A stretch of DNA of 64,000 nucleotides. It comes from Streptomyces sp. R44 (GTDB taxonomy: Bacteria; Actinomycetota; Actinomycetes; Streptomycetales; Streptomycetaceae). Every line of letters begins with the position of its first letter. Position 1 is the first letter of the stretch. The DNA lies in NCBI RefSeq assembly GCF_041053105.1, contig NZ_CP163444.1, forward strand, positions 2,728,001 through 2,792,000. Direction: 5' to 3'. Below the pieces are notes generated by a model. That model was not told where the DNA came from, did not search any database, and was given only the letters and a program-made list of their open reading frames with translations. This document shows positions 1-64,000 of the stretch, in pieces. The position numbers were made by a program, and so were the translations under genes.

Positions 1-117
1 CAGGTGCGCGCGCTTGGGGTTGCGACGCAGTGCGAGGCCCAACAGGTCGGGCAGCTCCTCGTCGCCGATCAGTTCGACGCCCAGTCGCTCCGCGACCCAC
101 GTTCCGGTCCACACCAC
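1..117 (-). CDS. Phosphoribosyltransferase-like protein of ter cluster (5' part only)
   Basis: Only the first 39 codons lie in the window; the gene runs off the left edge. A GTG start (117) follows a GAAGGGA ribosome-binding site, 18 nt downstream of the HpcH/HpaI gene stop, so the two are probably cotranscribed. The visible peptide begins with VVWTGTWVAERLGVELIG and continues through an LLGLALRRNPKRAHL stretch. I recognise this as the start of the phosphoribosyltransferase-type proteins found beside CitE-like and TerD genes in actinobacterial Ter stress clusters, which are thought to act in synthesis of a nucleoside-like metabolite. No catalytic motif is visible in this fragment, so the family call rests on N-terminal resemblance and neighbourhood. 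Confidence 0.6.
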   Translation of the reverse strand, partial: MVWTGTWVAERLGVELIGDEELPDLLGLALRRNPKRAHL

Positions 118-135
118 GTCGTCGACGTCCCTTCG

Positions 136-1461
136 TCAGCTGCCGGCCAGGCCGGCGGTGAGCAGATCCACGAAGCCGACGTCCTCCTTGGCCACGCCGA
201 AGAGCTCGGCGCGCAGGAGGGTGCGCTCGGCCCACGCGCGATGCGGCTTCACTTCGTTCATCTTGTTCGTATAGGCGGAGCGGAGCACTCCGCCGCCGTC
301 CCGCTCGGGCCGCAGGATGTCCTGGGCGTCGCTCCACTCCTCGTGGCTGACGACGGAGAGGGCGTGCACCGGCACCACGTGGGTGGGGTGGATGCAGGTC
401 TTGCCGAGCAGGCCGTTGGCCCGGTCGAGTTCGATCTCGCGGAGCAGGCCGTCGAGGTCGTGCTCGATGAGGGCGGTGCGCAGGTCCTCGGCGCGGCCCT
501 CCAGGAAGGGGCTGCGGCGCAGCTGTGGCTTGAACATGCGCTCGCCGGGCCTGAAGTACTCCCAGACGGGTCCGGTGACGGTGAAGCCGGTGCCGTCGGA
601 GCGGCCCAGGACGTTGACGACGTCGGCGATGACGTTCGCGACGATCTTGATGTCGTAGGCGGTCATGTCGGGCGAGCGGCGCAGCCCGTAGGCGGAGCAG
701 AAGTCGGTGACGCCGAGGCGGAGGGCGAGGACGCGGTCGCGGTACTTGTCGGTGATCGAGGCGATCCCGGCGAGGGTCTCGGCCCGGGTCTCCAGGTGGA
801 GGAGCTCGGGGGACTCGAGGACGGGCATGGCGAAGAGGCGCCTGCCGCTCGTCCGCTCGGCCTGGGTGAGTGCTTCGAGGAAGGCGTGGCCGCGGGTCTC
901 GGTGAACTTGGGCAGTACGAATCCGGACAGCAGGCGCACCGAGTCGCCGAGGCGGTCGACGAGGTCCGTGATCTGGCGCGGTTCGCGGACCCGGATGAAG
1001 AGCAGGGGCAGTTCCGTGGCGGTGTCGGCGTCCGTCACGGTCCCTGCGGAGGGGCGCGTCCCGGCGGCGGGGTCGGCGGAGGAGCGCGTCCCGGCGGCGA
1101 GGTCGGCGGAGGGTCGCGTCCCCGCGGCGGGGTCGGCCGTGTGTCGCGTCCCCGCGGTGCGGTCCGCGTCCGTCGCGGACCCCGCGGCGAGGTCGGCGAA
1201 GTGTCGGACGAGGTTGGCCTCGCCCGCCTCGACCTCGGCGTCGCTGATGGAGTCCTCCAGGCAGAGGACCATGGAGACCACTCCGCGGCCGGCCTGTTTG
1301 CGTACGGCGTCGGCGAGCCGGGGCCGGGTGGCCGGGCTGTAGAGCGTGGCGCCCAGGGCCACGGCGAGCGTGCGGGCGGGCGAGTCGGCGGTGAACTCGG
1401 CCGGCTCGCGGTGGAACAGCCCGGTCCGCACCGCGGACGGGATGTGCCCGAAATGACGCAT
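136..1461 (-). CDS. HpcH/HpaI aldolase / citrate lyase beta-like (CitE-like) protein of ter cluster
   Basis: A 441-residue protein of the HpcH/HpaI aldolase/CitE family, which act as Mg-dependent C-C lyases or aldolases on acyl-CoA or oxoacid substrates. The core shows MVLCLEDSI near residue 55 and a C-terminal NGLLGKTCIHPTHV segment typical of CitE-like enzymes. The ATG at 1461 fits the family N-terminus; an upstream extension of the frame runs through the divergent gene and is not coding. It sits in the Ter cluster between terD and a phosphoribosyltransferase, matching the predicted Ter-linked biosynthetic module. Unusually, roughly residues 88-137 are a low-complexity Ala/Gly/Thr/Arg insertion made of about five imperfect decapeptides, interrupting an otherwise conserved fold. 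Substrate unknown. Confidence 0.85.
   Translation of the reverse strand: MRHFGHIPSAVRTGLFHREPAEFTADSPARTLAVALGATLYSPATRPRLADAVRKQAGRGVVSMVLCLEDSISDAEVEAGEANLVRHFADLAAGSATDADRTAGTRHTADPAAGTRPSADLAAGTRSSADPAAGTRPSAGTVTDADTATELPLLFIRVREPRQITDLVDRLGDSVRLLSGFVLPKFTETRGHAFLEALTQAERTSGRRLFAMPVLESPELLHLETRAETLAGIASITDKYRDRVLALRLGVTDFCSAYGLRRSPDMTAYDIKIVANVIADVVNVLGRSDGTGFTVTGPVWEYFRPGERMFKPQLRRSPFLEGRAEDLRTALIEHDLDGLLREIELDRANGLLGKTCIHPTHVVPVHALSVVSHEEWSDAQDILRPERDGGGVLRSAYTNKMNEVKPHRAWAERTLLRAELFGVAKEDVGFVDLLTAGLAGS
1050..1200. repeat. 30-bp tandem repeat inside the HpcH/HpaI gene (about 5 copies)
   Basis: The motif GGTCGGCGGA and close variants recur at 1071, 1101, 1131, 1161 and 1191, an exact 30-bp period. 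On the coding (minus) strand each copy encodes a decapeptide like AAGTRPSADL. The copies have diverged by a few bases each, and the 30-bp period keeps the frame. This is an in-frame expansion within the enzyme gene rather than an intergenic element. Confidence 0.85.
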
Positions 1462-1647
1462 GTAAGTCCCCCGTCTGCCTCTCCGGGCCCTGATGACACG
1501 TGGCCGGTAATAGTACGTAGGTACGGGTGTCCTTAGTTCCCTCCCCGCATGAAATTCAGGTAACTCGTCAGCATCCGTCACCCCCTCCAGGTATCCGTGG
1601 CGCCCCCGCGTTGTCCGGGGGTCGGGCGGGAGGGCAGGATTGCGGTC

Positions 1648-2508
1648 ATGACGCACGCGATGCTGAAGGGCTCCAACGTCCCTCTCGACACCGCGGCCGT
1701 ACGGGCCGTGCTCTGCTGGACCCCGGGCCCCGGGGTCCCCGACGTGGACGCCTCCGCCCTGCTCCTGGGGCCGTCCGGGCGCGTGCGGTCCGACGAGGAC
1801 TTCGTCTTCTACAACCAGCCGCGCCACCCCTCGGGCCTGGTGCGGCGGCTGCCGAAGAAGCGGGTCGGCGACGGTCTGACGGACACCGTGGAGGCCGATC
1901 TGGCCGGGCTCGACGTCTCGGTCGACCGGGTGGTGATCGCGGCCTCCTCCGACGGCGGCACCTTCCGGTCCGTCTCCGACCTGCGGATCCTGCTGTACGA
2001 CGCGGTGGCGGGGCCGGAGCGCGAGCCGCTGGCGCTGTTCGACGTGACGGCGGAGACCGGCGAGGAGACGGCGGTCATCTGCGGCGAGCTGTACCGCCGC
2101 GGGGACGGCTGGAAGTTCCGCGCGGTGGGCCAGGGCTATCCGACGGGCCTGGTGGGCCTCGCCACGGACTTCGGCATCTCCGTCGACGAGGACGCCGCCC
2201 AGGATGCCGCCGCGCAGGGCGCCGCTCAGGACGCCGCCGAGGGAGCCGCCCAGGGCGCCTCTCAGGCCCCCCAGGGACCGGCCGGCTCGCACGACCCCGA
2301 TCTCGATCTGACCGTGGTCCACACCCCCGTACCGCCGCAGCCGACCGTGCCGCCCATGCCGGACCGGGCCCCCGCCTACGGATACCCGCAGCAGCCGGTG
2401 AACGACCCGGCCCCCGCGTACGGCTACCCCCAGCCGGTGGCCGCCGCCGAGCAGAACCCGGCATCGGAGTTCCGCATGCCGCCGATGGGGCCCCAGTTCG
2501 TCTCGTGA
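1648..2508 (+). CDS. TerD-family protein with Ala/Gln- and Pro/Tyr-rich C-terminal tail
   Basis: A 286-residue protein with an N-terminal TerD domain (about residues 1-180): the DASALLL, DFVFYNQP and [18 protein letters not shown] motifs are clear. TerD domains bind calcium and are linked to tellurite, phage and oxidative stress resistance. The start is the ATG after GGGAGGGCAGGAT. After the domain comes an AAQDAAAQGAAQDAA-type run and two APAYGYPQ repeats, a flexible tail absent from the two short TerD paralogues at 4.6-5.8 kb. It is transcribed away from the HpcH gene, with about 190 bp between the divergent starts. The domain is more diverged than the other two copies, so it probably has a distinct partner. 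Confidence 0.92.
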   Translation: MTHAMLKGSNVPLDTAAVRAVLCWTPGPGVPDVDASALLLGPSGRVRSDEDFVFYNQPRHPSGLVRRLPKKRVGDGLTDTVEADLAGLDVSVDRVVIAASSDGGTFRSVSDLRILLYDAVAGPEREPLALFDVTAETGEETAVICGELYRRGDGWKFRAVGQGYPTGLVGLATDFGISVDEDAAQDAAAQGAAQDAAEGAAQGASQAPQGPAGSHDPDLDLTVVHTPVPPQPTVPPMPDRAPAYGYPQQPVNDPAPAYGYPQPVAAAEQNPASEFRMPPMGPQFVS

Positions 2509-2537
2509 GGCCGCTCGTGGGGCCGCTCGTGAGTCCG

Positions 2538-2551
2538 GGGCCCGCGGGCCC
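2538..2551. terminator. Short GC hairpin between convergent ter genes
   Basis: GGGCCC-GC-GGGCCC forms a 6-bp perfect stem exactly where the terD (plus) and TerA-like (minus) genes converge. There is no U-tract, so termination efficiency is uncertain. Confidence 0.4.
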
Positions 2552-3288
2552 TAGGCCTTGGTCTTGTAGCCGCGCCCCCACTGGAGCCCCCAGCCGTACA
2601 GCCGGTCCAGCTCGGCCTGGAAGCCGTACACGAATCGCACCTCGCGGCGGACGGTCAGCTGGCCCTTGACGTTCTCCATGGAGAAGACCGCGCAGGAGCG
2701 GGCCTGTGGGGCGCGCTCGTCGAGCTCGATCTCGATCCGGGGGCCGTTGCTCGGGTAGAGCGTGACCTTGGCGTGCGTACGGTCGAAGGCCGGCGTCTGG
2801 TCGTAGATGTACGCGAAGAACAGCAGGCGCTTGATCTCGTCCCGGTGGTCCAGGTTGACGAAGATCGTCTCCCCGGAGGAGCCGCCGAAGCGGTCGTCGC
2901 CGCTCAGCTTCACGTACGGGGCGGCGTTGAGGTCGCCGAAGAAGCCTCCGAGCGGCTGCACGACGCCCTTGCTGCCGTCGGTGAGCTCGTAGAGACAGCC
3001 CAGGTCCAGGTCGACGTTGACCATGCCCTGGGTGTGGGCCTGGACGACCTCGGGCTTGAAGAGCTGGGCGGGGTTCCGCAGCAGCCGTCCGCTCTGGCGG
3101 GAGCGGCCCTCGATGTCGGAGGTCCGCATCCGCCAGGAGAGGTTCACCCGGAGGTTGCCGGTGGCGGCGCCCTGCTGGGTCAGCGAGACGGTCGGCCGCC
3201 GTTTCGTCAGGTCGATCGCGTTCGATGCGGCACTGCCCGAGTCGAACTGCGCCGCCCTGCCCGGAAACAGGTTGTCCCAGAAGGCCAT
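2551..3288 (-). CDS. TerA-like / TerD-superfamily tellurium resistance protein
   Basis: A 245-residue protein starting MAFWDNLFPGR. It has a TerD-like core: DLDLGCLYELTDGSKG, YVKLSGDDR, GETIFVNLDHRDEIKRLLFFAYIYD and a basic WGRGYKTKA tail. Actinobacterial proteins of this shape are annotated as TerA- or TerF-like tellurium resistance proteins and are predicted to form calcium-dependent membrane-associated complexes with TerD. It lies downstream of the DUF475 gene on the same strand, with a strong hairpin between, so it is probably expressed separately. The ATG at 3288 was chosen; the longer upstream frame crosses that terminator. Confidence 0.85.
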   Translation of the reverse strand: MAFWDNLFPGRAAQFDSGSAASNAIDLTKRRPTVSLTQQGAATGNLRVNLSWRMRTSDIEGRSRQSGRLLRNPAQLFKPEVVQAHTQGMVNVDLDLGCLYELTDGSKGVVQPLGGFFGDLNAAPYVKLSGDDRFGGSSGETIFVNLDHRDEIKRLLFFAYIYDQTPAFDRTHAKVTLYPSNGPRIEIELDERAPQARSCAVFSMENVKGQLTVRREVRFVYGFQAELDRLYGWGLQWGRGYKTKA

Positions 3289-3336
3289 GGCGCCTTCACC
3301 CCCCACTGTCACTGTCGTCACACACCGCGCACATGC

Positions 3337-3369
3337 CTGCGGGGCGGCCGGTCGTCGGCCGCCCCGCAG
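3337..3369 (-). terminator. Terminator after DUF475 gene
   Basis: CTGCGGGGCGGCCG, a GTCGT loop and the exact complement CGGCCGCCCCGCAG form a 14-bp perfect stem 26 nt past the DUF475 stop codon (minus strand). Confidence 0.75.
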
Positions 3370-3395
3370 TGAAGCGTTCCTCGTTGCCGGGGGTG

Positions 3396-4544
3396 TCACA
3401 CCCCGGACGGCACCTCGGTCTTGTCGCCCGAGGAGCCGGAGCCGCCCTCGGCCGCCGCTAGCCGCTGGTTGCGGCGGACGGAGGACCAGAAGGACCAGCC
3501 GATGAGCGCGACGCCGATGCCGCCGGTGACGATCTCGGGGATCTCGTACTGGATGGTGATCATGAGGACCACGGCCAGGGCACCGATCGCGTAGTGGGCA
3601 CCGTGCTCCAGGTAGACGTAGTCGTCGAGGGTGCCCTGGCGGACCAGGTAGACCGTCAGCGAACGGACGTACATGGCGCCGACGCCCAGGCCGAGCGCCA
3701 TGAGCACGATGTCGTTGGTGATGGCGAAGGCGCCGATGACACCGTCGAAGGAGAAGGAGGCGTCGAGGACCTCCAGGTAGAGGAACATGAAGAAGGCGGC
3801 CTTGCCGGCCAGCTGGACCGCGGAGACCTTCTTGCCGGTGCGCTTGGCCTCTTCCTCGGCCTCCTGCTCGGCCTCCTCTTCCTCCTCCAGCTTGTTCTCG
3901 AAGTAGCCGGAGAGACCGCCCACGACGAGGTACGTGATGAGGCCGGCGATGCCGGAGATCAGGACCGTCTGCGCCTTGTCGACGTGCGCGCCACCGTGCT
4001 GGTGGGCGTGGGTCGCGAAGGTCATGGAGGTGATGAGCAGGACGACGAGCGCGATGCAGACCGACAGCATGTCGACCTTGCCGAGCTTCGCCAGCGGGCG
4101 CTCGATCCAGCGCAGCCACTGGATGTCACGGTCCTCGAAGATGAAGTCGAGGAAGATCATCAGCAGGAACATGCCACCGAAGGCGGCGATCGACGGGTGC
4201 GCGTCGGTCACCAGTTCCTGGTAGCGGTCCGCGTCGTTCAGCGCGAGATCGACGGCCTCGATCGGGCCGATCTTCGCGCTGATGGCGACGATGACGACGG
4301 GGAAGACGAGGCGCATGCCGAAGACGGCGATGATGACGCCGATCGTGAGGAAGATCTTCTGCCAGAAGGCATTCATCTTCTTCAGGATCCCGGCGTTGAC
4401 CACCGCGTTGTCGAACGACAGGGAGATCTCGAGGACGCACAGGATCGCGACGATCCCGAACGCCTCCCACCCCCCGTAGAGCACCGCCACGGCCAGGCCG
4501 ATCACAGTGATCGCGAACGACCAGCCGAAGGTTTTCAGAATCAC
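3396..4544 (-). CDS. DUF475 (TerC-like) integral membrane protein
   Basis: A 382-residue polytopic membrane protein with about eight hydrophobic segments, a Glu-rich cytoplasmic loop around residues 225-250 and a His-rich loop (HAHQHGG). The EISLSFDNAVVNAG and DASFSFDGVIGAF motifs, two repeats each with a buried acid, are the hallmark of the DUF475/TerC family, proposed to help metal ions cross or be sensed at the membrane. It starts at GTG 4544; the nearest upstream ATG meets a stop within three codons. It lies just downstream of two terD genes on the same strand, consistent with a Ter membrane complex in which DUF475 anchors TerD proteins. Confidence 0.9.
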   Translation of the reverse strand: MILKTFGWSFAITVIGLAVAVLYGGWEAFGIVAILCVLEISLSFDNAVVNAGILKKMNAFWQKIFLTIGVIIAVFGMRLVFPVVIVAISAKIGPIEAVDLALNDADRYQELVTDAHPSIAAFGGMFLLMIFLDFIFEDRDIQWLRWIERPLAKLGKVDMLSVCIALVVLLITSMTFATHAHQHGGAHVDKAQTVLISGIAGLITYLVVGGLSGYFENKLEEEEEAEQEAEEEAKRTGKKVSAVQLAGKAAFFMFLYLEVLDASFSFDGVIGAFAITNDIVLMALGLGVGAMYVRSLTVYLVRQGTLDDYVYLEHGAHYAIGALAVVLMITIQYEIPEIVTGGIGVALIGWSFWSSVRRNQRLAAAEGGSGSSGDKTEVPSGV

Positions 4545-4573
4545 TGTCTACCCCATCGTGAAATTACATGGCT

Positions 4574-5149
4574 TTACGAAACGTTGACCCCGAAGTCTAG
4601 AGCGATGCCCCGGAGCCCGGACGCATACCCCTGTCCCACCGCCCGGAACTTCCATTCGCCGTTGTAGCGATAGAGCTCTCCGAAGATCATCGCGGTCTCC
4701 GTGGAGGCGTCTTCCGAGAGGTCGTACCGGGCGAGCTCCTGGCCGTCGAGCTGGTTCACGACGCGGATGAACGCATTGCTGACCTGGCCGAAGCTCTGGC
4801 CGCGGTTGTCGGCGTCGTGGATCGAGACCGGAAAGACGATCTTGTCGCAGTGGGCCGGCACCCTGGTGAGGTCCACGATGAGGGACTCGTCGTCCCCGTC
4901 ACCCTCGCCGGTGAGGTTGTCGCCGGTGTGTTCGACGGAGCCCTCGGGGCTGCGGAGCTGGTTGTAGAAGACGAAGTACTCGTCGCCGAGCACCCGTCCG
5001 GCCTGGCACAGCAGCGCGCTGGCGTCGAGGTCGAAGGGGGCTCCGGTGGTGGAGCGCGCGTCCCAGCCGAGCCCCACGAGGACCTGGGTGAGGTTGGGTG
5101 CGGCCTTGGAGAGGGAGACATTGCCTCCCTTGGCGAGCGTGACGCCCAT
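4574..5149 (-). CDS. terD: TerD-family tellurium/stress resistance protein (copy 2)
   Basis: A 191-residue single-domain TerD protein. It begins [15 protein letters not shown], and has [43 protein letters not shown] and ends [21 protein letters not shown]. The acidic residues of the DxDxSA and GEGxGDDE motifs are the expected calcium ligands. About 75% of residues look shared with the copy at 5234-5809, so the pair arose by tandem duplication. A perfect 15-bp-stem hairpin separates them, allowing different expression levels. Expected to be cytoplasmic or membrane-associated via DUF475/TerC-type partners. Confidence 0.95.
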
Positions 5150-5180
5150 GATTCGGTTCCTCCCCGGTGGTGATGAGGCA

Positions 5181-5215
5181 CGTCCGGCGCCGCACGGGAA
5201 GTGCGGCGCCGGACG
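5181..5215 (-). terminator. Terminator between the two terD paralogues
   Basis: CGTCCGGCGCCGCAC, a GGGAA loop, then GTGCGGCGCCGGACG: a perfect 15-bp stem 18 nt after the upstream terD stop codon. Confidence 0.8.
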
Positions 5216-5233
5216 GTTCGAACGGTGCTCGGC

Positions 5234-5809
5234 TCAGACGTTGACGCCGAAGTCCTGCGCGATGCCGCGCAGCCCCGAGGCGTAGCCCTGGCCGACGGCG
5301 CGGAACTTCCACTCCGCACCGTGGCGGTACAGCTCACCGAAGACCATCGCGGTCTCGGTCGAGGCGTCCTCGGAGAGGTCGTACCGGGCGATCTCGGCGC
5401 CGCCGGCCTGGTTCACGACGCGGATGAACGCGTTGCGCACCTGGCCGAAGGACTGCTGGCGGTTCTCGGCGTCGTAGATCGAGACCGGGAAGACGATCTT
5501 GGCCACGTCGGCCGGCACACCGGCCAGGTTGACCTTGACCTGCTCGTCGTCGCCCTCGCCCTCGCCGGTGAGGTTGTCACCGGTGTGCTCGACGGAACCG
5601 TCGGCGCTCTTCAGGTTGTTGAAGAAGACGAAGTCCTGGTCGTTGCGCACCTTGCCGGCCTCGCTCACCAGGATGGCGCTGGCGTCGAGGTCGAAGTCCG
5701 TACCGGTGGTGGTGCGGACGTCCCAGCCCAGACCGACGGTCACGGCGGTGAGGCCAGGGGCCTCCTTGGTCAGCGAGACGTTGCCGCCCTTGCTGAGGCT
5801 GACTCCCAC
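5234..5809 (-). CDS. terD: TerD-family tellurium/stress resistance protein (copy 3)
   Basis: A 191-residue TerD domain protein starting at GTG 5809 ([18 protein letters not shown]) behind a GGAGGG ribosome-binding site. The frame also opens upstream at ATG 5821 and further, but the GTG gives exactly the length and N-terminus of the adjacent paralogue. The [31 protein letters not shown] and [16 protein letters not shown] motifs are intact. It is the most upstream gene of this minus-strand ter group, so its promoter lies in 5810-5959. Family knowledge: calcium-binding, linked to tellurite, oxidative and phage stress and, in Streptomyces, to development. Confidence 0.95.
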
Positions 5810-5959
5810 GAGTCCCTCCATAGGTTTCCAGGGGCAGCGCCCCCAGTCGTGCGTTGGCATCGGATCAACGTCTGGATCCTAGTGACGGGTTCCCGGTCGA
5901 AACAGTCGATTCGCCCGGTGAATCCGAGGGTGTCGGGACCGATCCGGCCCCGCGGGCGC

Positions 5960-6418
5960 TCAGAGGGCGTCGAGAGCCTTCAGGCAGTCGCCGAGGTCGC
6001 GGGCGTCCGACAGGGCGTTCACGACGGTCCAGCGGACCACGCCCTCCTTGTCGATGACGAAGGTGCCGCGGACCGCGCAGCCCTTCTCCTCGTCGAGGAC
6101 GCCGTAGGCCCGGGAGGCCTCGCCGTGCGGCCAGAAGTCGGAGAGCAGCGGGAACTCCAGCTCCTCCTGGTCGCCGAAGACGCGAAGGGTGTGGATGGAG
6201 TCGTTGGAGACCGCGAGGAGCTGGGTGTCGTCGTTGACGAACGCCGCGAGGTGGTCGCGGAGCTCGCGCAGCTCACCGGTGCAGACGCCGGTGAAGGCGA
6301 AGGGGTAGAAGAACAGCACCACGTTCTTCTCGCCGCGGAAGTCCGAGAGCCGCACGGTCCGGCCGTGGTTGTCCTTCAGCTCGAATTCCGGGGCCTTGGT
6401 GCCGACCTCGATCGCCAT
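5960..6418 (-). CDS. AhpE-like peroxiredoxin
   Basis: A 152-residue thioredoxin-fold peroxidase. The peroxidatic Cys46 lies in FAFTGVCTGEL, and the GTFVIDKEGVVRW strand is the usual C-terminal signature. Length and motif place it with the one-Cys AhpE/BCP-like group that reduces peroxides and peroxynitrite with thiol donors; a Cys near residue 114 (KGCAVRG) and another near 146 could be alternative resolving residues. It starts at ATG 6418. The gene sits upstream of the ter cluster on the same strand, about 150 bp away, which suits a shared stress role without proving an operon. Confidence 0.93.
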   Translation of the reverse strand: MAIEVGTKAPEFELKDNHGRTVRLSDFRGEKNVVLFFYPFAFTGVCTGELRELRDHLAAFVNDDTQLLAVSNDSIHTLRVFGDQEELEFPLLSDFWPHGEASRAYGVLDEEKGCAVRGTFVIDKEGVVRWTVVNALSDARDLGDCLKALDAL

Positions 6419-6503
6419 CGCGTACGCGTCCCTTTCGACGGGTCCCGGGGCTTGGGCCGTATCGGTGAACCCGGGTGGGACCCACCCTACGGCCTGCGCA
6501 CGA

Positions 6504-6533
6504 AAGCCCCCGCCGGCGGACCGGCGGGGGCTT
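6504..6533 (-). terminator. Terminator after DUF3052 gene
   Basis: AAGCCCCCGCCGG, a CGGA loop, CCGGCGGGGGCTT: a perfect 13-bp stem 15 nt past the DUF3052 stop. Confidence 0.8.
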
Positions 6534-6548
6534 CTCGCAGCGTGGTGA

Positions 6549-6971
6549 TCAGCGCTTGGGGGCGGCCAGGCGGGTGCCCGTCCAGTCCTTGGCGACGCTG
6601 ATGCTCTTGGTCTGGGAGAGACCCGCTGTCTGCGCGGCATCCTGGATGTCGGACGGCTCGATGTAGCCGTCACGGCCGGTCTTCGGGGTCAGCAGCCAGA
6701 TATTGCCGCCGTCCTCCAGAAGACCGATGGCGTCCACCAAGGCGTCGGTGAGATCGCCGTCCTCGTCCCGGAACCACAGCACGACGACGTCGGCGACGTC
6801 GTCGTAGTCCTCGTCCACGAGGTCGGCTCCGATGACGGACTCGATGCCTTCACGGAGATCCTGGTCGACGTCGTCGTCGTAGCCGATCTCCTGGACCACC
6901 TGTCCGGGCTCGAACCCCAGCCTCGCTGCCGGGTTGGTCCGCTCCTCCGCGTGGTCCGCGGTCGCGCTCAC
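6549..6971 (-). CDS. DUF3052 family protein
   Basis: A 140-residue acidic cytoplasmic protein, starting at GTG 6971 ([11 protein letters not shown]) six nt after a perfect AGGAGG site. The body has [17 protein letters not shown], an acidic [22 protein letters not shown] stretch and [18 protein letters not shown]. This is the actinobacterial DUF3052 family, of unknown biochemical function, and it is conserved next to aceE as here. It is divergently transcribed from aceE across a 451-bp intergenic region, suggesting shared regulation. The frame extends further upstream but lacks a better ribosome-binding site. Confidence 0.92.
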
Positions 6972-7422
6972 GGCTTGCCTCCTGCTCATTCGGAAAATCC
7001 TGTGGGCCGCACGTATGCGCGCGGCGCTGGCCGTAGTCCACACGTGCCGGGGCGGATCGCGCAAGTACCCGGCCGCCGAGACCGCCGAAACGGTGACGTT
7101 TGGGGCCGTCTCGCCGCAACTTCCGGCATCGTCGGACCCTCCTCCGCGATCAGGCTCACATGGTTCGTCCCGTTTTGCTGACTTCTGCGGTTTCAGTCTG
7201 CCGAACGCCCGGACGAAACGCATGCGCGGGTTGGGCGTAAGGTTGCGATTTGACCGCAGAGAACAGCCCGGATCGACCGCACTGGACATCTGGAGGGCAG
7301 GGCGAGGCACCCCCCGGGGGTTACCCCTCGGTAAATGTGACGTCTGGCGTCGGCGGGGTACACGATGGACATCCCCACCAGCCCGTGGCCCCGTGGGCAC
7401 CACCGAACAGCGAAGGAAGAGC
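6972..7422. promoter_or_regulatory. Divergent DUF3052/aceE regulatory region with TTACC-N4-GGTAA dyad
   Basis: This 451-bp region holds no convincing gene. Its clearest feature is the perfect inverted repeat TTACC-CCTC-GGTAA at 7321-7334, about 90 nt before the aceE start, placed like an operator or promoter-proximal site. A GAAGGAAGAGC ribosome-binding site precedes the aceE GTG. No matching regulator is encoded next to it. Confidence 0.5.
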
Positions 7423-10155
7423 GTGGCTCCCGGATCCGATCGCAACCCGATCATCATTGGCGGCCTTCCCAGCCAGGTCCCGGATTTCGACCCGGAAGAG
7501 ACCCAGGAATGGCTCGACTCCCTCGACGCCGCCGTCGACGAGCGGGGCCGTGAGCGGGCCCGCTACCTCATGCTCCGGCTGATCGAGCGGGCCCGCGAGA
7601 AGCGCGTGGCCGTGCCCGAGATGCGCAGCTCGGACTACGTCAACACCATCGCCACCAAGGACGAGCCGTTCTTCCCCGGCAACGAGGAGATCGAGCGCAA
7701 GGTCCTCAACGCCACCCGGTGGAACGCGGCCGTGATGGTCTCGCGCGCCCAGCGCCCGGGCATCGGCGTCGGCGGTCACATCGCCACCTTCGCCTCCTCG
7801 GCCTCCCTGTACGACGTCGGCTTCAACCACTTCTTCCGCGGCAAGGACGAGGGCGACGGCGGCGACCAGATCTTCTTCCAGGGGCACGCCTCCCCCGGCA
7901 TCTACGCCCGCGCGTACCTCCTCGACCGGCTGGACGCGACGCAGCTCGACGCCTTCCGCCAGGAGAAGTCGAAGTTCCCGAACGGCCTTTCCTCGTACCC
8001 GCACCCGCGGCTGATGCCGGACTTCTGGGAGTTCCCGACCGTGTCGATGGGCCTCGGCCCGCTCGGCGCGATCTACCAGGCGCGGATGAACCGGTACATG
8101 GAGGCGCGCGGCATCGCCGACACCTCCAAGTCGCACGTCTGGGCGTTCCTCGGCGACGGCGAGATGGACGAGGTCGAGTCGCTCGGCCAGCTCTCCATCG
8201 CCGCCCGCGAGGGTCTGGACAACCTCACCTTCGTCGTCAACTGCAACCTCCAGCGGCTCGACGGCCCGGTCCGCGGCAACGGCAAGATCATCCAGGAGCT
8301 GGAGTCGATCTTCCGGGGCAACGGCTGGAACGTCATCAAGCTGATCTGGGACCGCTCCTGGGACCCGCTGCTCGCGCAGGACCGCGACGGCATCCTGGTC
8401 AACAAGCTGAACACCACCCCGGACGGGCAGTTCCAGACGTACGCCACGGAGACCGGCGGCTACATCCGCGACCACTTCTTCGGCGACGACCACCGGCTGC
8501 GGGCCATGGTCGAGGGCATGTCGGACCAGCAGGTCCTGCACCTGGGCCGCGGCGGTCACGACCACAAGAAGATCTACGCGGCCTACGCGGCGGCGAAGGC
8601 CCACGCCGGCCAGCCGACCGTGATCCTCGCCCAGACCGTCAAGGGCTGGACGCTCGGCCCGAACTTCGAGGGCCGCAACGCGACCCACCAGATGAAGAAG
8701 CTGACGGTCGACGACCTCAAGCGCTTCCGCGACCGGCTGCACATCCCGGTGACGGACCGGCAGCTGGAGGACGGCCTCCCGCCGTACTACCACCCGGGCC
8801 GGGACTCCGAGGAGATCCAGTACATGCACGACCGCCGCAAGGCGCTGGGCGGGTACGTCCCCACCCGCGTCGTGCGCGCGAAGCCGCTGGTCCTCCCCGA
8901 CGACAAGGCCTACGCGGCCGCCAAGAAGGGCTCGGGGCAGCAGTCGATCGCCACCACGATGGCCTTCGTCCGCATCCTGAAGGACCTCATGCGGGACAAG
9001 GAGATCGGCAAGCGCTTCGTGCTGATCGCCCCCGACGAGTACCGCACCTTCGGCATGGACGCGTTCTTCCCGAGCGCCAAGATCTACAACCCGCTGGGCC
9101 AGCAGTACGAGGCGGTGGACCGCGAACTCCTCCTCGCCTACAAGGAGTCGCCGACCGGCCAGATGCTGCACGACGGCATCTCCGAGGCCGGCTGCACGGC
9201 CTCGCTGATCGCCGCCGGTTCGGCGTACGCCACGCACGGCGAGCCGCTGATCCCGGTGTACGTCTTCTACTCGATGTTCGGCTTCCAGCGGACCGGCGAC
9301 CAGTTCTGGCAGATGTCCGACCAGCTGGCGCGCGGCTTCGTGCTCGGCGCCACCGCCGGCCGGACGACGCTGACCGGCGAGGGCCTCCAGCACGCGGACG
9401 GCCACTCGCACCTCCTGGCCTCGACCAACCCGGCCTGCATCGCCTACGACCCGGCGTTCGGCTTCGAGATCGCGCACATCGTCAAGGACGGTCTGCGCCG
9501 GATGTACGGCCCCGAGGCCGAGGACGTCTTCTACTACCTGACCGTCTACAACGAGCCGATCCAGCACCCGGCCGAGCCGGAGAACGTGGACGTCGACGGC
9601 ATCCTCCAGGGCATCCACCGCTTCAGGGCCGGCGAGGCGGGCACGATCCCGGCGCAGATCATGGCCTCGGGTGTCGCCGTGCCGTGGGCGATCGAGGCGC
9701 AGCGGATCCTCGCCGAGGAGTGGAACGTCAAGGCCGACGTCTGGTCCGCGACCTCCTGGACCGAGCTGCGCCGCGAGGCCGTGGCCGTCGAGGAGCACAA
9801 CCTGCTCCACCCGGACGAGGAGCAGCGCGTCCCGTACGTGACCCGCAAGCTCCAGGGCGCCGAGGGCCCGTTCGTCGCGGTCTCGGACTGGATGCGCGCG
9901 GTGCCGGACCAGATCTCCCGCTGGGTGCCCGGCTCGTACACCTCGCTGGGCGCGGACGGCTTCGGCTTCGCGGACACGCGCGGCGCGGCCCGCCGGTACT
10001 TCCACATCGACGCGCAGTCGATCGTGCTGGCGGTGCTGACCGAGCTCGCCCGCCAGGGCAAGGTCGAGCGCTCGGCCCTGAAGCAGGCCGTGGACCGCTA
10101 CCAGCTGCTCGACGTGGCCGCCGCCGACCCGGGTGCGGCGGGCGGCGACGCCTGA
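7423..10155 (+). CDS. aceE: Pyruvate dehydrogenase E1 component, homodimeric type
   Basis: A 910-residue E1 subunit of the pyruvate dehydrogenase complex, which decarboxylates pyruvate with thiamine diphosphate and passes the acetyl group to E2 lipoyl. It has the single-chain alpha2 architecture (E. coli AceE is 887 aa). The ThDP/Mg signature runs from GDGEMDE near residue 244 to [13 protein letters not shown] about 33 residues later. The [21 protein letters not shown] and [14 protein letters not shown] segments are typical. It starts at GTG 7423 after GAAGGAAGA. It is monocistronic, with a terminator at 10265-10291. Acetyl-CoA supply links it functionally to the fatty acid genes at 32-36 kb. 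Confidence 0.97.
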
Positions 10156-10255
10156 CGGCTGCGGCGCCGATGGCTGCGGCGCCTGACGGATGCGGCCGGT
10201 AGGTCGTTTCGGCCGGGCGTTCGTTTCGGCCGGGTTTCGGCCGGCCGTTCGTTTC
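10150..10255. repeat. Short imperfect repeats downstream of aceE
   Basis: Two copies of a 15-bp unit like GACGGCTGCGGCGCC are followed by four copies of GTTTCGGCCGG (or close) spaced 10-20 bp apart. They lie between the aceE stop and its terminator. No coding potential is evident. Confidence 0.5.
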
Positions 10256-10264
10256 GGCTGGTGA

Positions 10265-10291
10265 GGGCGGTGGGACGCGGTCCCGCCGCCC
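10265..10291 (+). terminator. Terminator after aceE
   Basis: GGGCGGTGGGAC, a GCG loop and GTCCCGCCGCCC form a 12-bp stem with one G-U pair. Confidence 0.7.
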
Positions 10292-10312
10292 TTCGGCATT
10301 CCCTCCATTCCT

Positions 10313-10318
10313 TACGAT
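10313..10318 (+). promoter_or_regulatory. -10 hexamer TACGAT of leaderless channel gene
   Basis: TACGAT lies exactly 7 nt before ATG 10326. No Shine-Dalgarno sequence is present. The identical hexamer and spacing precede genes at 15575 and 50011, supporting transcription that starts at the initiation codon. Confidence 0.6.
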
Positions 10319-10325
10319 GCCGGTC

Positions 10326-11105
10326 ATGCCCGTCATGAAACTGCGCTGGGAAGAGCGCACCCAGACGCCGCTCCTGGTGCTCGCGGTCGCGTTCGGCCTC
10401 GCCTACGCGGTGCCGATCGTGGCTCCCGGCGCCGAGCCGTGGGTGCACCGGCTCTGCACCCACGTCGAATGGGTCGTCTGGGGTGCCTTCGCGCTCGACT
10501 ATCTCGTCCGTCTCGGGCTGGCCCCGGACCGCTGGCGCTTCGTCCGCGGGCATCCGCTGGACCTGCTCGCGGTGATACTGCCGATGGTGCAGCCGCTGCG
10601 GCTGCTGCGGGTCGTCTCCACGCTCCTCCTCGTGGGCCGGCGGGCCCGGATGGCCCCGCAGATAACGCTCACCACCTATGTGGCGGGCGCGGTGGTCGGG
10701 CTGATGATGTTCGGCTCGCTGGCCGTGCTTCACGTGGAGCGGGACGCCCCGAACGGCAACATCAAGACGCTCGGGGACGCGGTGTGGTGGTCGTTCACCA
10801 CGATGACCACGGTCGGCTACGGCGACCACGCCCCGACCACGGGTCTCGGCCGGGTCCTCGCGGTGGGCCTGATGCTCTCGGGCATCGCCCTGCTCGGTGT
10901 CGTCACGGCCAACATCGCGGCCTGGTTCATCTCGCGCTTCGACCGCGACGACGCGGTGGAGCGCCGGCAGACCGAGCTCCTGGAGGCGCTCACCCTGGAG
11001 GTCCGGGCGCTGCGGGCCGAGGTGGCCCGGCTGTCGGCCCCGCCGGAACCGCCGGGGCCGAACGAGCCGCGCGACGTCCCCTCGCCTACCGCTCCCAGAG
11101 CTTGA
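10326..11105 (+). CDS. Voltage-gated-like potassium channel (TVGYGD filter)
   Basis: A 259-residue membrane protein with an S1-S4-like N-terminal half (including a basic LRLLRVVSTLLLVGRRAR segment), a pore helix WWSFTTMTT, the selectivity filter TVGYGD and a final transmembrane helix. A basic/acidic C-terminal tail follows (about residues 200-240, possibly coiled coil), then a Pro-rich end. This is the six-TM bacterial potassium channel layout; it would conduct K+ across the plasma membrane. The start is set at ATG 10326 because the frame's earlier ATG (10317) lies inside the predicted -10 hexamer. Its 3' end overlaps the convergent I36 gene by 20 nt. Confidence 0.92.
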   Translation: MPVMKLRWEERTQTPLLVLAVAFGLAYAVPIVAPGAEPWVHRLCTHVEWVVWGAFALDYLVRLGLAPDRWRFVRGHPLDLLAVILPMVQPLRLLRVVSTLLLVGRRARMAPQITLTTYVAGAVVGLMMFGSLAVLHVERDAPNGNIKTLGDAVWWSFTTMTTVGYGDHAPTTGLGRVLAVGLMLSGIALLGVVTANIAAWFISRFDRDDAVERRQTELLEALTLEVRALRAEVARLSAPPEPPGPNEPRDVPSPTAPRA

Positions 11106-11625
11106 ACGCTCTGACCTCGTAGGCCGTCTGCGGAACCCAGGTCCCCCGCCCCGGGTACGTCTCGAACTCCCCCGTCTCCCCGCACTCCGCCGACTGGTAC
11201 GTGGTGACCGGCCGCCCCGTGCGGTTCGCGAGGGACTGGGCCGAGGTGCCCGGCGGCAGGGCGACGCAGCTGTCGATGTCGGTCGTGGCCAGCTCGTGCG
11301 TCCACGGCCTGCCCTTGAAGTCGGGCTTGGGCCAGAGACAGAGCCGGCCCGGTCCGCAGGCCCCGAGGGCGGTGCCCCCGGCGGGTGCGGCGCTCGCGGC
11401 GGGTGCGGCGCTCGCGGGCACGGCGAGGAGGGTGGTCAGGACCGCCGCGACCGCCAGAGCCGTCTTTGTCAGAGCCGCCTTCGGCAGAGCCGTCTTCGGC
11501 AGAGCCGTCTTCGGCAGAGCCGTCTTCGGCAGAGCCGTCTTCGGCCGAGCCGTCTTCGGCCGAGCCGCCTTCGGCAGAGCCGCCTTCGGCAGAGCCGTCT
11601 TCGGCAGAGTCGTCTTCGTATACAT
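11086..11625 (-). CDS. Secreted peptidase inhibitor I36-like protein with pentapeptide-repeat signal n-region
   Basis: A 179-residue exported protein. The mature part (from about residue 75) has the beta/gamma-crystallin-like I36 pattern: CGPGRLCLWPKPDFKGRPW, a DIDSC segment and an NRTGRPVTTY segment; four Cys could form two disulfides. I36 proteins include Streptomyces metalloprotease inhibitors, but many members are uncharacterised. The N-terminus is extraordinary: residues 3-57 are eleven pentapeptides of the type PKTAL/PKAAL, giving a very long Lys-rich n-region before the hydrophobic AVAAVLTTLLAVPASA core and signal cleavage. It starts at ATG 11625; GTG 11649 is an alternative. It converges on the potassium channel gene. 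Confidence 0.8.
   Translation of the reverse strand: MYTKTTLPKTALPKAALPKAARPKTARPKTALPKTALPKTALPKTALPKAALTKTALAVAAVLTTLLAVPASAAPAASAAPAGGTALGACGPGRLCLWPKPDFKGRPWTHELATTDIDSCVALPPGTSAQSLANRTGRPVTTYQSAECGETGEFETYPGRGTWVPQTAYEVRAFKLWER
11460..11621. repeat. 15-bp tandem repeat (about 11 copies) in signal peptide region
   Basis: Copies of GTCTTCGGCAGAGCC and single-base variants run head to tail. On the minus strand each encodes PKTAL or PKAAL. Several neighbouring copies are identical, indicating recent expansion, and all keep the frame. Confidence 0.93.
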
Positions 11626-11694
11626 GCTGGTGGACCCCCGTTTCGTCACTCTCTGTAATCACGAGAATGGCCGAGGTCTCCGCGCAACGGAAGA

Positions 11695-11731
11695 GGGGCC
11701 GCCCCCGTTCACGCGAACGGGTGACGGCCCC
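11695..11731 (-). terminator. Terminator after the MFS efflux gene
   Basis: Nested stem GGGGCCG...CGGCCCC with an inner CCCGTTC-ACG-CGAACGGG. It lies 25 nt past the MFS stop on the minus strand. Confidence 0.75.
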
Positions 11732-11756
11732 CTACGGGAACCCTGACGGGCGAGTG

Positions 11757-13379
11757 TCAGATGTGACCGCCCATGCCGCCCGCCTCCGCGTTCTCGCCGC
11801 GCTTGGTGAGCGTGGCCACGAGGGCCGCGACGACGGCGACGCCGCCGGCGACGGTGAAGGCCAGGCCCATGCCGTCGAGGAAGGTGTCGTGGATGACCCC
11901 GGTGATCTGCTGGAGGAGGCCGGGGGTCATCCCCGGCGCCTGGGCCAGCTCCGGCGGGGTCATGCCGAACTCGGCGGCCTGCTCGAGACGCGGGTCGGCC
12001 GGGACCGGGATGCCGGCCTCCTTCCAGTTGCCCGCGAAGGTGTCGGAGACCTTGGAGGACATGACGGCACCGAGCACCGCCGTGCCGAGCGCGCCGCCGA
12101 CCTGCATGGCGGCCTGCTGCAGACCGCCGGCCACACCGGAGAGCTCAAGGGGGGCGTTGCCGACGATGACCTCGGTCGCGCCGACCATGACCGGGGCGAG
12201 GCCCAGGCCGAGCAGGGCGAACCAGAGGGACATGGTGAGGGTGCCGGTGCCGGCGGTGAGCGTGATCATGCCGAACATCGCGACGGCCGTGCAGACCATG
12301 CCGCCGACGAGCGGCACGCGCGGCCCGAACTTGGTGATGAGCGCGCCGGCCAGCGGCGAGGAGACGATCATCATCGCCGTCAGCGGCAGCAGGTGCAGAC
12401 CCGCGTCGACCGGGCCGAGCCCCTTCACGCCCTGGAGGTAGAAGGTCACGAAGAACAGGCCGCCCATGAAGGCGAAGGCCATCAGGACCATCAGCACCAC
12501 ACCGGCCGAGAGCGGCACGGAGCGGAACATGCCCAGCGGGATGAGCGGCTCCTTGACCTTCGTCTCCCAGAAGGCGAAGACCACGAACAGGGCCACCGCG
12601 CCGAGCAGGCAGCCCCAGGTGTTGCCGCTCGCCCAGCCCCAGGACTCACCGGCCTTGATGATGCCCCAGATGAGGGCGGCCATGGCGCCCGAGAGCAGCA
12701 GGATGCCCAGGAGGTCGAAGGAGCGCGGCGCGTTCTCGGCGCGGTGGTCCTTGAGGATGACCAGGCCGAGCACGAGGGCGAGCACGCCGACCGGCACGTT
12801 GATGAAGAAGACGGACTGCCAGCTGACGTGCTCCACGAGGAAGCCGCCGAGGATCGGGCCGCCCGCGGTGGAGGCGCCGATGACCATGCCCCAGATGCCG
12901 ATGGCCATGTTCAGCTTCTCGGCGGGGAAGGTCGCGCGCAGCAGGCCCAGCGCGGCCGGCATCAGCAGGGCGCCGAAGAGGCCCTGCAGGACGCGGAAGG
13001 CGATCACGGCTCCGATGGAGTGCGACAGGCCGATCGCTCCGGAGGCGGCGGCGAAGCCGGCGATGCCGATGAGGAAGGTCTGCCGGTGGCCGAAGCGGTC
13101 ACCGAGCTTGCCGGCGGTGATCAGGGCGACAGCGAGGGCGAGCAGATAGCCGTTGGTGATCCACTGGACCTGGGCGAGGGTGGCGCCGAGGTCCTCCTTG
13201 ATGGCCGGGTTGGCGATGGCGACGATCGTGCCGTCGAGCGCGACCATCATCACGCCGACGGCCACGCTGAAGAGCGTCAACCACGGGTGGCCGCGCAGTC
13301 CTTTCGCCGGGACCGGAGCGGGTTCCCGGGCACCCCCCTGATCCTGCGGGGCCTTTTCCACGGTGGTCTGACTAGTCAT
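11757..13379 (-). CDS. DHA2-family MFS drug efflux transporter (EmrB/QacA type)
   Basis: A 540-residue protein with about 14 hydrophobic segments, the DHA2 proton-antiporter layout. Motif A-like AGKLGDRFGHR follows TM2, and the ALDGTIVAIANPAI region in TM1 plus WITNGYLLALAV are typical of EmrB/QacA. It would export amphipathic drugs or antibiotics through the plasma membrane. The ATG at 13379 was chosen; the frame allows GTG 13409 but that falls within the divergent promoter region. The adjacent, divergent TetR gene is almost certainly its local repressor. The C-terminus is His/Gly-rich (GGMGGHI). Substrate unknown. Confidence 0.93.
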   Translation of the reverse strand: MTSQTTVEKAPQDQGGAREPAPVPAKGLRGHPWLTLFSVAVGVMMVALDGTIVAIANPAIKEDLGATLAQVQWITNGYLLALAVALITAGKLGDRFGHRQTFLIGIAGFAAASGAIGLSHSIGAVIAFRVLQGLFGALLMPAALGLLRATFPAEKLNMAIGIWGMVIGASTAGGPILGGFLVEHVSWQSVFFINVPVGVLALVLGLVILKDHRAENAPRSFDLLGILLLSGAMAALIWGIIKAGESWGWASGNTWGCLLGAVALFVVFAFWETKVKEPLIPLGMFRSVPLSAGVVLMVLMAFAFMGGLFFVTFYLQGVKGLGPVDAGLHLLPLTAMMIVSSPLAGALITKFGPRVPLVGGMVCTAVAMFGMITLTAGTGTLTMSLWFALLGLGLAPVMVGATEVIVGNAPLELSGVAGGLQQAAMQVGGALGTAVLGAVMSSKVSDTFAGNWKEAGIPVPADPRLEQAAEFGMTPPELAQAPGMTPGLLQQITGVIHDTFLDGMGLAFTVAGGVAVVAALVATLTKRGENAEAGGMGGHI

Positions 13380-13496
13380 GAGAAAGAGGCTAATGACAGT
13401 CACTGACAATTGACAAAGCGATTCACGCGTCGGTAACTGTCACGTAGCTCACAGGTACGCTGAGCAGGACGAAATGCCTGGAAAGAGGACCTCTAC
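13380..13496. promoter_or_regulatory. Divergent MFS/tetR operator-promoter region
   Basis: TGACAGT (13394-13400) and its complement ACTGTCA (13436-13442) flank an AT-richer core containing TGACAATTGACA. A TTGACA hexamer is at 13410-13415 on the plus strand. The repeated TGACA/TGTCA half sites are good candidates for binding by the adjacent TetR protein. Confidence 0.5.
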
Positions 13497-14147
13497 GTGA
13501 CCCTGCCCGTGTCTCCGCCCGGACTGCGCGAGCGGAAGAAGCAGCGCACGCGCGACGCACTCACCCGGGTCGCCCTGGAGCTCTTCACCACCCAGGGATA
13601 CGAGCGGACCACCGTCGACGAGATCGTCGACGCCGTGGAGGTCTCCCAGCGCACCTTCTTCCGGTACTTCTCCTCCAAGGAGGAGGTCGCCTTCGCCGTC
13701 CAGCGGATGGTGGAGGAGCGCTTCGTGGACGCGCTCGGCCGGCGGCCCCCGGAGGAGGCGCCCCTCGACGCGATGCGCAACGCCGTCCTGTGCGCCTGGG
13801 ACACCATCGGCGAGGCGATCGCCGAGGTCGTCCCCGTCGAGCTGCACCTGCGCACGTACCGCATGATCGAGTCGACGCCCGCGCTGCTCGCCGTCCATCT
13901 GCGCCGCTCCACGGAGATGGAGGAGACCATCGCCCGGATCATCGCCGCGCGCGAGGGCCTCGACGTGGACGAGGACCCCCGCCCCCGGATCGCCGTGGCC
14001 GCGTTCAGCGGGGTGATGCGGGTCACCGGCCAGATGTGGGGCCGCGGCACGGACCAGAGCCTGGAGGCCATCCGCACGCTCACCGAGGAGTACCTCGACC
14101 ACCTCGGCCCTGCGCTCGCCCCGCACTGGCGGGACCGGGAGCGATAG
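13497..14147 (+). CDS. TetR-family transcriptional regulator (MFS-linked)
   Basis: A 216-residue TetR repressor. The N-terminal HTH is well formed: ALELFTTQGYERTTVDEIVDAVEVSQRTFFRYFSSKEE spans about residues 28-65, with the FFRYFSSKE end of the recognition helix. The C-terminal ligand domain belongs to the broad group with an ERFVDALGRRPPEEAP linker. It starts at GTG 13497 after GGAAAGAGG. Divergent from the DHA2 efflux pump, with 117 bp between, so it probably represses the pump until a pump substrate binds. Confidence 0.92.
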   Translation: MTLPVSPPGLRERKKQRTRDALTRVALELFTTQGYERTTVDEIVDAVEVSQRTFFRYFSSKEEVAFAVQRMVEERFVDALGRRPPEEAPLDAMRNAVLCAWDTIGEAIAEVVPVELHLRTYRMIESTPALLAVHLRRSTEMEETIARIIAAREGLDVDEDPRPRIAVAAFSGVMRVTGQMWGRGTDQSLEAIRTLTEEYLDHLGPALAPHWRDRER

Positions 14148-14149
14148 GA

Positions 14150-14277
14150 CCCCGCAGATCCTGGGCCGTCAGCTCCACCCCCCGCACGTCCTGGGCCGTC
14201 ATCTCCCCCACCCCCCGCGGGTCCGGGGCCTTCATCTCCACCCCCGCAGGTCCGGCGCCGTCATCTTCGCCCCGTAG
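14150..14277. repeat. Intergenic 28-33 bp tandem repeat (4 copies plus partial)
   Basis: Copies start at CCCCG at 14150, 14180, 14213, 14242 and a partial at 14270. Each reads roughly CCCCGCAGGTCC, then GGGCCGTCATCTCC. Together they fill the gap between the tetR stop and the next gene. On the minus strand each copy carries GGAGATGAC and an open peptide like MTAQDVRG, but no plausible gene. The repeat ends at the TAGGGT hexamer of the next gene. Confidence 0.85.
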
Positions 14278-14288
14278 GGTGGCCGCCC

Positions 14289-15500
14289 GTGACCTCCGTC
14301 GACTCCTCGCCCGCCCTCGTCGCCACGCGCGCGCTCCTCGCGATCGCCGTCGTGTTCGTGCTCCTCTCGACCACCGGGTGGACCACCATCCGGCACCTGC
14401 CCGCGCCCTGGGCGTCCCGCGAGGCCGCGCTCGCCGCCTGGGCGCGCGACCGGATCGACCACCGGCCACTGCCCGACCCGGGCGCCCCGGCGCGTACCGT
14501 CGCCGCGTTCTTCGCCGCACTCGGCCCGGCGGGCGGCGACCGGCTCGCCGCCCGGCACCCCCTCGTCGTCGGCAACCTCGACGGCGTCCCGGTCGCCCTG
14601 CGCTACCGCGCCAACCGGATCACCCTCGCGCGCGCGTACGCCGCCGAGCGCGGCCGTGTCGACGACACCCGGCTCTCCGCCGAGGGCCGGCACGAGGCCC
14701 GGCGCCGCGTCGACCGCTTCGCCTCGCTCATGCGGCCCGGCCGCCAGGTCCTCGCCTTCGACCCGACCGGTACGGGACGGGCCGCCGAGGTCCTCGGGGA
14801 CCTGGAGCGGGCCCGGCGCGTCTCGGTGATCGTGCCCGGCGTCGACACCAACCTGCTCACCTTCCAGAAGACCCACGGCCGGTACGCCGCCCCGGCCGGC
14901 ATGGCCGAGGCCCTCTACGCCGCCGAGCGGCAGGCCGCGCCCCGCGCGCGCGTGGCGGTGGTCGCCTGGGCCGACTACACCGCGCCCGCCGGGATCGGCG
15001 TCGACGCGATGACCGGCCGGCTCGCCGAGGAAGGCGCCGTACGCCTGGTCGGTCTCACGGAGTCGCTGCCGCCGCACGCGCGCGTGGCGCTCTTCTGCCA
15101 CAGCTACGGCTCCGTGCTCTGCGGCGTCGCCGCGCCCCGGCTGCCCGCCCGGGTGACCGACGTGGCCGTGGCCGGGAGCCCCGGGATGCGGGTCGAGCAG
15201 GCGGCCGAACTCGACAGCCCCGCGCGCGTGTGGGCCATGCGGGACGCCGACGACTGGATCGCCGACGTGCCGCATCTGGAGCTCGGCGGGGTCGGGCACG
15301 GCGCGGACCCCGTCGCGCCGGAGTTCGGCGCCCGGGTGCTCTCCGCGCGCGGGGCGGTCGGCCACGGAGGCTATTTCGAGCCGGGTACGGAGAGCCTCGA
15401 CAACTTCGCGGCGATAGGCGTCGGGGCGTACCCGAAGCTGATCTGCGCACGTGCCGACAGCGCTTGCCACGACGGAATATCCGGCACGGAAGGGCTCTGA
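14289..15500 (+). CDS. Alpha/beta hydrolase, DUF1023 family (membrane-anchored)
   Basis: A 403-residue protein with one N-terminal transmembrane helix (LLAIAVVFVLLSTTGW, about residues 16-31) and a DUF1023 alpha/beta-hydrolase domain outside the membrane. Shared DUF1023 markers are HPLVVGNLDGVP, VIVPGVDTN, the nucleophile elbow FCHSYGS and a late GHGGYF containing the likely catalytic His. The substrate is unknown; family members are thought to be esterases or lipases of the actinobacterial envelope. A paralogue lies at 19106. Start GTG 14289 sits 8 nt after TAGGGT, without a ribosome-binding site, so the mRNA is probably leaderless or nearly so. It stands alone, with repeats upstream. Confidence 0.85.
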   Translation: MTSVDSSPALVATRALLAIAVVFVLLSTTGWTTIRHLPAPWASREAALAAWARDRIDHRPLPDPGAPARTVAAFFAALGPAGGDRLAARHPLVVGNLDGVPVALRYRANRITLARAYAAERGRVDDTRLSAEGRHEARRRVDRFASLMRPGRQVLAFDPTGTGRAAEVLGDLERARRVSVIVPGVDTNLLTFQKTHGRYAAPAGMAEALYAAERQAAPRARVAVVAWADYTAPAGIGVDAMTGRLAEEGAVRLVGLTESLPPHARVALFCHSYGSVLCGVAAPRLPARVTDVAVAGSPGMRVEQAAELDSPARVWAMRDADDWIADVPHLELGGVGHGADPVAPEFGARVLSARGAVGHGGYFEPGTESLDNFAAIGVGAYPKLICARADSACHDGISGTEGL

Positions 15501-15561
15501 CGCGCGTAGATCACGCAATTTCGGGACCTTTCACAGGGGCGACGCAAGGGCACACGCCGCT

Positions 15562-15567
15562 TACGAT
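15562..15567 (+). promoter_or_regulatory. -10 hexamer TACGAT of leaderless DUF4429 gene
   Basis: TACGAT, then 7 nt, then ATG 15575; the same hexamer and spacing as before the channel gene at 10326 and tnpB at 50011. Confidence 0.6.
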
Positions 15568-15574
15568 GAGGCGT

Positions 15575-16498
15575 ATGGGTGATGTGCTGGCCGGAATTCA
15601 TGCCACCTGGGAGCTCGAGAGCGACGCCCTCGTCATCCGCTTCGATCGGGGGATCCGCACGCCGAAGCTGTTCTCCGCGCTGCGCGAGAGACGGGTACCG
15701 CACGAGGCGCTGGCGTCGGTGACGCTCACGCCCGGCAAGCGGGGCACCGTCGTGCTGCACGCCGTGCCGAGGCCGGGCGCCGATCCGCTGATGGAGGCGG
15801 CCGCGGGGCAGCTCAAGGAAGGCAGCGATCCGTACCGCCTGGTCCTCCCGGCGGAGCGCGAGACGCTCGCCGAGCAGTACCGGGACGAGCTGCGGGCGCT
15901 CCTCGCGTCGCATCCGGGGGCCGCGGGGGCCGCCGGGTACGAGGACGAGGTGTACGACGCCGGGGGTGTCGCGCCCGCCGAGCGGTTCCTGGTGGCGCCG
16001 CCGTCGGGGCCGCAGTCCTTCAAGGCGTACGACGGGAAGGCCAGCTTCGACGGGACCTCCGAGGTCGCGTTCCGCTGGTCCTGGACGGGGGCGTCGACGG
16101 AGAAGTGGCGGTCGGGCGATCAGGTCTTTCCCGTACGGGACCTCTGCGGGGTCGAATGGCGCTCGCCCGACGGCGTCGACGGGTACCTGCGGCTGGTGCC
16201 GCGGGGCGGCGGCCACGGGCCCCGGTCCGAGCGGCCCGATCAGGACCCGGCGTGCGTCGTCTTCGGCCGGTACGGGCCGGTGTACGAGTCCCTGACCTTC
16301 GCCGCCTCGGTCCTAGCCGCGATCCGGGGCAAGGACCGGACGCCGGTGCCCGTGCCCGTGCCTGTGCCGGTCGCGGCGGCGGGGGATCCCGGGGCGGTGG
16401 CTGAAAGGATTCGGCATTTGGGGGAGCTGCATCAGGCGGGGCTGGTCACGGATGCGGAGTTCTCGGCGAAGAAGGCGGAACTCCTGGCGGAGCTCTGA
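15575..16498 (+). CDS. DUF4429 domain protein with C-terminal SHOCT domain
   Basis: A 307-residue cytoplasmic protein starting MGDVLAGIHATWELE. It contains two DUF4429 repeats: an N-terminal one around residues 5-115 and a second from about 140, marked by the related GKASFDGTSEVAFRWSW segment. It ends in a SHOCT motif (IRHLGELHQAGLVTDAEFSAKKAELLAEL), a short helical hairpin found at the C-termini of many bacterial proteins. Between them is a PVPVPVPVPV linker. The function of DUF4429 is unknown; the fold recalls PH-like domains. A second in-frame ATG nine nt upstream lies within the predicted -10 element, so the later ATG was chosen. Confidence 0.88.
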   Translation: MGDVLAGIHATWELESDALVIRFDRGIRTPKLFSALRERRVPHEALASVTLTPGKRGTVVLHAVPRPGADPLMEAAAGQLKEGSDPYRLVLPAERETLAEQYRDELRALLASHPGAAGAAGYEDEVYDAGGVAPAERFLVAPPSGPQSFKAYDGKASFDGTSEVAFRWSWTGASTEKWRSGDQVFPVRDLCGVEWRSPDGVDGYLRLVPRGGGHGPRSERPDQDPACVVFGRYGPVYESLTFAASVLAAIRGKDRTPVPVPVPVPVAAAGDPGAVAERIRHLGELHQAGLVTDAEFSAKKAELLAEL

Positions 16499-16800
16499 GG
16501 GGGCGGGCCTCGCGCGGTGCTGGGCTCGCGGCCTGGTGGGCGGTGACCACCCGCCGTGTGGGCAATCGTCCCGCTGGGCGATGGGGGTCCCCCCTGGTCG
16601 AGCGAAGCCGAGAGCTTGGGGGAGGGTGGGCACACGGGACGGCGCCCTCCCGCGGCGCCTCCGCCTTCCGTGCCCTGACCCGCACCGCGTGGCACCGAGC
16701 TGGTGGTGCGGGTTCGGGCGCGTAAGCCTCTGGCGCCGGCAAGGCGCGGGTCCGTTGTGCCCACCCGTTCCGCCCCTTGCGGAACGCCTGCCCACAACGG
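16499..16800. repeat. Streptomyces-type dispersed intergenic repeat block
   Basis: This gene-free stretch is made of hairpin-rich modules. At 16581-16626 an ATGGGGGTCCCCCC...GAGCTTGGGGGAGG block matches, from memory, a short palindromic sequence found in many Streptomyces intergenic regions. At 16754-16798 GTTGTG and GTTCCGC pair with GCGGAAC and CACAAC around a CCCTT loop. The middle part is also familiar from Streptomyces intergenic repeats. No coding function is supported for the short open frames here. Confidence 0.6.
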
Positions 16801-16805
16801 GGGGG

Positions 16806-16876
16806 GTCATACCCCGGTATCAGGTCTCACCCCGCTCCCCGGTATGACGCCCGGGCGTGGGGGTGCTGCCTACGCT
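16806..16876 (+). promoter_or_regulatory. Promoter/operator of NarL-type two-component operon
   Basis: GTCATACC (16806-16813) and its exact complement GGTATGAC (16841-16848) flank a 27-bp core; the left arm also forms ATACC-CC-GGTAT. A TACGCT -10 hexamer lies at 16871-16876, nine nt before the ATG. The elements TACCC-N-GGTATC, GCTCCCCGG, TGACG and the -10 recur with identical spacing at 19002-19068, before the downstream hydrolase gene. Confidence 0.7.
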
Positions 16877-16885
16877 GAGGGCGTC

Positions 16886-18199
16886 ATGGGTATCGAAACG
16901 CGGCCCGAGCCGCCCACCAGTTTCCCGTCAGTCGTCCGGGTGCGTGAGATGTTCCAGGGGCTGGGGGGCGCTCTCACCACCCCGACCACCCCGGGCGCGC
17001 CGCTTCTCGCGGGTGCCTCGAAGCGGTGGGTGCGACTGCTGCCGTACGTCGTCGCCCTGGCGTTCAGCGCCGCGCTGCTCCCCTCCACCGTCCTGCTCCT
17101 CATCAACGACTACGGCGTCAACGGCGCCCTCGCCGGCGCCCTCGGCACCGCCCAGGCCGCGCCGCTGCTCCTCGCCGTCACCCGCCCCCTCCAGGCCTGG
17201 TGGATCGTCTTCGCCGCCGATGTGCTCGGCGCGCTCGTGCTGCTCGGCTCGGACGGTGCCCACGCGGAGATGTGGCCGTGGACCCCGCCGGTCGTGATCG
17301 GCTACTGCGCCCTCATGGTCGCGCTCGGGCTGCGCGAGTCCCGCCGGGCGCTGTTCGGGGTGTGGCTGGCCACCGGCGTGGCGGGTTTCGTCCTGGAGGC
17401 CTTCCGGCCCGCCGGGCAGACCAGCCTCCACGTCCTGCTGCTCGTCCTGAGCGGCGTGCTGCTGCTGCTCACCTCTGCGGTCCGCGCCCGTGGGGACGCG
17501 CAGCGGCGGCTCGCCGAGCAGGAGACCATCAGCGAGGCCGAGCGGGCCCGCCGCACCCTCCTTGAGGAGCGGGCCAGGATCGCGCGCGAGCTGCACGACG
17601 TCGTCGCCCATCACATGTCCGTGATCACCGTGCAGGCGGACTCGGCGCCGTACCGCATCCCCGAGCTCCCGGACGCGGCCCGCGAGGAGTTCACCTCGAT
17701 CGCGGCGAGCGCGCGGGAGTCGCTGGCCGAGATGCGCCGTCTCCTCTCCGTCCTCCGCAGTGACGGCAGCGAGGGCGAGCGCGCCCCGCAGCCGGGCCTC
17801 GACCGGGTCCAGCAGCTCGTCGAGGCGACCGTACGCGCGGGCGTGCCGGCCGAGCTGCGGCTCGCCGCCGACCTCGGGGACCTGCCGCAGGCCGTGGACC
17901 TGTCCGCGTACCGGATCGTGCAGGAGGCCCTGGCGAATGTGGTGCGGCACGCGCCGGGGGCCTCGACCCGTGTCTCCGTACGGGCCGATGACGGGTGGCT
18001 GACCGTTCTCGTCGTCAACGGGCCGTCCCTGGAGGAGCGTTCCGCCGTGGAGCGGGGCGCCCTCGGCACCGGGCACGGGCTCGTCGGCATGCGGGAACGC
18101 GTACGGTTGACCGGCGGCTCCCTGGACACCGGGCCGCTGCCGGACGGCGGCTTCCGGGTCGCGGCCCGGCTTCCCCTGCGTACGAAGGACACCGAGTGA
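16886..18199 (+). CDS. Sensor histidine kinase, NarX/DesK-like (HisKA_3)
   Basis: A 437-residue sensor. The N-terminal half has about five to six transmembrane helices with little extracytoplasmic sequence, so it probably senses a membrane or intramembrane cue. The HisKA_3 dimerisation region contains the phosphoacceptor His in IARELHDVVAHHMSVI, followed by a HATPase_c domain with EALANVVRHA (N box) and GLVGMRERV near the end (G box). Family kinases phosphorylate a LuxR-type partner. The response regulator gene begins within its stop codon (GTGA), giving translational coupling. The ATG at 16886 was chosen, just downstream of a -10 hexamer. Confidence 0.93.
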   Translation: MGIETRPEPPTSFPSVVRVREMFQGLGGALTTPTTPGAPLLAGASKRWVRLLPYVVALAFSAALLPSTVLLLINDYGVNGALAGALGTAQAAPLLLAVTRPLQAWWIVFAADVLGALVLLGSDGAHAEMWPWTPPVVIGYCALMVALGLRESRRALFGVWLATGVAGFVLEAFRPAGQTSLHVLLLVLSGVLLLLTSAVRARGDAQRRLAEQETISEAERARRTLLEERARIARELHDVVAHHMSVITVQADSAPYRIPELPDAAREEFTSIAASARESLAEMRRLLSVLRSDGSEGERAPQPGLDRVQQLVEATVRAGVPAELRLAADLGDLPQAVDLSAYRIVQEALANVVRHAPGASTRVSVRADDGWLTVLVVNGPSLEERSAVERGALGTGHGLVGMRERVRLTGGSLDTGPLPDGGFRVAARLPLRTKDTE

Positions 18200-18873
18200 C
18201 CATCCGCGTGATCATCGTCGACGACCAGGCCATGGTGCGGGCCGGTTTCGCCGCGCTCCTCGCCGCGCAGCCCGACATCGACGTGGTCGGCGAGGCGCCC
18301 GACGGGCGGCAGGGCGTGGACGTGGCACGCTCGACGCACCCGGACGTGGTCCTGATGGACGTGCGGATGCCGGAGCTGGACGGGCTCGCGGCCGCCCGGG
18401 AGATCCTGCACCCGCCGGCCGGGGTCACGCACCGGCCGAAGGTGCTGATGCTGACCACCTTCGACGTCGACGACTACGTGTACGAGGCGCTGCGCGCGGG
18501 CGCGTCCGGCTTCCTCCTCAAGGACGCGCCGCCCGCCGACCTCATCGCGGCGGTACGGGTGGTGGCGGCGGGCGAGGCGCTGCTCGCGCCGTCCGTGACC
18601 CGCCGTCTCATCGCCGACTTCGCGGCCTCGCGCCCCGCGCCCCGCCGGGACACCACGGCGCTGCGCCTGAACGGGCTCACCCCGCGCGAGACGGAGGTCC
18701 TGGAGCTGATCGCCCGGGGCCTGTCGAACCAGGAGATCGCGGACAGCCTGGTCCTCGCCGAGCAGACGGTGAAGACCCACATCGGCCGGGTCCTCGCCAA
18801 GCTGGACCTGCGCGACCGGGCGCAGGCGGTGGTCTTCGCGTACGAGTCGGGCCTGGTCACCCCCGGCGCCTAG
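18196..18873 (+). CDS. Response regulator, NarL/FixJ (LuxR HTH) family
   Basis: A 225-residue response regulator. The receiver domain has DDQAMVRAGF, phosphoacceptor Asp55 in VVLMDVRMPELDG, the conserved Thr in MLTTFD and Lys in GFLLKDAPP. The C-terminal LuxR-type HTH (LTPRETEVLELIARGLSNQEIADSL...VKTHI) is complete. It starts at GTG 18196, overlapping the kinase stop by four nt. A 49-bp direct duplication covers its last codons and stop. It probably binds the bipartite site present both upstream of its own operon and upstream of the next gene (19002). Confidence 0.93.
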   Translation: MTIRVIIVDDQAMVRAGFAALLAAQPDIDVVGEAPDGRQGVDVARSTHPDVVLMDVRMPELDGLAAAREILHPPAGVTHRPKVLMLTTFDVDDYVYEALRAGASGFLLKDAPPADLIAAVRVVAAGEALLAPSVTRRLIADFAASRPAPRRDTTALRLNGLTPRETEVLELIARGLSNQEIADSLVLAEQTVKTHIGRVLAKLDLRDRAQAVVFAYESGLVTPGA

Positions 18874-18939
18874 CCGGCAGGACCGGGGACGCCCCCCCGG
18901 CCTGGTCACCCCCGGCGCCTAGCCGGCAGGACCGGGGAC
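18850..18939. repeat. 49-bp tandem duplication across the response-regulator stop codon
   Basis: A 41-bp sequence (18850-18890) is repeated exactly at 18899-18939, separated by 8 bp. It contains codons for the C-terminal GLVTPGA, the TAG stop and a hairpin-forming CCGGC-GCCTA-GCCGG segment. The outcome is two copies of the 3' end and its terminator-like hairpin. Confidence 0.92.
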
Positions 18940-19001
18940 TCGCGCCGGCACCCGGGGGAAAACCCCACCCTCCACCGGGTGTTGGCTGCTCCTCCACCCC
19001 C

Positions 19002-19068
19002 TACCCAGGTATCGGACGGGAGTTGGCTCCCCGGGGTGACGTGCCGTCACCCACCCCCTTCCTACCTT
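19002..19068 (+). promoter_or_regulatory. Promoter/operator of DUF1023-acyltransferase operon, shared with the kinase operon
   Basis: TACCCAGGTATC, 12 nt, GCTCCCCGG and TGACG occur at the same relative positions as upstream of the kinase gene (first element to TGACG is 35 nt in both). The -10 hexamer TACCTT is 61 nt after the first base, again as in the other copy. The transcript start predicted here leaves a short leader with GGAGGG before ATG 19106. Confidence 0.7.
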
Positions 19069-19105
19069 CCTCTCGCCAACGACGAGAGCGAGGGAGGGCG
19101 GGCCG

Positions 19106-20086
19106 ATGCGCCGCTTCACGAGGACCCTGATCACCGCGGCCGTGGTGACCGGTGTGATCGCCGGGACGGCCGGCTGGGCGTCCGGGAACAGCCAGGAGGC
19201 CGTGACCGGGGCCCCGGCCGGGACGGCGGCGTGGCGGGCCGCGGGGCTGCCCGACCCGGAGCGGATGGGCCCGGCCGAGGTCGCGCGGTTCTTCGCCGGG
19301 CTGAGTCCCGTACGCCGGCACGAGCTGGCCCGGACGCACCCGACGGTCGTCGGGAACCTCGACGGGGCGCCCCTGGAGCTGCGGTACGAGGCCAACGCAC
19401 GGTCCGTGCCCGGGCAGTTCGGCGGTGCGCGGGTCCTCGCCCACGATCCGCGCGGCCGGGGGCAGGTGGCCCTGGTCTACGGGGACCTGGCGCGGGCCGA
19501 GCACGTGGCCGTGATCGTCCCCGGCTCCGACATCGACGCGGGGCACGTCGAGCCGCTGGCCGACATGGCGACCGAGCTGCGCCGGGCGACCGGCGGCCGT
19601 ACGGCGGTCGTCGCCTGGGCCGGGTACACGACGCCCGTCGGTGTCGGCCTGGACGCGGCCACCGGCCGGCTCGCCGAGGCCGGGGCGGAGCGCCTGGCCC
19701 GGTTCACGGACGGTCTGGCGGCCGTGGGGGCGGCCGAGCCGTCCCTCTTCTGCCACAGCTACGGCTCCGTCGTCTGCGGTCTCGCCGCCCACCGGCTCAA
19801 GGCGAAGGACCTGGTCGTCTTCGGCTCCCCCGGGATGCGCGCCGAGAACGTCGACGAGCTCGGCACCTCCGCCCGGGTCTGGGCGGCGAAGGATCCCACC
19901 GACTGGATCGACCGGGTCCCGAACGTCGAGCTCGCGGGGCTCGGGCACGGCGCCGACCCCACCGACCCGGCCTTCGGGGCGCGCCGGATCCCGGCCGCGG
20001 ACGCCGCCGGACACGGCGGCTACTTCGCGCCCGGCACCTCCTCCCTCCGTGCATTCGCCGCGATCGCCGAGGGGGACGTCCGATGA
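19106..20086 (+). CDS. Secreted alpha/beta hydrolase, DUF1023 family
   Basis: A 326-residue exported hydrolase, a paralogue of the protein at 14289. It has an n-region MRRFTRT, a hydrophobic core to about residue 24 and possible signal cleavage after AGWASG. DUF1023 markers are HPTVVGNLDGAP, VIVPGSDID, the nucleophile Ser in LFCHSYGS, an aspartate near DPTDWIDRVPN and the C-terminal GHGGYF His. It starts at ATG 19106 after GGAGGGCGGGCCG. It overlaps the next (acyltransferase) gene by four nt, so the products probably act on the same envelope substrate, under the upstream two-component system. Confidence 0.88.
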   Translation: MRRFTRTLITAAVVTGVIAGTAGWASGNSQEAVTGAPAGTAAWRAAGLPDPERMGPAEVARFFAGLSPVRRHELARTHPTVVGNLDGAPLELRYEANARSVPGQFGGARVLAHDPRGRGQVALVYGDLARAEHVAVIVPGSDIDAGHVEPLADMATELRRATGGRTAVVAWAGYTTPVGVGLDAATGRLAEAGAERLARFTDGLAAVGAAEPSLFCHSYGSVVCGLAAHRLKAKDLVVFGSPGMRAENVDELGTSARVWAAKDPTDWIDRVPNVELAGLGHGADPTDPAFGARRIPAADAAGHGGYFAPGTSSLRAFAAIAEGDVR

Positions 20087-21279
20087 AGACGCTCGTCGCG
20101 AAGATCGAGTCCTCCACCCCCGCCCACCGCGACCGCGCGATCGACGGGCTCCGTGCCCTCGCGCTGCTCGCCGTGCCGACCGGGCACTGGCTGCTCGGCG
20201 GCTTCACGCTCTCCTCCGACGGCGCGATCCACAACGCGAGCCCGCTCGGCACGTTCGCCGGTCTCGCGCCCGTCAGCTGGGTCCTTCAGATGCTGGGGAT
20301 CTTCTTCCTGGTCGGCGGTTACGCCTCGGTCCTGTCGTACCGGCGGCGCAAGGGCTCCACGCGCGCGTGGCTGGGCGGCCGGCTCGCCCGGCTCGGCCGG
20401 CCGGTGCTCGGGGTGACCGCCGTGTGGGCGGCGCTGCTTCCGGTGCTGCACCTCGGTCTCGGGGTGCCCGTGGACACGCTGCGGACGGCGTCCACGCTGG
20501 TGGTCCAGCCGCTGTGGTTCGTCGGCGTGTACACGGTGGTCACCGCGCTGACGCCGCTGTGCGTGCGGGCGGCCCGCCGTCTCGGGGTCTGGGCCGCGGC
20601 GCCGCTGCTCGGCTCGGTCGCCGTCGTGGACTTCCTGCGGTACGGGCCGTACGCCGACGCCGTGCCGTCCTGGCTGAGCCTGCTGAACATCCTGCCCGGC
20701 TGGCTCTTCGCGTATCAGCTCGGTGTCTCGTGGGGCGAGGGCCGGGTCGGTCGGCGGCACGCGTGGGGGCTGCTGCTCGGCGGCGCCGCGCTCTTCGCCG
20801 CCCTGCTCCTCGTCTTCGGCTACCCGGCGTCGATGGTCGGCGTGCCCGGTGAGGCCCGCACCAACTCGCACCCGCCGTCGCTGCTGGTCCTCGCCCTCGC
20901 CGCCGCGCAGAGCGGTGCGGCGATCCTGCTCCGGGACCGGCTCGGCCGGTTCCTGAAGCGGCCCGCGGTGTGGGCGCCGGTCGTCGTGGTCAACCTGTCC
21001 GCGATGACGATCCTGTGCTGGCACCAGACGGCGATGCTCGCGGCCGCGATCCCCGCCTCGTACGCCGGCGAGGTCGCGGGTCTGGTCGGCGCGCCGGACT
21101 CGGTCGGCTGGATCCTGGCCCGGCTGGCCTGGATGCCGGTCTTCGCCGGTCTCCTGGTCCTGATCGGCCGGTACGCGCGCGTCTTCGAGTCCCCGTGGGC
21201 GAAGACCGGGCCGGCCCGACGCACCCTGGCGGGTCTGCTCGCGGCGGGCTTCGCGGTCTTCGCCCTGGGGCTGGCCTAG
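20083..21279 (+). CDS. Acyltransferase 3 family membrane protein
   Basis: A 398-residue protein with about ten transmembrane segments of the acyltransferase-3 (OafA/OatA) family. The N-terminal RDRAIDGLRALALLAVPTGHWLLGG carries the conserved R-x10-H-type signature; HQTAMLAAA lies in a late helix. These enzymes move acyl groups across the membrane onto sugars, lipids or antibiotics. Start ATG 20083 overlaps the hydrolase stop (ATGA), giving translational coupling with a putative esterase: an acyl-adding and an acyl-removing enzyme in one operon. Its stop lies 10 nt from the convergent aldo/keto reductase. Confidence 0.88.
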   Translation: MKTLVAKIESSTPAHRDRAIDGLRALALLAVPTGHWLLGGFTLSSDGAIHNASPLGTFAGLAPVSWVLQMLGIFFLVGGYASVLSYRRRKGSTRAWLGGRLARLGRPVLGVTAVWAALLPVLHLGLGVPVDTLRTASTLVVQPLWFVGVYTVVTALTPLCVRAARRLGVWAAAPLLGSVAVVDFLRYGPYADAVPSWLSLLNILPGWLFAYQLGVSWGEGRVGRRHAWGLLLGGAALFAALLLVFGYPASMVGVPGEARTNSHPPSLLVLALAAAQSGAAILLRDRLGRFLKRPAVWAPVVVVNLSAMTILCWHQTAMLAAAIPASYAGEVAGLVGAPDSVGWILARLAWMPVFAGLLVLIGRYARVFESPWAKTGPARRTLAGLLAAGFAVFALGLA

Positions 21280-21289
21280 GGCCTGGCTG

Positions 21290-22315
21290 TCAGACCTCCC
21301 GGGCCGCCGACGTGGAGCTCATGTCGGGGTAGCGGTCGCCCGCCACCAGGCCCGCGATCGGCTCCAGTTCGGCCAGTTCGGCGGTGGTGAGGGTGATGCG
21401 CGTGGCGGCCGCGTTCTCCAGGAGGCGGGAGCGCTTGCGGGTGCCGGGGATGGGGACGACCGTGAGGCCGTGCACGGCGGCGCGCTGCTGCACCCAGGCG
21501 AGGGCGATCTGCGCCGGGGTCGCGCCGTGGGTGGCGGCGATCTTGCGGACCGGGTCGAGGAGGGCGGCGTTCCGCTCGGCGTTCTCGCCGGTGAACCGGG
21601 GCTGGTACTTGCGGAAGTCGCCGCCCGAGAGGTCCTTGCCGGCGTCCGCGAACGCGCCGGTCAGGAAGCCCCGGCCGAGCGGCGAGTACGGCACGAAGGT
21701 CACGCCGAGCTCGGCGGCGGCGCCGACGGCGCTGCGCTCCACGTCCCGGGAGAAGAGCGACCACTCCGACTGCAGGGCGGCGATGGGGTGGACCGCGTGG
21801 GCCTCGCGCAGCTCGGGTCCGGTGACCTCGCTCAGGCCGAGGAAGCGGACCTTGCCCTCCTGGACGAGTTCGGCCATGGCGCCGACGGACTCGGCGAAGG
21901 GGATCCGCGGGTCGCGGCGGTGCATGTAGTAGAGGTCGATGACCTCGACGCCGAGGCGGCGCAGGCTGTCCTCCGCGGCCTTCTTGATGTACGCGGGGTC
22001 GTTGCGGACCCCCCGGTAGGTGGGGTCGTCGGCGCGGCGCTCTATCGCGAACTTGGTGGCGAGGGTGACCTCGTCGCGGTGGGCGGCGAGGAAGGGGGCG
22101 AGGAACTCCTCGTTGGCGCCGCTGCCATAGATGTCGGCGGTGTCGATCAGGGTGACGCCGGCCTCCAGGGCCGCGTCGAGGGTGTCGCGGGCGGCGGCCT
22201 CGTCGGTGTCCCCGTAGAACTCGCTGATGCCCATGGCGCCGAAGCCCTGGACGCCGATCTCCGGTCCGTCCTGGCCGCCGAGACGTACGGTGTCGATCCT
22301 GGTCACGCTGGTCAT
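21290..22315 (-). CDS. Aldo/keto reductase
   Basis: A 341-residue NADPH-dependent oxidoreductase of the (beta/alpha)8 aldo/keto reductase family (AKR13-like). The catalytic tetrad is visible as Asp and Tyr in LIDTADIYGSG, Lys in TLATKF and His in YYMHRRD. The C-terminal cofactor region has PIPGTRKRSRLLENAAA. It would reduce aldehydes or ketones, commonly in detoxification. ATG 22315 overlaps the MerR stop (ATGA), so the two form an operon in which the regulator probably responds to an electrophile or substrate and induces the enzyme. Confidence 0.94.
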   Translation of the reverse strand: MTSVTRIDTVRLGGQDGPEIGVQGFGAMGISEFYGDTDEAAARDTLDAALEAGVTLIDTADIYGSGANEEFLAPFLAAHRDEVTLATKFAIERRADDPTYRGVRNDPAYIKKAAEDSLRRLGVEVIDLYYMHRRDPRIPFAESVGAMAELVQEGKVRFLGLSEVTGPELREAHAVHPIAALQSEWSLFSRDVERSAVGAAAELGVTFVPYSPLGRGFLTGAFADAGKDLSGGDFRKYQPRFTGENAERNAALLDPVRKIAATHGATPAQIALAWVQQRAAVHGLTVVPIPGTRKRSRLLENAAATRITLTTAELAELEPIAGLVAGDRYPDMSSTSAAREV

Positions 22316-22722
22316 GAAGGTGTTCCTCCGCATGCGGTCCCGTAATGGCTGATCTTGATGTCGAGCACGGCGAGCGTGTCCTGGAGCTCGGTGATCCTGG
22401 TGAGGACGTCGCGCCGGGTGGCCTCCAGGAGCTCCCGTCGCGCGTCCCGGGTGTGGTCGCCCTCGCGCACGAGCTCGGCGTACCTGACCATGTCGGCGAC
22501 CGGCATTCCGGTCAGCCGCAGCTTGCCGACGAAGGCCAGCCAGCCGAGGTCCTTCTCGGTGAAGCGGCGCTGTCCGGTGTGCGAACGGTCGACGTGCGGC
22601 ATGAGGCCGATCCGCTCGTACCAGCGGAGGGTGTGCGCGGTGAGTCCGGTGATGGCCGCCACCTCACTGATCGTGTAGCGGTCCTTCCCGGCAAGCCCGG
22701 TCGTGCTCTCGATCACGCTCAT
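22312..22722 (-). CDS. MerR-family transcriptional regulator
   Basis: A 136-residue MerR protein with an N-terminal winged helix YTISEVAAITGLTAHTLRWYERIGL (about residues 15-39), the RRFTEKDLGWLAFV second helix pair and a coiled-coil dimerisation helix at the end. It lacks the Cys cluster of metal sensors, so a small molecule or redox cue is more likely. The start at 22722 lies 7 nt after TAGCGT, giving a leaderless mRNA; its promoter has the over-long 19-bp spacer containing a perfect dyad that MerR activators use. It is cotranscribed with the aldo/keto reductase. Confidence 0.93.
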   Translation of the reverse strand: MSVIESTTGLAGKDRYTISEVAAITGLTAHTLRWYERIGLMPHVDRSHTGQRRFTEKDLGWLAFVGKLRLTGMPVADMVRYAELVREGDHTRDARRELLEATRRDVLTRITELQDTLAVLDIKISHYGTACGGTPS

Positions 22723-22729
22723 GGGCCCC

Positions 22730-22767
22730 ACGCTAAAACGTTGGAGTGCACTCGAAGCAAGTAGGCT
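22730..22767. promoter_or_regulatory. MerR-type promoter with 19-bp spacer and dyad; divergent leaderless promoter
   Basis: On the minus strand TTGCTT (22755-22760) and TAGCGT (22730-22735) are separated by 19 bp that contain the perfect palindrome GAGTGCACTC (22744-22753). This is the classical MerR operator geometry. On the plus strand TAGGCT (22762-22767) lies 7 nt before ATG 22775 of the serine hydrolase gene, so one MerR dimer could affect both promoters. Confidence 0.8.
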
Positions 22768-22774
22768 CGGCTCC

Positions 22775-23605
22775 ATGCAGAGCAGCGTGCCGAGCCTGGC
22801 GTCGATCGAGAACTGGCCCGTCCCCACCGCGGCGGCCGCCGTCGTCCGCGCGGACGGCACCCTGGCCGGGTCCCACGGCCCCACCGGGCAGCGCTTCCCG
22901 CTCGCCTCCGTCACCAAGCCGCTCGCGGCGTACGCCGTCCTCGTCGCGTACGAGGAGGGGGCGATCGACCTCGACGAGCCGGCCGGGCCCGAGGGCGCGA
23001 CCGTCCGCCATCTCCTCGCCCACACCTCGGGGCTGGCCTTCGACGAGAACCGGGTCATGGCCGCGCCGGGCACCCGCCGGATCTACTCCAACACCGGCTT
23101 CGAGGCCCTCGGCGACCACGTCGCCAAGGCCACCGACATCCCCTTCGCCGAGTATCTGCACCAGGCGGTCCTGGAGCCCCTCGGCATGGTCTCGACGACC
23201 CTGGAGGGTTCGCCCGCGAAGGACGGCGTGTCGACCGTGGACGACCTCGTGCGGTTCGCCGCCGAGGTGCAGGCGCCGCGGCTGCTCGACGCGCGGACCG
23301 TCCTGGACGCGATGACCGTCACGTACCCGGGTCTGACCGGCATCCTGCCCGGTTACGGGCACCAGAGGCCGAACGACTGGGGCCTGGGCTTCGAGATCCG
23401 CGACGGCAAGTCCCCGCACTGGACGGGCGCGAGCTCCTCGCCGCGCACGTTCGGGCACTTCGGGCAGTCCGGCACGTTCCTGTGGATCGACCCGGACGCG
23501 CGGGCCGCGTGCGTGGCCCTCACCGACCGGCCCTTCGGGCCGTGGGCGGTCGAGGCGTGGCCGCCGTTCACGGACGCGGTGCTCGCGGACCTGCGCGGGG
23601 CCTGA
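22775..23605 (+). CDS. Serine hydrolase, beta-lactamase/penicillin-binding-protein class C-like
   Basis: A 276-residue class C beta-lactamase-fold hydrolase. The nucleophile is Ser45 with Lys48 (LASVTK), the general base Tyr104 in IYSNTG, and HFGQSG near residue 230 stands for the KTG-type third motif. No signal peptide is present, so it acts in the cytoplasm or is exported unconventionally; many such proteins are esterases or D-peptidases rather than beta-lactamases. The ATG lies 7 nt after TAGGCT with no ribosome-binding site. Divergent from merR, convergent with the lipoprotein gene. Confidence 0.9.
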   Translation: MQSSVPSLASIENWPVPTAAAAVVRADGTLAGSHGPTGQRFPLASVTKPLAAYAVLVAYEEGAIDLDEPAGPEGATVRHLLAHTSGLAFDENRVMAAPGTRRIYSNTGFEALGDHVAKATDIPFAEYLHQAVLEPLGMVSTTLEGSPAKDGVSTVDDLVRFAAEVQAPRLLDARTVLDAMTVTYPGLTGILPGYGHQRPNDWGLGFEIRDGKSPHWTGASSSPRTFGHFGQSGTFLWIDPDARAACVALTDRPFGPWAVEAWPPFTDAVLADLRGA

Positions 23606-23613
23606 CCAGGGCC

Positions 23614-24222
23614 TCAGGTCTCGCAGCGGGTCGCCGGGAGCGTACCGTCGGTGCCCATGATGCTCACGTCCACCACGCCCCCGTCGTCCTCGGCGTACGC
23701 GGCCGTGCAGACCAGCTGCTGGACGGCCGCGTCCGACAGGCCCGTGACCGGGAACGGCGACCGGAGCCTGATGACCCGGCGGCCCTCCGGGTTCAGGCCC
23801 TTGACCTGCTCGGCGTACGGTGGCTTCTCGGACTTCGGGAGTGCCGTGGTCAGGCCTGCCGCGGTGTCGGCGTCGCCGGGGCCGGCGAGGAGCGCGGCGA
23901 GCACCCTCTCGGCGGCGAACGGGTCGCCGTGCTTGTCCCGCGCGTGCCCGGAGCCCTCTCCCTGGGCCTTCCGGTCCTGGGCCCATTCGGAGCCGCCCGA
24001 GGCGAACGTCGGGTCGGGGACCGGTGGTTCGAAATCACGGACCACCGGGACCGGCCGGCCGTCCGGCCCGAGGAAGTAGAGCACCATCCGGAACTCGGGC
24101 TGCGGGACGACGACGACGGTCGGGGCGCCGCCCGCCTCGACGACGTCGCTCTCCTGTATGCCGCAGGCGGCGAGCGACACCATGCCGAGCACGGCCGCGA
24201 CGGCGGTGGTCCGGCGCTTCAC
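23614..24222 (-). CDS. Lipoprotein linked to two-component system
   Basis: A 202-residue lipoprotein: MKRRTTAVAAVLGMVSLAAC places the lipobox Cys at residue 20. The mature part (PTVVVVPQPEFRMVLYFLG...) is rich in Pro/Asp and contains a C-terminal half with RLRSPFPVTGLSDAAVQQLVCTAAYAE, resembling the GerMN-like or LpqB-like lipoproteins found beside kinases in actinobacteria. Its GTG start overlaps the kinase stop by four nt, so it is the third gene of a response regulator-kinase-lipoprotein operon and may modulate the kinase at the outer membrane face, as CseA does for CseC. That role is an inference from position. Confidence 0.82.
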   Translation of the reverse strand: MKRRTTAVAAVLGMVSLAACGIQESDVVEAGGAPTVVVVPQPEFRMVLYFLGPDGRPVPVVRDFEPPVPDPTFASGGSEWAQDRKAQGEGSGHARDKHGDPFAAERVLAALLAGPGDADTAAGLTTALPKSEKPPYAEQVKGLNPEGRRVIRLRSPFPVTGLSDAAVQQLVCTAAYAEDDGGVVDVSIMGTDGTLPATRCET

Positions 24223-25724
24223 AGTGGCATCCGTACGGTGAAGACCGCCCCGCCCGCCGGGTGGTTGGCGGCCCGGACGGTGCCGCCGTGCAGCCGGACG
24301 TTCTCCAGGGTGATCGCCAGGCCGAGGCCGCTGCCCGCGGAACGGGTTCTGGCCTGGTCCGCCTTGTAGAAGCGGTCGAAGACGTGCGGCAGGACGTCCG
24401 GGTGGATGCCCGGCCCCCGGTCGGCGACCTCCGTCACGAGCTCGTCCCCCTCCGCGTACAGCCTGACCGTCACCGGCGCGGCCCCGTGCCGCAGGGCGTT
24501 GCCGACGAGGTTGGCGACGACGACGTCGAAACGGCGCGGATCGAGCCGGGCCCTGATGCCCTCCTCAAGGTACGGGACGACCTGCGCGGGATCGGTCCAG
24601 TGCCGGTGCTGGAGGGTCTTGCGGACGCAGTCGGCGGCGTCGACCTCGTCGGTGTGCAGCTCGGCGGCGCGCGCGTCGAATCGGGAGATCTCCATGAGGT
24701 CCTCGACGAGTACGGCGAGCTTCCCGGTCTCGGTGCTGATCAGCCGGACGGCGCGGGCGGTGTCGCTGTCGAGGCTCCCGGCGTCCTCGTCGAGGACCTC
24801 GGTGACCGCGAGCATGCCGGCGAGCGGGGTGCGCAGTTCGTGCGAGACGTCGGAGGCGAAGCGGCGGGCGCGGGCCTCGGCGTTGCGGAGTTCCGTGACG
24901 GAACGTTCCAGCTCGGCGGCGGACTCGTTGAACGTGCGGGCGAGATCGGAGAGTTCGTCCCTGCCCTTGGCGTGGATGCGGGTGTCGAGCCGGCCCCGGC
25001 CCATGCTGTGGGCCGCCTGCCGCAGTTCCCGTACGGGGCGGAGCACGCTGCGGGAGGCGATGAGGGCGGGGATCAGGGCCACGGCCAGGGCCGGGAGGGC
25101 GCCGTCGCGGGCTGCGGTCACCATGGCCTCGATGTTCGCCTCCTCGTCGTCGAGCTCCATGACGGCGTAGAAGACGAGGCCGGTGGGCTGGGCGGTGCCC
25201 TGGGTCACGTGCGTCCGGAAGACGGCGGGGACGGCCATGGTCAGGTACGGCCTGCCGTTCTTCACGACCCGCTGGAAGCTGGCGTGCGGGGTGGCCGACC
25301 GGGCCTGGGCGCGGGCCCGCAGCTCGGGGGTGATGACGGAGGAGGTGGGGCGGTCGGTGGAGGAGACGTGGACGGTGCCGTACTCGGCGTAGACGCGCCA
25401 GGGGCGGGGCTTTCCCTGGCGGGCGATGGCGAGGACCCTCTCGCGCAGGAGGGTGGTGTCGACGGGCAGGGTGGTGGTGAGCGGGTCGACCTGGTCGCGC
25501 AGGGCGGAGACGGCGGTGTTCTGGGTCTGCTCCAGGATGGCGTTGCGGGCGGCGCGGTAGGTGAGCGCGGCGGTGGTGCCGCAGCCGACGGCCGCGACGA
25601 GGAGGAAGGCGAGGACGAGGCGGGTACGGAGGCCGAAGGGGTGGGGACGGGGGCGGCGGGCACGGCGACGGGCCCGTCCGGCTCGTGGCTCGGTGCCGGG
25701 CTCCGGCGTCACGCAGGCCTTCAC
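24219..25724 (-). CDS. Sensor histidine kinase, OmpR-system (HAMP-HisKA-HATPase)
   Basis: A 501-residue classical sensor kinase. A basic N-terminus is followed by TM1 (about residues 35-57), a roughly 170-residue extracytoplasmic domain, TM2 near residue 225 and a HAMP domain. The HisKA domain carries the His in FASDVSHELRTPLAG; then come the N box LVGNALRHG, DRGPGIHPDV and the GSGLGLAI G2 box. It starts at GTG 25724, overlapping the regulator stop (GTGA), and overlaps the lipoprotein gene at its 3' end. Signal unknown; the lipoprotein partner and flanking wall genes suggest an envelope cue. Confidence 0.95.
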   Translation of the reverse strand: MKACVTPEPGTEPRAGRARRRARRPRPHPFGLRTRLVLAFLLVAAVGCGTTAALTYRAARNAILEQTQNTAVSALRDQVDPLTTTLPVDTTLLRERVLAIARQGKPRPWRVYAEYGTVHVSSTDRPTSSVITPELRARAQARSATPHASFQRVVKNGRPYLTMAVPAVFRTHVTQGTAQPTGLVFYAVMELDDEEANIEAMVTAARDGALPALAVALIPALIASRSVLRPVRELRQAAHSMGRGRLDTRIHAKGRDELSDLARTFNESAAELERSVTELRNAEARARRFASDVSHELRTPLAGMLAVTEVLDEDAGSLDSDTARAVRLISTETGKLAVLVEDLMEISRFDARAAELHTDEVDAADCVRKTLQHRHWTDPAQVVPYLEEGIRARLDPRRFDVVVANLVGNALRHGAAPVTVRLYAEGDELVTEVADRGPGIHPDVLPHVFDRFYKADQARTRSAGSGLGLAITLENVRLHGGTVRAANHPAGGAVFTVRMPL

Positions 25725-26404
25725 AGCGGACCGAAGCGGTAGCCGAAGCCGCGCAGGGTCTGGATGTAGCGGGGTTCGCCCGGGGTGTCCTCGATCTTGT
25801 TGCGCAGCCGGCGGACGCAGGCGTCCACCAGCCGGGCGTCGCCGTGGTAGCTGTGCTCCCAGACGTGTTCGAGGAGCTGCTGGCGGCTGAAGACCTGCTC
25901 GGGGGCGGCCGTGAGGTGGAGCAGCAGCTTGAGCTCGGAGGGGGCGAGGGCGAGGCGCTCGCCCGCCTTGGCGACGGTCAGGCCGGCCCGGTCGATGGCG
26001 AGCTCGCCGTGGAACTCGACGGCGGACCGGCCGGATCCCGGCTCCTCGATGCGCCGCAGCACGGCCCGTATCCGGGCCTCGATGACCTCGGTACGGGCGG
26101 GCTTGACGATGTAGTCGTCGGCCCCGGCCTCCAGGCCCACGACGACGTCGAAGTCGTCGCCGCGTGCGGTGAGCATGATGATCGGCAGCTGGCTGCTCTC
26201 CCGGACCCGGCGGCAGACCTGGACGCCGTTCATGCCGGGCAGCATCAGGTCGAGGAGCAGCAGGTCGGGCCGGAACTCCCCGAGCGCGGCGAGCCCCGCC
26301 TCGCCGGTGGGGGCGGTCCGGACGTCGTGCCCGCGGCGGCGGAGACCCAGCTCGACGCCTTCACGGACGGAGGGGTCGTCTTCTATGAGGAGCACGCGGG
26401 GCAT
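25721..26404 (-). CDS. Response regulator, OmpR/PhoB family
   Basis: A 227-residue regulator: receiver domain with EDD, phosphoacceptor Asp52 in LLLLDLMLPGMNG, MLTARGD and the Lys of YIVKPA, then a winged-helix DNA-binding domain ending TLRGFGYRFG. Within Streptomyces it resembles the AfsQ1/CseB group but I cannot assign it to a named system. It starts at ATG 26404; GATACT 6 nt upstream is a possible -10 element, and no ribosome-binding site is obvious. First gene of the regulator-kinase-lipoprotein operon, located 50 bp after murJ on the same strand. Confidence 0.94.
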   Translation of the reverse strand: MPRVLLIEDDPSVREGVELGLRRRGHDVRTAPTGEAGLAALGEFRPDLLLLDLMLPGMNGVQVCRRVRESSQLPIIMLTARGDDFDVVVGLEAGADDYIVKPARTEVIEARIRAVLRRIEEPGSGRSAVEFHGELAIDRAGLTVAKAGERLALAPSELKLLLHLTAAPEQVFSRQQLLEHVWEHSYHGDARLVDACVRRLRNKIEDTPGEPRYIQTLRGFGYRFGPL

Positions 26405-26454
26405 GTGTGGAGTATCCCAAGGTCGGTACGGGCGCCCCCACGGGGCGGGGAGGG

Positions 26455-28065
26455 TCAGGTGCGGCGGAGCCGGTTCGCGGTCGAGGCGAGGAGGGCCTGG
26501 AGCTCCGTGAGGCGGAGGGGGCGGGAGAGGAGGGCGAAGGTCGTCAGGATCGTCGCGGCTCCCGCGAGGCCCGCGACCAGCGGCCCCGCCCCGGCCGCCA
26601 GGTCCGCGGCGAACAGGCCGTAGCCCGCCGCCGGCACGGCCGCCACGAGCAGCCGGGCCAGCGCGGGGACCGCCCCGCCCGCCGTGCCGCCGAGGCGCCG
26701 GCGCAGCACGTACGCCGTGGCGGCCCAGCCCGCCCACAGTGCGAGGGAGTACGCCGCCGCCATGCCCGTGACGGCCCAGCGGGTCGGGAGGCAGTGGTAC
26801 GCGGCCAGGGAGAGGCCCGCGTTCAGGGCGGCGATGACCAGGTTCAGGAAGAACGGGGTGCGGGTGTCCCGCAGGGCGTAGAAGGCCCGGGTGCACACGT
26901 ACTGGCCGGAGAGGGCGACCAGGCCCGGCGCGAAGGCCATCAGGGTCCAGGACATCGCGCGGACGTCGTCGCCGCCGGTCGCCCCGTACCCGAAGACCAG
27001 GGTCATCAGCGGGACCGCGAGGGCGAGGAGCGCGCAGGCCGCCGGGACCACCGCCGCCGCGCTGGTCCGCAGGGCGTACGAGACGTCCCGCCGGACGCCC
27101 GCGAGGTCGCCCTCGGCGGCGGCGCCGCTCATCCGGGGCAGCAGCGCCGTGACGAGGGAGACGGTGATGATGCCGTGGGGGACGGTCCAGAGGAGGTACG
27201 CGTTGTTGTACGCGGCGAGGCCCGCGCCGCCGTCCTTCACCAGGCCGCCCGCCGAGGTGGCGATCCAGCTCGTCACCCAGTACGCGCCCTGGTTCGTGAG
27301 GACGAGGAGCACCAGCCAGCCCGCGGAGCGCAGCGGGGCGGCGAGGCCGCTGCCGCGCCAGTCGAAGCGGGGCCGCCAGCGGAATCCCGCGGCGCGCAGC
27401 GAGGGCAGCAGGGCGAGGGCCTGAACGGCGATGCCGGCGGTGGTGCCCCAGCCGAGGAGGGCGGTCTCCCCGGGGGTGAGCTCGCCGCCGTCGCTGACGG
27501 CCAGGAAGAGGCCGAAGACGGTGACGGCGACGACGTTGTTGAGGACGGGGGTCCACATCATGGCGCCGAACCGGCCCCGGGCGTTGAGGACCTGTCCGAG
27601 CAGGGTGAAGAGTCCGAGGAAGAAGATCTGCGGCAGGCACGCGCGCGCGAAGGCGATCGTCATGTCCCGCTGTCCGCCCACGTAGTCGGTGTACGTGTCG
27701 ACGATCAGCGGGGCGGCCAGGACGGCGACGGCCGTGAGTGCGGCGAGGGCGAGCGCGCAGAGGGTGAGGAGGCGGTCGGTGTAGGCGACGCCGCCGTCCT
27801 CGTGCTCCTTGGCGGCCTTGACGAGTTCGGGGACGAAGACTGCGTTGAGGGCGCCGCCGAGGAGCAGCATGTAGACGATGGTGGGGACCGAGTTCCCGAC
27901 CGCGTACCCGTCGGCGACGAGGCCCGCGCCGAGCGCGGCGGCGACGACGGAGGCCCGGACGAAGCCGGTGGCGCGGGAGACGAGCGAGCCGGCGGCCATG
28001 AGGGCGCCGCTGCGGAGGGCGGAGGACTTCGGCTCGGGTGGTGCGGCGGTGAGCGTCGCCGTCAT
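26455..28065 (-). CDS. murJ: Lipid II flippase MurJ-family protein
   Basis: A 536-residue membrane protein with about 14 transmembrane segments, the MVF/MurJ family of the MOP superfamily. Characteristic stretches are SRATGFVRASVVAAALGAG near the N-terminus, NSVPTIVYMLLLGGALNAVFVP and ARACLPQIFFLGLFTLLGQVLNARGRFGAMMWTPVLNN. Family members flip lipid II for peptidoglycan synthesis. The ATG at 28065 overlaps the FemX-like gene's stop (ATGA), linking lipid II modification with its export. Streptomycetes have several MurJ paralogues, and this is not the long MviN-kinase fusion type, so an accessory role is possible. Confidence 0.85.
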   Translation of the reverse strand: MTATLTAAPPEPKSSALRSGALMAAGSLVSRATGFVRASVVAAALGAGLVADGYAVGNSVPTIVYMLLLGGALNAVFVPELVKAAKEHEDGGVAYTDRLLTLCALALAALTAVAVLAAPLIVDTYTDYVGGQRDMTIAFARACLPQIFFLGLFTLLGQVLNARGRFGAMMWTPVLNNVVAVTVFGLFLAVSDGGELTPGETALLGWGTTAGIAVQALALLPSLRAAGFRWRPRFDWRGSGLAAPLRSAGWLVLLVLTNQGAYWVTSWIATSAGGLVKDGGAGLAAYNNAYLLWTVPHGIITVSLVTALLPRMSGAAAEGDLAGVRRDVSYALRTSAAAVVPAACALLALAVPLMTLVFGYGATGGDDVRAMSWTLMAFAPGLVALSGQYVCTRAFYALRDTRTPFFLNLVIAALNAGLSLAAYHCLPTRWAVTGMAAAYSLALWAGWAATAYVLRRRLGGTAGGAVPALARLLVAAVPAAGYGLFAADLAAGAGPLVAGLAGAATILTTFALLSRPLRLTELQALLASTANRLRRT

Positions 28066-29249
28066 CGACGGGCCAGATAGGCCTGGAAGGCGCGGTACAG
28101 CGCCCCGTTGGTCGTGCCCTGCATCGGAATCTCCCACTCCCCCAGCGTCTCGACGACCTGACCGCCCGTGCCGAGCTTCCAGCGAAGCAGCCCGTGGGCG
28201 CGGTCGTCCGGATCAAGGGTGGAGGGTACCCCGCGCAGGTCGTAGACGGCGGCGCCGAGCGCGTGGGCGTCGAGCATCATGCGCCACTGGAGGGCGTTGG
28301 AGGGCCGGACCTCGCGGCGGTGGTCGGCGGAGGCGCCGGTCTGGTACCAGACGCGGCCGCCGACGGTGAGCATCGTGTGCGCGGCGAGGATCTCGCCCTC
28401 GTGGCGGGCGAGGTAGAGCCTCATGCGGCCGGGCTGCTCGGCGTTGAGGACGGCGTACTGGCGCTCGTAGTAGGCGAGGGAGCGGCCGAGGCGGAAGCCG
28501 TCGCGTTCCTCGGTGATGCGCAGCAGCCGGTAGAACTCGGGGAGGTCGGCGGCGGAGCCGACGACGACCTCGACGCCGGACTTGCGGGCCTTGCGGACGT
28601 TGCGCCGCCACTCCTGGTTGAGGCCGGTCCACAGGTCGTCGGTGCTGCGGCCGGCGAGCGGGACCTGGAAGACGTGCCGGGGCTGGGCGTCGGCGCCGTC
28701 CTCGGAGTCGCCGCCGCACTTGCGCCAGCCGCGGGCGCGCAGGCGTTCGGCGACGGCGGTTCCCAGCGGGTCGACCTCGTCGGCGAGGACGTCGGAGAGC
28801 CGGCGGCCCGCTCCGGTGCCGGCCTTGACGATGGCGGCGTTCCACCGGCGGTAGGCGGGTCCGGGTCCCATGCGGACGGCGAAGGCGCCCAGGGAGCGCA
28901 GATGGCCGAGGAGCGGGGCGAGCCAGCCGTCGAGGTCGGGGTCGGCCCAGTCGGCGACGGGCCCTTCGGGCAGATAGGCGAAGTACTTCCGGGTGCCGGG
29001 GAAGGGCCGGAGGAGGACGAGCGCGACGCCCGAGAGGGCCTCTCCTTCCCGTCCCCACCCGACCAGTTGGTGGCTCCAGCCGTCCTTCACCTGCGCCCAG
29101 GAGGGGAGTTGGAGGAAGCTGGGCCCCTCGGCGCCGGAGCGGGAGTCGAGGAACGCGCGGTACGCCTCGGGGGTCACGGGCCCGAGCCTGACCGGTCCTG
29201 CGGGGGCGCGGCGGTCGGTGGGTGCGGCCGTCACGAGCAGCGCTGACAC
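28062..29249 (-). CDS. FemAB/FemX-like peptidoglycan bridge aminoacyltransferase
   Basis: A 395-residue protein of the Fem family, which transfer amino acids from aminoacyl-tRNA to the lipid II stem peptide; Streptomyces FemX-type enzymes add the interpeptide Gly in LL-diaminopimelate walls. The double GNAT fold is recognisable: PSFLQLPSWAQVKDGW near the N-terminus, LNQEWRRNVRKARKSGVEVVVG in the middle and WYQTGASADHRREVRPSNALQWRMM with YDLRGVP later. It starts at GTG 29249 after AAGGAGG. Translationally coupled to murJ and divergent from the L,D-transpeptidase gene, it forms a cell-wall assembly cluster. Confidence 0.9.
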   Translation of the reverse strand: MSALLVTAAPTDRRAPAGPVRLGPVTPEAYRAFLDSRSGAEGPSFLQLPSWAQVKDGWSHQLVGWGREGEALSGVALVLLRPFPGTRKYFAYLPEGPVADWADPDLDGWLAPLLGHLRSLGAFAVRMGPGPAYRRWNAAIVKAGTGAGRRLSDVLADEVDPLGTAVAERLRARGWRKCGGDSEDGADAQPRHVFQVPLAGRSTDDLWTGLNQEWRRNVRKARKSGVEVVVGSAADLPEFYRLLRITEERDGFRLGRSLAYYERQYAVLNAEQPGRMRLYLARHEGEILAAHTMLTVGGRVWYQTGASADHRREVRPSNALQWRMMLDAHALGAAVYDLRGVPSTLDPDDRAHGLLRWKLGTGGQVVETLGEWEIPMQGTTNGALYRAFQAYLARR

Positions 29250-29458
29250 AACGGGAGCCTCCTTGTTCCGCCCCTCGGTGGTGGGGCGCACAGCAGGCTC
29301 ACAGCCGAATTCGACGGATGCGCGCGGCGATTGTGACCGGACGATGACCGTTCCGCCGCAGCCGCCGTCACAGAGGCGTCCGGCGCCCCGGGGGCGCTCG
29401 CCGGCGGCCTACAGTCCAGGACATCCCACCCTTTCTCCCTCACTCGCGGAGGTCTGCC

Positions 29459-30634
29459 GTGCTGCCGATACGCACATCCCGTCCCGCCCTGGCGGTCGTC
29501 GCGCTGACCGTGTCCCTCACCGCCTGCACGGCCCAGGCGGCCGACGGGGGCTCGTCCGGGGCGCGGGCCGGGGCGTCCGAGGCGGCGCCCCCGGCGAAGG
29601 TGACGGTGGTGAAGAAGACGGCCGGCAGCCCGGTGACGGTGACGGCGTCCGGCGGCACGCTCGCGGCGGTGCGGGTCGTGGACGCCGAGGGCGGTGTCCT
29701 GGAGGGCCGTACGGACGCGGGCGGTACGAGCTGGGTCTCGGACCGCAAGGCGGTGCCCGGCACCTCCTACACGGTCGAGGTGACGTCCCGTACCGCCGAC
29801 GGCAAGGAGTCGACCAGCCGGTCGTCCTTCGCCACCCCGGAGCCCCGGAAGGTCAACAAGGTGACCCTGGCGCCCGGCAAGAACACCACGGTCGGCATCG
29901 CCCACCCCCTCTCGATCGTCTTCGACCTGCCGGTGACGCGGAAGGCGGACGTGGAGAAGCAGCTCAAGGTGACCACCTCGAACAACACCGAGGGTTCCTG
30001 GGGCTGGGTCAAGGACTACTCGGGTCGGGACCGGGTGGACTGGCGGCCGCGGGAGTACTGGAAGCCGGGCACGAAGGTCACCCTCGCAGCGGACCTCGAC
30101 GGCACGGACTCGGGCGGCGGCTGGTTCGTACGGGACTACCGCACCGGCTTCACCGTCGGAGCGGCGCAGGTCGTCAAGGTCGACCTGGACGCACACCGAC
30201 TGAGTGTCGTACGGGACGGGCGGACGGTCCGCACGATCCCCGTCTCCGGCGGCACCCCCGGCGGCGACAAGCGGTCCTGGCGGGGGACGGCCGTGCTGAT
30301 GGCGAAGGAGGGCACCATCAACATGAACTCGGAGACGGTCGGCCTCGGCGACGCCTACAACAAGATGGTCAACTACTCGATGCGGCTGACGTGGTCCGGG
30401 ATGTACACGCACGCGGCGCCGTGGAACGCGGCGTACTTCGGCCGGGAGAACCACAGTTCCGGGTGCATCGGGATGAGCGACGCGAACGCGGCCTCGTTCT
30501 ACGCGTCGGTGAACGTGGGCGACCCCTTCGAGATCAAGGGGCGGGAGACGAAGGGGACGGTGGCCGAGGGCAACGGGTACGGGGCGTGGAACCTGAACTG
30601 GGAGCAGTGGAAGGCGAAGAGCGCCCTCGGCTGA
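29459..30634 (+). CDS. L,D-transpeptidase lipoprotein (Ig-like domains plus YkuD)
   Basis: A 391-residue exported enzyme with lipobox-like VSLTACTAQ (Cys near residue 23). Two bacterial Ig-like domains follow (about residues 45-240), then the YkuD catalytic domain whose signature HSSGCIGMS places the nucleophile at Cys336; a C-terminal Trp-rich subdomain (AWNLNWEQW) is typical of actinobacterial Ldt enzymes such as LdtMt2. It would make 3-3 peptidoglycan cross-links, insensitive to most penicillins. It starts at GTG 29459 after CGGAGG. Divergent from femX; neighbouring wall genes support the role. Confidence 0.95.
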   Translation: MLPIRTSRPALAVVALTVSLTACTAQAADGGSSGARAGASEAAPPAKVTVVKKTAGSPVTVTASGGTLAAVRVVDAEGGVLEGRTDAGGTSWVSDRKAVPGTSYTVEVTSRTADGKESTSRSSFATPEPRKVNKVTLAPGKNTTVGIAHPLSIVFDLPVTRKADVEKQLKVTTSNNTEGSWGWVKDYSGRDRVDWRPREYWKPGTKVTLAADLDGTDSGGGWFVRDYRTGFTVGAAQVVKVDLDAHRLSVVRDGRTVRTIPVSGGTPGGDKRSWRGTAVLMAKEGTINMNSETVGLGDAYNKMVNYSMRLTWSGMYTHAAPWNAAYFGRENHSSGCIGMSDANAASFYASVNVGDPFEIKGRETKGTVAEGNGYGAWNLNWEQWKAKSALG

Positions 30635-30638
30635 ACGG

Positions 30639-31307
30639 TCAGCCCAGGGCCTTGCGCCAGTCCCGCATCTCCCAGATCAGGACCTCCGCGTCGGACGTGG
30701 CGGCCAGTGCGGCTCCCCCGGTGCCGGTGAGCCGGGCCGCGTCGCCCGGCGCCAGCTCCTCGTCGCCCAGCGACACCCCGCCGCGCACCACGTGGACGTA
30801 CGCGAAGTCGGCGGGCGGCACCTCCGCGGACTCGCCCGCCCCGAGGCGGTGGACGTGCAGGACCGCCCCGGCCGCCGGGAGGTCGTACGCGTCCTCCAGG
30901 TCCCGCACCACCTGGTACGACGGCTCGCCGCCCGGCGACAGCGGGGCGAGCCACATCTGGACGAAGACCAGGGGGGCGGCGCCGTCGTTGCGTTCGACGT
31001 GACGGACGCCGCCCGCCGCGCCGAGGTGCTGGAGGTCGCCGGGACGGACCACCGACGTGTGGCCGGTGCTGTCGGTATGGGTCAGCTCGCCCTCGACCAC
31101 CCACGTCACGATCTCCGTGTGGCTGTGCGGGTGCTCGTCGAAGCCCGCCCCCGGCGCGAGCCGCTCCTCGTTGCAGGCGAGGAGCGCGCCGAAGCGGAGG
31201 TTGTCGGGGTCGTAGTGCGGCCCGAAGGACAGGGCGTGCCGGGTCTCGATCCCGGCCGCCGGGTCGCCCCCGGGGTAGCGCTCGGTGGCGCGCTGAATGC
31301 GTATCAC
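30639..31307 (-). CDS. Pirin family protein
   Basis: A 222-residue bicupin of the pirin family. The metal-binding HPHSHTEIVTWVVEGELTH motif (about residues 58-76) gives the expected His and Glu ligands, and DLQHLGAAGGVRHVERN follows. Some bacterial pirins are quercetin dioxygenases; a Serratia pirin regulates pyruvate dehydrogenase, but no such role is known here. It starts at GTG 31307, 6 nt after TACGGT, without a ribosome-binding site, so it is probably leaderless. Divergent from fasR with 58 bp between starts; its stop lies 4 nt beyond the convergent L,D-transpeptidase stop. Confidence 0.93.
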   Translation of the reverse strand: MIRIQRATERYPGGDPAAGIETRHALSFGPHYDPDNLRFGALLACNEERLAPGAGFDEHPHSHTEIVTWVVEGELTHTDSTGHTSVVRPGDLQHLGAAGGVRHVERNDGAAPLVFVQMWLAPLSPGGEPSYQVVRDLEDAYDLPAAGAVLHVHRLGAGESAEVPPADFAYVHVVRGGVSLGDEELAPGDAARLTGTGGAALAATSDAEVLIWEMRDWRKALG

Positions 31308-31365
31308 GGACGTACCGTAGCCCCGACCCCGCACGCCGGCGTCCCGATAAGGCAGTCTTGTCCCC
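31308..31365. promoter_or_regulatory. Compact divergent pirin/fasR promoter region
   Basis: Only 58 bp separate the two GTG starts. On the minus strand TACGGT lies 6 nt before the pirin GTG; on the plus strand the weaker CAGTCT lies 7 nt before the fasR GTG. Neither gene has a ribosome-binding site, so both are likely leaderless and their promoters must overlap. Confidence 0.5.
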
Positions 31366-32547
31366 GTGCCTGAACCCGTGAACGCCGCCCATCCGCACGC
31401 CGCGACCCTGAAACGCCTCGAACAGTCGTCCGGGCGGCTCGCCGCCGGCGCCATCGCCCGCATGGACGAGACGCTGCCGTGGTACCGCGCGATGCCGCCC
31501 GAGAACCGGTCGTGGATCGGCCTGGTCGCCCAGGCCGGTATCGCCGCGTTCACCGAGTGGTTCCGGCACCCGGAGACCCCGCAGGCCATCTCGACGGACG
31601 TCTTCGGCACCGCGCCCCGCGAGCTGACCCGCGCGATCACCCTGCGCCAGACCGTGGAGATGGTCCGCACGACCATCGAGGTCATGGAGTCGGCGATCGA
31701 GGAGGTCGCCGCCCCCGGCGACGAGTCCGTGCTCCGCGAGGCGCTCCTGGTCTACGCCCGCGAGATCGCGTTCGCGACCGCCCAGGTGTACGCGCAGGCC
31801 GCCGAGGCACGGGGCGCCTGGGACGCCCGCCTGGAGTCGCTCGTCGTCAACGCCGTGCTCTCGGGCGAGGCCGACGAGGGCGCCGTGTCCCGCGCCGCCG
31901 CCCTCGGCTGGAACTCGCCCGACCACGTGTGCGTCATCCTCGGCACCGCCCCCGACGGGGACAGCGAGCTCACCGTCGAGGCGATCCGCCGGGCCGCCCG
32001 GCACGCCAAGCTCCAGGTCCTCACCGGCGTCCTCGGCGACCGGCTCGTCGTCATCGCCGGCGGCAACGACAACCCCCTCGCCGTCGCCAAGGCGCTGATC
32101 GGGCCCTACGCGCCCGGGCCCGTCGTCGCCGGCCCCGTCGTGCCCGATCTGCTCGCCGCGACCCGGTCCGCGCAGGCCGCCGCCGCCGGACTCAAGGCCT
32201 GCTCCGCCTGGCAGGACGCGCCCAGGCCGGTCCTGGCGGACGATCTCCTCCCGGAGCGCGCCATCGCCTCCGACCCTTCGGCCCGCGAGCAGCTGGTGGA
32301 GGAGATCTACAGACCACTGGAGGAAGCGGGCTCGGCGCTGCTCGAAACTCTCAGTGTCTATCTGGAGCAGGCGAGCAGCCTGGAAGGCGCGGCACGGATG
32401 CTCTTCGTCCACCCGAACACCGTGCGCTACCGGCTCCGACGTGTGACCGACGTCACCGGCTGGTCACCCTCCGATGTTCGCTCCGCGTTCACGCTGCGGA
32501 TCGCCCTGATCCTGGGACGCTTGGCCGACGGAGATCCGCAGTCCTAG
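31366..32547 (+). CDS. fasR: FasR, PucR-family activator of fatty acid synthesis
   Basis: A 393-residue regulator with a central GGDEF-like/PucR region and a C-terminal PucR HTH_30 (YLEQASSLEGAARMLFVHPNTVRYRLRRV). It sits directly upstream of fabD in the order known from S. coelicolor, where FasR binds the fabDHPF promoter and activates malonyl-ACP use. Location, length and sequence make this assignment secure. It starts at GTG 31366. The intergenic gap to fabD (89 bp) contains the likely binding site, so FasR controls the next transcription unit rather than cotranscribing passively. Confidence 0.93.
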   Translation: MPEPVNAAHPHAATLKRLEQSSGRLAAGAIARMDETLPWYRAMPPENRSWIGLVAQAGIAAFTEWFRHPETPQAISTDVFGTAPRELTRAITLRQTVEMVRTTIEVMESAIEEVAAPGDESVLREALLVYAREIAFATAQVYAQAAEARGAWDARLESLVVNAVLSGEADEGAVSRAAALGWNSPDHVCVILGTAPDGDSELTVEAIRRAARHAKLQVLTGVLGDRLVVIAGGNDNPLAVAKALIGPYAPGPVVAGPVVPDLLAATRSAQAAAAGLKACSAWQDAPRPVLADDLLPERAIASDPSAREQLVEEIYRPLEEAGSALLETLSVYLEQASSLEGAARMLFVHPNTVRYRLRRVTDVTGWSPSDVRSAFTLRIALILGRLADGDPQS

Positions 32548-32600
32548 ACTTTTGTCGAACACCAACAATTCCCCCGACGGTTCTTCGTCCTTGTCCCCAC
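32548..32600 (+). promoter_or_regulatory. fabDHPF promoter / likely FasR site
   Basis: An AT-rich pocket, TTTTGTCGAACACCAACAA (32551-32569), contains TTGT and ACAA inverted halves in an otherwise GC-rich region directly upstream of fabD. FasR is known to bind this region in S. coelicolor; the exact site here is inferred. Confidence 0.5.
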
Positions 32601-32636
32601 GGGCGCTCGGAGCCGTCCCCAAGAGAGAGTGTGAGG

Positions 32637-33578
32637 GTGCTCGTACTCGTCGCTCCCGGCCAAGGCGCCCAGACGCCCGGCTTCCTGACCCCCTGGCTCG
32701 AACTCCCCGGCGCAGCCGACCGCCTCGCGGCCTGGTCCGACGCGATCGGGCTCGACCTCGTCCACTACGGCACGAAGGCGGACGCGGACGACATCCGTGA
32801 CACCGCCGTGGCACAGCCCCTCCTCGTCGCCGCCGGCCTGCTGTCCGCGGCCGCGCTCGGCGACGGGACCTCCGCCGCCGAGTCGGCGCGCGTCGCCGGC
32901 GTCGTCGCCGGTCACAGCGTGGGCGAGTTCACCGCCGCCGCCTTCGCGGGCGTCCTCGACGACGAAGCCGCGCTGCGCCTCGTCCGTACCCGTGGTCTCG
33001 CCATGGCCGAGGCCGCCGCGATCACCGCGACGGGCATGTCGGCACTGCTCGGCGGCGACCCCGAGGTCACCGTCCCGCACCTGGAGAAGCTCGGCCTGAC
33101 CCCGGCCAACGTGAACGGCGCCGGCCAGATCGTGGCCGCCGGCACCCTGGAGCAGCTGGCCGCCCTGGAGGCGGACAAGCCCGAGGGCGTCCGCCGGGTC
33201 GTCGCGCTCAAGGTCGCCGGCGCGTTCCACACGCACCACATGGCCCCCGCCGTGGCGAAGCTGGAGGAGGCGGCGAAGGAGCTGTCCCCCGCCGCCCCGA
33301 CCACCCGCTACGTCTCCAACAAGGACGGGCAGGTCGTCACCGACGGCGCCGAGGTCGTGGCCCGCCTGGTCGGCCAGGTCGCGAACCCGGTCCGCTGGGA
33401 CCTGTGCATGGAGACCTTCCAGGCGCTCGGCGCGACCGCGCTGATCGAGGTGTGCCCCGGCGGCACCCTGACCGGCATCGCCAAGCGCGCCCTGCCGGGC
33501 GTGGCCACCGTCGCCCTCAAGACTCCCGACGACCTCGACGCGGCCCGTACGCTCATCGCCGAGCACGCGGCCGTCTGA
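32637..33578 (+). CDS. fabD: Malonyl-CoA:ACP transacylase
   Basis: A 313-residue acyltransferase that loads malonyl groups onto AcpP for fatty acid elongation (and often for polyketide synthases). The nucleophile is Ser94 in AGHSVGEF; the partner His lies in AFHTHHM. It begins VLVLVAPGQGAQTPGF, as in S. coelicolor. GTG 32637 was chosen because it leaves seven or so nt after the GAGAGAG site; GTG 32631 would be too close. First gene of fabD-fabH-acpP-fabF, with the next start 18 nt downstream. Confidence 0.96.
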   Translation: MLVLVAPGQGAQTPGFLTPWLELPGAADRLAAWSDAIGLDLVHYGTKADADDIRDTAVAQPLLVAAGLLSAAALGDGTSAAESARVAGVVAGHSVGEFTAAAFAGVLDDEAALRLVRTRGLAMAEAAAITATGMSALLGGDPEVTVPHLEKLGLTPANVNGAGQIVAAGTLEQLAALEADKPEGVRRVVALKVAGAFHTHHMAPAVAKLEEAAKELSPAAPTTRYVSNKDGQVVTDGAEVVARLVGQVANPVRWDLCMETFQALGATALIEVCPGGTLTGIAKRALPGVATVALKTPDDLDAARTLIAEHAAV

Positions 33579-33596
33579 CAAGGAGTGTCGAGAAAC

Positions 33597-34628
<1,032 letters not shown>

Positions 34629-34686
34629 GCACACCGGATCTTCCGGTAGCCGTTTTCCTCAGTACAGACACAAGAAGGAGCGCCAC

Positions 34687-34935
34687 ATGGCCGCCACCGA
34701 GAAGGAGATCGTCGACGGTCTCGCCGAGATCGTCAACGAGATCGCCGGCATCCCCGTCGAGGACGTCCAGCTGGACAAGTCCTTCACCGACGACCTGGAC
34801 GTCGACTCGCTGTCCATGGTCGAGGTCGTCGTCGCCGCCGAAGAGCGCTTCGACGTCAAGATCCCCGACGAGGACGTCAAGAACCTCAAGACCGTGGGCG
34901 ACGCCGCCGCCTACATCCTGAAGCACCAGGACTGA
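34687..34935 (+). CDS. acpP: Acyl carrier protein
   Basis: An 82-residue acidic carrier protein. The phosphopantetheine attachment site is Ser41 in DLDVDSLSMVEVV. It follows a strong AAGGAG site, 58 nt after fabH, consistent with the high translation expected for ACP. It carries growing acyl chains between FabD, FabH, FabF and the reductases. Standard length, no odd features. Confidence 0.98.
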   Translation: MAATEKEIVDGLAEIVNEIAGIPVEDVQLDKSFTDDLDVDSLSMVEVVVAAEERFDVKIPDEDVKNLKTVGDAAAYILKHQD

Positions 34936-35014
34936 TTCGGTCCTCGCTGACTCGGTTCGCCACCCGGCGGTGGCGCCGTATTTCGACCATCACACACGTG
35001 GAGAAAGAATTCCT

Positions 35015-36277
35015 GTGAGCTCGACCAATCGCACCGTGGTCGTCACCGGTCTCGGCGCAACCACACCGCTGGGTGGCGACTCCGCATCGACCTGGGAAGG
35101 TCTGATCGCGGGACGCTCCGGCGTCAAGCCCCTCGAGGGCGAGCGCTTCGCCGAACTGCCCGTCCAGATCGCGGCCCTCGCCGCGGTCGACCCCGGCGAC
35201 GTGCTGCCCCGCCCGCTGGCCCGCAAGCTGGACCGCTCGGCGCAGTTCGCGCTGATCGCGGCCCGTGAGGCGTGGGCCGACGCGGGCTACACCGGCCCGG
35301 CCGGTGAGGACGAGAAGATCGTGCCCGAGCGGCTCGGCTCCGTCATCGCCTCCGGCATCGGCGGTGTGACCACGCTGCTCGACCAGTACGACGTGCTGAA
35401 GGAGAAGGGCGTCCGCCGCGTCTCCCCGCACACCGTCCCCATGCTCATGCCCAACAGCCCCTCCGCGAACGTCGGCCTGGAGGTGAACGCCCGGGCGGGC
35501 GTCCACACCCCCGTCTCCGCGTGCGCGTCGGGTGCCGAGGCGATCGGCTACGCCGTCGAGATGATCCGTACCGGCCGTGCCGACGTGGTCGTCGCCGGCG
35601 GTACCGAGGCCGCGATCCACCCGCTGCCGATCGCCGCCTTCGCCAACATGATGGCGATGTCCAAGAACAACGACGAGCCGACGAAGGCCTCGCGTCCCTA
35701 CGACACCGGCCGCGACGGCTTCGTGCTCGGCGAGGGCGCGGGTGTCGTGATCCTGGAGTCCGAGGAGCACGCGAAGGCCCGCGGCGCCCGCATCTACTGC
35801 GAGGTGCTCGGCCAGGGTCTGTCGGCCGACAGCCACCACATCGCGCAGCCCGAGCCGACCGGCCGGGGCATCGCCGCCGCGATGCAGAACCTGCTGGACT
35901 CGACGGACCTCAAGCCGTCCGAGGTCGTCCACCTCAACGCGCACGCCACGTCGACGCCGCAGGGTGACGTCGCCGAGATCAAGGCGCTGCGGAAGGTCCT
36001 GGGCGACGACCTGGACCACGTCGCGATCTCCGCGACGAAGTCGATGACCGGTCACCTCCTGGGTGGCGCGGGCGGCATCGAGACCGTCGCGACGGTCCTG
36101 GCCCTCCACAACCGCCTGGCCCCGCCGACGATCAACGTCGACGACCTGGACCCGGACGTCGAGGCGGACATCGTCCGCGACGAGCCCCGCGAACTCCCGC
36201 AGGGCACGATCGCCGCGATCAACAACAGCTTCGGGTTCGGCGGCCACAACGTGGTGCTGGCGTTCCGCACCGTGTGA
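35015..36277 (+). CDS. fabF: Beta-ketoacyl-ACP synthase II
   Basis: A 420-residue elongating condensing enzyme. The active-site Cys170 is in VSACASGAE; the two His are in NAHATSTPQGD and SMTGHLLGGAGG, and the conserved NNSFGFGGHN loop is close to the C-terminus. It starts at GTG 35015 after GGAGAAAGAA. Last gene of the fab operon. Its final 18 codons (including the stop) plus the following hairpin are repeated seven more times downstream at near identity (see the array). The genuine copy differs from the repeats by GGG versus GGC for one Gly, so it can be told apart. Confidence 0.97.
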   Translation: MSSTNRTVVVTGLGATTPLGGDSASTWEGLIAGRSGVKPLEGERFAELPVQIAALAAVDPGDVLPRPLARKLDRSAQFALIAAREAWADAGYTGPAGEDEKIVPERLGSVIASGIGGVTTLLDQYDVLKEKGVRRVSPHTVPMLMPNSPSANVGLEVNARAGVHTPVSACASGAEAIGYAVEMIRTGRADVVVAGGTEAAIHPLPIAAFANMMAMSKNNDEPTKASRPYDTGRDGFVLGEGAGVVILESEEHAKARGARIYCEVLGQGLSADSHHIAQPEPTGRGIAAAMQNLLDSTDLKPSEVVHLNAHATSTPQGDVAEIKALRKVLGDDLDHVAISATKSMTGHLLGGAGGIETVATVLALHNRLAPPTINVDDLDPDVEADIVRDEPRELPQGTIAAINNSFGFGGHNVVLAFRTV

Positions 36278-37575
36278 CCCGCGACTGAACAGCGAGGCCC
36301 GCTCCCAGCACGGGGGCGGGCCTCCGCCGTACCCGCCGGACGGAGTCCGGCACAGCGTCCCGAAGCCCGCGAAGCGGTGCGAGGGGCGCACGAGGAAGAG
36401 GCCAACAGCTTCGGCTTCGGCGGCCACAACGTGGTGCTGGCGTTCCGCACCGTGTGACCCGCGCCTGAACAGCGAGGCCCGCTCCCAGCACGGGGGCGGG
36501 CCTCCGCCGTACCCGCCGGACGGAGTCCGGCACAGCGTCCCGAAGCCCGCGAAGCGGTGCGAGGGGCGCACGAGGAAGAGGCCAACAGCTTCGGCTTCGG
36601 CGGCCACAACGTGGTGCTGGCGTTCCGCACCGTGTGACCCGCGCCTGAACAGCGAGGCCCACTCCCAGCACGGGGGCGGGCCTCCGCCGTACCCGCCGGA
36701 CGGAGTCCGGCACAGCGTCCCGAAGCCCGCGAAGCGGTGCGAGGGGCACGAGGAGGAAGAGGCCAACAGCTTCGGCTTCGGCGGCCACAACGTGGTGCTG
36801 GCGTTCCGCACCGTGTGACCCGCGCCTGAACAGCGAGGCCCACTCCCAGCACGGGGGCGGGCCTCCGCCGTACCCGCCGGACGGAGTCCGGCACAGCGTC
36901 CCGAAGCCCGCGAAGCGGTGCGAGGGGCGCACGAGGAAGAAGCCAACAGCTTCGGCTTCGGCGGCCACAACGTGGTGCTGGCGTTCCGCACCGTGTGACC
37001 CGCGCCTGAACAGCGAGGCCCACTCCCAGCACGGGGGCGGGCCTCCGCCGTACCCGCCGGACGGAGTCCGGCACAGCGTCCCGAAGCCCGCGAAGCGGTG
37101 CGAGGGGCGCACGAGGAAGAGGCCAACAGCTTCGGCTTCGGCGGCCACAACGTGGTGCTGGCGTTCCGCACCGTGTGACCCGCGCCTGAACAGCGAGGCC
37201 CACTCCCAGCACGGGGGGCGGGCCTCCGCCGTACCCGGGACCCCGGCACAGCGTCCCGAAGCCCGCGAAGCGGTGCGAGGGGCGCACGAGGAAGAGGCCA
37301 ACAGCTTCGGCTTCGGCGGCCACAACGTGGTGCTGGCGGCACCGTGTGACCCGCGCCTGAACAGCGAGGCCCACCCCCCGGGGACGGGGACCGCCGTTCC
37401 CCCGCCGGACGGAGTCCGGCACAGCGTCCCGAAGCCCGCGAAGCGGTGCGAGGGGCGCACGAGGAAGAGGCCAACAGCTTCGGCTTCGGCGGCCACAACG
37501 TGGTGCTGGCGTTCCGCACCGTGTGACCCGCGCCTGAACAGCGAGGCCCACCCCCTGGTCGGGGGTGGGCCTTTC
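36224..37575. repeat. Tandem array of 8 fabF 3'-end + terminator modules (~180 bp unit)
   Basis: Modules begin (AACAGCTTCGG) at 36224 (the genuine fabF end), 36404, 36584, 36765, 36945, 37125, 37300 and 37473, giving periods of 180, 180, 181, 180, 180, 175 and 173 bp. Each carries the last 54 bp of fabF with its TGA. Modules 0-5 share a hairpin (first copy GAGGCCCGCTCCC at 36294-36306 pairing with GGGGGCGGGCCTC at 36312-36324), a second hairpin CCGGAC-GGA-GTCCGG in most, and a spacer. Copy 6 has a 4-bp deletion in the coding tail; copy 5 has a shortened second hairpin. Copy 7 ends in a canonical terminator. Units are nearly identical, implying recent or homogenised expansion. Confidence 0.97.
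37544..37575 (+). terminator. Final intrinsic terminator of the fab operon / array
   Basis: AGGCCCACCCCC, a TGGTC loop, GGGGGTGGGCCT and then TTCTCG: a perfect 12-bp stem followed by a short U-rich run. The same flanking bases (GCGCCTGAACAGCG) precede the hairpins of the upstream modules, so this is likely the ancestral fabF terminator. Confidence 0.85.
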
Positions 37576-37582
37576 TCGTGGG

Positions 37583-39082
37583 TCAGCGGAGGGCGAAGGC
37601 TGCCGGTTCGCCCTGGAGGAGGATCTGGTTGAGGACGACGTGGCCGCCGGGGACGGGGACCAGTTCCGGGTGGATGGAGACCGTCGGCCGCTTGCCCGCG
37701 TCGGGTTCGAGAACCCTGCGGACCTTGCCCGTCGAGCGGTCGAGGAGGGTGACGGAGGCGTCGAACCCCAGGTAGGCGACGCTGCCGTCGGGCTCCGCCG
37801 CGAGCGCCATCAGCTGTTCCTCGCTGTGGTGCGCCCATACCTTCCGGCCGTCCTTCAGGGAGTACGCGACGACCGTACTGGGCGAGATCGAGTCCTTCTC
37901 GGCGAAGGTGATGAGGAGGCCGTCGAGGACGAGCGGCCTGACGGTACGGCCGTCGGCCACGCTCCAGAGGGCGGAGAGGGCGCCCTCGGGGCCGGTGAGC
38001 GGCACGGTCGCGGTGGGGGCTCCCTCGTCGTCGAAGCCCAGGAAGGCGTGGGTACCGCGGGCGTCCGCCTCGTCGACGTCGACGACGACCGGGGAGACGG
38101 AGACCACCGACGCCCTGGCCGCCGACTCGACGGGCAGGTCCCGGGTCCACCGCCGGTCTCCGGTACGGGTGTCCAGGGCGACCAGCCGTGCGCCCTTGCC
38201 GCACTGCTCGACGAGGCGGGTACGGGTGGCGTCGGCGTCGAGCGCGAGGACCGTGCAGTCCTTGCCGAGCCGGCGCTGCCAGCGTTGTTCTCCGGTCTCG
38301 GTGGACCGGCCCCGTACGGCTCCGTCCTCGGCGGTGACGGCGGTGGCGCCGCCGACGGCGAGCGCGCCGCCGTCGAGACCCTCGCCGCCGAGTTGCCGCT
38401 TCCACAGGACCTTGCCGTCCGAGGCGCGGACGGCGAGCAGGGTCGCGCAGGGCTTCTCGTACCGGCCGTGCGCGACCAGGCCCACGCCCTCTCCGGTCTT
38501 CGGGGACATGGCGCAGAGCGCCTCGCGTGGGGGCGCGGGCACGCTCCAGCGGAGGGAGCCGTCGGCGGAGTCGTAGGCGAAGAGTCCGTCGATCCGTCCG
38601 TGGGCGACGGTGGGGCCGAGGCCCCAGGAGCCGACGCCCTTGTCGCCCCTCTGACCGGCGGCCGGGACCAACCACCCGACGGAGGGCTTCGCGTCGGAGG
38701 ACGCCGAGGGTTTCGCGGGCGCCCCGGCCTCGGTGCCGTCCCCGGCCTCGGTGTCGTCCCCGGCCGTGAGCGTCCAGATGCCGCCGGCGAGGAGGGCGAG
38801 CGCCCAGACCACGGCGGCGGCGACGAGCGAGGACCGGCCGGGCCGTACGGGTTTCACGGCAGCGTCGTGCTCGGCGAGGTCCGAAACCGCGTCCCGTACC
38901 TCCTCCGGGGCCTCGGAGTCCCTACCGCGCCGCCGTACCGCGAGGAGCGTCGTCCCCACCGCCCCGCACGCGAGGGCGCACACGAGCGCCGCCCAGCCCG
39001 TCGGCCAGGCACCGCCGGCGACACCCGCCCCCAGGAAGACCGCCGCCGCGCCGAACGCGGCGCCCGGTGTACCGTCACGCAT
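37583..39082 (-). CDS. PQQ-type beta-propeller membrane protein
   Basis: A 499-residue protein. The N-terminal part has two to three hydrophobic segments (about residues 10-50 and 85-110) separated by a basic/acidic cytoplasmic loop, then a linker rich in Ala, Glu and Gly. The rest is a PQQ/YncE-like repeat beta-propeller: VGSWGLGPTV, DSADGSLRWSVP, DGKVLWKRQL, STETGEQRWQRRL, DTRTGDRRWTRDL and LKDGRKVWAHH are successive blades. The domain would face outside and bind a ligand or partner; no catalytic residues are recognised. ATG 39082 after GGGAGAA was preferred over GTG 39094. Convergent with the fab array. Confidence 0.85.
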   Translation of the reverse strand: MRDGTPGAAFGAAAVFLGAGVAGGAWPTGWAALVCALACGAVGTTLLAVRRRGRDSEAPEEVRDAVSDLAEHDAAVKPVRPGRSSLVAAAVVWALALLAGGIWTLTAGDDTEAGDGTEAGAPAKPSASSDAKPSVGWLVPAAGQRGDKGVGSWGLGPTVAHGRIDGLFAYDSADGSLRWSVPAPPREALCAMSPKTGEGVGLVAHGRYEKPCATLLAVRASDGKVLWKRQLGGEGLDGGALAVGGATAVTAEDGAVRGRSTETGEQRWQRRLGKDCTVLALDADATRTRLVEQCGKGARLVALDTRTGDRRWTRDLPVESAARASVVSVSPVVVDVDEADARGTHAFLGFDDEGAPTATVPLTGPEGALSALWSVADGRTVRPLVLDGLLITFAEKDSISPSTVVAYSLKDGRKVWAHHSEEQLMALAAEPDGSVAYLGFDASVTLLDRSTGKVRRVLEPDAGKRPTVSIHPELVPVPGGHVVLNQILLQGEPAAFALR

Positions 39083-39148
39083 CGCTTCTCCCACCCGGCG
39101 CGCCCCCTGCGCGCCCGCGCGGAATCTACAACCCGCTGGTGAAGGGCG

Positions 39149-39643
39149 TCAGACGACCTGGTGAAGCCAGCGGACGGGGGCGCCCTCGCCCGCGTACCGG
39201 AAAGGTTCCAGCTCGTCGTCCCAGGGCTTTCCGAGCAGCTTGGCGATCTCCGCCTCCAGCTGGGTCTCGCCCTGCGCGGAGCGGGCGAGGGCGGCCCGCA
39301 GCCGGTCCTCGGGGATCAGGATGTCCCCGTGCATGCCGGTGACGGCGTGGAAGATGCCCAGGTCGGGGGTGGCGCTGTAGCGCTCGCCCTCGGCCGTGGG
39401 GCAGGGCTCCGCGGTGACCTCGAAGCGGAGCATCTGCCAGCCGCGGAGCGCGGAGGCGAGTTTGGAGGCGGTGCCGGTCTGGCCCTGCCAGGAGAACTCG
39501 GCTCTCCAGGTGCCGGGGGACGCCGGCTGGCGGATCCAGTCGAGCTGGACCCTCGCACCGAGGACGCCCGCGACCGCCCATTCGACGTGCGGGCACAGCG
39601 CGCGCGGTGCGGAGTGTACGTACAGGACTCCACGTGTCGTCAC
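39149..39643 (-). CDS. DUF3145 family protein
   Basis: A 164-residue cytoplasmic protein of the actinobacterial DUF3145 family, starting VTTRGVLYVHSAPRALCPHVEWAV. The internal WIRQPASPGTWRAEFSWQGQTGTASKLASALRGW and the C-terminal EPFRYAGEGAPVRWLHQVV are the conserved blocks. The function is unknown; its position near the fab/accessory region is conserved in Streptomyces. It starts at GTG 39643, five nt after GGAGG; an upstream extension of the frame lacks support. About 260 bp upstream separates it from a divergent lipoprotein gene, holding both promoters. Confidence 0.9.
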   Translation of the reverse strand: MTTRGVLYVHSAPRALCPHVEWAVAGVLGARVQLDWIRQPASPGTWRAEFSWQGQTGTASKLASALRGWQMLRFEVTAEPCPTAEGERYSATPDLGIFHAVTGMHGDILIPEDRLRAALARSAQGETQLEAEIAKLLGKPWDDELEPFRYAGEGAPVRWLHQVV

Positions 39644-39903
39644 CGGGACCTCCAGTGTGGGACGAGGTTCGCCTTGCCCAGCGGCCTCAGTAAACAGCAT
39701 CAGGAGCAGAACATCGCAAACCCTCAAAAAGGGGACAGCATGTGACGTGATGTAATTTACCGGAGCCGGTCGGCGAAGGCGCCTCTGGTTCGACGGGGGA
39801 AAAGCTACCGTGCCGCACCGTCATCGGTGTGACGTACGGTCGGTCCGGGGGCCGGTGAACACGAAGCTTTCACCCACCAGGACGCCGAACGAGGGGGCAC
39901 GGG

Positions 39904-40785
39904 ATGCGTGGCCGAGGCCGATTCCGTACCGCTGTCACCGCCGCGACGGCCGCGCTGCTGTGCGGCGGGGTGCTCTCCGGCTGCACGGTCGGGGACCCGG
40001 CGGCGAAGGCGCCCTCGGCAAGACCGGTGCCGAGGCCGACCCCGCTGTGGGACGTCTCCCCCGCCTCCGTCGCGGCCGTCGGCGACTCCGTGACCCGCGC
40101 CTTCGACGCCTGTTCGGTGTTGTCGGACTGCCCCGAGGTGTCGTGGGCGACCGGAACGGACGCCGCCGTCAACAGTCTGGCGCTGCGGCTGCTCGGCCCG
40201 GAGAAGGTGGCCACCCGCAGCTGGAACCTGGCCAGGACGGGTGCGCGGATGGCCGAGCTCCCGGAGCAGATGGCCGGGGCGGCCGCCGAGAAGCCCGAGC
40301 TGGTGACGGTGATGATGGGGGCGAACGACGCCTGTCGGGCCACCCCGGATCTGATGACCCCGGTGGCCGATTTCCGTGCCTCCTTCGAGTCGGCCCTCGC
40401 CCGGCTGCGGGCGGGCGCACCGAAGGCGCAGGTGTACGTGGCGAGCGTGCCGGACCTGAAGCACCTGTGGTCCACGGGGCGGGTGAGTCCGCTGGGGCGC
40501 CAGGTGTGGAAGCTGGGGATCTGCGGGGCGATGCTGGCGGACGCGGAGGACCTGGGTCCGGCGGCCGAGCGGCGGCGGGCTTCGGTGCGGGACCGGGTGG
40601 TGGCGTACAACGAGGTCCTGGAGCAGGTCTGCGCGAAGGACGCGCGCTGCCGGTACGACGGCGGGGCGGTCTTCGGGTTCCGCTTCGGCGGCGGGCAGTT
40701 GAGCCCCTGGGACTGGTTCCATCCGAGCAAGGACGGGCAGGCGCGGCTCGCGGAGCTCGCGTACCGGCGGATCACGAAGGAGTGA
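39904..40785 (+). CDS. SGNH/GDSL hydrolase lipoprotein
   Basis: A 293-residue exported esterase. The signal ends LLCGGVLSGC with the lipobox Cys near residue 27. SGNH blocks are AVGDSVTRAF (Ser), the Gly of block II in NLARTGARM, VMMGANDACR (Asn) and DWFHPSKDGQ (Asp and His). Members deacylate carbohydrates or lipids; the substrate is unknown. It starts at ATG 39904. Its stop is followed by a perfect hairpin shared with the convergent GH3 gene. Six or so Cys suggest disulfides in the mature domain. Confidence 0.9.
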   Translation: MRGRGRFRTAVTAATAALLCGGVLSGCTVGDPAAKAPSARPVPRPTPLWDVSPASVAAVGDSVTRAFDACSVLSDCPEVSWATGTDAAVNSLALRLLGPEKVATRSWNLARTGARMAELPEQMAGAAAEKPELVTVMMGANDACRATPDLMTPVADFRASFESALARLRAGAPKAQVYVASVPDLKHLWSTGRVSPLGRQVWKLGICGAMLADAEDLGPAAERRRASVRDRVVAYNEVLEQVCAKDARCRYDGGAVFGFRFGGGQLSPWDWFHPSKDGQARLAELAYRRITKE

Positions 40786-40789
40786 GGGA

Positions 40790-40821
40790 CCCCGGGGCGG
40801 TTGTCAGGTTCCGCCCCGGGG
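40790..40821. terminator. Bidirectional terminator between SGNH and GH3 genes
   Basis: CCCCGGGGCGG, a TTGTCAGGTT loop and CCGCCCCGGGG: a perfect 11-bp stem located between the two convergent stops. Confidence 0.75.
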
Positions 40822-40846
40822 CCGGTTCACGGGATTCCCGGGAGGG

Positions 40847-43312
40847 TCAGACCTCCAGGGTGGCGGTCAGGCGCCCGTCCGTCAGGGAGTGGGCGGCGAC
40901 GACCTCGTACGCGCCGGTGACGAAGGCCCAGTCGTTCTTCTCCTCGTCCCAGATCTCGAAGGCGCGGCGCGGCAGCGCGATCTCGGTCTCGACGGTCTCG
41001 CCGGGCGCGGCCTCGACGCTCGCGAAGCCGGCGAGCCAGCGGGCGGGGCGCTCGGCGGTCGTGTTCCGCGCGCCGATCGGCGGAGTCGCGACCGGGGCCA
41101 GATAGATCTGGACGGTCTCGCGGCCGGGGCGGTCGCCGGTGTTGGTGATCCGGACGGTGACCGTGTCGGGGGCCGCGACCAGGGAGTCGTACGACCAGGT
41201 GGTGTAGCCGAGGCCGTGGCCGAAGGGGTACGCGGGGACGGCGCCGGCCTTGTCCCAGGCGCGGTAGCCGATGAAGACGCCCTCGGTGTAGTGCAGTTCG
41301 CCGTCCGTCGGGGTGACCTCGGTGACGGGGACGTCGGCGAGGGCGACGGGCCAGGTGGTGGGGAGGCGCCCGCCGGGCTCCTCGGCGCCGGTGAGGACGT
41401 CGGCGAGGGCGGCGCCGCCCTCCTGTCCGGGGAACCAGCTGAGCAGGATCGCGGCCACGTCCTCGCGCCAGGGGAGTTCGACCGGGGAGCCGGCGTTGAC
41501 GACGACGACGGTGTTCGGGTTGGCGGCGGCGACGGCCCGTACGAGGTCGTCCTGGCGGCCGGGGAGGGCGAGGTCCTTGCGGTCGAAGCCCTCGGACTCG
41601 ACGCGTTCGGTGGTGGCGACGACCACGACGGCGGTGTCGGCGGCGCGGGCGGCCGCGACGGCCTCGGCGATCAGTTCGTCGGGGTCACGGCGGGGACCGA
41701 GGTGGACGAAGGAGAACATGACGGCCGGGAGCGGGGCCGCGAACTCCTTGTCGAGGGTGTGCAGCAGGGAGACCTCGACGGTCTCGCCGGCGGTGAGCGT
41801 GACCTTGGCGCGCTCGACCGGGGAGCCGAAGAAGGCCTCGAAGGGGTCGGTCTCGGGGCCCATGACCTGGACGCCGTCGAAGACGGTCCCGCCGGCGACG
41901 CGGAGGGTGAAGGCGCCGAGGCCGCGGGTGCCGAAGGCATGTTCGCCGGACTCGCGCGGGGTGAAGGTGCCGACGACCTCGATGGAGGCGAGGGCCTCGT
42001 GGGTGACGCCCTCGGGGAGGTCGTCGCCGATCCACTGGACCTGGCCGTTGGGCAGGGAGCCCTCGCCGATGACGTTCCCGGCGGCGTCACGGCAGCGGGC
42101 GCGGAGGGTGAACCCAGGTGAGACGGAGCCGGCGGGGGCGAGTTCCTCGCTGGGGTCGGCGCCGACCGTGTAGGTCAGGGCGCCCTCGGGGAGGGTGGCG
42201 GTGAGGCCGTCGAGCGGGGAGACGACGTGGTCGGGGAAGACCTGGGCGGAGCCACCGCCGAGGACGCGGGCGTCGCGGGCGGCGGCGCCGGAGAGCGCGA
42301 CGGTGCCGTTCCTCAGCGGGAGGGCGTTCGCGTTCCGCACCAGGACGAAGCCGCGGCGGGCGATCTCGCGGGCGAGGGCGTCGCCGTCGAGGGCGGCGGG
42401 GTGCTCGGTGACGACGGGCGGGGCGCCTTCGAGGGCGCCGACGCGGGCGGCGAGCCGCAGGACGTTGCGTACGGCCGTGTCGACGGCGGACTCCTCGACC
42501 TCGCCGGCGCGGACGGCGGCGGCGAGGGCCGGGCCGTAGACCGTGTCGGGTCCCGGCATGGCGACGTCGAGGCCGCCGGCGATGTCGGCGGTGGTGGAGC
42601 GGGCGGCCATCCAGTCGGAGACGTTGTAGCCGTCGAAGCCCCACTCGCCGCGCAGGACCTCGTTCACGAGCTGGTGGTGCTCGGTCATCGTCACGCCGTT
42701 GACCTGGTTGTAGGCGGTCATGATGCCCCAGGGGCGGGCGTTCCTGACGATGGCCTCGAAGGGGGCGAGGTAGAGCTCGCGGAGGGGGCGCGGGGCGATC
42801 CGGTTGTCGACGGTGAAGCGGTCGGTCTCGGCGTCGTTGGCGACGTAGTGCTTGACGGTGGTGCCGACGCCGCCGTCCTGGACGCCCTGGACGTAGCCGG
42901 TGCCGATGGCGCCGGTGAGGTACGGGTCCTCGCTGTAGGCCTCGAAGTGGCGGCCGCCGAGGGGGGTGCGGTGCAGGTTGACCGTGGGCGCGAGGAGGAC
43001 GTGGACGCCCTTGCGGCGGGCCTCCTGGGCGAGGAGGCGGCCGGCCCGGCGGGCGAGCGCGGGGTCCCAGGTGGCGGCGAGGGCGGTCGGGGACGGCAGG
43101 GCGATCGACGGGTCGTCGGCGGTCCAGCGGACGCCGCGGACGCCGATGGGGCCGTCGGACATGACCAGGGACTTCAGGCCGATCTCCGGCAGGGCGGGCA
43201 GGGACCACATGTCCTGGCCGGCGAGCAGCCGGGTCTTGGCGTCCAGGTCGAGCTTGCCGAGCGCCGCCTCGACGACCGTGTTCCTCACGGTCTCCGCGCT
43301 GGTCTCCGCCAT
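40847..43312 (-). CDS. Glycoside hydrolase family 3 beta-glucosidase
   Basis: An 821-residue GH3 enzyme without a signal peptide, so probably intracellular. The N-terminal barrel carries LLAPTVNLHRTPLGGRHFEAYSEDP, KHYVANDAE and the nucleophile Asp233 in YNVSDWM. The GH3 C domain is interrupted by a PA14-like insertion (about residues 400-550) and followed by a fibronectin-like domain, the arrangement of KpBglI-type beta-glucosidases. It cleaves beta-glucosides from cellobiose or plant glycosides after uptake. It starts at ATG 43312 after GAGGAGG. The divergent TetR and a perfect palindrome between the genes point to ligand-dependent control. Confidence 0.95.
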   Translation of the reverse strand: MAETSAETVRNTVVEAALGKLDLDAKTRLLAGQDMWSLPALPEIGLKSLVMSDGPIGVRGVRWTADDPSIALPSPTALAATWDPALARRAGRLLAQEARRKGVHVLLAPTVNLHRTPLGGRHFEAYSEDPYLTGAIGTGYVQGVQDGGVGTTVKHYVANDAETDRFTVDNRIAPRPLRELYLAPFEAIVRNARPWGIMTAYNQVNGVTMTEHHQLVNEVLRGEWGFDGYNVSDWMAARSTTADIAGGLDVAMPGPDTVYGPALAAAVRAGEVEESAVDTAVRNVLRLAARVGALEGAPPVVTEHPAALDGDALAREIARRGFVLVRNANALPLRNGTVALSGAAARDARVLGGGSAQVFPDHVVSPLDGLTATLPEGALTYTVGADPSEELAPAGSVSPGFTLRARCRDAAGNVIGEGSLPNGQVQWIGDDLPEGVTHEALASIEVVGTFTPRESGEHAFGTRGLGAFTLRVAGGTVFDGVQVMGPETDPFEAFFGSPVERAKVTLTAGETVEVSLLHTLDKEFAAPLPAVMFSFVHLGPRRDPDELIAEAVAAARAADTAVVVVATTERVESEGFDRKDLALPGRQDDLVRAVAAANPNTVVVVNAGSPVELPWREDVAAILLSWFPGQEGGAALADVLTGAEEPGGRLPTTWPVALADVPVTEVTPTDGELHYTEGVFIGYRAWDKAGAVPAYPFGHGLGYTTWSYDSLVAAPDTVTVRITNTGDRPGRETVQIYLAPVATPPIGARNTTAERPARWLAGFASVEAAPGETVETEIALPRRAFEIWDEEKNDWAFVTGAYEVVAAHSLTDGRLTATLEV

Positions 43313-43366
43313 GGCCGTACCTCCTCGTTGACGTACCGAATGACCCCGATGCGCTCATCGTGCACC

Positions 43367-43390
43367 CACCTACCTGTAGATCGGTAGGTG
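43367..43390. promoter_or_regulatory. Perfect palindromic operator between GH3 and tetR
   Basis: CACCTACC (43367-43374), TGTAGATC spacer, GGTAGGTG (43383-43390): 8-bp perfect inverted arms. It sits 54 nt upstream of the GH3 start and 80 nt upstream of the tetR start, the position expected for a TetR autoregulatory operator. Confidence 0.8.
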
Positions 43391-43470
43391 ACGTGATCAT
43401 TCTGTTACTTCCCTGTCGTCGGGAGGGGGTACGGTCCTGTCGGACGAACCTGCGAAAGGGGGCCACGGCG

Positions 43471-44046
43471 ATGGTGCGGGCCAGAAGCGAGGAGCGACGC
43501 GCGGACATCCTGCGCGCCGCCCTCGAAGTGATCGCCGAGCGCGGCTACCGGGGCGCCACCCTCGGCTCGGTCGCCGAGCGCGTCGGGCTGACCCAGCAGG
43601 GACTGCTGCACTACTTCCCGACGAAGGAGGCGCTGCTCGTCGCGGTCCTGGAGGAGCGCGACCGCTGGGACACCAGCGGCGGCCGGGACCGCGAGGGCTG
43701 GCGGCTCGACCTCCTGGAGTCCCTCGTCGAGTACAACGCGATGCGGCCCGGGATCGTGCAGACCTTCTCCGCGCTGCTCGGCGAGAGCGTCACCGACGGG
43801 CACCCGGCGCGGGAGTTCTTCACCGAGCGGTACGCGCAGGTGCGGGCCAACATGGCGGACGTCCTGCGCCTGGAGTTCGGCGAGCGGCTGCCCGGCGGCC
43901 TCACCCCGGAGCGCGCGGCCCCGCTGCTCACGGCGGTGATGGACGGCCTCCAGTACCAGTGGCTCCTGGATCCCTCGGCGGTGGACATGCCGGGCGCCTT
44001 CCGCGACTTCCTGCGGCTGCTGGCCGGACCGGAGGGCCGCGACTAG
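43471..44046 (+). CDS. TetR-family regulator (GH3-linked)
   Basis: A 191-residue TetR protein. The HTH is [40 protein letters not shown]; the [10 protein letters not shown] recognition helix is of the group that senses small ligands through a TetR_C domain. It starts at ATG 43471 after GAAAGGGGG. Divergent from the GH3 glucosidase across a palindrome, it probably represses both until a glucoside or its product binds. The stop codon shares CTAG with the convergent dehydrogenase gene (4-bp overlap). Confidence 0.93.
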
Positions 44047-44852
44047 CGCGCCACCGCCGCCAGGTCCTCGCCGAGCAGGGCCGGGTCCTCCGTCAGGAGG
44101 GTGTGGACGGCCTCCAGGACGGGGAGCTTCGCCGCCGAGGTGGCCAGGGCGACGTCCTTCGCGGCGAGGGCGAGCGGGAAGTACGAGCCGGTGGCGGTGG
44201 CCCGGGCGACGGCGCCCGAGAGGGGGCCCGCGCCGAGGGTGCGCAGGGCGAGCTCGCGGGGCAGGCCGAGGGAGCCGGCGAGGGTGAGGGCCTCGGCGAC
44301 GAGGGCGACCCCGCCGATGGCGGCGTTGATGAGGACCAGCTTGAGGGCGGCGCCGGTGCCGGGGCCGCCGCAGGGCGTGACCGTCCCGAGCCGGTCGAGG
44401 ACGGCGGCGACGGGCGCGGTGTCGCCGCCCGCGAGGATGAGCAGTTCACCGGCGGCGGCCCGGTCGACGCTGCCCATGACGGGCGCGTCGATCAGGGTGA
44501 CCCCGGCGGGGAGCCGGGCGGCGAGGGCGGCGACGGTGTCCGGGCCGACCGTCGAGGTGTCGATCCAGTGGGTGCCGGGGCGCAGCGCGGGGATCAGTGC
44601 GTCCGCGACGGCGAGGGCGGCGGCCGGGTCGGCGAGCATCGTGACGACGACGTCGGCGTCGCGGACGGCCTCGGCGGCGCTCGTGGCGCGGACGGCGCCG
44701 TCGGCGACGAGGGCGTTGGCCTTGGCGGCCGTACGGTTCCAGACGGTGAGGGGGTGGCCGGCGTCGAGGAGGCGGCGGGCCATGGGCAGGCCCATGGAGC
44801 CGAGACCGAGGAAGGCGATCTTCTGGGGGCTCTTCTGCGGGGTGGTGTCCAT
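44043..44852 (-). CDS. NAD(P)-dependent beta-hydroxyacid dehydrogenase family protein
   Basis: A 269-residue member of the 3-hydroxyisobutyrate dehydrogenase/6-phosphogluconate dehydrogenase-like family. It has a Rossmann motif [19 protein letters not shown] and the DAPVMGS substrate loop; the catalytic Lys lies in [13 protein letters not shown]. It would reduce or oxidise a beta-hydroxyacid or act as an imine reductase; the substrate is unknown. The ATG lies 7 nt after TAGCGT with TTGTCG 17 bp further upstream, so it is leaderless. Divergent from a LysR gene that may control it. Confidence 0.9.
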
Positions 44853-44859
44853 GACGTCG

Positions 44860-44903
44860 ACGCTAGGACCGGCTCTCCCATGCGACAAGCGAATGTCTAG
44901 CAT
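44860..44903. promoter_or_regulatory. Back-to-back leaderless promoters of dehydrogenase and lysR
   Basis: Minus strand: -35 TTGTCG (44883-44888), 17-bp spacer, -10 TAGCGT (44860-44865), 7 nt, ATG. Plus strand: TAGCAT (44898-44903), 7 nt, ATG 44911. The two promoters overlap, so LysR binding could affect both. Confidence 0.7.
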
Positions 44904-44910
44904 GCCTCCC

Positions 44911-45819
44911 ATGCCTCATTCTCATGGCTTGTACGAGGTGTTCCTCGCCGTCGCCCGCGCGGGCTCCTTCACCGCCGCCGCCCGGCAGCTCGGCTACACG
45001 CAGTCCGCGGTCTCGCGGCAGATCCAGTCCCTGGAGGACGAGGTCGGCGCGGAGCTCTTCGAGCGGCTGCCGCGCGGGGTGCGCCTGAGCGAGGCGGGCC
45101 GGGTGCTCGTTCCGCACGCGGAGGCGGTCCGGGACCGCCTGGCCACCGCCCGGGCGGAGGTGGAGGCGCTGCGCTCCCTGGACGGCGGACTGCTGCGGCT
45201 CGGCTCCTTCTCCAGCGCCACGGCGGCCCTGGTCCCGCGCGCCCAGGCCGCGTTCCGGGAGCGGCACCCGGGGGTGACGGTCAGCCGGGTGGAGGGGCCG
45301 TCCGTGAAGCATCTGCGCCTGGTGGCCGCCGGGGAGGAGGACCTCGCGGTGGTCGGCCCGCCCCAGGACGCTCCCCCGCCGCCGGGCGTGACGCTGCATC
45401 ACCTCCTGGACGAGCCGATGCTGGTGGCGCTCGCGCGGGGGCACGCGCGCGCGGGGCGGCGGTCGGTGCGGCTCGCGGAGCTCGCGGACGAGGAGTGGAT
45501 CGTCGGCAACGAGCGCCTGGAGGACACCCTGTTCCGCCCGGCGGTCGCGGCCGGGTTCCGCCCGCGCACCGGACTGCTCGCCCACGACTGGATCGCCAAG
45601 CTCGGCGCGGTCGCGGCGGGACTGGGCGTCACGCTCGTTCCGGCGCTCGCGGCGGCCTCGGTCCGCCCGGACGTCACGCTCGTCACGATCCACCCGGAGG
45701 ACGTCCCGTACCGCCGGATCTGCGCGGCCACGCCGCCGGCCCCCACGGTCGCGGCGAGCGCCTTCCTCGCCGTCCTGCGTGAGACGGCCCGGAAGCTAAC
45801 AGACTCAATGCCATATTGA
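44911..45819 (+). CDS. LysR-family transcriptional regulator
   Basis: A 302-residue LysR protein. The winged helix spans about residues 5-62 ([32 protein letters not shown]) and the two-lobe effector-binding domain follows ([28 protein letters not shown]...). It is divergent from the dehydrogenase gene, the usual LysR-target arrangement. Three in-frame ATGs exist (44893, 44902, 44911); the last lies exactly 7 nt after TAGCAT and gives the normal family N-terminus. The inducer is unknown. Confidence 0.93.
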
Positions 45820-45851
45820 CCCTTACACGCCTGCGAGGGAGGATGACCGCC

Positions 45852-46565
45852 ATGATCGTCGCAGCCACCCAGTTCGCCCCGGTCGCCGGGGACATCGACG
45901 CCAACGTCCGCACCGTCGCCGGTCTGGTCCGGGCGGCCGGGGCGGAGGGGGCCCGGGTCGTGGTCTTCTCCGAGCTCTCGCTCACCGGGTACGAGCCGTC
46001 CCTGATCCGGGACACGCCCGGCCTCGTCCTCACCGAGGACGATCCCCGCCTCGCCCCGGTACGGGACGCGTGCCGGGCCGCCGGTGCGGCGGCCGTGGTC
46101 AACGGGCCGGTGCGGACGGAGGGTTCGGGTGCGGGGCTCACCACGCTCGTGATCGGCCCCGACGGCTCGCTGCTCGCCCGATACGACAAGCAGCACCTGT
46201 ACGGCGTCGAGGCCGAGATCTTCGCGCCGGGCGCCACCGACGGGCGGTTCACGCTCGACGGGGTCCGCTTCGCCCTGGCCACCTGCTACGACAACCGCTT
46301 CCCCGAGCTCGCCGAGCGGGCCGCCGCCGACGACTGCGCCGTGTATCTGGCGAGTTCGGTGCTCGGCGCAGACAACGACTCCTTCGAGAAGGTGTATCCG
46401 GCGCGGGCCCGGGACTTCGGTCTGTACGTGGTGCTCGGCAACGTCCTGGGGGCCAACGAGGACGGCGTGGGCTGCGGCCTGGCCGGGGCCTGGGGGCCGG
46501 ACGGCGGGCGGATCGCGGACGCGGGCTCCGAGGAGCCGGGGTTCGTGCTCGCCGAGGTGGGCTGA
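45852..46565 (+). CDS. Carbon-nitrogen hydrolase (nitrilase superfamily)
   Basis: A 237-residue nitrilase-fold hydrolase. The Glu-Lys-Cys triad is Glu41 (FSELSLTGYE), Lys113 (YDKQHLYG) and Cys144 (LATCYDNRFPE). It is slightly shorter than typical omega-amidase or N-carbamoyl hydrolases (about 260-280), and the substrate cannot be named. Start ATG 45852 follows GGGAGG by nine nt. It lies 32 bp after lysR on the same strand and may be cotranscribed with it. A long perfect hairpin terminates it against the convergent protease gene. Confidence 0.9.
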   Translation: MIVAATQFAPVAGDIDANVRTVAGLVRAAGAEGARVVVFSELSLTGYEPSLIRDTPGLVLTEDDPRLAPVRDACRAAGAAAVVNGPVRTEGSGAGLTTLVIGPDGSLLARYDKQHLYGVEAEIFAPGATDGRFTLDGVRFALATCYDNRFPELAERAAADDCAVYLASSVLGADNDSFEKVYPARARDFGLYVVLGNVLGANEDGVGCGLAGAWGPDGGRIADAGSEEPGFVLAEVG

Positions 46566-46575
46566 GCACGGAGGA

Positions 46576-46614
46576 AGGGCCGGACGGTCGTGGGACATAC
46601 GACCGTCCGGCCCT
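46576..46614. terminator. Bidirectional terminator, nitrilase/M4 protease
   Basis: AGGGCCGGACGGTCG, a TGGGACATA loop and CGACCGTCCGGCCCT form a perfect 15-bp stem between the convergent genes. Confidence 0.88.
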
Positions 46615-46664
46615 CCGGGGAGGCTGACGCGGAACCCCCGGTCCGCGACGTCACCCCGCCCCCG

Positions 46665-48854
46665 TTACGGGGCGCTCAGGCCCAGCGTGTACGCGCCGGA
46701 GCCGCTGTACGCGTGGACCACGTACCGGTAGTAGCCCGCCGTGCCGTAGTAGCTGGTGTCCTCGTCGGCGGTCGCCGTGCCGCCGACGGCCACGTCCGCC
46801 CACGTCGACCCGTTCCACTTCTGCAGGTACAGGTCGAAGTCGGTGCCGGCCGGGCCGCGCAGGCAGCCCACGTGGGTGCCGGAGGTCGCCGAGTAGTAGT
46901 ACGAGCCGTCCGGCTGGGCCTCGGCCTGTCCGGAGCTCAGGTTGCCCTGGTACGTGTACTCGGTGCCGTCGCAGCCGGTGGGCGGGGTCGTGGTGCCGAC
47001 CGACAGCTGGTAGGTGACCGTGTGCGTGGCGGAGCCCGTACCGGTGACGGTGATCGGGTAGGTGCCGTTGGCGGTGCCCGCGGCGACCTGGACGGTCATC
47101 GTGGACGAGGAGCCCGAGGTCACCGAGGCGGGGCTGAAGGAGACGGTGACCCCGCTCGGGGCGCCGCTCGCGGAGAGCTGCACGGTCTGCGCGCTGCCGC
47201 CGGTGGTGGAGGTGTTCACCGTGGAGGTGACGGAGGCACCCGGCTGCGCCGAGCCCGAGGACGGGTTCAGGGCGAGCGAGAAGTCCGGGGTGGTGGTGCC
47301 GCCGCAGTCGGTCTCACCGGACTGGGCCGGCACGCCGACCGCGTTCCAGGCCGCCTTCACGGCGTTGCACTCGGCGCTGCCGTAGGTGTTCTTGGCGCTG
47401 GTCAGGGTCGCCTTGCGGGCCGCGAGGTGGTTCCAGGAGGAGGTCTTCATGAGCAGGGCGCCCATGAAGATCTTGCCGGCCTTCTGGATGCCGATGCCGG
47501 TCACCGAGGACGGACCGCCGGAACATATCGGGCTGCTGGGCTTGCCGCCGCCCGGGTTGGAGCCCTCGGCGAGCAGGTAGAACCAGTGGTTCTGCGGGCC
47601 GGCCGCCGCGTGCACCTCGGTGCCGGAGGTCAACTGCGGGTAGCAGTTGGGGGCGTTGTCGGCGAGCGAGGGGTTGTACATGTAGCGGATCGGCTTGTTG
47701 TCGCCGAGGAAGTTCAGCTTCTCGCCGACCGTGTAGTCCGGGGTGTCGTTCGGGTTGTTGGCGTAGTGCTCGGTGAGCGCGCCGAAGATGTCGCCCGTCG
47801 ACTCGTTCATGCCGCCGTTCTCGTTGGACGAGCCCGAGCTGCCCGGCGTCCGGTCGAAGATCTCGTGGCCGTACTCGTGGGCGACGACGTCGATGCCGGT
47901 GAGCTGCATCGTGCCGTTCTGGTTGCGGCCGTACGTCGTCTTCGTACCGTCGTAGTACGCGTTGACCTCGGCGAGTCCGGCGCGGGCCGGGACCATGCCG
48001 CCCTGCCCGTTCTGGCCGTTGTAGCCGAACCACTCCTTGAGCATGGAGTGTTCCTTCTGCGCCGCGTACATGATGTCGACACAGGCCGTCACCAGGTCGT
48101 TGGCGGTGCCGTTGCCCCACGGCGAGGAGCCCGTGTAGGCGCTGCCGTTCTGGCCGCCGCACTTGAAGCCGGAGCGGACGGGGTCCGTCATGGAGGTGGC
48201 GGCGGTGTCGATGGTGACGTTGCCGTTGTGGTAGCCGCGGCCGTCGGCGTGCAGGATCTTGTCGGTGGCCTGGGCGACAGCCCCTGTGCGCGCGTCGACA
48301 TAGGTGGCGAGGGAGCTCGGGGCGTCCTGGGCGGTGCGGCCGATGACCAGGGTGTGCCAGGCGAGGACGGCCTTGCCGCCCTTCAGGAGCACGGTCAGCT
48401 CGGGGGCGCTCGCGCTCTCGACCGAGGCCAGCTGCCCGCGGGCGGTGGCGAGGGCCGCGTCGGCCGTCACCGTCGCCTTCGTGGAGAGCCGGATCGCGGG
48501 GGCCGGGGCGCCGGTGACCTCGCGGACCTTGCCGGAGCTGTCGGAGACGACGACCGCGTCGCCGCCGACGACCGGCAGGCCGCGGTAGGTGCGCTCGTAC
48601 GAGGCGTAGTACAGGCCGTTCGTCCACGGGGTGACGGACGTCCGGACGAGGTCCTCGTCGGCGCCGTGCCGCAGCTCGTCGAGACCGCTGCTCGCGGCCT
48701 TGTCGGCGGCGGCGAGGGCGAGCGCCTTGCCGTGCCCCGGGGGTACGGGCTGCGCCTGCGGGGTCGCCGCGGTCGCCGGTCCGACGAGGGCGGTCGCGAG
48801 GCTCGCCGAGAGCGCCAGGGCGGCCACGGCCGCCGTGAGTCTGGTCGGGTGCAA
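46665..48854 (-). CDS. Secreted M4-family neutral metalloprotease with Ig-like and PPC domains
   Basis: A 729-residue thermolysin-type protease. Order: signal peptide (to about 30), FTP and PepSY propeptide regions (about 50-200), catalytic M4 domain with zinc site HEYGH at 326-330 and NESTGD supplying the third ligand (Glu351), M4 C-terminal helices to about 510, a bacterial Ig-like domain ([13 protein letters not shown]..., about 525-620) and a PPC domain at the end. It degrades extracellular protein. The start appears to be TTG 48854, seven nt after GGAG, an unusual initiator. The divergent LysR gene is likely its activator, as in other Streptomyces protease loci. Confidence 0.95.
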
Positions 48855-48940
48855 CGTCGTGCTCCGTTCAAGGGTGGGGGAGACGGATCATCGCGCCGAG
48901 TATGGGCGTGGACATGGCGAGTTCGGGACATCTCACGCGG

Positions 48941-48986
48941 CATAAGACGCGGGTTATGGTGCAGACCAGCCACCGCTGCGTACGCT
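48941..48986. promoter_or_regulatory. LysR-type site and lysR -10 between protease and lysR
   Basis: CATAA-GACGCGGG-TTATG (48941-48958) is a perfect 5-bp-arm dyad of LysR-box style. TACGCT (48981-48986) lies 6 nt before the lysR ATG 48993 with no ribosome-binding site. The dyad is placed to allow autoregulation and activation of the divergent protease gene. Confidence 0.65.
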
Positions 48987-48992
48987 GCTGAA

Positions 48993-49955
48993 ATGCAGCT
49001 GGAGTTGAGGCATCTCGAAGCCGTCTGCCGGATAGCCGAAGCGGGCAGTCTGGGGCGGGCCGCCGGGCGCCTCGGGGTCTCGCAGCCCGCCCTCTCCGCG
49101 CAGCTCCGCCGCATCGAGCGGGTGGCCGGCGGGGAGCTCTTCCTGCGCGGCCGGCACGGCGTGGAACCCACCCCGCTGGGCGAGTTCGTGCTCTCCAAGG
49201 CGCGGCTCGTGCTCGGCGAGATGGACGCGCTGGCCGCCGGGGCGCGGGCCGCCGCCCCGCACACCCCGCTGCGGCTCGGCTGCATCCTGCTCGTCCTCGT
49301 CGACCGGCTCCTCGGGGAACTGGAGGAGGTCATGGCGGGTCAGGAGATCGCGGTCACCGTGGAACACTCGGCGACGACGCTGACCCGGCAGCTCGGCGCG
49401 GGACGGTACGACGCCGTGCTGTACGGGGAGGTCAACGACCACGAGGTGCCGCTGCCCGAGGGGACGAGCGCCCGCACCCTCGTCCCCAAGGAGCCGTTCT
49501 GCGTGCGGCTCTCGGCGGCGCACCCGCTGGCGGGCCGGGAGCGGATCGCGCTCGCCGAGCTCGCCGGCGAGTCCTGGATGACGCTGGTGGAGGACGACGA
49601 CGGCGGCCCCGAGGCGCTGGTCGCGGCCTGCGAGAAGGCCGGGTTCACGCCCTCGCTGCGGCACCGGGTCGCCGACCGCAAGATGCACTACGACCTGATC
49701 GCGGCCGGCCGGGCGATCTCGATGAGCCAGCCGACGGCCCCGGCGGCCGAGGGCACGGTCCTGCGGCCCCTGGAGGGCGATCCGGTGACGGGGCGGATCC
49801 GGCTCGCCTGGAACCGGGCTGCGGTCTCCGTCAAGCAGGCGGAGCTGCTGTACCGGACGGCGGCCCGCGCCTACCTCGCGAACGTCGACAACAATGCCTT
49901 CCACCGGTCCTGGTGGGACGCGCGGCCGGAGCTGCACCCGGCCCTTGAAGGCTGA
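48993..49955 (+). CDS. LysR-family regulator divergent from M4 protease
   Basis: A 320-residue LysR protein with the HTH LEAVCRIAEAGSLGRAAGRLGVSQPALSAQLRRIE (about residues 8-42) and an effector domain starting near PLRLGCILLVLV. Divergent transcription from a secreted metalloprotease mirrors known Streptomyces protease activators of this family (for example SnpR). Start ATG 48993 follows TACGCT by 6 nt, suggesting a leaderless message. The gene ends 55 bp before the tnpB element. Confidence 0.93.
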   Translation: MQLELRHLEAVCRIAEAGSLGRAAGRLGVSQPALSAQLRRIERVAGGELFLRGRHGVEPTPLGEFVLSKARLVLGEMDALAAGARAAAPHTPLRLGCILLVLVDRLLGELEEVMAGQEIAVTVEHSATTLTRQLGAGRYDAVLYGEVNDHEVPLPEGTSARTLVPKEPFCVRLSAAHPLAGRERIALAELAGESWMTLVEDDDGGPEALVAACEKAGFTPSLRHRVADRKMHYDLIAAGRAISMSQPTAPAAEGTVLRPLEGDPVTGRIRLAWNRAAVSVKQAELLYRTAARAYLANVDNNAFHRSWWDARPELHPALEG

Positions 49956-50010
49956 TGTGGCCTAAGATTCCCGACATTCAGTAACGTAGAGTGATGCTAC
50001 GATTACCGAC

Positions 50011-51168
50011 ATGAAGATCGTAGTGCAGGTCAAGCTGATGCCGGAGGCCGGTCAGGCCTCCGCGCTGTCGGCGACCCTGCTTACGGTCAACGAGGCCGCG
50101 AACTGGGTCTCCGATGTGGCGTTCGAGAGACGTGTCCCGCGTGAGTACGAGCTTCGGAAGCACACATACGCCGAATTGAAGGCGCGTGGGCTGGGGGCGC
50201 AAGCCGCCCAGCACGTCATCAAGAAGACCCGGGAGGCCTACACCACGCTGAAGGCGAACATCCGCGCCGGGAACCTGGGCAGGCCGGGGTCGAAGCGCAG
50301 AGTCAAAGCGGAGTCGAAGCCCATCGCCTTCCGGACCGACTCCGCGCAGCCGTACGACGACCGGTGCCTTTCCTGGCAATACGACGCCGGAACGGTGTCG
50401 ATCTGGACGACGGCCGGACGGCTCAAGAACGTCCGCTTCGCCTGCTCCCCGGGCGCGCTCAAGACGCTCCGCGAGCACCGCAAGGGCGAGTCCGACCTCA
50501 TCGAACGCGGCGGCGTGTTCTACCTCGTAGCCGTCTGCGACATCCCCGAGGCCGATCAGTACGAGCCCGGCGGGTTCATCGGCGTCGATCTCGGCATCGC
50601 CAACATCGCCACCACGTCCACCGGCTTCCGGGCCGCCGGGCGCGGCCTGAACCGGTACCGGGCCCGGCAAGCCGGCCTACGGAGGAAGCTCCAGGCCAAG
50701 GGCACCAAGTCAGCGAAGCGTCTGCTCAAGAGGCGCTCCCGGAAGGAAGCCCGGCACGCCGCCAACGTCAACCACGTCATCTCGAAGACCATCGTCGCCA
50801 CCGCTGAACGCACCGGCTCCGGTATCGCCCTTGAAGACCTCACGGGCATCCGCAGCCGGGTACGGCACCGCAAGGACCAGCGGACTTCCCTGCATTCGTG
50901 GAGCTTCCACCAGCTTGGCCAGTACATCGAGTACAAGGCAAAGCGGGCCGGAGTGCCGCTGGTCTACGTCGATCCGGCGTACACCAGTCAGCAGTGCTCC
51001 CAGTGCGGCCATATCGACCGGCGCAACCGCCTGTCACAACCGACGTTCGCCTGCCGGTCCTGCGGGACCCTCATGCACGCGGACGACAATGCGTCCCACA
51101 ACATCGGCCACAAGGGCCAGACCGTGTGGACCGCGGGGCGTGAGTCACGCGTCCCAGCCACACCGTAA
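50011..51168 (+). CDS. tnpB: RNA-guided endonuclease TnpB (OrfB)
   Basis: A 385-residue TnpB, the ancestor group of Cas12 nucleases; such proteins use an omega-RNA from the element's right end to cut DNA and help keep the element in place. The RuvC residues look intact: Asp193 (GVDLGIANIA), Glu275 (ALEDLTGI) and Asp358 (HADDNASHNI). The zinc ribbon Cys329/Cys332 and Cys348/Cys351 is complete, as is the basic Arg/Lys-rich region 210-250. Length is normal, with no frameshift, so it may be active. ATG 50011 lies 7 nt after TACGAT, implying a leaderless mRNA. Confidence 0.92.
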   Translation: MKIVVQVKLMPEAGQASALSATLLTVNEAANWVSDVAFERRVPREYELRKHTYAELKARGLGAQAAQHVIKKTREAYTTLKANIRAGNLGRPGSKRRVKAESKPIAFRTDSAQPYDDRCLSWQYDAGTVSIWTTAGRLKNVRFACSPGALKTLREHRKGESDLIERGGVFYLVAVCDIPEADQYEPGGFIGVDLGIANIATTSTGFRAAGRGLNRYRARQAGLRRKLQAKGTKSAKRLLKRRSRKEARHAANVNHVISKTIVATAERTGSGIALEDLTGIRSRVRHRKDQRTSLHSWSFHQLGQYIEYKAKRAGVPLVYVDPAYTSQQCSQCGHIDRRNRLSQPTFACRSCGTLMHADDNASHNIGHKGQTVWTAGRESRVPATP

Positions 51169-51247
51169 GGGTGTCCGGACGGAGGAGCCCACCTGGCAGC
51201 CGGCCAGGCGCTACCTCCAAGCCCGGCCCATCAGGGCAGGGTCAAGT
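51130..51247 (+). ncRNA. Candidate omega-RNA region at the tnpB 3' end
   Basis: In IS605-type elements the guide RNA scaffold overlaps the 3' end of tnpB and ends at the element boundary. Here the stretch after the stop can form CTGGC-AGCCG-GCCAG and GCCC-GGCCCATCA-GGGC hairpins and ends at GGGTCAAG. Position and folding fit; the RNA has not been shown, and the boundary (hence the guide) is uncertain. Confidence 0.3.
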
Positions 51248-52075
51248 TGACTGGCGGAGGTGATGCACCTCCTGGTCGCCACCGGCGGAAGGAAGGTTGC
51301 CGCCTTCCTGACCGTTTTCCTCGGAGTCGTCGGCGGAGGTCTCCCCGCGCAGGTCACGGGCCATCAGCGTCGCTCCGGCGACCGCTCCCGGCATGAGGAG
51401 GACGGCGACGAAGGGCACCAGGAAGGCGAGCGTCAGCGGAACGCCGAAGCCCAGGGCGGCCGTCCGGCGCCCGCGGAGCAGCCGCAGCCGCTCCTTCAGC
51501 TCGACGCCCCGGCGCTGGAGCGCCACGGCCGTCAGTTCCTCGGTGAGGAAGAAGCCGGAGACGCAGAAGCCGATGGCCGGGACGACGGTCTGGCCGACGA
51601 CGGGGATGAACCCGCAGGCGAAGAGCAGGACGCCGTAGAGCGCGACCCGCAGCAGGACCCGCAGGCTGTCACGGGCCGAGATCCACAGCTCGCGCCAGAG
51701 CGGCAGGCCCGACTCGGGCACCTCGCCGCCCTCGCTGCGGTCGACCTCCTCGGACAGCGACTCGTAGAAGGGCTGGCCGACGAGGAGGGTGACGGCGGTG
51801 AAGGTGATGACCGCGAGGAAGAGCCCGAAGGCGAAGACGAGCCCGGTCAGGGTTCCGCGGAAGATGCCGAGCCAGGGCGAGCTCCAGTCGTCGGCGAACG
51901 GCGTCGCCCACGCGGCCAGGTCGTCGGCGCCGTAACCGAGGCCGACGAGCGCCCCCGCGTAGAGGACGAGCGTCACGAGCCCGGGCAGCAGCCCGAAGCC
52001 GAACCACCGACCGTGCTGTCCGACCCACTTCTGGCCCTGCAACAGGTATCTGAAACCCACCCCGAGATCACGCAT
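51242..52075 (-). CDS. EI24 domain (CysZ-like) membrane protein
   Basis: A 277-residue membrane protein with four to five transmembrane helices. The GFRYLLQGQKWVGQHGRWFGFGLLPGLV N-terminus and LLVGQPFYESLSEEVDRSEGG are typical of the EI24/CysZ family, some of which carry sulfate. Substrate unknown here. ATG 52075 lies 7 nt after TAGGGT, inside the end of the upstream kinase gene, so it may be transcribed both from its own leaderless promoter and by readthrough. Its last codons and stop reach the right edge of the tnpB element, so its acidic C-terminal tail may have been altered by insertion. Confidence 0.85.
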   Translation of the reverse strand: MRDLGVGFRYLLQGQKWVGQHGRWFGFGLLPGLVTLVLYAGALVGLGYGADDLAAWATPFADDWSSPWLGIFRGTLTGLVFAFGLFLAVITFTAVTLLVGQPFYESLSEEVDRSEGGEVPESGLPLWRELWISARDSLRVLLRVALYGVLLFACGFIPVVGQTVVPAIGFCVSGFFLTEELTAVALQRRGVELKERLRLLRGRRTAALGFGVPLTLAFLVPFVAVLLMPGAVAGATLMARDLRGETSADDSEENGQEGGNLPSAGGDQEVHHLRQST

Positions 52076-52085
52076 GGGGGAAACC

Positions 52086-53612
52086 CTAACCGTCGGTGGT
52101 ACGGAAGGACTCCAGGGCCGTGTCGAAGTGACGGCGGGCCTCGGCGGCGCGGCCCACCGGGGCCGAGGCCCACAGGTCGTAGAGGGTGCCGGCCTGCTCC
52201 CAGCAGAGGTCGACGGTGTGCCGGGGGCCCTCGGCGCCGGTGAAGCCGTCCCAGGTGAACTCCCAGCGGGCGGCGGGCAGTCCCTTGTGGCGCGTCTCCT
52301 CGACCGTGGCGTCGCGGTAGCCCTTGTTGGTCTTCGGCCCGGCCGCGTCGGCGGTGCGCATCACCCCGATCGCCCCGCCGGGCGGGATCGCCCGGATCCT
52401 GATCCCGACCCAGACGGCCCCGTCCCCCGTCGTGTAGAAGACCCGCTCGCCGTCGGTCGAGCGGTCCGCCCCGGCGGGCACGGCGAGGGTGAAGCCGCGC
52501 TCGTCCCGGACGGCGGTGTATCCGGCGGGGACGGGCGCGGGTGTCGCCGAGGAGCTCCGCCCACCGGTGGGCGAGGGCCCCGCCCCCGCGGGCGGCTCGT
52601 CGCGACCGGCGAGCAGCACGGCCACCGTCACCGCCGCGACGGAGGCGGCGACGGCGGCGACGACGAAGGGCAGCGCGAGCCCGCCACGGCGGGAGGGGTC
52701 GGCGGGGGCGGCGGCGGGGTGCCGTGGCTCCGGGGTGGTGTCCCTGGCGGTGTCCCGGGCGGTCGGCGGGTGGGGGTCCGGCGCCGGCTGGGGTCCGGCC
52801 GCGCACGCGGCGAGCAGGCGGCGGGCCTCGGCGGCGCCCAGGCGGCGGTCCGGGTCGCGTTCGAGGAGGCCCTGGACGACCGGGACGAGCGGTCCCATCC
52901 GTTCGGAGGGCCGGATCTCCTCGTACACGATCGCGTGCAGGACGGCGCCGATGGAGTCCCGGCGGAACGGCGACGTGCCCGTCGCCGCCGCGCAGAGCAG
53001 CGCGCCGAGCGACCACAGGTCGGAGGCGGGTCCCGCGTCGTCGCCCCGCATCCGCTCGGGTGCCGTGTACTCCGGGGTGCCGATGAAGACGCCGGTGCGG
53101 CTGAGCGTCGTCGCGCCGGGGAGGCTGGCGATGCCGAAGTCGGTGAGCACCGCCCTGCCGGTGCCCTCCTCCAGGAGGACGTTGGCGGGTTTCACGTCCC
53201 GGTGCAGTACGTCGCGGGCGTGGGCGGCGCACAGCGCGTCGAGCAGGTCGAGCCCGAGCCGCGCGGTCTCTTGCGGGGACAGCACCTCGCCGGCGGCCAG
53301 CCGGTCGGCGAGCGAGCCGCCGTCGACGAGCTCCATCACCAGGGCGGGCTGCCCCCGGTGCTCGACGACGTCGTGGACGACGATCACGTGCGGGTGGCGG
53401 ACCTGGGCGACGACCCGGGCCTCCCGCAGGGCGCCCGCCGGGTCGGCGCCGGAGTCGAGCGCGAGCGTCTTGACGGCGACCTGGCGTCCGAGCAGCTCGT
53501 CGGTGGCCCGCCGGACGACGCCCATGCCGCCCTGGCCGAGCCGCTCGCCGAGGCGGTACCGCCCGCCGATCAGCTCGTGATCGGCCTGTTCCGACCCGTC
53601 GTACGCCACCAC
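52086..53612 (-). CDS. Membrane Ser/Thr protein kinase (PknB-type)
   Basis: A 508-residue Hanks-type kinase. The kinase domain (about residues 15-270) shows the glycine loop LGQGGMGVV, VAVKTL (ATP Lys), HRDVKPANVLL, TDFGIASLPG and GTPEYTAPERM; a Pro-rich linker, one transmembrane helix near residue 325 and an extracytoplasmic domain (about 350-508) follow. The outer domain is not PASTA, so the signal is unknown. Start GTG 53612 after GGGGGAACGA was preferred; ATG 53642 upstream has no ribosome-binding site. It is followed after 10 nt by the EI24 gene on the same strand. Confidence 0.92.
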   Translation of the reverse strand: MVAYDGSEQADHELIGGRYRLGERLGQGGMGVVRRATDELLGRQVAVKTLALDSGADPAGALREARVVAQVRHPHVIVVHDVVEHRGQPALVMELVDGGSLADRLAAGEVLSPQETARLGLDLLDALCAAHARDVLHRDVKPANVLLEEGTGRAVLTDFGIASLPGATTLSRTGVFIGTPEYTAPERMRGDDAGPASDLWSLGALLCAAATGTSPFRRDSIGAVLHAIVYEEIRPSERMGPLVPVVQGLLERDPDRRLGAAEARRLLAACAAGPQPAPDPHPPTARDTARDTTPEPRHPAAAPADPSRRGGLALPFVVAAVAASVAAVTVAVLLAGRDEPPAGAGPSPTGGRSSSATPAPVPAGYTAVRDERGFTLAVPAGADRSTDGERVFYTTGDGAVWVGIRIRAIPPGGAIGVMRTADAAGPKTNKGYRDATVEETRHKGLPAARWEFTWDGFTGAEGPRHTVDLCWEQAGTLYDLWASAPVGRAAEARRHFDTALESFRTTDG

Positions 53613-53666
53613 TCGTTCCCCCAGTCCGCAGGACACGGACATGATGCCGCAGCGCGTCCGGACACG

Positions 53667-53702
53667 GCGAGGGCCGCACCCCGGTCGGGGTGCGGCCCTC
53701 GC
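53667..53702 (-). terminator. Terminator after Ohr gene
   Basis: GCGAGGGCCGCACCCC, a GGTC loop, GGGGTGCGGCCCTCGC: a perfect 16-bp stem 24 nt past the Ohr stop on the minus strand. Confidence 0.88.
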
Positions 53703-53726
53703 GCTACGCGTGCGTGACTCAGAGAC

Positions 53727-54149
53727 TCAGACGGCGAGCTCGACCGTGATGTTGCCGCGGGTCGCCTTGGAGTACGGGCAGACCTGGTGGGCCTTCTCGA
53801 TCAGGCTCTTGGCGGTCTCGGCGTCCACGTTCGGGATGGTCGCCGAGATCTTGACGATGATGCCGAAGCCGTCGTCGTTCTTGCCGATGCCGACCTGGGC
53901 GGTGACCGTCGAGCCGGAGACGTCGGCGTTCTCGTTGCGGGCGACGACGCCGAGGGCGCCCTGGAAGCAGGCGCTGTAGCCGGCCGCGAAGAGCTGCTCG
54001 GGGTTGGTGCCCGCGCCGGAGCCGCCCATGGCCTTCGGCGGGTTCACGACGACGTCGAGCTGACCGTCGTCGGTGGCGACGCGGCCGTCACGGCCGTTCT
54101 CGGCGGTGGCGACGGCGGTGTACAGGACGTCGGAGTGCTGGATCGACAT
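53727..54149 (-). CDS. Organic hydroperoxide resistance protein (Ohr/OsmC family)
   Basis: A 140-residue thiol peroxidase. The two reactive Cys lie in AAGYSACFQGAL and HQVCPYSKATRGN, the Ohr pattern (OsmC proteins differ in the second motif). It reduces organic hydroperoxides using lipoylated protein. It starts at ATG 54149 after AAGGAAG. Sixty-odd nt downstream of the MDR reductase on the same strand, and near a MarR gene, as is usual for ohr loci; however the MarR is divergent from the reductase rather than adjacent to this gene. Confidence 0.94.
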   Translation of the reverse strand: MSIQHSDVLYTAVATAENGRDGRVATDDGQLDVVVNPPKAMGGSGAGTNPEQLFAAGYSACFQGALGVVARNENADVSGSTVTAQVGIGKNDDGFGIIVKISATIPNVDAETAKSLIEKAHQVCPYSKATRGNITVELAV

Positions 54150-54213
54150 GCTGTTGTCTTCCTTCTTCGGTTCGCCGCGACTCGCGCCCACGATCGCGAC
54201 GGCTGAGGGAAGA

Positions 54214-55233
54214 CTAGCGGGTCGCCGAGACGATCATCTTTCCGGTGTTGTCGCCGCGCAGCAGGCCGAGGAAGGCGTCCACGCCGTTCTCGATGCCCTC
54301 GACGAAGGTCTCGCGGTGCTTCAGCTCGCCCGAGGCGAGCCAGCCGCCGACCTCCTGGACGAACTGGTTCTGCAGGCCGTAGTGGTCGCCGACGAGGACG
54401 CCCTGGAGCCGCAGCCGCTTGCCGATGATCATCGCCATGTTCCGCGGACCGGGGACCGGCTCGGTGTCGTTGTACTGGGCGATCATGCCGCAGATGGTGG
54501 CGCGGCCGTGCACGTTGAGCGAGGAGATCGCGGCTTCGAGGTGGTCCCCGCCGACGTTGTCGAAGTAGACGTCGATGCCGTCCGGGGCGGCCTCGCGGAG
54601 CTGGTCCTTGACCGGGCCGTTCTTGTAGTTGAAGGCGGCGTCGAAGCCGAGCTCCTCGACGAGGAACTTGACCTTCTCGTCGGAGCCGGCCGAGCCGATG
54701 ACCCGGGAGGCGCCCTTGAGCTTCGCCATCTGGCCGACCTGGCTGCCGACGGCGCCGGCCGCGCCGGAGACGAAGACGGCGTCGCCCTCCTTGAAGGAGG
54801 CGACCTCGAAGAGGCCGGCGTAGGCCGTGAGGCCGGTCATGCCGAGCACGCCGAGGTACGCGGAGAGGGGCGCGAGCGCCGGGTCGACCTTGGTGGCGCC
54901 CTTGGCCGGGACGTCGGCGTACTCGCGCCAGCCGAGGCCGTGCAGGACGTGGTCGCCGACGGCGAAGCCCTCGGCGTTGGAGGCGATGACCTCACCGACC
55001 GCGCCGCCGTCCATGGGGTGGTCGAGCTGGAAGGGCGGGATGTACGACTTCACGTCGTTCATCCGGCCGCGCATGTACGGGTCGACGGAGAAGTGCAGGT
55101 TGCGCACGAGGATGCGGCCCTCGGCCGGCTCGGCGACCGGGGTCTCGCGCAGGGCGAAGTCCGCCGGAACGGGCCAGCCGTGCGGACGGGCGACGAGGTG
55201 CCACTCACGGCTGGACGCGGGAAGAACGGACAT
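54214..55233 (-). CDS. NADP-dependent MDR oxidoreductase (alkenal/quinone reductase type)
   Basis: A 339-residue zinc-free medium-chain reductase resembling leukotriene B4 12-hydroxydehydrogenase/2-alkenal reductases. It has an N-terminal REWHLVARPHGWP, FSVDPYMRGRM, a Rossmann core VSGAAGAVGSQVGQMAKLKG and YFDNVGGDHLEAA. It reduces electrophilic alkenals or quinones with NADPH. ATG 55233 lies eight nt after GGAGG. Upstream, divergent from a MarR gene; the ~106-bp region between them carries inverted CTTGACA/TGTCAAG elements, suggesting MarR control and an oxidative or electrophile stress role with Ohr. Confidence 0.93.
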   Translation of the reverse strand: MSVLPASSREWHLVARPHGWPVPADFALRETPVAEPAEGRILVRNLHFSVDPYMRGRMNDVKSYIPPFQLDHPMDGGAVGEVIASNAEGFAVGDHVLHGLGWREYADVPAKGATKVDPALAPLSAYLGVLGMTGLTAYAGLFEVASFKEGDAVFVSGAAGAVGSQVGQMAKLKGASRVIGSAGSDEKVKFLVEELGFDAAFNYKNGPVKDQLREAAPDGIDVYFDNVGGDHLEAAISSLNVHGRATICGMIAQYNDTEPVPGPRNMAMIIGKRLRLQGVLVGDHYGLQNQFVQEVGGWLASGELKHRETFVEGIENGVDAFLGLLRGDNTGKMIVSATR

Positions 55234-55339
55234 GAGCACGGCCTCCAGGCAAAGCTTGACATCACAAAAGGTTCACTGACTGAAACAACCATGCGCCTGG
55301 ATATTTCATGTTGTCAAGTATCTGGGTAGACTGAGTCCC
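55234..55339. promoter_or_regulatory. Divergent MDR reductase/marR regulatory region
   Basis: CTTGACA (55255-55261) and its complement TGTCAAG (55312-55318) flank an AT-rich core. On the plus strand TAGACT (55327-55332) lies 7 nt before the marR ATG. On the minus strand TTGACA (55312-55317), an 18-bp spacer and CATGGT could promote the reductase gene. The arms are candidate MarR sites. Confidence 0.6.
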
Positions 55340-55774
55340 ATGGCCACCACACGCACGGACCCCCTGACCCTCGAAGTCGTCGAGCTGATCGGCACGGTCG
55401 TGGCGCGCTACTACGAGGAGTACGAGCAGGCGGCCGCGCAGCACGCGCTGACCGGCGCCCAGGCCCGCGTCCTCGGCCTGCTCTCGCTCGATCCGCTGCC
55501 GATGCGCCGCATCGCGCAGAAGCTGAAGTGCGAGCCCTCCAACATCACCGGGATCGTCGACCGCCTGGAGGCCCGCGGTCTGGTCGAGCGCAAGCCCGAC
55601 CCGGACGACCGGCGGGTCAAGCTGGCCGTCCCCACGGACGAGGGCCGGGACACCGCCCGCCGCCTCCGCGAGTCCCTCGACTTCGCGCGCGAACCGCTCG
55701 GCGAGCTGACCGAGGCCGAGCGGACCCTGCTGCGGGACCTGCTGAAGCGGATGCTGGGCGTCGACGCGGCGTAA
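55340..55774 (+). CDS. MarR-family transcriptional regulator
   Basis: A 144-residue MarR dimer protein. The winged helix PMRRIAQKLKCEPSNITGIVDRLEARGLVERKPDPDDRRVKLAVPTDEG is complete (about residues 55-105), with flanking dimerisation helices. It lacks the N-terminal Cys of OhrR-type sensors but has one Cys in the recognition helix region (KCEPS), which could be redox active; that is speculative. Divergent from the alkenal reductase gene. Leaderless start, 7 nt after TAGACT. Confidence 0.94.
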   Translation: MATTRTDPLTLEVVELIGTVVARYYEEYEQAAAQHALTGAQARVLGLLSLDPLPMRRIAQKLKCEPSNITGIVDRLEARGLVERKPDPDDRRVKLAVPTDEGRDTARRLRESLDFAREPLGELTEAERTLLRDLLKRMLGVDAA

Positions 55775-55786
55775 GGCCGGCCCGCG

Positions 55787-56962
55787 CTACACGCACCACC
55801 AGAGGAACCGGGTGCACGTCGGCTCCGGGCTGGGCGTCGGGCTCTGGCTCGGCGTGGGGCCGGTGGTCGACGGCCCGGGCGTACCGGGCGCACCCGAGCC
55901 GGTCGGCGCCGGGCCGCTCGCCGTCGGGGACGCGGTCGCGCCGGGCGGGGCGGACGGGGAGGCGGGTCCCGTGGTCGCCGGCGCGGTGGCCGGGGCGCCA
56001 CCGGTCCCCCGGCCGGCGCCGGAGCCGGCACCCGTGCCCGTACCGGAGCCCGTACCACTACCCGTACCCGAGCCGGATCCCGAGCCGCTGCTCACCTGGC
56101 GGGGGCGTGCGGGGACGGAGCTCGGTGCGTCCGTCGCCGGGGCCGGGCTCGTCCCCTCCGGCGTCTCGGAGGGCTCCGCGGGCGTGGGAGGCATCGGGGT
56201 CTCGGTGACCTCCAGCTCCTCGACGGCCGTGGCGGCGCCGTCCTGCGGCGGGTCATCGAGGGCGAGCTTCGCCAGGGTCAGCGTCCCGGCCGCGAGGACC
56301 AGCCCCACCGTTCCCACCAGGACCGTACGGCCCCGGCGCGAGCGCGAGCCCCTCCCCCGCCGGGCGGTGGAGCGGCCCCGCGAGGCGGCGCGACGCCCGC
56401 CGGGGGCGGGGCGCGGCGGTTCGAGGACGTCCAGCTCGAAGACGTGCTCGGGCGCGGGCCGGTCGGGGTCGTCGTGGTCCCCGGACGCCTCCGGGGGGTC
56501 GTAGGTCCCGGACGCGTCCGGGGGCACCGGCGCGTCCGGGGGCACCGATGTCCCGGGCGACTCGTAGATCGCGGGGCGCATCGGCTCACCGTAGACGCCG
56601 GGGCGGGGCGGCTCGCCGTAGGCCGATTGCCCGTTCGGCGCACCGTAGGCCGCCTGCCCGTTCGGCGCACCGTAGGCCGATTGCCCGTTCGGCGCACCGT
56701 AGGCCGCGGGCGCGGGCGGCCCGCCGTACGGCGCCGACTGGTTCTGCCCGCCGTACGGCGCGGCCTGGTTCTGCCCGCCGTACAGCGCGGACTGGTTCGG
56801 CGTCTCGTAGACCGCGGGCCGGGTCGGCCCGCCGTAGCTGTGGTCCGGGGTGTGGACCGGTATGTGGGGGGTCTCGTACCGCAGTTCCTCGACGGGAGTC
56901 CCGCACCCGGCACAGGCGAGGGCCCCGTTGAGATGCCGCCGGCACGCGTGGCAGTAGTCCAT
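55787..56962 (-). CDS. SCO2400-family zinc-ribbon membrane protein with 9-aa repeats
   Basis: A 391-residue protein: N-terminal zinc ribbon MDYCHACRRHLNGALACAGCG (two CxxC pairs), then a Pro/Tyr/Gln-rich region with two sets of tandem nonapeptides (YGAPNGQSA-type and YGGQNQAAP-type), an acidic stretch ending EHVFELDVLEPPRP, a basic RSTARRGRGSRSRRGR segment, one transmembrane helix (about 220-240) and a Ser/Gly/Pro-rich outer tail ending TRFLWWCV. From memory this is the streptomycete SCO2400 family, of unknown function. The layout, a cytosolic zinc finger and a mucin-like exterior, suggests a membrane sensor or scaffold. Confidence 0.85.
   Translation of the reverse strand: MDYCHACRRHLNGALACAGCGTPVEELRYETPHIPVHTPDHSYGGPTRPAVYETPNQSALYGGQNQAAPYGGQNQSAPYGGPPAPAAYGAPNGQSAYGAPNGQAAYGAPNGQSAYGEPPRPGVYGEPMRPAIYESPGTSVPPDAPVPPDASGTYDPPEASGDHDDPDRPAPEHVFELDVLEPPRPAPGGRRAASRGRSTARRGRGSRSRRGRTVLVGTVGLVLAAGTLTLAKLALDDPPQDGAATAVEELEVTETPMPPTPAEPSETPEGTSPAPATDAPSSVPARPRQVSSGSGSGSGTGSGTGSGTGTGAGSGAGRGTGGAPATAPATTGPASPSAPPGATASPTASGPAPTGSGAPGTPGPSTTGPTPSQSPTPSPEPTCTRFLWWCV
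56618..56805. repeat. 27-bp tandem repeats in the SCO2400-family gene
   Basis: Three 27-bp copies (56618-56644, 56645-56671, 56672-56698; one or two mismatches) encode YGAPNGQSA/A; after a gap, three more 27-bp units (from 56725, 56752, 56779) encode YGGQNQSAP-type nonapeptides. All preserve the frame. Confidence 0.9.
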
Positions 56963-57249
56963 GGGGCCCGCAGGCTATGTCGCCCGGTGCGGCGTCAGGT
57001 AGGCGCGGAAGTGAGGATCCTGTGTGGAAACCGCAGGTCGTCGGCGGTGCGCCGCGATTCTCCCGCTTCGGGTGGGATGACCTCCGCCGTGCTCCTCACC
57101 CGGAGTGCGGCCGCCGACACGGCCCGCACCGGAGCCCCGGGCGGCGCAGCCCAGCGCGCGCCGCGCCCCGGACGGCCGGACGATGCGAACAGGACCGCGA
57201 ATCGCGACCCGCCTCGCCCGTGCCAGCACCGCACTCCGGAGGATCCGCC

Positions 57250-58311
57250 GTGACCGTCAGCCTTGAGCAGCTGCGTCGTTGCCATGTCGCCGTCGACCTG
57301 GGTGCCGCCCGCACCCGGGTCTTCGTCAAGGGCGCCGGACTCGTCGTCGACGAGCCGAGCGTCGCCGCAGTCAACACCCGTACCGGAGCGCTGATCGCCG
57401 TCGGCGCCCTCGCCGAGAAGATGACCGGCCGCACCCCCGACTACATCCGGGTCGTGCGCCCGGTCTCGGGCGGCACGGTCGTCGACATCGAGATGGCGCA
57501 GCGGATGCTCCGTCACCTCCTCGGCGAGAAGCTGCGCCGGCAGCTGCGCCGCAAGCCCCGGCTGCGCGCGGCGGCCTGCACCCCGCACGACAGCGATCCG
57601 CTGGCGCAGCGCGCCGCCGTGGAGACCCTCGTCGGTCTCGGGGCGCGCCGGGTCGAGCTGGTCGACACCCTGATCGCGGCGGCCGTGGGCTGCGGGCTTC
57701 CCGTCGAGCAGCCGACCGCGACGATGATCCTGGTGTGCGGGGCGGCGACCACGCAGGTCGCGGTGCTCTCGCTCGGCGCGATCGTCACGGCGGAGCGGAT
57801 GCCGGTCGGCGGCGACGCCATCGACCACGCCGTCATCCAGCACCTGCGCCACCACCACGAGCTGATGCTGCCGAGCCAGTCGGTGCGCCCGCTGCAACTC
57901 GCCCTCAGCGGCAACGGCCTGACCACGCAGGGTCCCGCCTGGACGGAGATCCACGGCCGGGACGTCGCCACGGGCCTGGCCCGTTCGGTGACCGTCGACA
58001 CCGCCGCCGTGCGGGACGCGATCCACACGCCGCTGACGGCGGTCCTCGACGGCATCGGGAAGGTGCTGCGGGACTGCCCGCCGGACCTGGTGGCCGACCT
58101 CGCGGACCGCGGGATCATGATGGTCGGCGGCAGCGCCCTGCTGCCGGGGCTCGACCAGATGCTGCGCGAGGCGACCGGGATGCCGGTGCACATCGCGGAA
58201 CGGCCGGACGTCTGCGCGGTCCTCGGCCTCGGCGCGATGCTGGAGGGCAGGGTCCAGCCGATGGTCCTCGACCCGCTGGCCGAGCGCGACCCGCTCGCCG
58301 ACGAGGACTGA
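57250..58311 (+). CDS. mbl: MreB-like protein (Mbl)
   Basis: A 353-residue actin-fold protein of the MreB/Mbl family. Phosphate-1 loop AVDLGAARTRVFVKG, connect and phosphate-2 VCGAATTQVAVLSLG, and the adenosine motif MMVGGSALLPGLDQML are present. It is close in length to MreB and, from memory, corresponds to S. coelicolor Mbl (SCO2451), which acts with MreB in spore wall assembly. It lacks an mreC/mreD neighbour, as expected for Mbl. Starts at GTG 57250 after GGAGG, with the whole upstream frame extension ignored. Confidence 0.85.
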   Translation: MTVSLEQLRRCHVAVDLGAARTRVFVKGAGLVVDEPSVAAVNTRTGALIAVGALAEKMTGRTPDYIRVVRPVSGGTVVDIEMAQRMLRHLLGEKLRRQLRRKPRLRAAACTPHDSDPLAQRAAVETLVGLGARRVELVDTLIAAAVGCGLPVEQPTATMILVCGAATTQVAVLSLGAIVTAERMPVGGDAIDHAVIQHLRHHHELMLPSQSVRPLQLALSGNGLTTQGPAWTEIHGRDVATGLARSVTVDTAAVRDAIHTPLTAVLDGIGKVLRDCPPDLVADLADRGIMMVGGSALLPGLDQMLREATGMPVHIAERPDVCAVLGLGAMLEGRVQPMVLDPLAERDPLADED

Positions 58312-58350
58312 TATCGACCGGAACCGGGGGATTCGTACGACAATGAGACC

Positions 58351-59829
58351 ATGACGATCATGGACGAGGACGCCGAGGCCGAGGACGCGGACACCGAGGA
58401 CGGCACGAAAGCTCCCCGCCTGCCCATGCTGCTCGAAGCGGTCCTCAGCGTCGGCACGGACCTCGAACTCCGCGCCACCCTCCAGCACATCGTGGACTCC
58501 GCCACCGAGCTGACCGGAGCCCGCCACGGGGCGCTCGGGGTCGTCGACCCCGAGCGTCACCGCCTCACCGAGCTCTTCACCTCCGGCATGACGGACGAGG
58601 AGCGGCAGCGGATCGGCCGTCCCGACGACCTGACGGCCGATGCGCACCCGGCCGGCGTCACCCGGGACCGGCTCGGTGTCCCGATCCGGGTGCACACCCA
58701 GGTCTTCGGCCATCTGTACCTCACCGAGAAGCGCGCGGGCGGCTTCACCGAGGAGGACCTCGCCCTGCTGCGGGTCCTCGCCTCCCAGGCCGGGATCGCC
58801 ATCGGCAACGCCCGGCTGTACGAGACGGCCCGCAAGCGGGAGCGCTGGATCGAGGGCGCGGCCGCGGTGACCACGGCGCTGCTCACCGGCGCCCCCGCCG
58901 AGAACGCCCTGACGACGGTCGCCGAGCGGGCCCGCATCCTCGCCGACGCCTCGGCCGGGGTGGTCCTCCAGCCCACCGAGGAGGGCGGGATGGAGATCGT
59001 CGCCGCCTCCACCATGGACGATCCGGGGGACCTGGTCGGCACGACGATCGCGCCCGGCTCCCCCGTCCTGGTCCAACTCCTGGGCGGGGAGCCGGTCTTC
59101 ATCGAGGACTCGGCGACGGACCCCCGGATGACCACCCCCGTACGGTCCCGTTTCGGGCCGTCGATGATGCTGCCGCTGCAGAGCGGCGGGAAGCTCATCG
59201 GCACCCTCGCCCTGCCCCGGCGGCGCGGCGGCGCGCCCTACTCGGCCGTGGACCGGCTGCTCGCCTCGCAGTTCGCCTCGCAGGCGGCGCTCGCGCTGGT
59301 CCTCGCGGACGCGCGGCACGACCGGGAGCGGCTCGCGGTCTTCGAGGACCGCGACCGGATCGCACGGGACCTGCACGACCTGGTGGTGCAGCGGCTGTTC
59401 GCCACCGAGATGATGCTGGAGTCCACGCGTCGGCGGGCCGCCGGCTCCTCCGACGAGAACCTGCTGCTCGGCCGGGCCGTGGACGAACTGGACTCGACGA
59501 TCCAGGAGGTCCGCACGACCATCTTCGCCCTCCAGCAGCCGCCCGCGGACGCGCCGGCCTCCTTCCGGGGACGGGTGCTGTGCGAGACCGGCGGTGCGGC
59601 GGCCCTGCTGGGCTTCCAGCCGTCCGTGCACTTCTCGGGCGCGGTCGACACGCTCGTGGACGAGGAGACGGCGGACAAGCTCCTCGCCGTGCTGCGCGGA
59701 GCGCTCGCGGCCGCGCACCGGCGGGCCGGGGTCGGTGCGATCACGGTCGAGGTGTCGGCGGGAGAGGGCGGCGTCCGGCTGCGCGTGGAGGACGACGGCG
59801 CGCCGCCGACGACGGTGACCTGGCCCTGA
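58351..59829 (+). CDS. Double-GAF sensor kinase-like protein with degenerate ATPase
   Basis: A 492-residue cytoplasmic protein: acidic N-terminus, two GAF domains (about 35-165 and 185-330) and a HisKA_3 dimerisation domain with the phosphoacceptor His in IARDLHDLVVQRLF. Architecture matches DevS/DosT/Rv2027c-type kinases. However the HATPase_c is short and atypical: the N box (normally an Asn-containing EALxNxxRHA) reads RGALAAAHRRA, and the protein stops soon after VEDDGAPP with no G2 box. It may be unable to bind ATP and could act as a partner or decoy. It follows mbl by 39 bp; no response regulator is adjacent. Confidence 0.85.
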   Translation: MTIMDEDAEAEDADTEDGTKAPRLPMLLEAVLSVGTDLELRATLQHIVDSATELTGARHGALGVVDPERHRLTELFTSGMTDEERQRIGRPDDLTADAHPAGVTRDRLGVPIRVHTQVFGHLYLTEKRAGGFTEEDLALLRVLASQAGIAIGNARLYETARKRERWIEGAAAVTTALLTGAPAENALTTVAERARILADASAGVVLQPTEEGGMEIVAASTMDDPGDLVGTTIAPGSPVLVQLLGGEPVFIEDSATDPRMTTPVRSRFGPSMMLPLQSGGKLIGTLALPRRRGGAPYSAVDRLLASQFASQAALALVLADARHDRERLAVFEDRDRIARDLHDLVVQRLFATEMMLESTRRRAAGSSDENLLLGRAVDELDSTIQEVRTTIFALQQPPADAPASFRGRVLCETGGAAALLGFQPSVHFSGAVDTLVDEETADKLLAVLRGALAAAHRRAGVGAITVEVSAGEGGVRLRVEDDGAPPTTVTWP

Positions 59830-59843
59830 CCCGTACGGCCCAA

Positions 59844-59857
59844 CCCGGCGCGCCGGG
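59844..59857. terminator. Possible terminator palindrome after GAF kinase
   Basis: CCCGGCG-CGCCGGG palindrome followed by CTTTG, 14 nt after the kinase stop. A loopless palindrome, so weak evidence. Confidence 0.35.
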
Positions 59858-59884
59858 CTTTGTCCCCGGATCTTGACTGATGAC

Positions 59885-61120
59885 GTGACCACCGAGACCA
59901 AGCCCCCGACAGCGGCGGCCTACCGCAATCTGGTGATGGCCACGATCGGCTTCACGCTCACCTTCTGGGCGTGGGACCTGATCGCACCGATCGCGAGCTG
60001 GTACGGGGACCGGCTCGAACTCAGCTCCTTCCAGCAGTCGCTGCTGGTGGCGGTGCCCGTCCTGGTCGGCTCGGTCGGTCGCATCCCGGCCGGGGCGCTG
60101 ACCGACAGGTACGGGGCGAAGCTGATGTTCCCGCTGGTGTCGGCGCTGACGATCGTCCCGGTGCTGCTGCTGATCGTGGTGAAGGACAGCTACGGCCTGA
60201 TGCTGGTCGTCGGCTTCCTCCTCGGCCTCGGCGGCACGACGTTCGCCATCGGCATCCCGCTGGTCAACTCCTGGTTCCCGCCCGCCAAGCGCGGTCTGGC
60301 GCTCGGGGTGTTCGGCATGGGCATGGGCGGGGTGGCGCTCTCCGGCTACTTCACGCCCCGGATCGCCAGGCACGGCGAGGACCTGCCGTTCATCGTGGTG
60401 GCGATCGCGCTGGCGGCGTACGCGGTGCTCGCCGCGTTCCTGATCACGGACCGCCCGGACCGTCCGGTGCCGACGGCGTCCCTGGCGAGCCGCCTGGGCT
60501 CGGCGGCCCGGCTGCGGGTGACCTGGGAGCTGTCGGCGCTGTACGCGATCGGGTTCGGCGGCATCGTGGCGTTCGGCGTGTACCTGCCGACGTACCTGAA
60601 GACCTGGTACGCACTCGACCCGACGGACGCGGGCACGAAGGCGGCCGGGTTCGCCCTGGTGACGGTCGTGTTCCGCCCGATCGGCGGCTGGCTCTCGGAC
60701 CGGATCCATCCGGCGCTCGTCACGGCCGTCGCGCTGGGGGTGGTCGCCCTCCTCGCGATCGTCCAGGCCTTCGACCCGCCCCTGAACCCGGGCGGCACGA
60801 CGGCCCTGCTCATCATGGCCGCCGGGCTCGGCACGGCGAGCGGCTCCGTCTTCGCCCTGGTCTCCCAGGTCACCCCGCAGGCCAAGGTCGGCAGCGTGAC
60901 GGGCATCGTCGGCGCGATGGGCGGCCTCGGCGGCTTCCTGCCGCCGTTGGTGATGGGCGCGATCTACAGCGCGAAGGGCTCGTACTCGATCGGCTTCATG
61001 CTGCTGTCGGACCTGGCGCTGGCGGGGTGTGTGTACGCGTACGGGCGGATGCGGGGGATCGTGCCGGGCGCCGGGGAACCGGACCCCGAGCGGGCCAAGG
61101 TCACGGCGGACCGCTCGTAG
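59885..61120 (+). CDS. MFS transporter, NarK/nitrate-nitrite porter-like
   Basis: A 411-residue 12-TM MFS transporter. The TLTFWAWDLIAPIASWYGDRLELSSFQQSLLVAVPVLVGSVGRIPAGALTDRYG N-terminal region and the GxGG-type LGLGGTTFAIGIPLVNSWFPPAKRGLALGVFGMGMGG stretch are the nitrate signature region of NarK-like porters. A second FGGIVAFGVYLPTYLK lies in the C-half. The substrate may be nitrate, nitrite or another anion. GTG 59885 (VTTETKPPT) was preferred over TTG 59873, and no strong ribosome-binding site is visible. Convergent with the NarL-type system. Confidence 0.9.
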   Translation: MTTETKPPTAAAYRNLVMATIGFTLTFWAWDLIAPIASWYGDRLELSSFQQSLLVAVPVLVGSVGRIPAGALTDRYGAKLMFPLVSALTIVPVLLLIVVKDSYGLMLVVGFLLGLGGTTFAIGIPLVNSWFPPAKRGLALGVFGMGMGGVALSGYFTPRIARHGEDLPFIVVAIALAAYAVLAAFLITDRPDRPVPTASLASRLGSAARLRVTWELSALYAIGFGGIVAFGVYLPTYLKTWYALDPTDAGTKAAGFALVTVVFRPIGGWLSDRIHPALVTAVALGVVALLAIVQAFDPPLNPGGTTALLIMAAGLGTASGSVFALVSQVTPQAKVGSVTGIVGAMGGLGGFLPPLVMGAIYSAKGSYSIGFMLLSDLALAGCVYAYGRMRGIVPGAGEPDPERAKVTADRS

Positions 61121-61171
61121 GGGCAGTCCTGAGGACGCCCCTGGGGGCAGCCCTCAGGCACCGGGCAGCCC

Positions 61172-61873
61172 TCAGGCGCCCACCCCCAGGAAGCGCAGTA
61201 CGGCCAGGACCCGGCGGTGGTCGGCGTCCGCCTTGGGGAGATCGAGCTTGGACAGGATGCTGTTGATGTGCTTGGCGACCGCGCTCTCGCTGACCACGAG
61301 CCCGGCGGCGATGCCCGCGTTGGAGCGGCCCTCGGCCATGAGGGCGAGCACCTCCCGTTCGCGGGCCGTCAGCCGGTCCAGCGGATCGTTCGACCGCCGT
61401 ACCAGCAACTGGGCGACGACCTGCGGATCGAGCGCGGTACCACCGTCCGCCACCCGCCGCAGCGCCTCGACGAACTCCTCCACGTCCGCGACCCGCTGCT
61501 TGAGCAGATACCCCACACCGCTGGTGTTGGCGGCGAGCAGGTCGGCCGCGTAACGCTCCTCGACGTACTGGGAGAGCAGCAGCAGGGCGGTCGACGGCCG
61601 GCTGCGGCGGATCGACAGCGCAGCACGGACCCCCTCGTCCGTGAAGCCCGGCGGCATCCGGACGTCCACCAGCGCGAGGTCGGGCCGGTGCTCCTCGACG
61701 GCGGCGAGGAGACCCTGCGCGTCGCCCACCTCGGCGGCCACCTCGAAGCCGGCCATCTCCACCACCTTGACCAGGCCCATCCGCAACAGCACGGAGTCCT
61801 CGGCGATCACCGCACGCCGCCTGCCGGACTTCTCGTGTCCCGTGCCGGCAACGGCACCCTTCAGCTCTGGCAC
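61172..61873 (-). CDS. Response regulator, NarL/FixJ family
   Basis: A 233-residue regulator. The receiver has AEDSVLLRMGLV, phosphoacceptor Asp70 in LALVDVRMPPG, LLLLSQY and the Lys of YLLKQR; the LuxR HTH (LTAREREVLALMAEGRSNAGIAAGLVVSESAVAKHI) is complete. GTG 61873 overlaps the kinase end by 13 nt, so it is translationally coupled, though a shorter start closer to RRRAVIAED is possible. It forms a pair with the upstream kinase; the target is unknown. Confidence 0.92.
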   Translation of the reverse strand: MPELKGAVAGTGHEKSGRRRAVIAEDSVLLRMGLVKVVEMAGFEVAAEVGDAQGLLAAVEEHRPDLALVDVRMPPGFTDEGVRAALSIRRSRPSTALLLLSQYVEERYAADLLAANTSGVGYLLKQRVADVEEFVEALRRVADGGTALDPQVVAQLLVRRSNDPLDRLTAREREVLALMAEGRSNAGIAAGLVVSESAVAKHINSILSKLDLPKADADHRRVLAVLRFLGVGA

Positions 61874-63075
61874 GGCAGCTCCACGCTCATCATGGTCGGT
61901 CCCCCCAGGGGACTGCTCATCCGGAATGTTCCGTCGACGGACCGCACGCGCTGGGCGAGCCCCGTCAGGCCGCTTCCCTTCCCGGGGTCGGCCCCGCCCA
62001 GGCCGTCGTCCGCGATCACCACCCGCAGTATTCCGCCCAGCAGGGTGGCCGTCACCTCCGCCCGGGTCGCGTCCCGTGCGTGCTTGGCGACGTTCGTCAG
62101 CGCTTCGGAGACCACGAAGTAGGCGACGGCCTCCACGGCTGGCGCGCATCGCCACGGCAGGTCCGCCCTCAGCCGCACGGGCAGCGGGGCGCGGGCCGCG
62201 AGTCCCGACAGCGCCGCGTCGAGACCGAGTTCGTCCAGGACGGCGGGATGCAGCCCCCGCACGAGACCGCTCAGCTCCTCGATCGCCTCCTTCGCCTCCC
62301 GGTGTGCCGTGTCGATCACCTCGCGCGCCTCCGGCGGCAGATCCACCAGGGTGGCCTTGGCCAGGCCCAGGTTCAGCGCGAGGGACACCAGTCGCTGCTG
62401 CGCGCCGTCGTGCAGGTCCCGTTCGATGCGCCGTCGTTCCGCGTTCGCGGCGTCCACCGCGCCGGCCCGGCTCTCGGTGAGGTCCTCGACCCGCCGCGCC
62501 AGGTCCTCCTCCCTGCTGCGGCCGAGCAGGGTGGGGACCACCTGGGTCTCCAGGCGTACGAGGGCCGCCGCCAGGGGCGGGACGGCGGCCAGCACGGCCA
62601 GTCCCGCCACGGAGACGTAGGCCGCCTGCGTGGCGTAGCCGAGGTGGTCCATCCGCCACTGCCGGGGCAGCGCGTAGACCCACAGCGAGGCCAGGGCCGC
62701 GGCGGCTCCGGCCACCAGCAGCGCGACCACCAGCGCTTCGAGCCCGCCGAACAGCGCCCCGGCCAGGCTGTGGTAGCCGAACTGTCGCCATGGCCGCCGC
62801 CATCCCGGGCGGGGGATGTCGATCCCGAGCAGCCGCCGGAAGCGCCAGGACTGGGCCACGGTCAGCGCCGGCACGGAGACCGCCGTCACCAGGAGCGCGA
62901 GCCCGAGGACGTACGGCGCGCTGCCGTCGTTTCCCGCGACGATCTCCCACACGAGGCCGAGGACCACGAACAGCAGGAAGCCCATGAGGAGATGGAGCGG
63001 CACCCCGAGAGCGAGGAACGAGGTGTCGCGCGTCAGCCGGGTGAGCGCCCGCCGCAGCCGGGGCCGGATCTTCAT
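61861..63075 (-). CDS. Sensor histidine kinase, HisKA_3 family
   Basis: A 404-residue kinase with four to five N-terminal transmembrane helices (about residues 20-185), little outside sequence, then HisKA_3 with the His in IERDLHDGAQQRLVSLALNLGLAK, the N box SEALTNVAKHA and the ADDGLGGADPGKGSGLTGLAQRV G boxes. The N-terminal portion fits the Streptomyces sensor_domain-containing kinases (DUF-type putative sensor). ATG 63075 lies 6 nt after TACGGT, so probably leaderless. It pairs with the response regulator at 61172. Confidence 0.93.
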   Translation of the reverse strand: MKIRPRLRRALTRLTRDTSFLALGVPLHLLMGFLLFVVLGLVWEIVAGNDGSAPYVLGLALLVTAVSVPALTVAQSWRFRRLLGIDIPRPGWRRPWRQFGYHSLAGALFGGLEALVVALLVAGAAAALASLWVYALPRQWRMDHLGYATQAAYVSVAGLAVLAAVPPLAAALVRLETQVVPTLLGRSREEDLARRVEDLTESRAGAVDAANAERRRIERDLHDGAQQRLVSLALNLGLAKATLVDLPPEAREVIDTAHREAKEAIEELSGLVRGLHPAVLDELGLDAALSGLAARAPLPVRLRADLPWRCAPAVEAVAYFVVSEALTNVAKHARDATRAEVTATLLGGILRVVIADDGLGGADPGKGSGLTGLAQRVRSVDGTFRMSSPLGGPTMMSVELPCQS

Positions 63076-63251
63076 GATCCCACCGTAGGGGCCGGTCCCC
63101 ACGGCCTGCCATGAACCTGTCGTCCGCAACGGGGGTGTAGCCAGTGCCACCCCAGGACGGACAACGGTGTTACTGACTCCGGGGGCCGGAGACCGGAGGG
63201 TTGATCACGAGCCCGACGGCCGGGTTCGCGACAGCGAAAGAGACCTCCGAC

Positions 63252-63737
63252 ATGGCCACCACCTCCCTCATCCCCCTTGCCGCTGACGCCAGTCGCCCCT
63301 CCGCCGACATCCCTCGCCTCAGCCTCGCCCGCCGCCGGCAGGCCCGCCTGCTCATGGGCGCCGGCCTCGCCCTGCTGCCCTGGCTCGGTTACCTCGCCGG
63401 CACCCTGCCGCCCGCCGAGGCCGCCGCCTGGGTCACCCTCGACGCCCTGGAGGCCGCCGCGCTGCTCACCGCCGGCAGCCGTCTGTCGCGCGGCGACGCC
63501 CGTCACCGCGCGCCCGCGGCCGCGGCGGCGGTGCTCCTCCTCGCCGACGCCTGCATCGATCTCGCCACCTGCGCCTCCGGCCCGGAACTGGCCGTCGCCG
63601 TCGCCATGGCCGTGGCCGCGGAACTCCCCCTCGCGGCCCTGTGCGCGGTCATCGCCGCGCGCCCGTCACGGAGTGGTCCCCGACCCGGGTCATCGGCCAC
63701 GCCGCTCCCGCGGCCCGGGCAGAATTCCTCCTGGTAG
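63252..63737 (+). CDS. Small membrane protein of unknown function
   Basis: I do not recognise a family. The product of 161 residues has about three to four hydrophobic segments (LLMGAGLALLPWLGYLAGTLP, a following Ala-rich helix and two helices AVLLLADACIDLATC and AVAVAMAVAAELPLAALCAVIAA), and a short basic/Pro-rich C-terminal tail. Start ATG 63252 follows AAAGAG weakly. It sits divergent from the kinase gene, with 34 bp to the next gene (matB-like). Length, GC bias at the third position and codon use look like a genuine coding gene. Confidence 0.7.
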   Translation: MATTSLIPLAADASRPSADIPRLSLARRRQARLLMGAGLALLPWLGYLAGTLPPAEAAAWVTLDALEAAALLTAGSRLSRGDARHRAPAAAAAVLLLADACIDLATCASGPELAVAVAMAVAAELPLAALCAVIAARPSRSGPRPGSSATPLPRPGQNSSW

Positions 63738-63770
63738 CCCCTGCCGTCGACGACCCGAGGAGTACGACCG

Positions 63771-64000
63771 GTGAGTGCGCTCTTGCCCGCCCTGCAGGAC
63801 CCGTCCGACCGCCCCGCCCTGCGCTTCGGCCCGGACGTCCTGACCTACGACGAACTCGCCCGCGCCGCCTCCGCCCTCGCCGCCCGCATCCGTACCGCCC
63901 GGCGCGTCGCCGTGTGGGCGACGCCCTCCGCCCGTACCGCCGTCGCCGTCGTCGCCGCTCTGCTGGCCGGCGTCCCCGCCGTACCGCTCAACCCCCGCAC
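63771..64000 (+). CDS. matB: Malonyl-CoA synthetase MatB-like, 5' part
   Basis: Only the first 76 codons fall in the window. It starts GTG 63771 nine nt after GAGGAG, and the peptide DRPALRFGPDVLTYDELARAASALAARI...RVAVWATPSARTAVAVVAALLAGVPAVPLNP closely matches, from memory, S. coelicolor MatB (SCO2444), which makes malonyl-CoA or methylmalonyl-CoA from the diacid. The AMP-binding signature lies beyond the edge, so another AMP-forming ligase cannot be excluded. Malonyl-CoA from this enzyme would feed the FabD reaction at 32.6 kb. Confidence 0.78.
   Translation, partial: MSALLPALQDPSDRPALRFGPDVLTYDELARAASALAARIRTARRVAVWATPSARTAVAVVAALLAGVPAVPLNPR

Follow-up and report, generated by a model that had tools for sequence, protein, structure and literature searches.

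How did the 3' end of fabF in Streptomyces sp. R44 come to stand eight times in a row, and what lies between the copies? The window, that is, the whole stretch of 64,000 nucleotides that was analysed, contains behind fabF an array of eight gene tails (a number that rests on one assembly) and seven spacers, and each spacer is a copy of a structured element of about 72 nt, called E here. The tails start at positions 36224, 36404, 36584, 36765, 36945, 37125, 37300 and 37473, with spacings of 180, 180, 181, 180, 180, 175 and 173. An eight-unit array of fabF tails with a period of 173-181 bp had been described in the original prediction; it was recovered when the tail starts were re-derived, and Tandem Repeats Finder placed it at 36223-37572 with a period of 180, 7.6 copies, 95% matches and a score of 2440. 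The features of the locus are as follows.

35015..36277, + strand: fabF (3-oxoacyl-ACP synthase II), in the ORF 34970-36277; probable start at 35015, from the upstream GGAG
36222..36223, + strand: putative target junction in the genuine fabF, GATCAA^CAACAGC, the point at which every extra tail begins and abuts the 3' end of E (base bias seen across 39 distinct sites)
36223..36331, + strand: genuine copy of the putative duplicated target, with the last 55 nt of fabF and the stop, a hairpin at 36294-36324 and a short spacer
36332..36403, + strand: E copy 1, two hairpins (fold; match to model R1, 88.3 bits)
36404..36511, + strand: tail and hairpin region, copy 2 (duplicated)
36512..36583, + strand: E copy 2 (88.3 bits)
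36584..36691, + strand: tail and hairpin region, copy 3 (duplicated)
36692..36763, + strand: E copy 3 (79.8 bits)
36765..36872, + strand: tail and hairpin region, copy 4 (duplicated)
36873..36944, + strand: E copy 4 (88.0 bits)
36945..37052, + strand: tail and hairpin region, copy 5 (duplicated)
37053..37124, + strand: E copy 5 (88.3 bits)
37125..37230, + strand: tail and hairpin region, copy 6 (duplicated)
37231..37299, + strand: E copy 6, first hairpin altered (65.0 bits; missed by the core pattern)
37300..37400, + strand: tail copy 7, with a 4-bp loss, a broken frame and an altered hairpin region
37401..37472, + strand: E copy 7 (88.3 bits)
37473..37576, + strand: last tail copy, hairpin at 37543-37573 followed by UUUCU, no E after it
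37583..39094, - strand: convergent downstream ORF; the same neighbour stands behind fabF in relatives that lack E there (L011 and L012, by eye; match in genome G004)

Each tail copy comprises the last 54-55 nt or so of the gene and is followed by a GC-rich hairpin region. As predicted, six of the seven extra tails encode NSFGFGGHNVVLAFRTV followed by TGA, the exception being the tail at 37300, which has lost 4 bp and is out of frame. Homogenisation of the extra units among themselves, which had also been proposed, was borne out by a glycine codon that reads GGG in the genuine gene and GGC in all seven extra tails, and, stops aside, the fabF frame is indeed open across periods one and two, with a frame shift in the 181-bp period. 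When the hairpins of the first and last copies were folded, they gave z values of -3.80 and -5.34, respectively. The last copy consists of a tail and a hairpin with no E behind it and had been said to hold a canonical terminator; its hairpin does fold well, but "canonical" is too strong, because only UUUCU follows, partly inside the stem, and a simple terminator scan of window positions 34500-38500 found none. A sigma-70 promoter scan at the array was empty as well, and at a threshold of E<=1 no Rfam model matched window positions 34000-39500, so that no Rfam family was found for the element within that range. An orthologous fabF frame (locus L009) matches two ketoacyl-synthase domains. Elsewhere in the window there are two tandem repeats, one of a 15-bp unit present 10.9 times at 11455-11618 (93% matches) and one of a 27-bp unit present about ten times at 56563-56837 (76% matches).

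Beyond what had been predicted, the spacer turned out to be a dispersed structured element, and gene tails are duplicated with it behind many unrelated genes too. E folds into two hairpins. In an RNAalifold consensus of 29 aligned copies, the first (CGGAC GGA GTCCG) is nearly invariant, and the second is longer and carries compensatory changes. For the covariation analysis, 109 model matches from 94 loci, hand-picked from 401, were aligned (99 distinct rows). Paired bases occupied 95.9% of cells, and both sides had changed in 194 cells compared to a shuffled mean of 62.3 (0/500 as high); with slid partners, pairing fell to 31-50% and double-changed cells to at most 36. Because the alignment had been fitted to the model, it is biased towards structure, but the gaps to both the shuffled and the slid controls are large. 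Single copies of E fold with z values of -2.7, -1.3 and -3.8. By eye, the stems mostly differ among the copies of one genome, so a recent donor copy is hard to name. We also considered a coding role for E and rejected it, because the start codon that lies ahead of the tail copy is, by eye, in frame at some loci and out of frame at others.

The R44 genome has 15 model matches of E in five places, namely the fabF array (7), a second array behind the methionine aminopeptidase gene map (5) and three single copies. The map array lies outside the window at G000:C1:5134314-5135198 and contains five E units with a period of 198-200 bp. The single copies stand behind an OmpR-type response regulator, an ORF with a near-DUF3099 tail (compare locus L329) and what we take from its sequence to be an LLM-type oxidoreductase. 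Target duplication is present at three of the five places. When the fabF unit was searched in 295 genomes of the genus, fabF tails proved widespread, the spacer also matched outside fabF, and G238, G249 and G098 showed partial arrays at that gene. With the E model (E<=1e-4), 121 genomes of the genus were searched: 38 contained 1 to 23 copies each (maximum in G089) and 83 had none. Across the order, 63 of 197 genomes were positive, in two of six genera, the second of which belongs to the same family; across the class, the five positive genomes among 197 were all from the genus of R44. A pattern scan of species genomes returned at least 120 stretches, and all 80 listed came from Streptomyces, Actinacidiphila, Streptacidiphilus or Streptantibioticus, all of the Streptomycetaceae; S. 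lavendulae and S. canus are among the carriers. As seen so far, E is confined to this family. No match was obtained by blastn of the fabF E against plasmids and phages, nor by the exact E pattern in viral contigs.

The original prediction had called for a search of the fabF 3' ends of other streptomycetes, and these carry E in one or three copies in some cases and lack it in others. It had also suggested a locus of mutable copy number, and this is likely given that 18 other arrays, with 2 to 6 E cores each, occur among the fetched loci. The largest fetched array after that of R44 fabF is found in Streptomyces lilacinus (L278, positions 75-761), with six E units at a 120-bp period.

In E-rich genomes, E is often the 3'-terminal part of a longer repeat, and its own 3' edge is sharp. 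Where 700 nt were read, the shared 5' extension ranged from 4 to 686 nt. Twelve copies of genome G089, read 5 kb upstream, share about 400-780 nt, and directly beyond that they have nothing in common. These dispersed repeats (L386-L397) consist of hairpin-rich modules ending in E and are apparently non-coding intergenic mosaics. A full-length coding element was rejected on this basis, as the shared part ends at about 400-780 nt and looks non-coding on reading. At four loci (L128, L146, L176 and L187), the 3' terminal piece of E appears by eye to be tandemly repeated right behind E.

To quantify the gene-end duplication, we used 224 distinct copies, which are all those found by the locator pattern with 120 nt on each side, array-internal copies included. 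They are not a random sample, since they combine the loci that best match the fabF unit, five E-rich genomes with most or all of their copies, and the listed matches of the pattern scan; the locator pattern missed 19 of 136 loci in one set. A direct repeat flanking E (256 nt before against 186 nt after, score >=40) was present at 108 of the 224, compared to 20 of 3000 unrelated pairings and 3 of 224 copies tested with their own downstream sequence reversed. At the other 116, including all 20 located in G089, no such duplication is visible; these copies could be older ones, could have had a duplication and lost it, or could have another origin. Measured from the E core, the right repeat begins at a constant distance, which corresponds to the 3' end of E: among 108 repeats scoring >=36, offsets of 14-17 were observed in 49, of 24-27 in 27 (where the locator took an earlier motif) and of 0-1 in 16 (array-internal copies). 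Duplication lengths run from 21 to more than 100 bp, the longest values including array-internal copies.

The left gene, called heuristically by codon-position GC, is in sense orientation at 113 copies, antisense at 15 and uncalled at 96, and 70 of the 224 copies lie between convergent genes. Among the 74 duplicated copies with a sense left gene, 69 have a repeat that begins within the coding region and 62 one that runs across the stop, with a median of 59 coding nt. Pfam families were assigned to 16 of 19 upstream proteins (none for L166, L069 and L252). The families of upstream genes are thiolase, two-domain ABC ATPase, enoyl-ACP reductase, PNPOx, MoaE, M24 peptidase (map), fumarase, acyltransferase, SpoU methylase, prephenate dehydrogenase, Obg, pyridine nucleotide-disulphide oxidoreductase, UDP-glucose dehydrogenase, DUF3099, OmpR-type response regulator and fabF. 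In a few cases (L063 and L018, by eye), the 5' end of a gene is duplicated instead of a 3' end. At L063, L078, L205, L229, L285 and L316, from several species, E stands by the 5' end of one seemingly conserved gene whose start lies in the duplicated part. The right copy is closest to its own left copy in 16 of 17 cases for the regulator, 8 of 8 for map, 5 of 5 for PNPOx, 5 of 6 for fabF and 8 of 14 for the acyltransferase, which indicates that right copies are recent or have been homogenised within arrays.

The point at which the right repeat joins E is biased in base composition. After filtering, 76 junctions remained, some of them off by 1-2 bases through chance identity; the counts below are over 39 distinct sites. 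Under a null computed with the condition imposed by the aligner, an A precedes the junction in 26 of the 39 (null mean 8.5), and A^C or A^T occurs at 20 (null 4.6), in both cases with none of 20,000 resamplings as high. A G before the A, at 21 sites against 14.4 expected (433/20,000 resamplings), is a much weaker preference. At the 13 sites with no A before the junction, some look shifted by 1-2 bases through chance identity. No clear motif marks the left edge of the duplication, where divergence blurs the boundary. At fabF, the junction is GATCAA^CAACAGC in R44, L108 and L286, GATCAA^CAACTCG in L015 and GGTCAA^CAACTCC in L109, and in L009 its start is blurred by a base change. E lies about 6 nt or less from the fabF stop in G098, ahead of the terminator, and behind a terminator-like hairpin in the other fabF cases, while the 3' junction is identical. 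Several genes have more than one junction point (four in map, two each in the regulator, acyltransferase and fumarase genes), which favours repeated insertion over a single ancestral event.

Corresponding sites with no E are also present in relatives. The fabF genes of L011 (genome G268) and L012 (G004) have a single tail with a single hairpin, are followed by the convergent neighbour seen in R44 and carry no E. For a dispersed long copy in G074, both flanks were found in the relatives G012 and G017 with no E core between them, and G012 has other repeat pieces at this site. In a fabF tree, E occurs in 5 of 24 rows, scattered on unresolved branches, and is absent from the other 19; since 16 of the 21 inner branches are open, the tree is too weak to separate an old insertion followed by losses from repeated insertions.

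We consider it probable that the array arose by insertion of E, a non-coding dispersed element, at the 3' end of fabF with a long and variable target duplication, followed by VNTR-like tandem amplification. The fixed 3' end of E would join the target at a point that in fabF lies 55 nt ahead of the gene's end (GATCAA^CAACAGC), and a second break further downstream, past the stop codon or the terminator, would duplicate the segment between the two breaks (X) and yield the order gene-X-E-X. The left X would keep the gene whole, and the right X would remain as a dead tail before the native downstream sequence. The resulting direct repeats of about 105 bp could then recombine or slip, so that an array (X-E)n-X grows, shrinks and has its units homogenised. 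A single enzymatic insertion event would thus create the duplication, and exchange or slippage would expand the array. Insertion with a long staggered duplication is the simplest account because it covers the X-E-X order, the fixed right junction, the base bias at the junction, the intact left gene and the termination of the array in X. Its chief weakness is that about half of the copies have no visible duplication; the 13 of 39 sites with no preceding A, the mostly different stems among copies of one genome, the negative result for plasmids, phages and viral contigs and the want of a convincing transposase or reverse transcriptase partner also weigh against it.

A different reading, which we regard as unlikely, is that E is a resident structure of the 3' UTR in RNA or DNA. 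Replication forks would stall at its hairpins, and the new strand would re-anneal upstream and copy the gene end again, with no transposition at each locus. Such slippage fits the strong folding and covariation of E, the ratio of sense to antisense among called left genes (113 to 15), the many sizes of tandem arrays, the recent or homogenised right copies and the roughly half of E copies with no duplication. However, simple slippage of X-E predicts a terminal E, and the fabF array instead ends with X and the downstream sequence; a fixed start beside an A over 39 distinct sites would be unexpected as well, and E-less sites exist.

It is improbable that the array is a functional device for staged termination, 3'-end processing or supply of small RNAs in the fatty-acid operon. 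The strong hairpins of the two folded copies, the 70 of 224 E copies between convergent genes and the covariation, as a sign that structure is kept, speak for such a role; on the other hand, the module stands behind many unrelated genes (map, fumarase, obg, thiolase and others), which speaks against a role specific to fabF. E is also missing from 19 of the 24 fabF loci placed in the tree, and copy number varies.

We think it very improbable that the units are left over from integrative elements which recombined at the 3' ends of genes and accreted in tandem, X being the identity block of their attachment site. Integration that restores the gene's 3' end and leaves direct repeats would give the same X-E-X picture, and the junction point at a given gene does recur across species. 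One recombinase should use one attachment sequence, yet X varies by gene with no common attachment core, and no plasmid, phage or viral match was obtained. Assembly duplication is a very unlikely source, because the copies carry private substitutions and small indels and the R44 assembly is one contig of 8.89 Mb, and analogous arrays are found in other genomes.

Returning to insertion of E, we looked for an enzyme that might serve as its partner. Of the 38 genomes with E, 18 have a reverse transcriptase domain (RVT_1, PF00078), as do 29 of the 83 others (cross counts by eye); among the five genomes with at least ten E copies, only one has it. None was found at E<=1e-6 in R44, G074, G089 and G098, where PF00078 may miss very divergent reverse transcriptases. 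For the Y1 transposase domain, the figures were 14 of the 38 and 16 of the 83 (again by eye), with no match in R44, G074 and G089. Neither domain tracked E convincingly. A more specific version of the insertion reading, which we hold to be doubtful, is that E is a bacterial counterpart of SINEs, a structured non-autonomous RNA that would be copied into DNA at a nick beside an A, duplicating the ends of housekeeping genes throughout the Streptomycetaceae and seeding VNTR arrays like that at fabF. The fixed 3' end, the frequent 5' truncation and the long variable target duplications would all be part of this reading.

Direct repeats of bacterial mobile elements usually measure about 2 to 14 bp. 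A family-wide element with duplications of 21 to more than 100 bp in about half of its copies, and with the gene left whole, would point to an unusual insertion chemistry, and we know of none of this kind in bacteria. Insertion of E would also account for a group of tandem arrays found downstream of housekeeping genes. E arrays would be a candidate strain-typing marker for Streptomyces, and annotators and engineers would need to watch for repeats that recombine behind genes such as fabF and map.

No earlier description of such an array had been known at the time of the original prediction, and the literature search, as far as it went, agrees. It turned up no description of E, and the E core string did not occur in a text search of the literature. 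A survey of non-coding RNAs in 50 genomes (PMC11109978) presents 250 mobile or repeat candidates, as well as riboswitch-like motifs of Streptomyces. Like E, its mobile and repeat candidates are described there as covarying, structured, multi-copy repeats that possibly act as DNA, and E may be among the 250. One of them, MRSC-65-2, differs from E in having, as described there, a single long stem, a UYCCGG repeat and an occurrence in diverse phyla. Convergent Streptomyces genes with overlapping 3' transcripts are described in PMC3765725, and E is often found in such a setting. A search for Streptomyces names gave none in PMC2267715 and one in PMC1590033, within a reference.

Among known systems, E resembles REP and BIME sequences in being short, structured and extragenic, with many copies in some genomes, a frequent position behind genes and composite arrangements. 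As a short palindromic extragenic multi-copy sequence (15 matches in R44 and up to 23 in G089, with none in 83 of 121 genomes), it agrees with the description of REP. It differs in its two-hairpin module of about 72 nt, its target duplications of 21 to more than 100 bp and the A bias at its junction. REP/BIME elements are associated with RAYT (Y1) transposases. With LINE and SINE retroposons, for which target-primed reverse transcription is established in the case of eukaryotic non-LTR elements, E shares a fixed 3' end, a variable 5' extension, a long and variable target duplication, a base bias at the 3' junction and, in some copies, repeated 3' terminal pieces; it differs in that no reverse transcriptase is tied to it. 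MITEs are likewise small, non-coding and dispersed, and direct repeats flank about half of the E copies, but by eye the 29-copy consensus has no terminal inverted repeats at its ends, and the direct repeats of E are long and variable whereas those of MITEs are short and fixed. Finally, the mycobacterial MIRU/VNTR loci are also intergenic tandem arrays of a dispersed unit with copy numbers that vary between arrays. The unit of an E array, in contrast, is a duplicate of the neighbouring gene's end together with E, and its sequence therefore differs at each locus.
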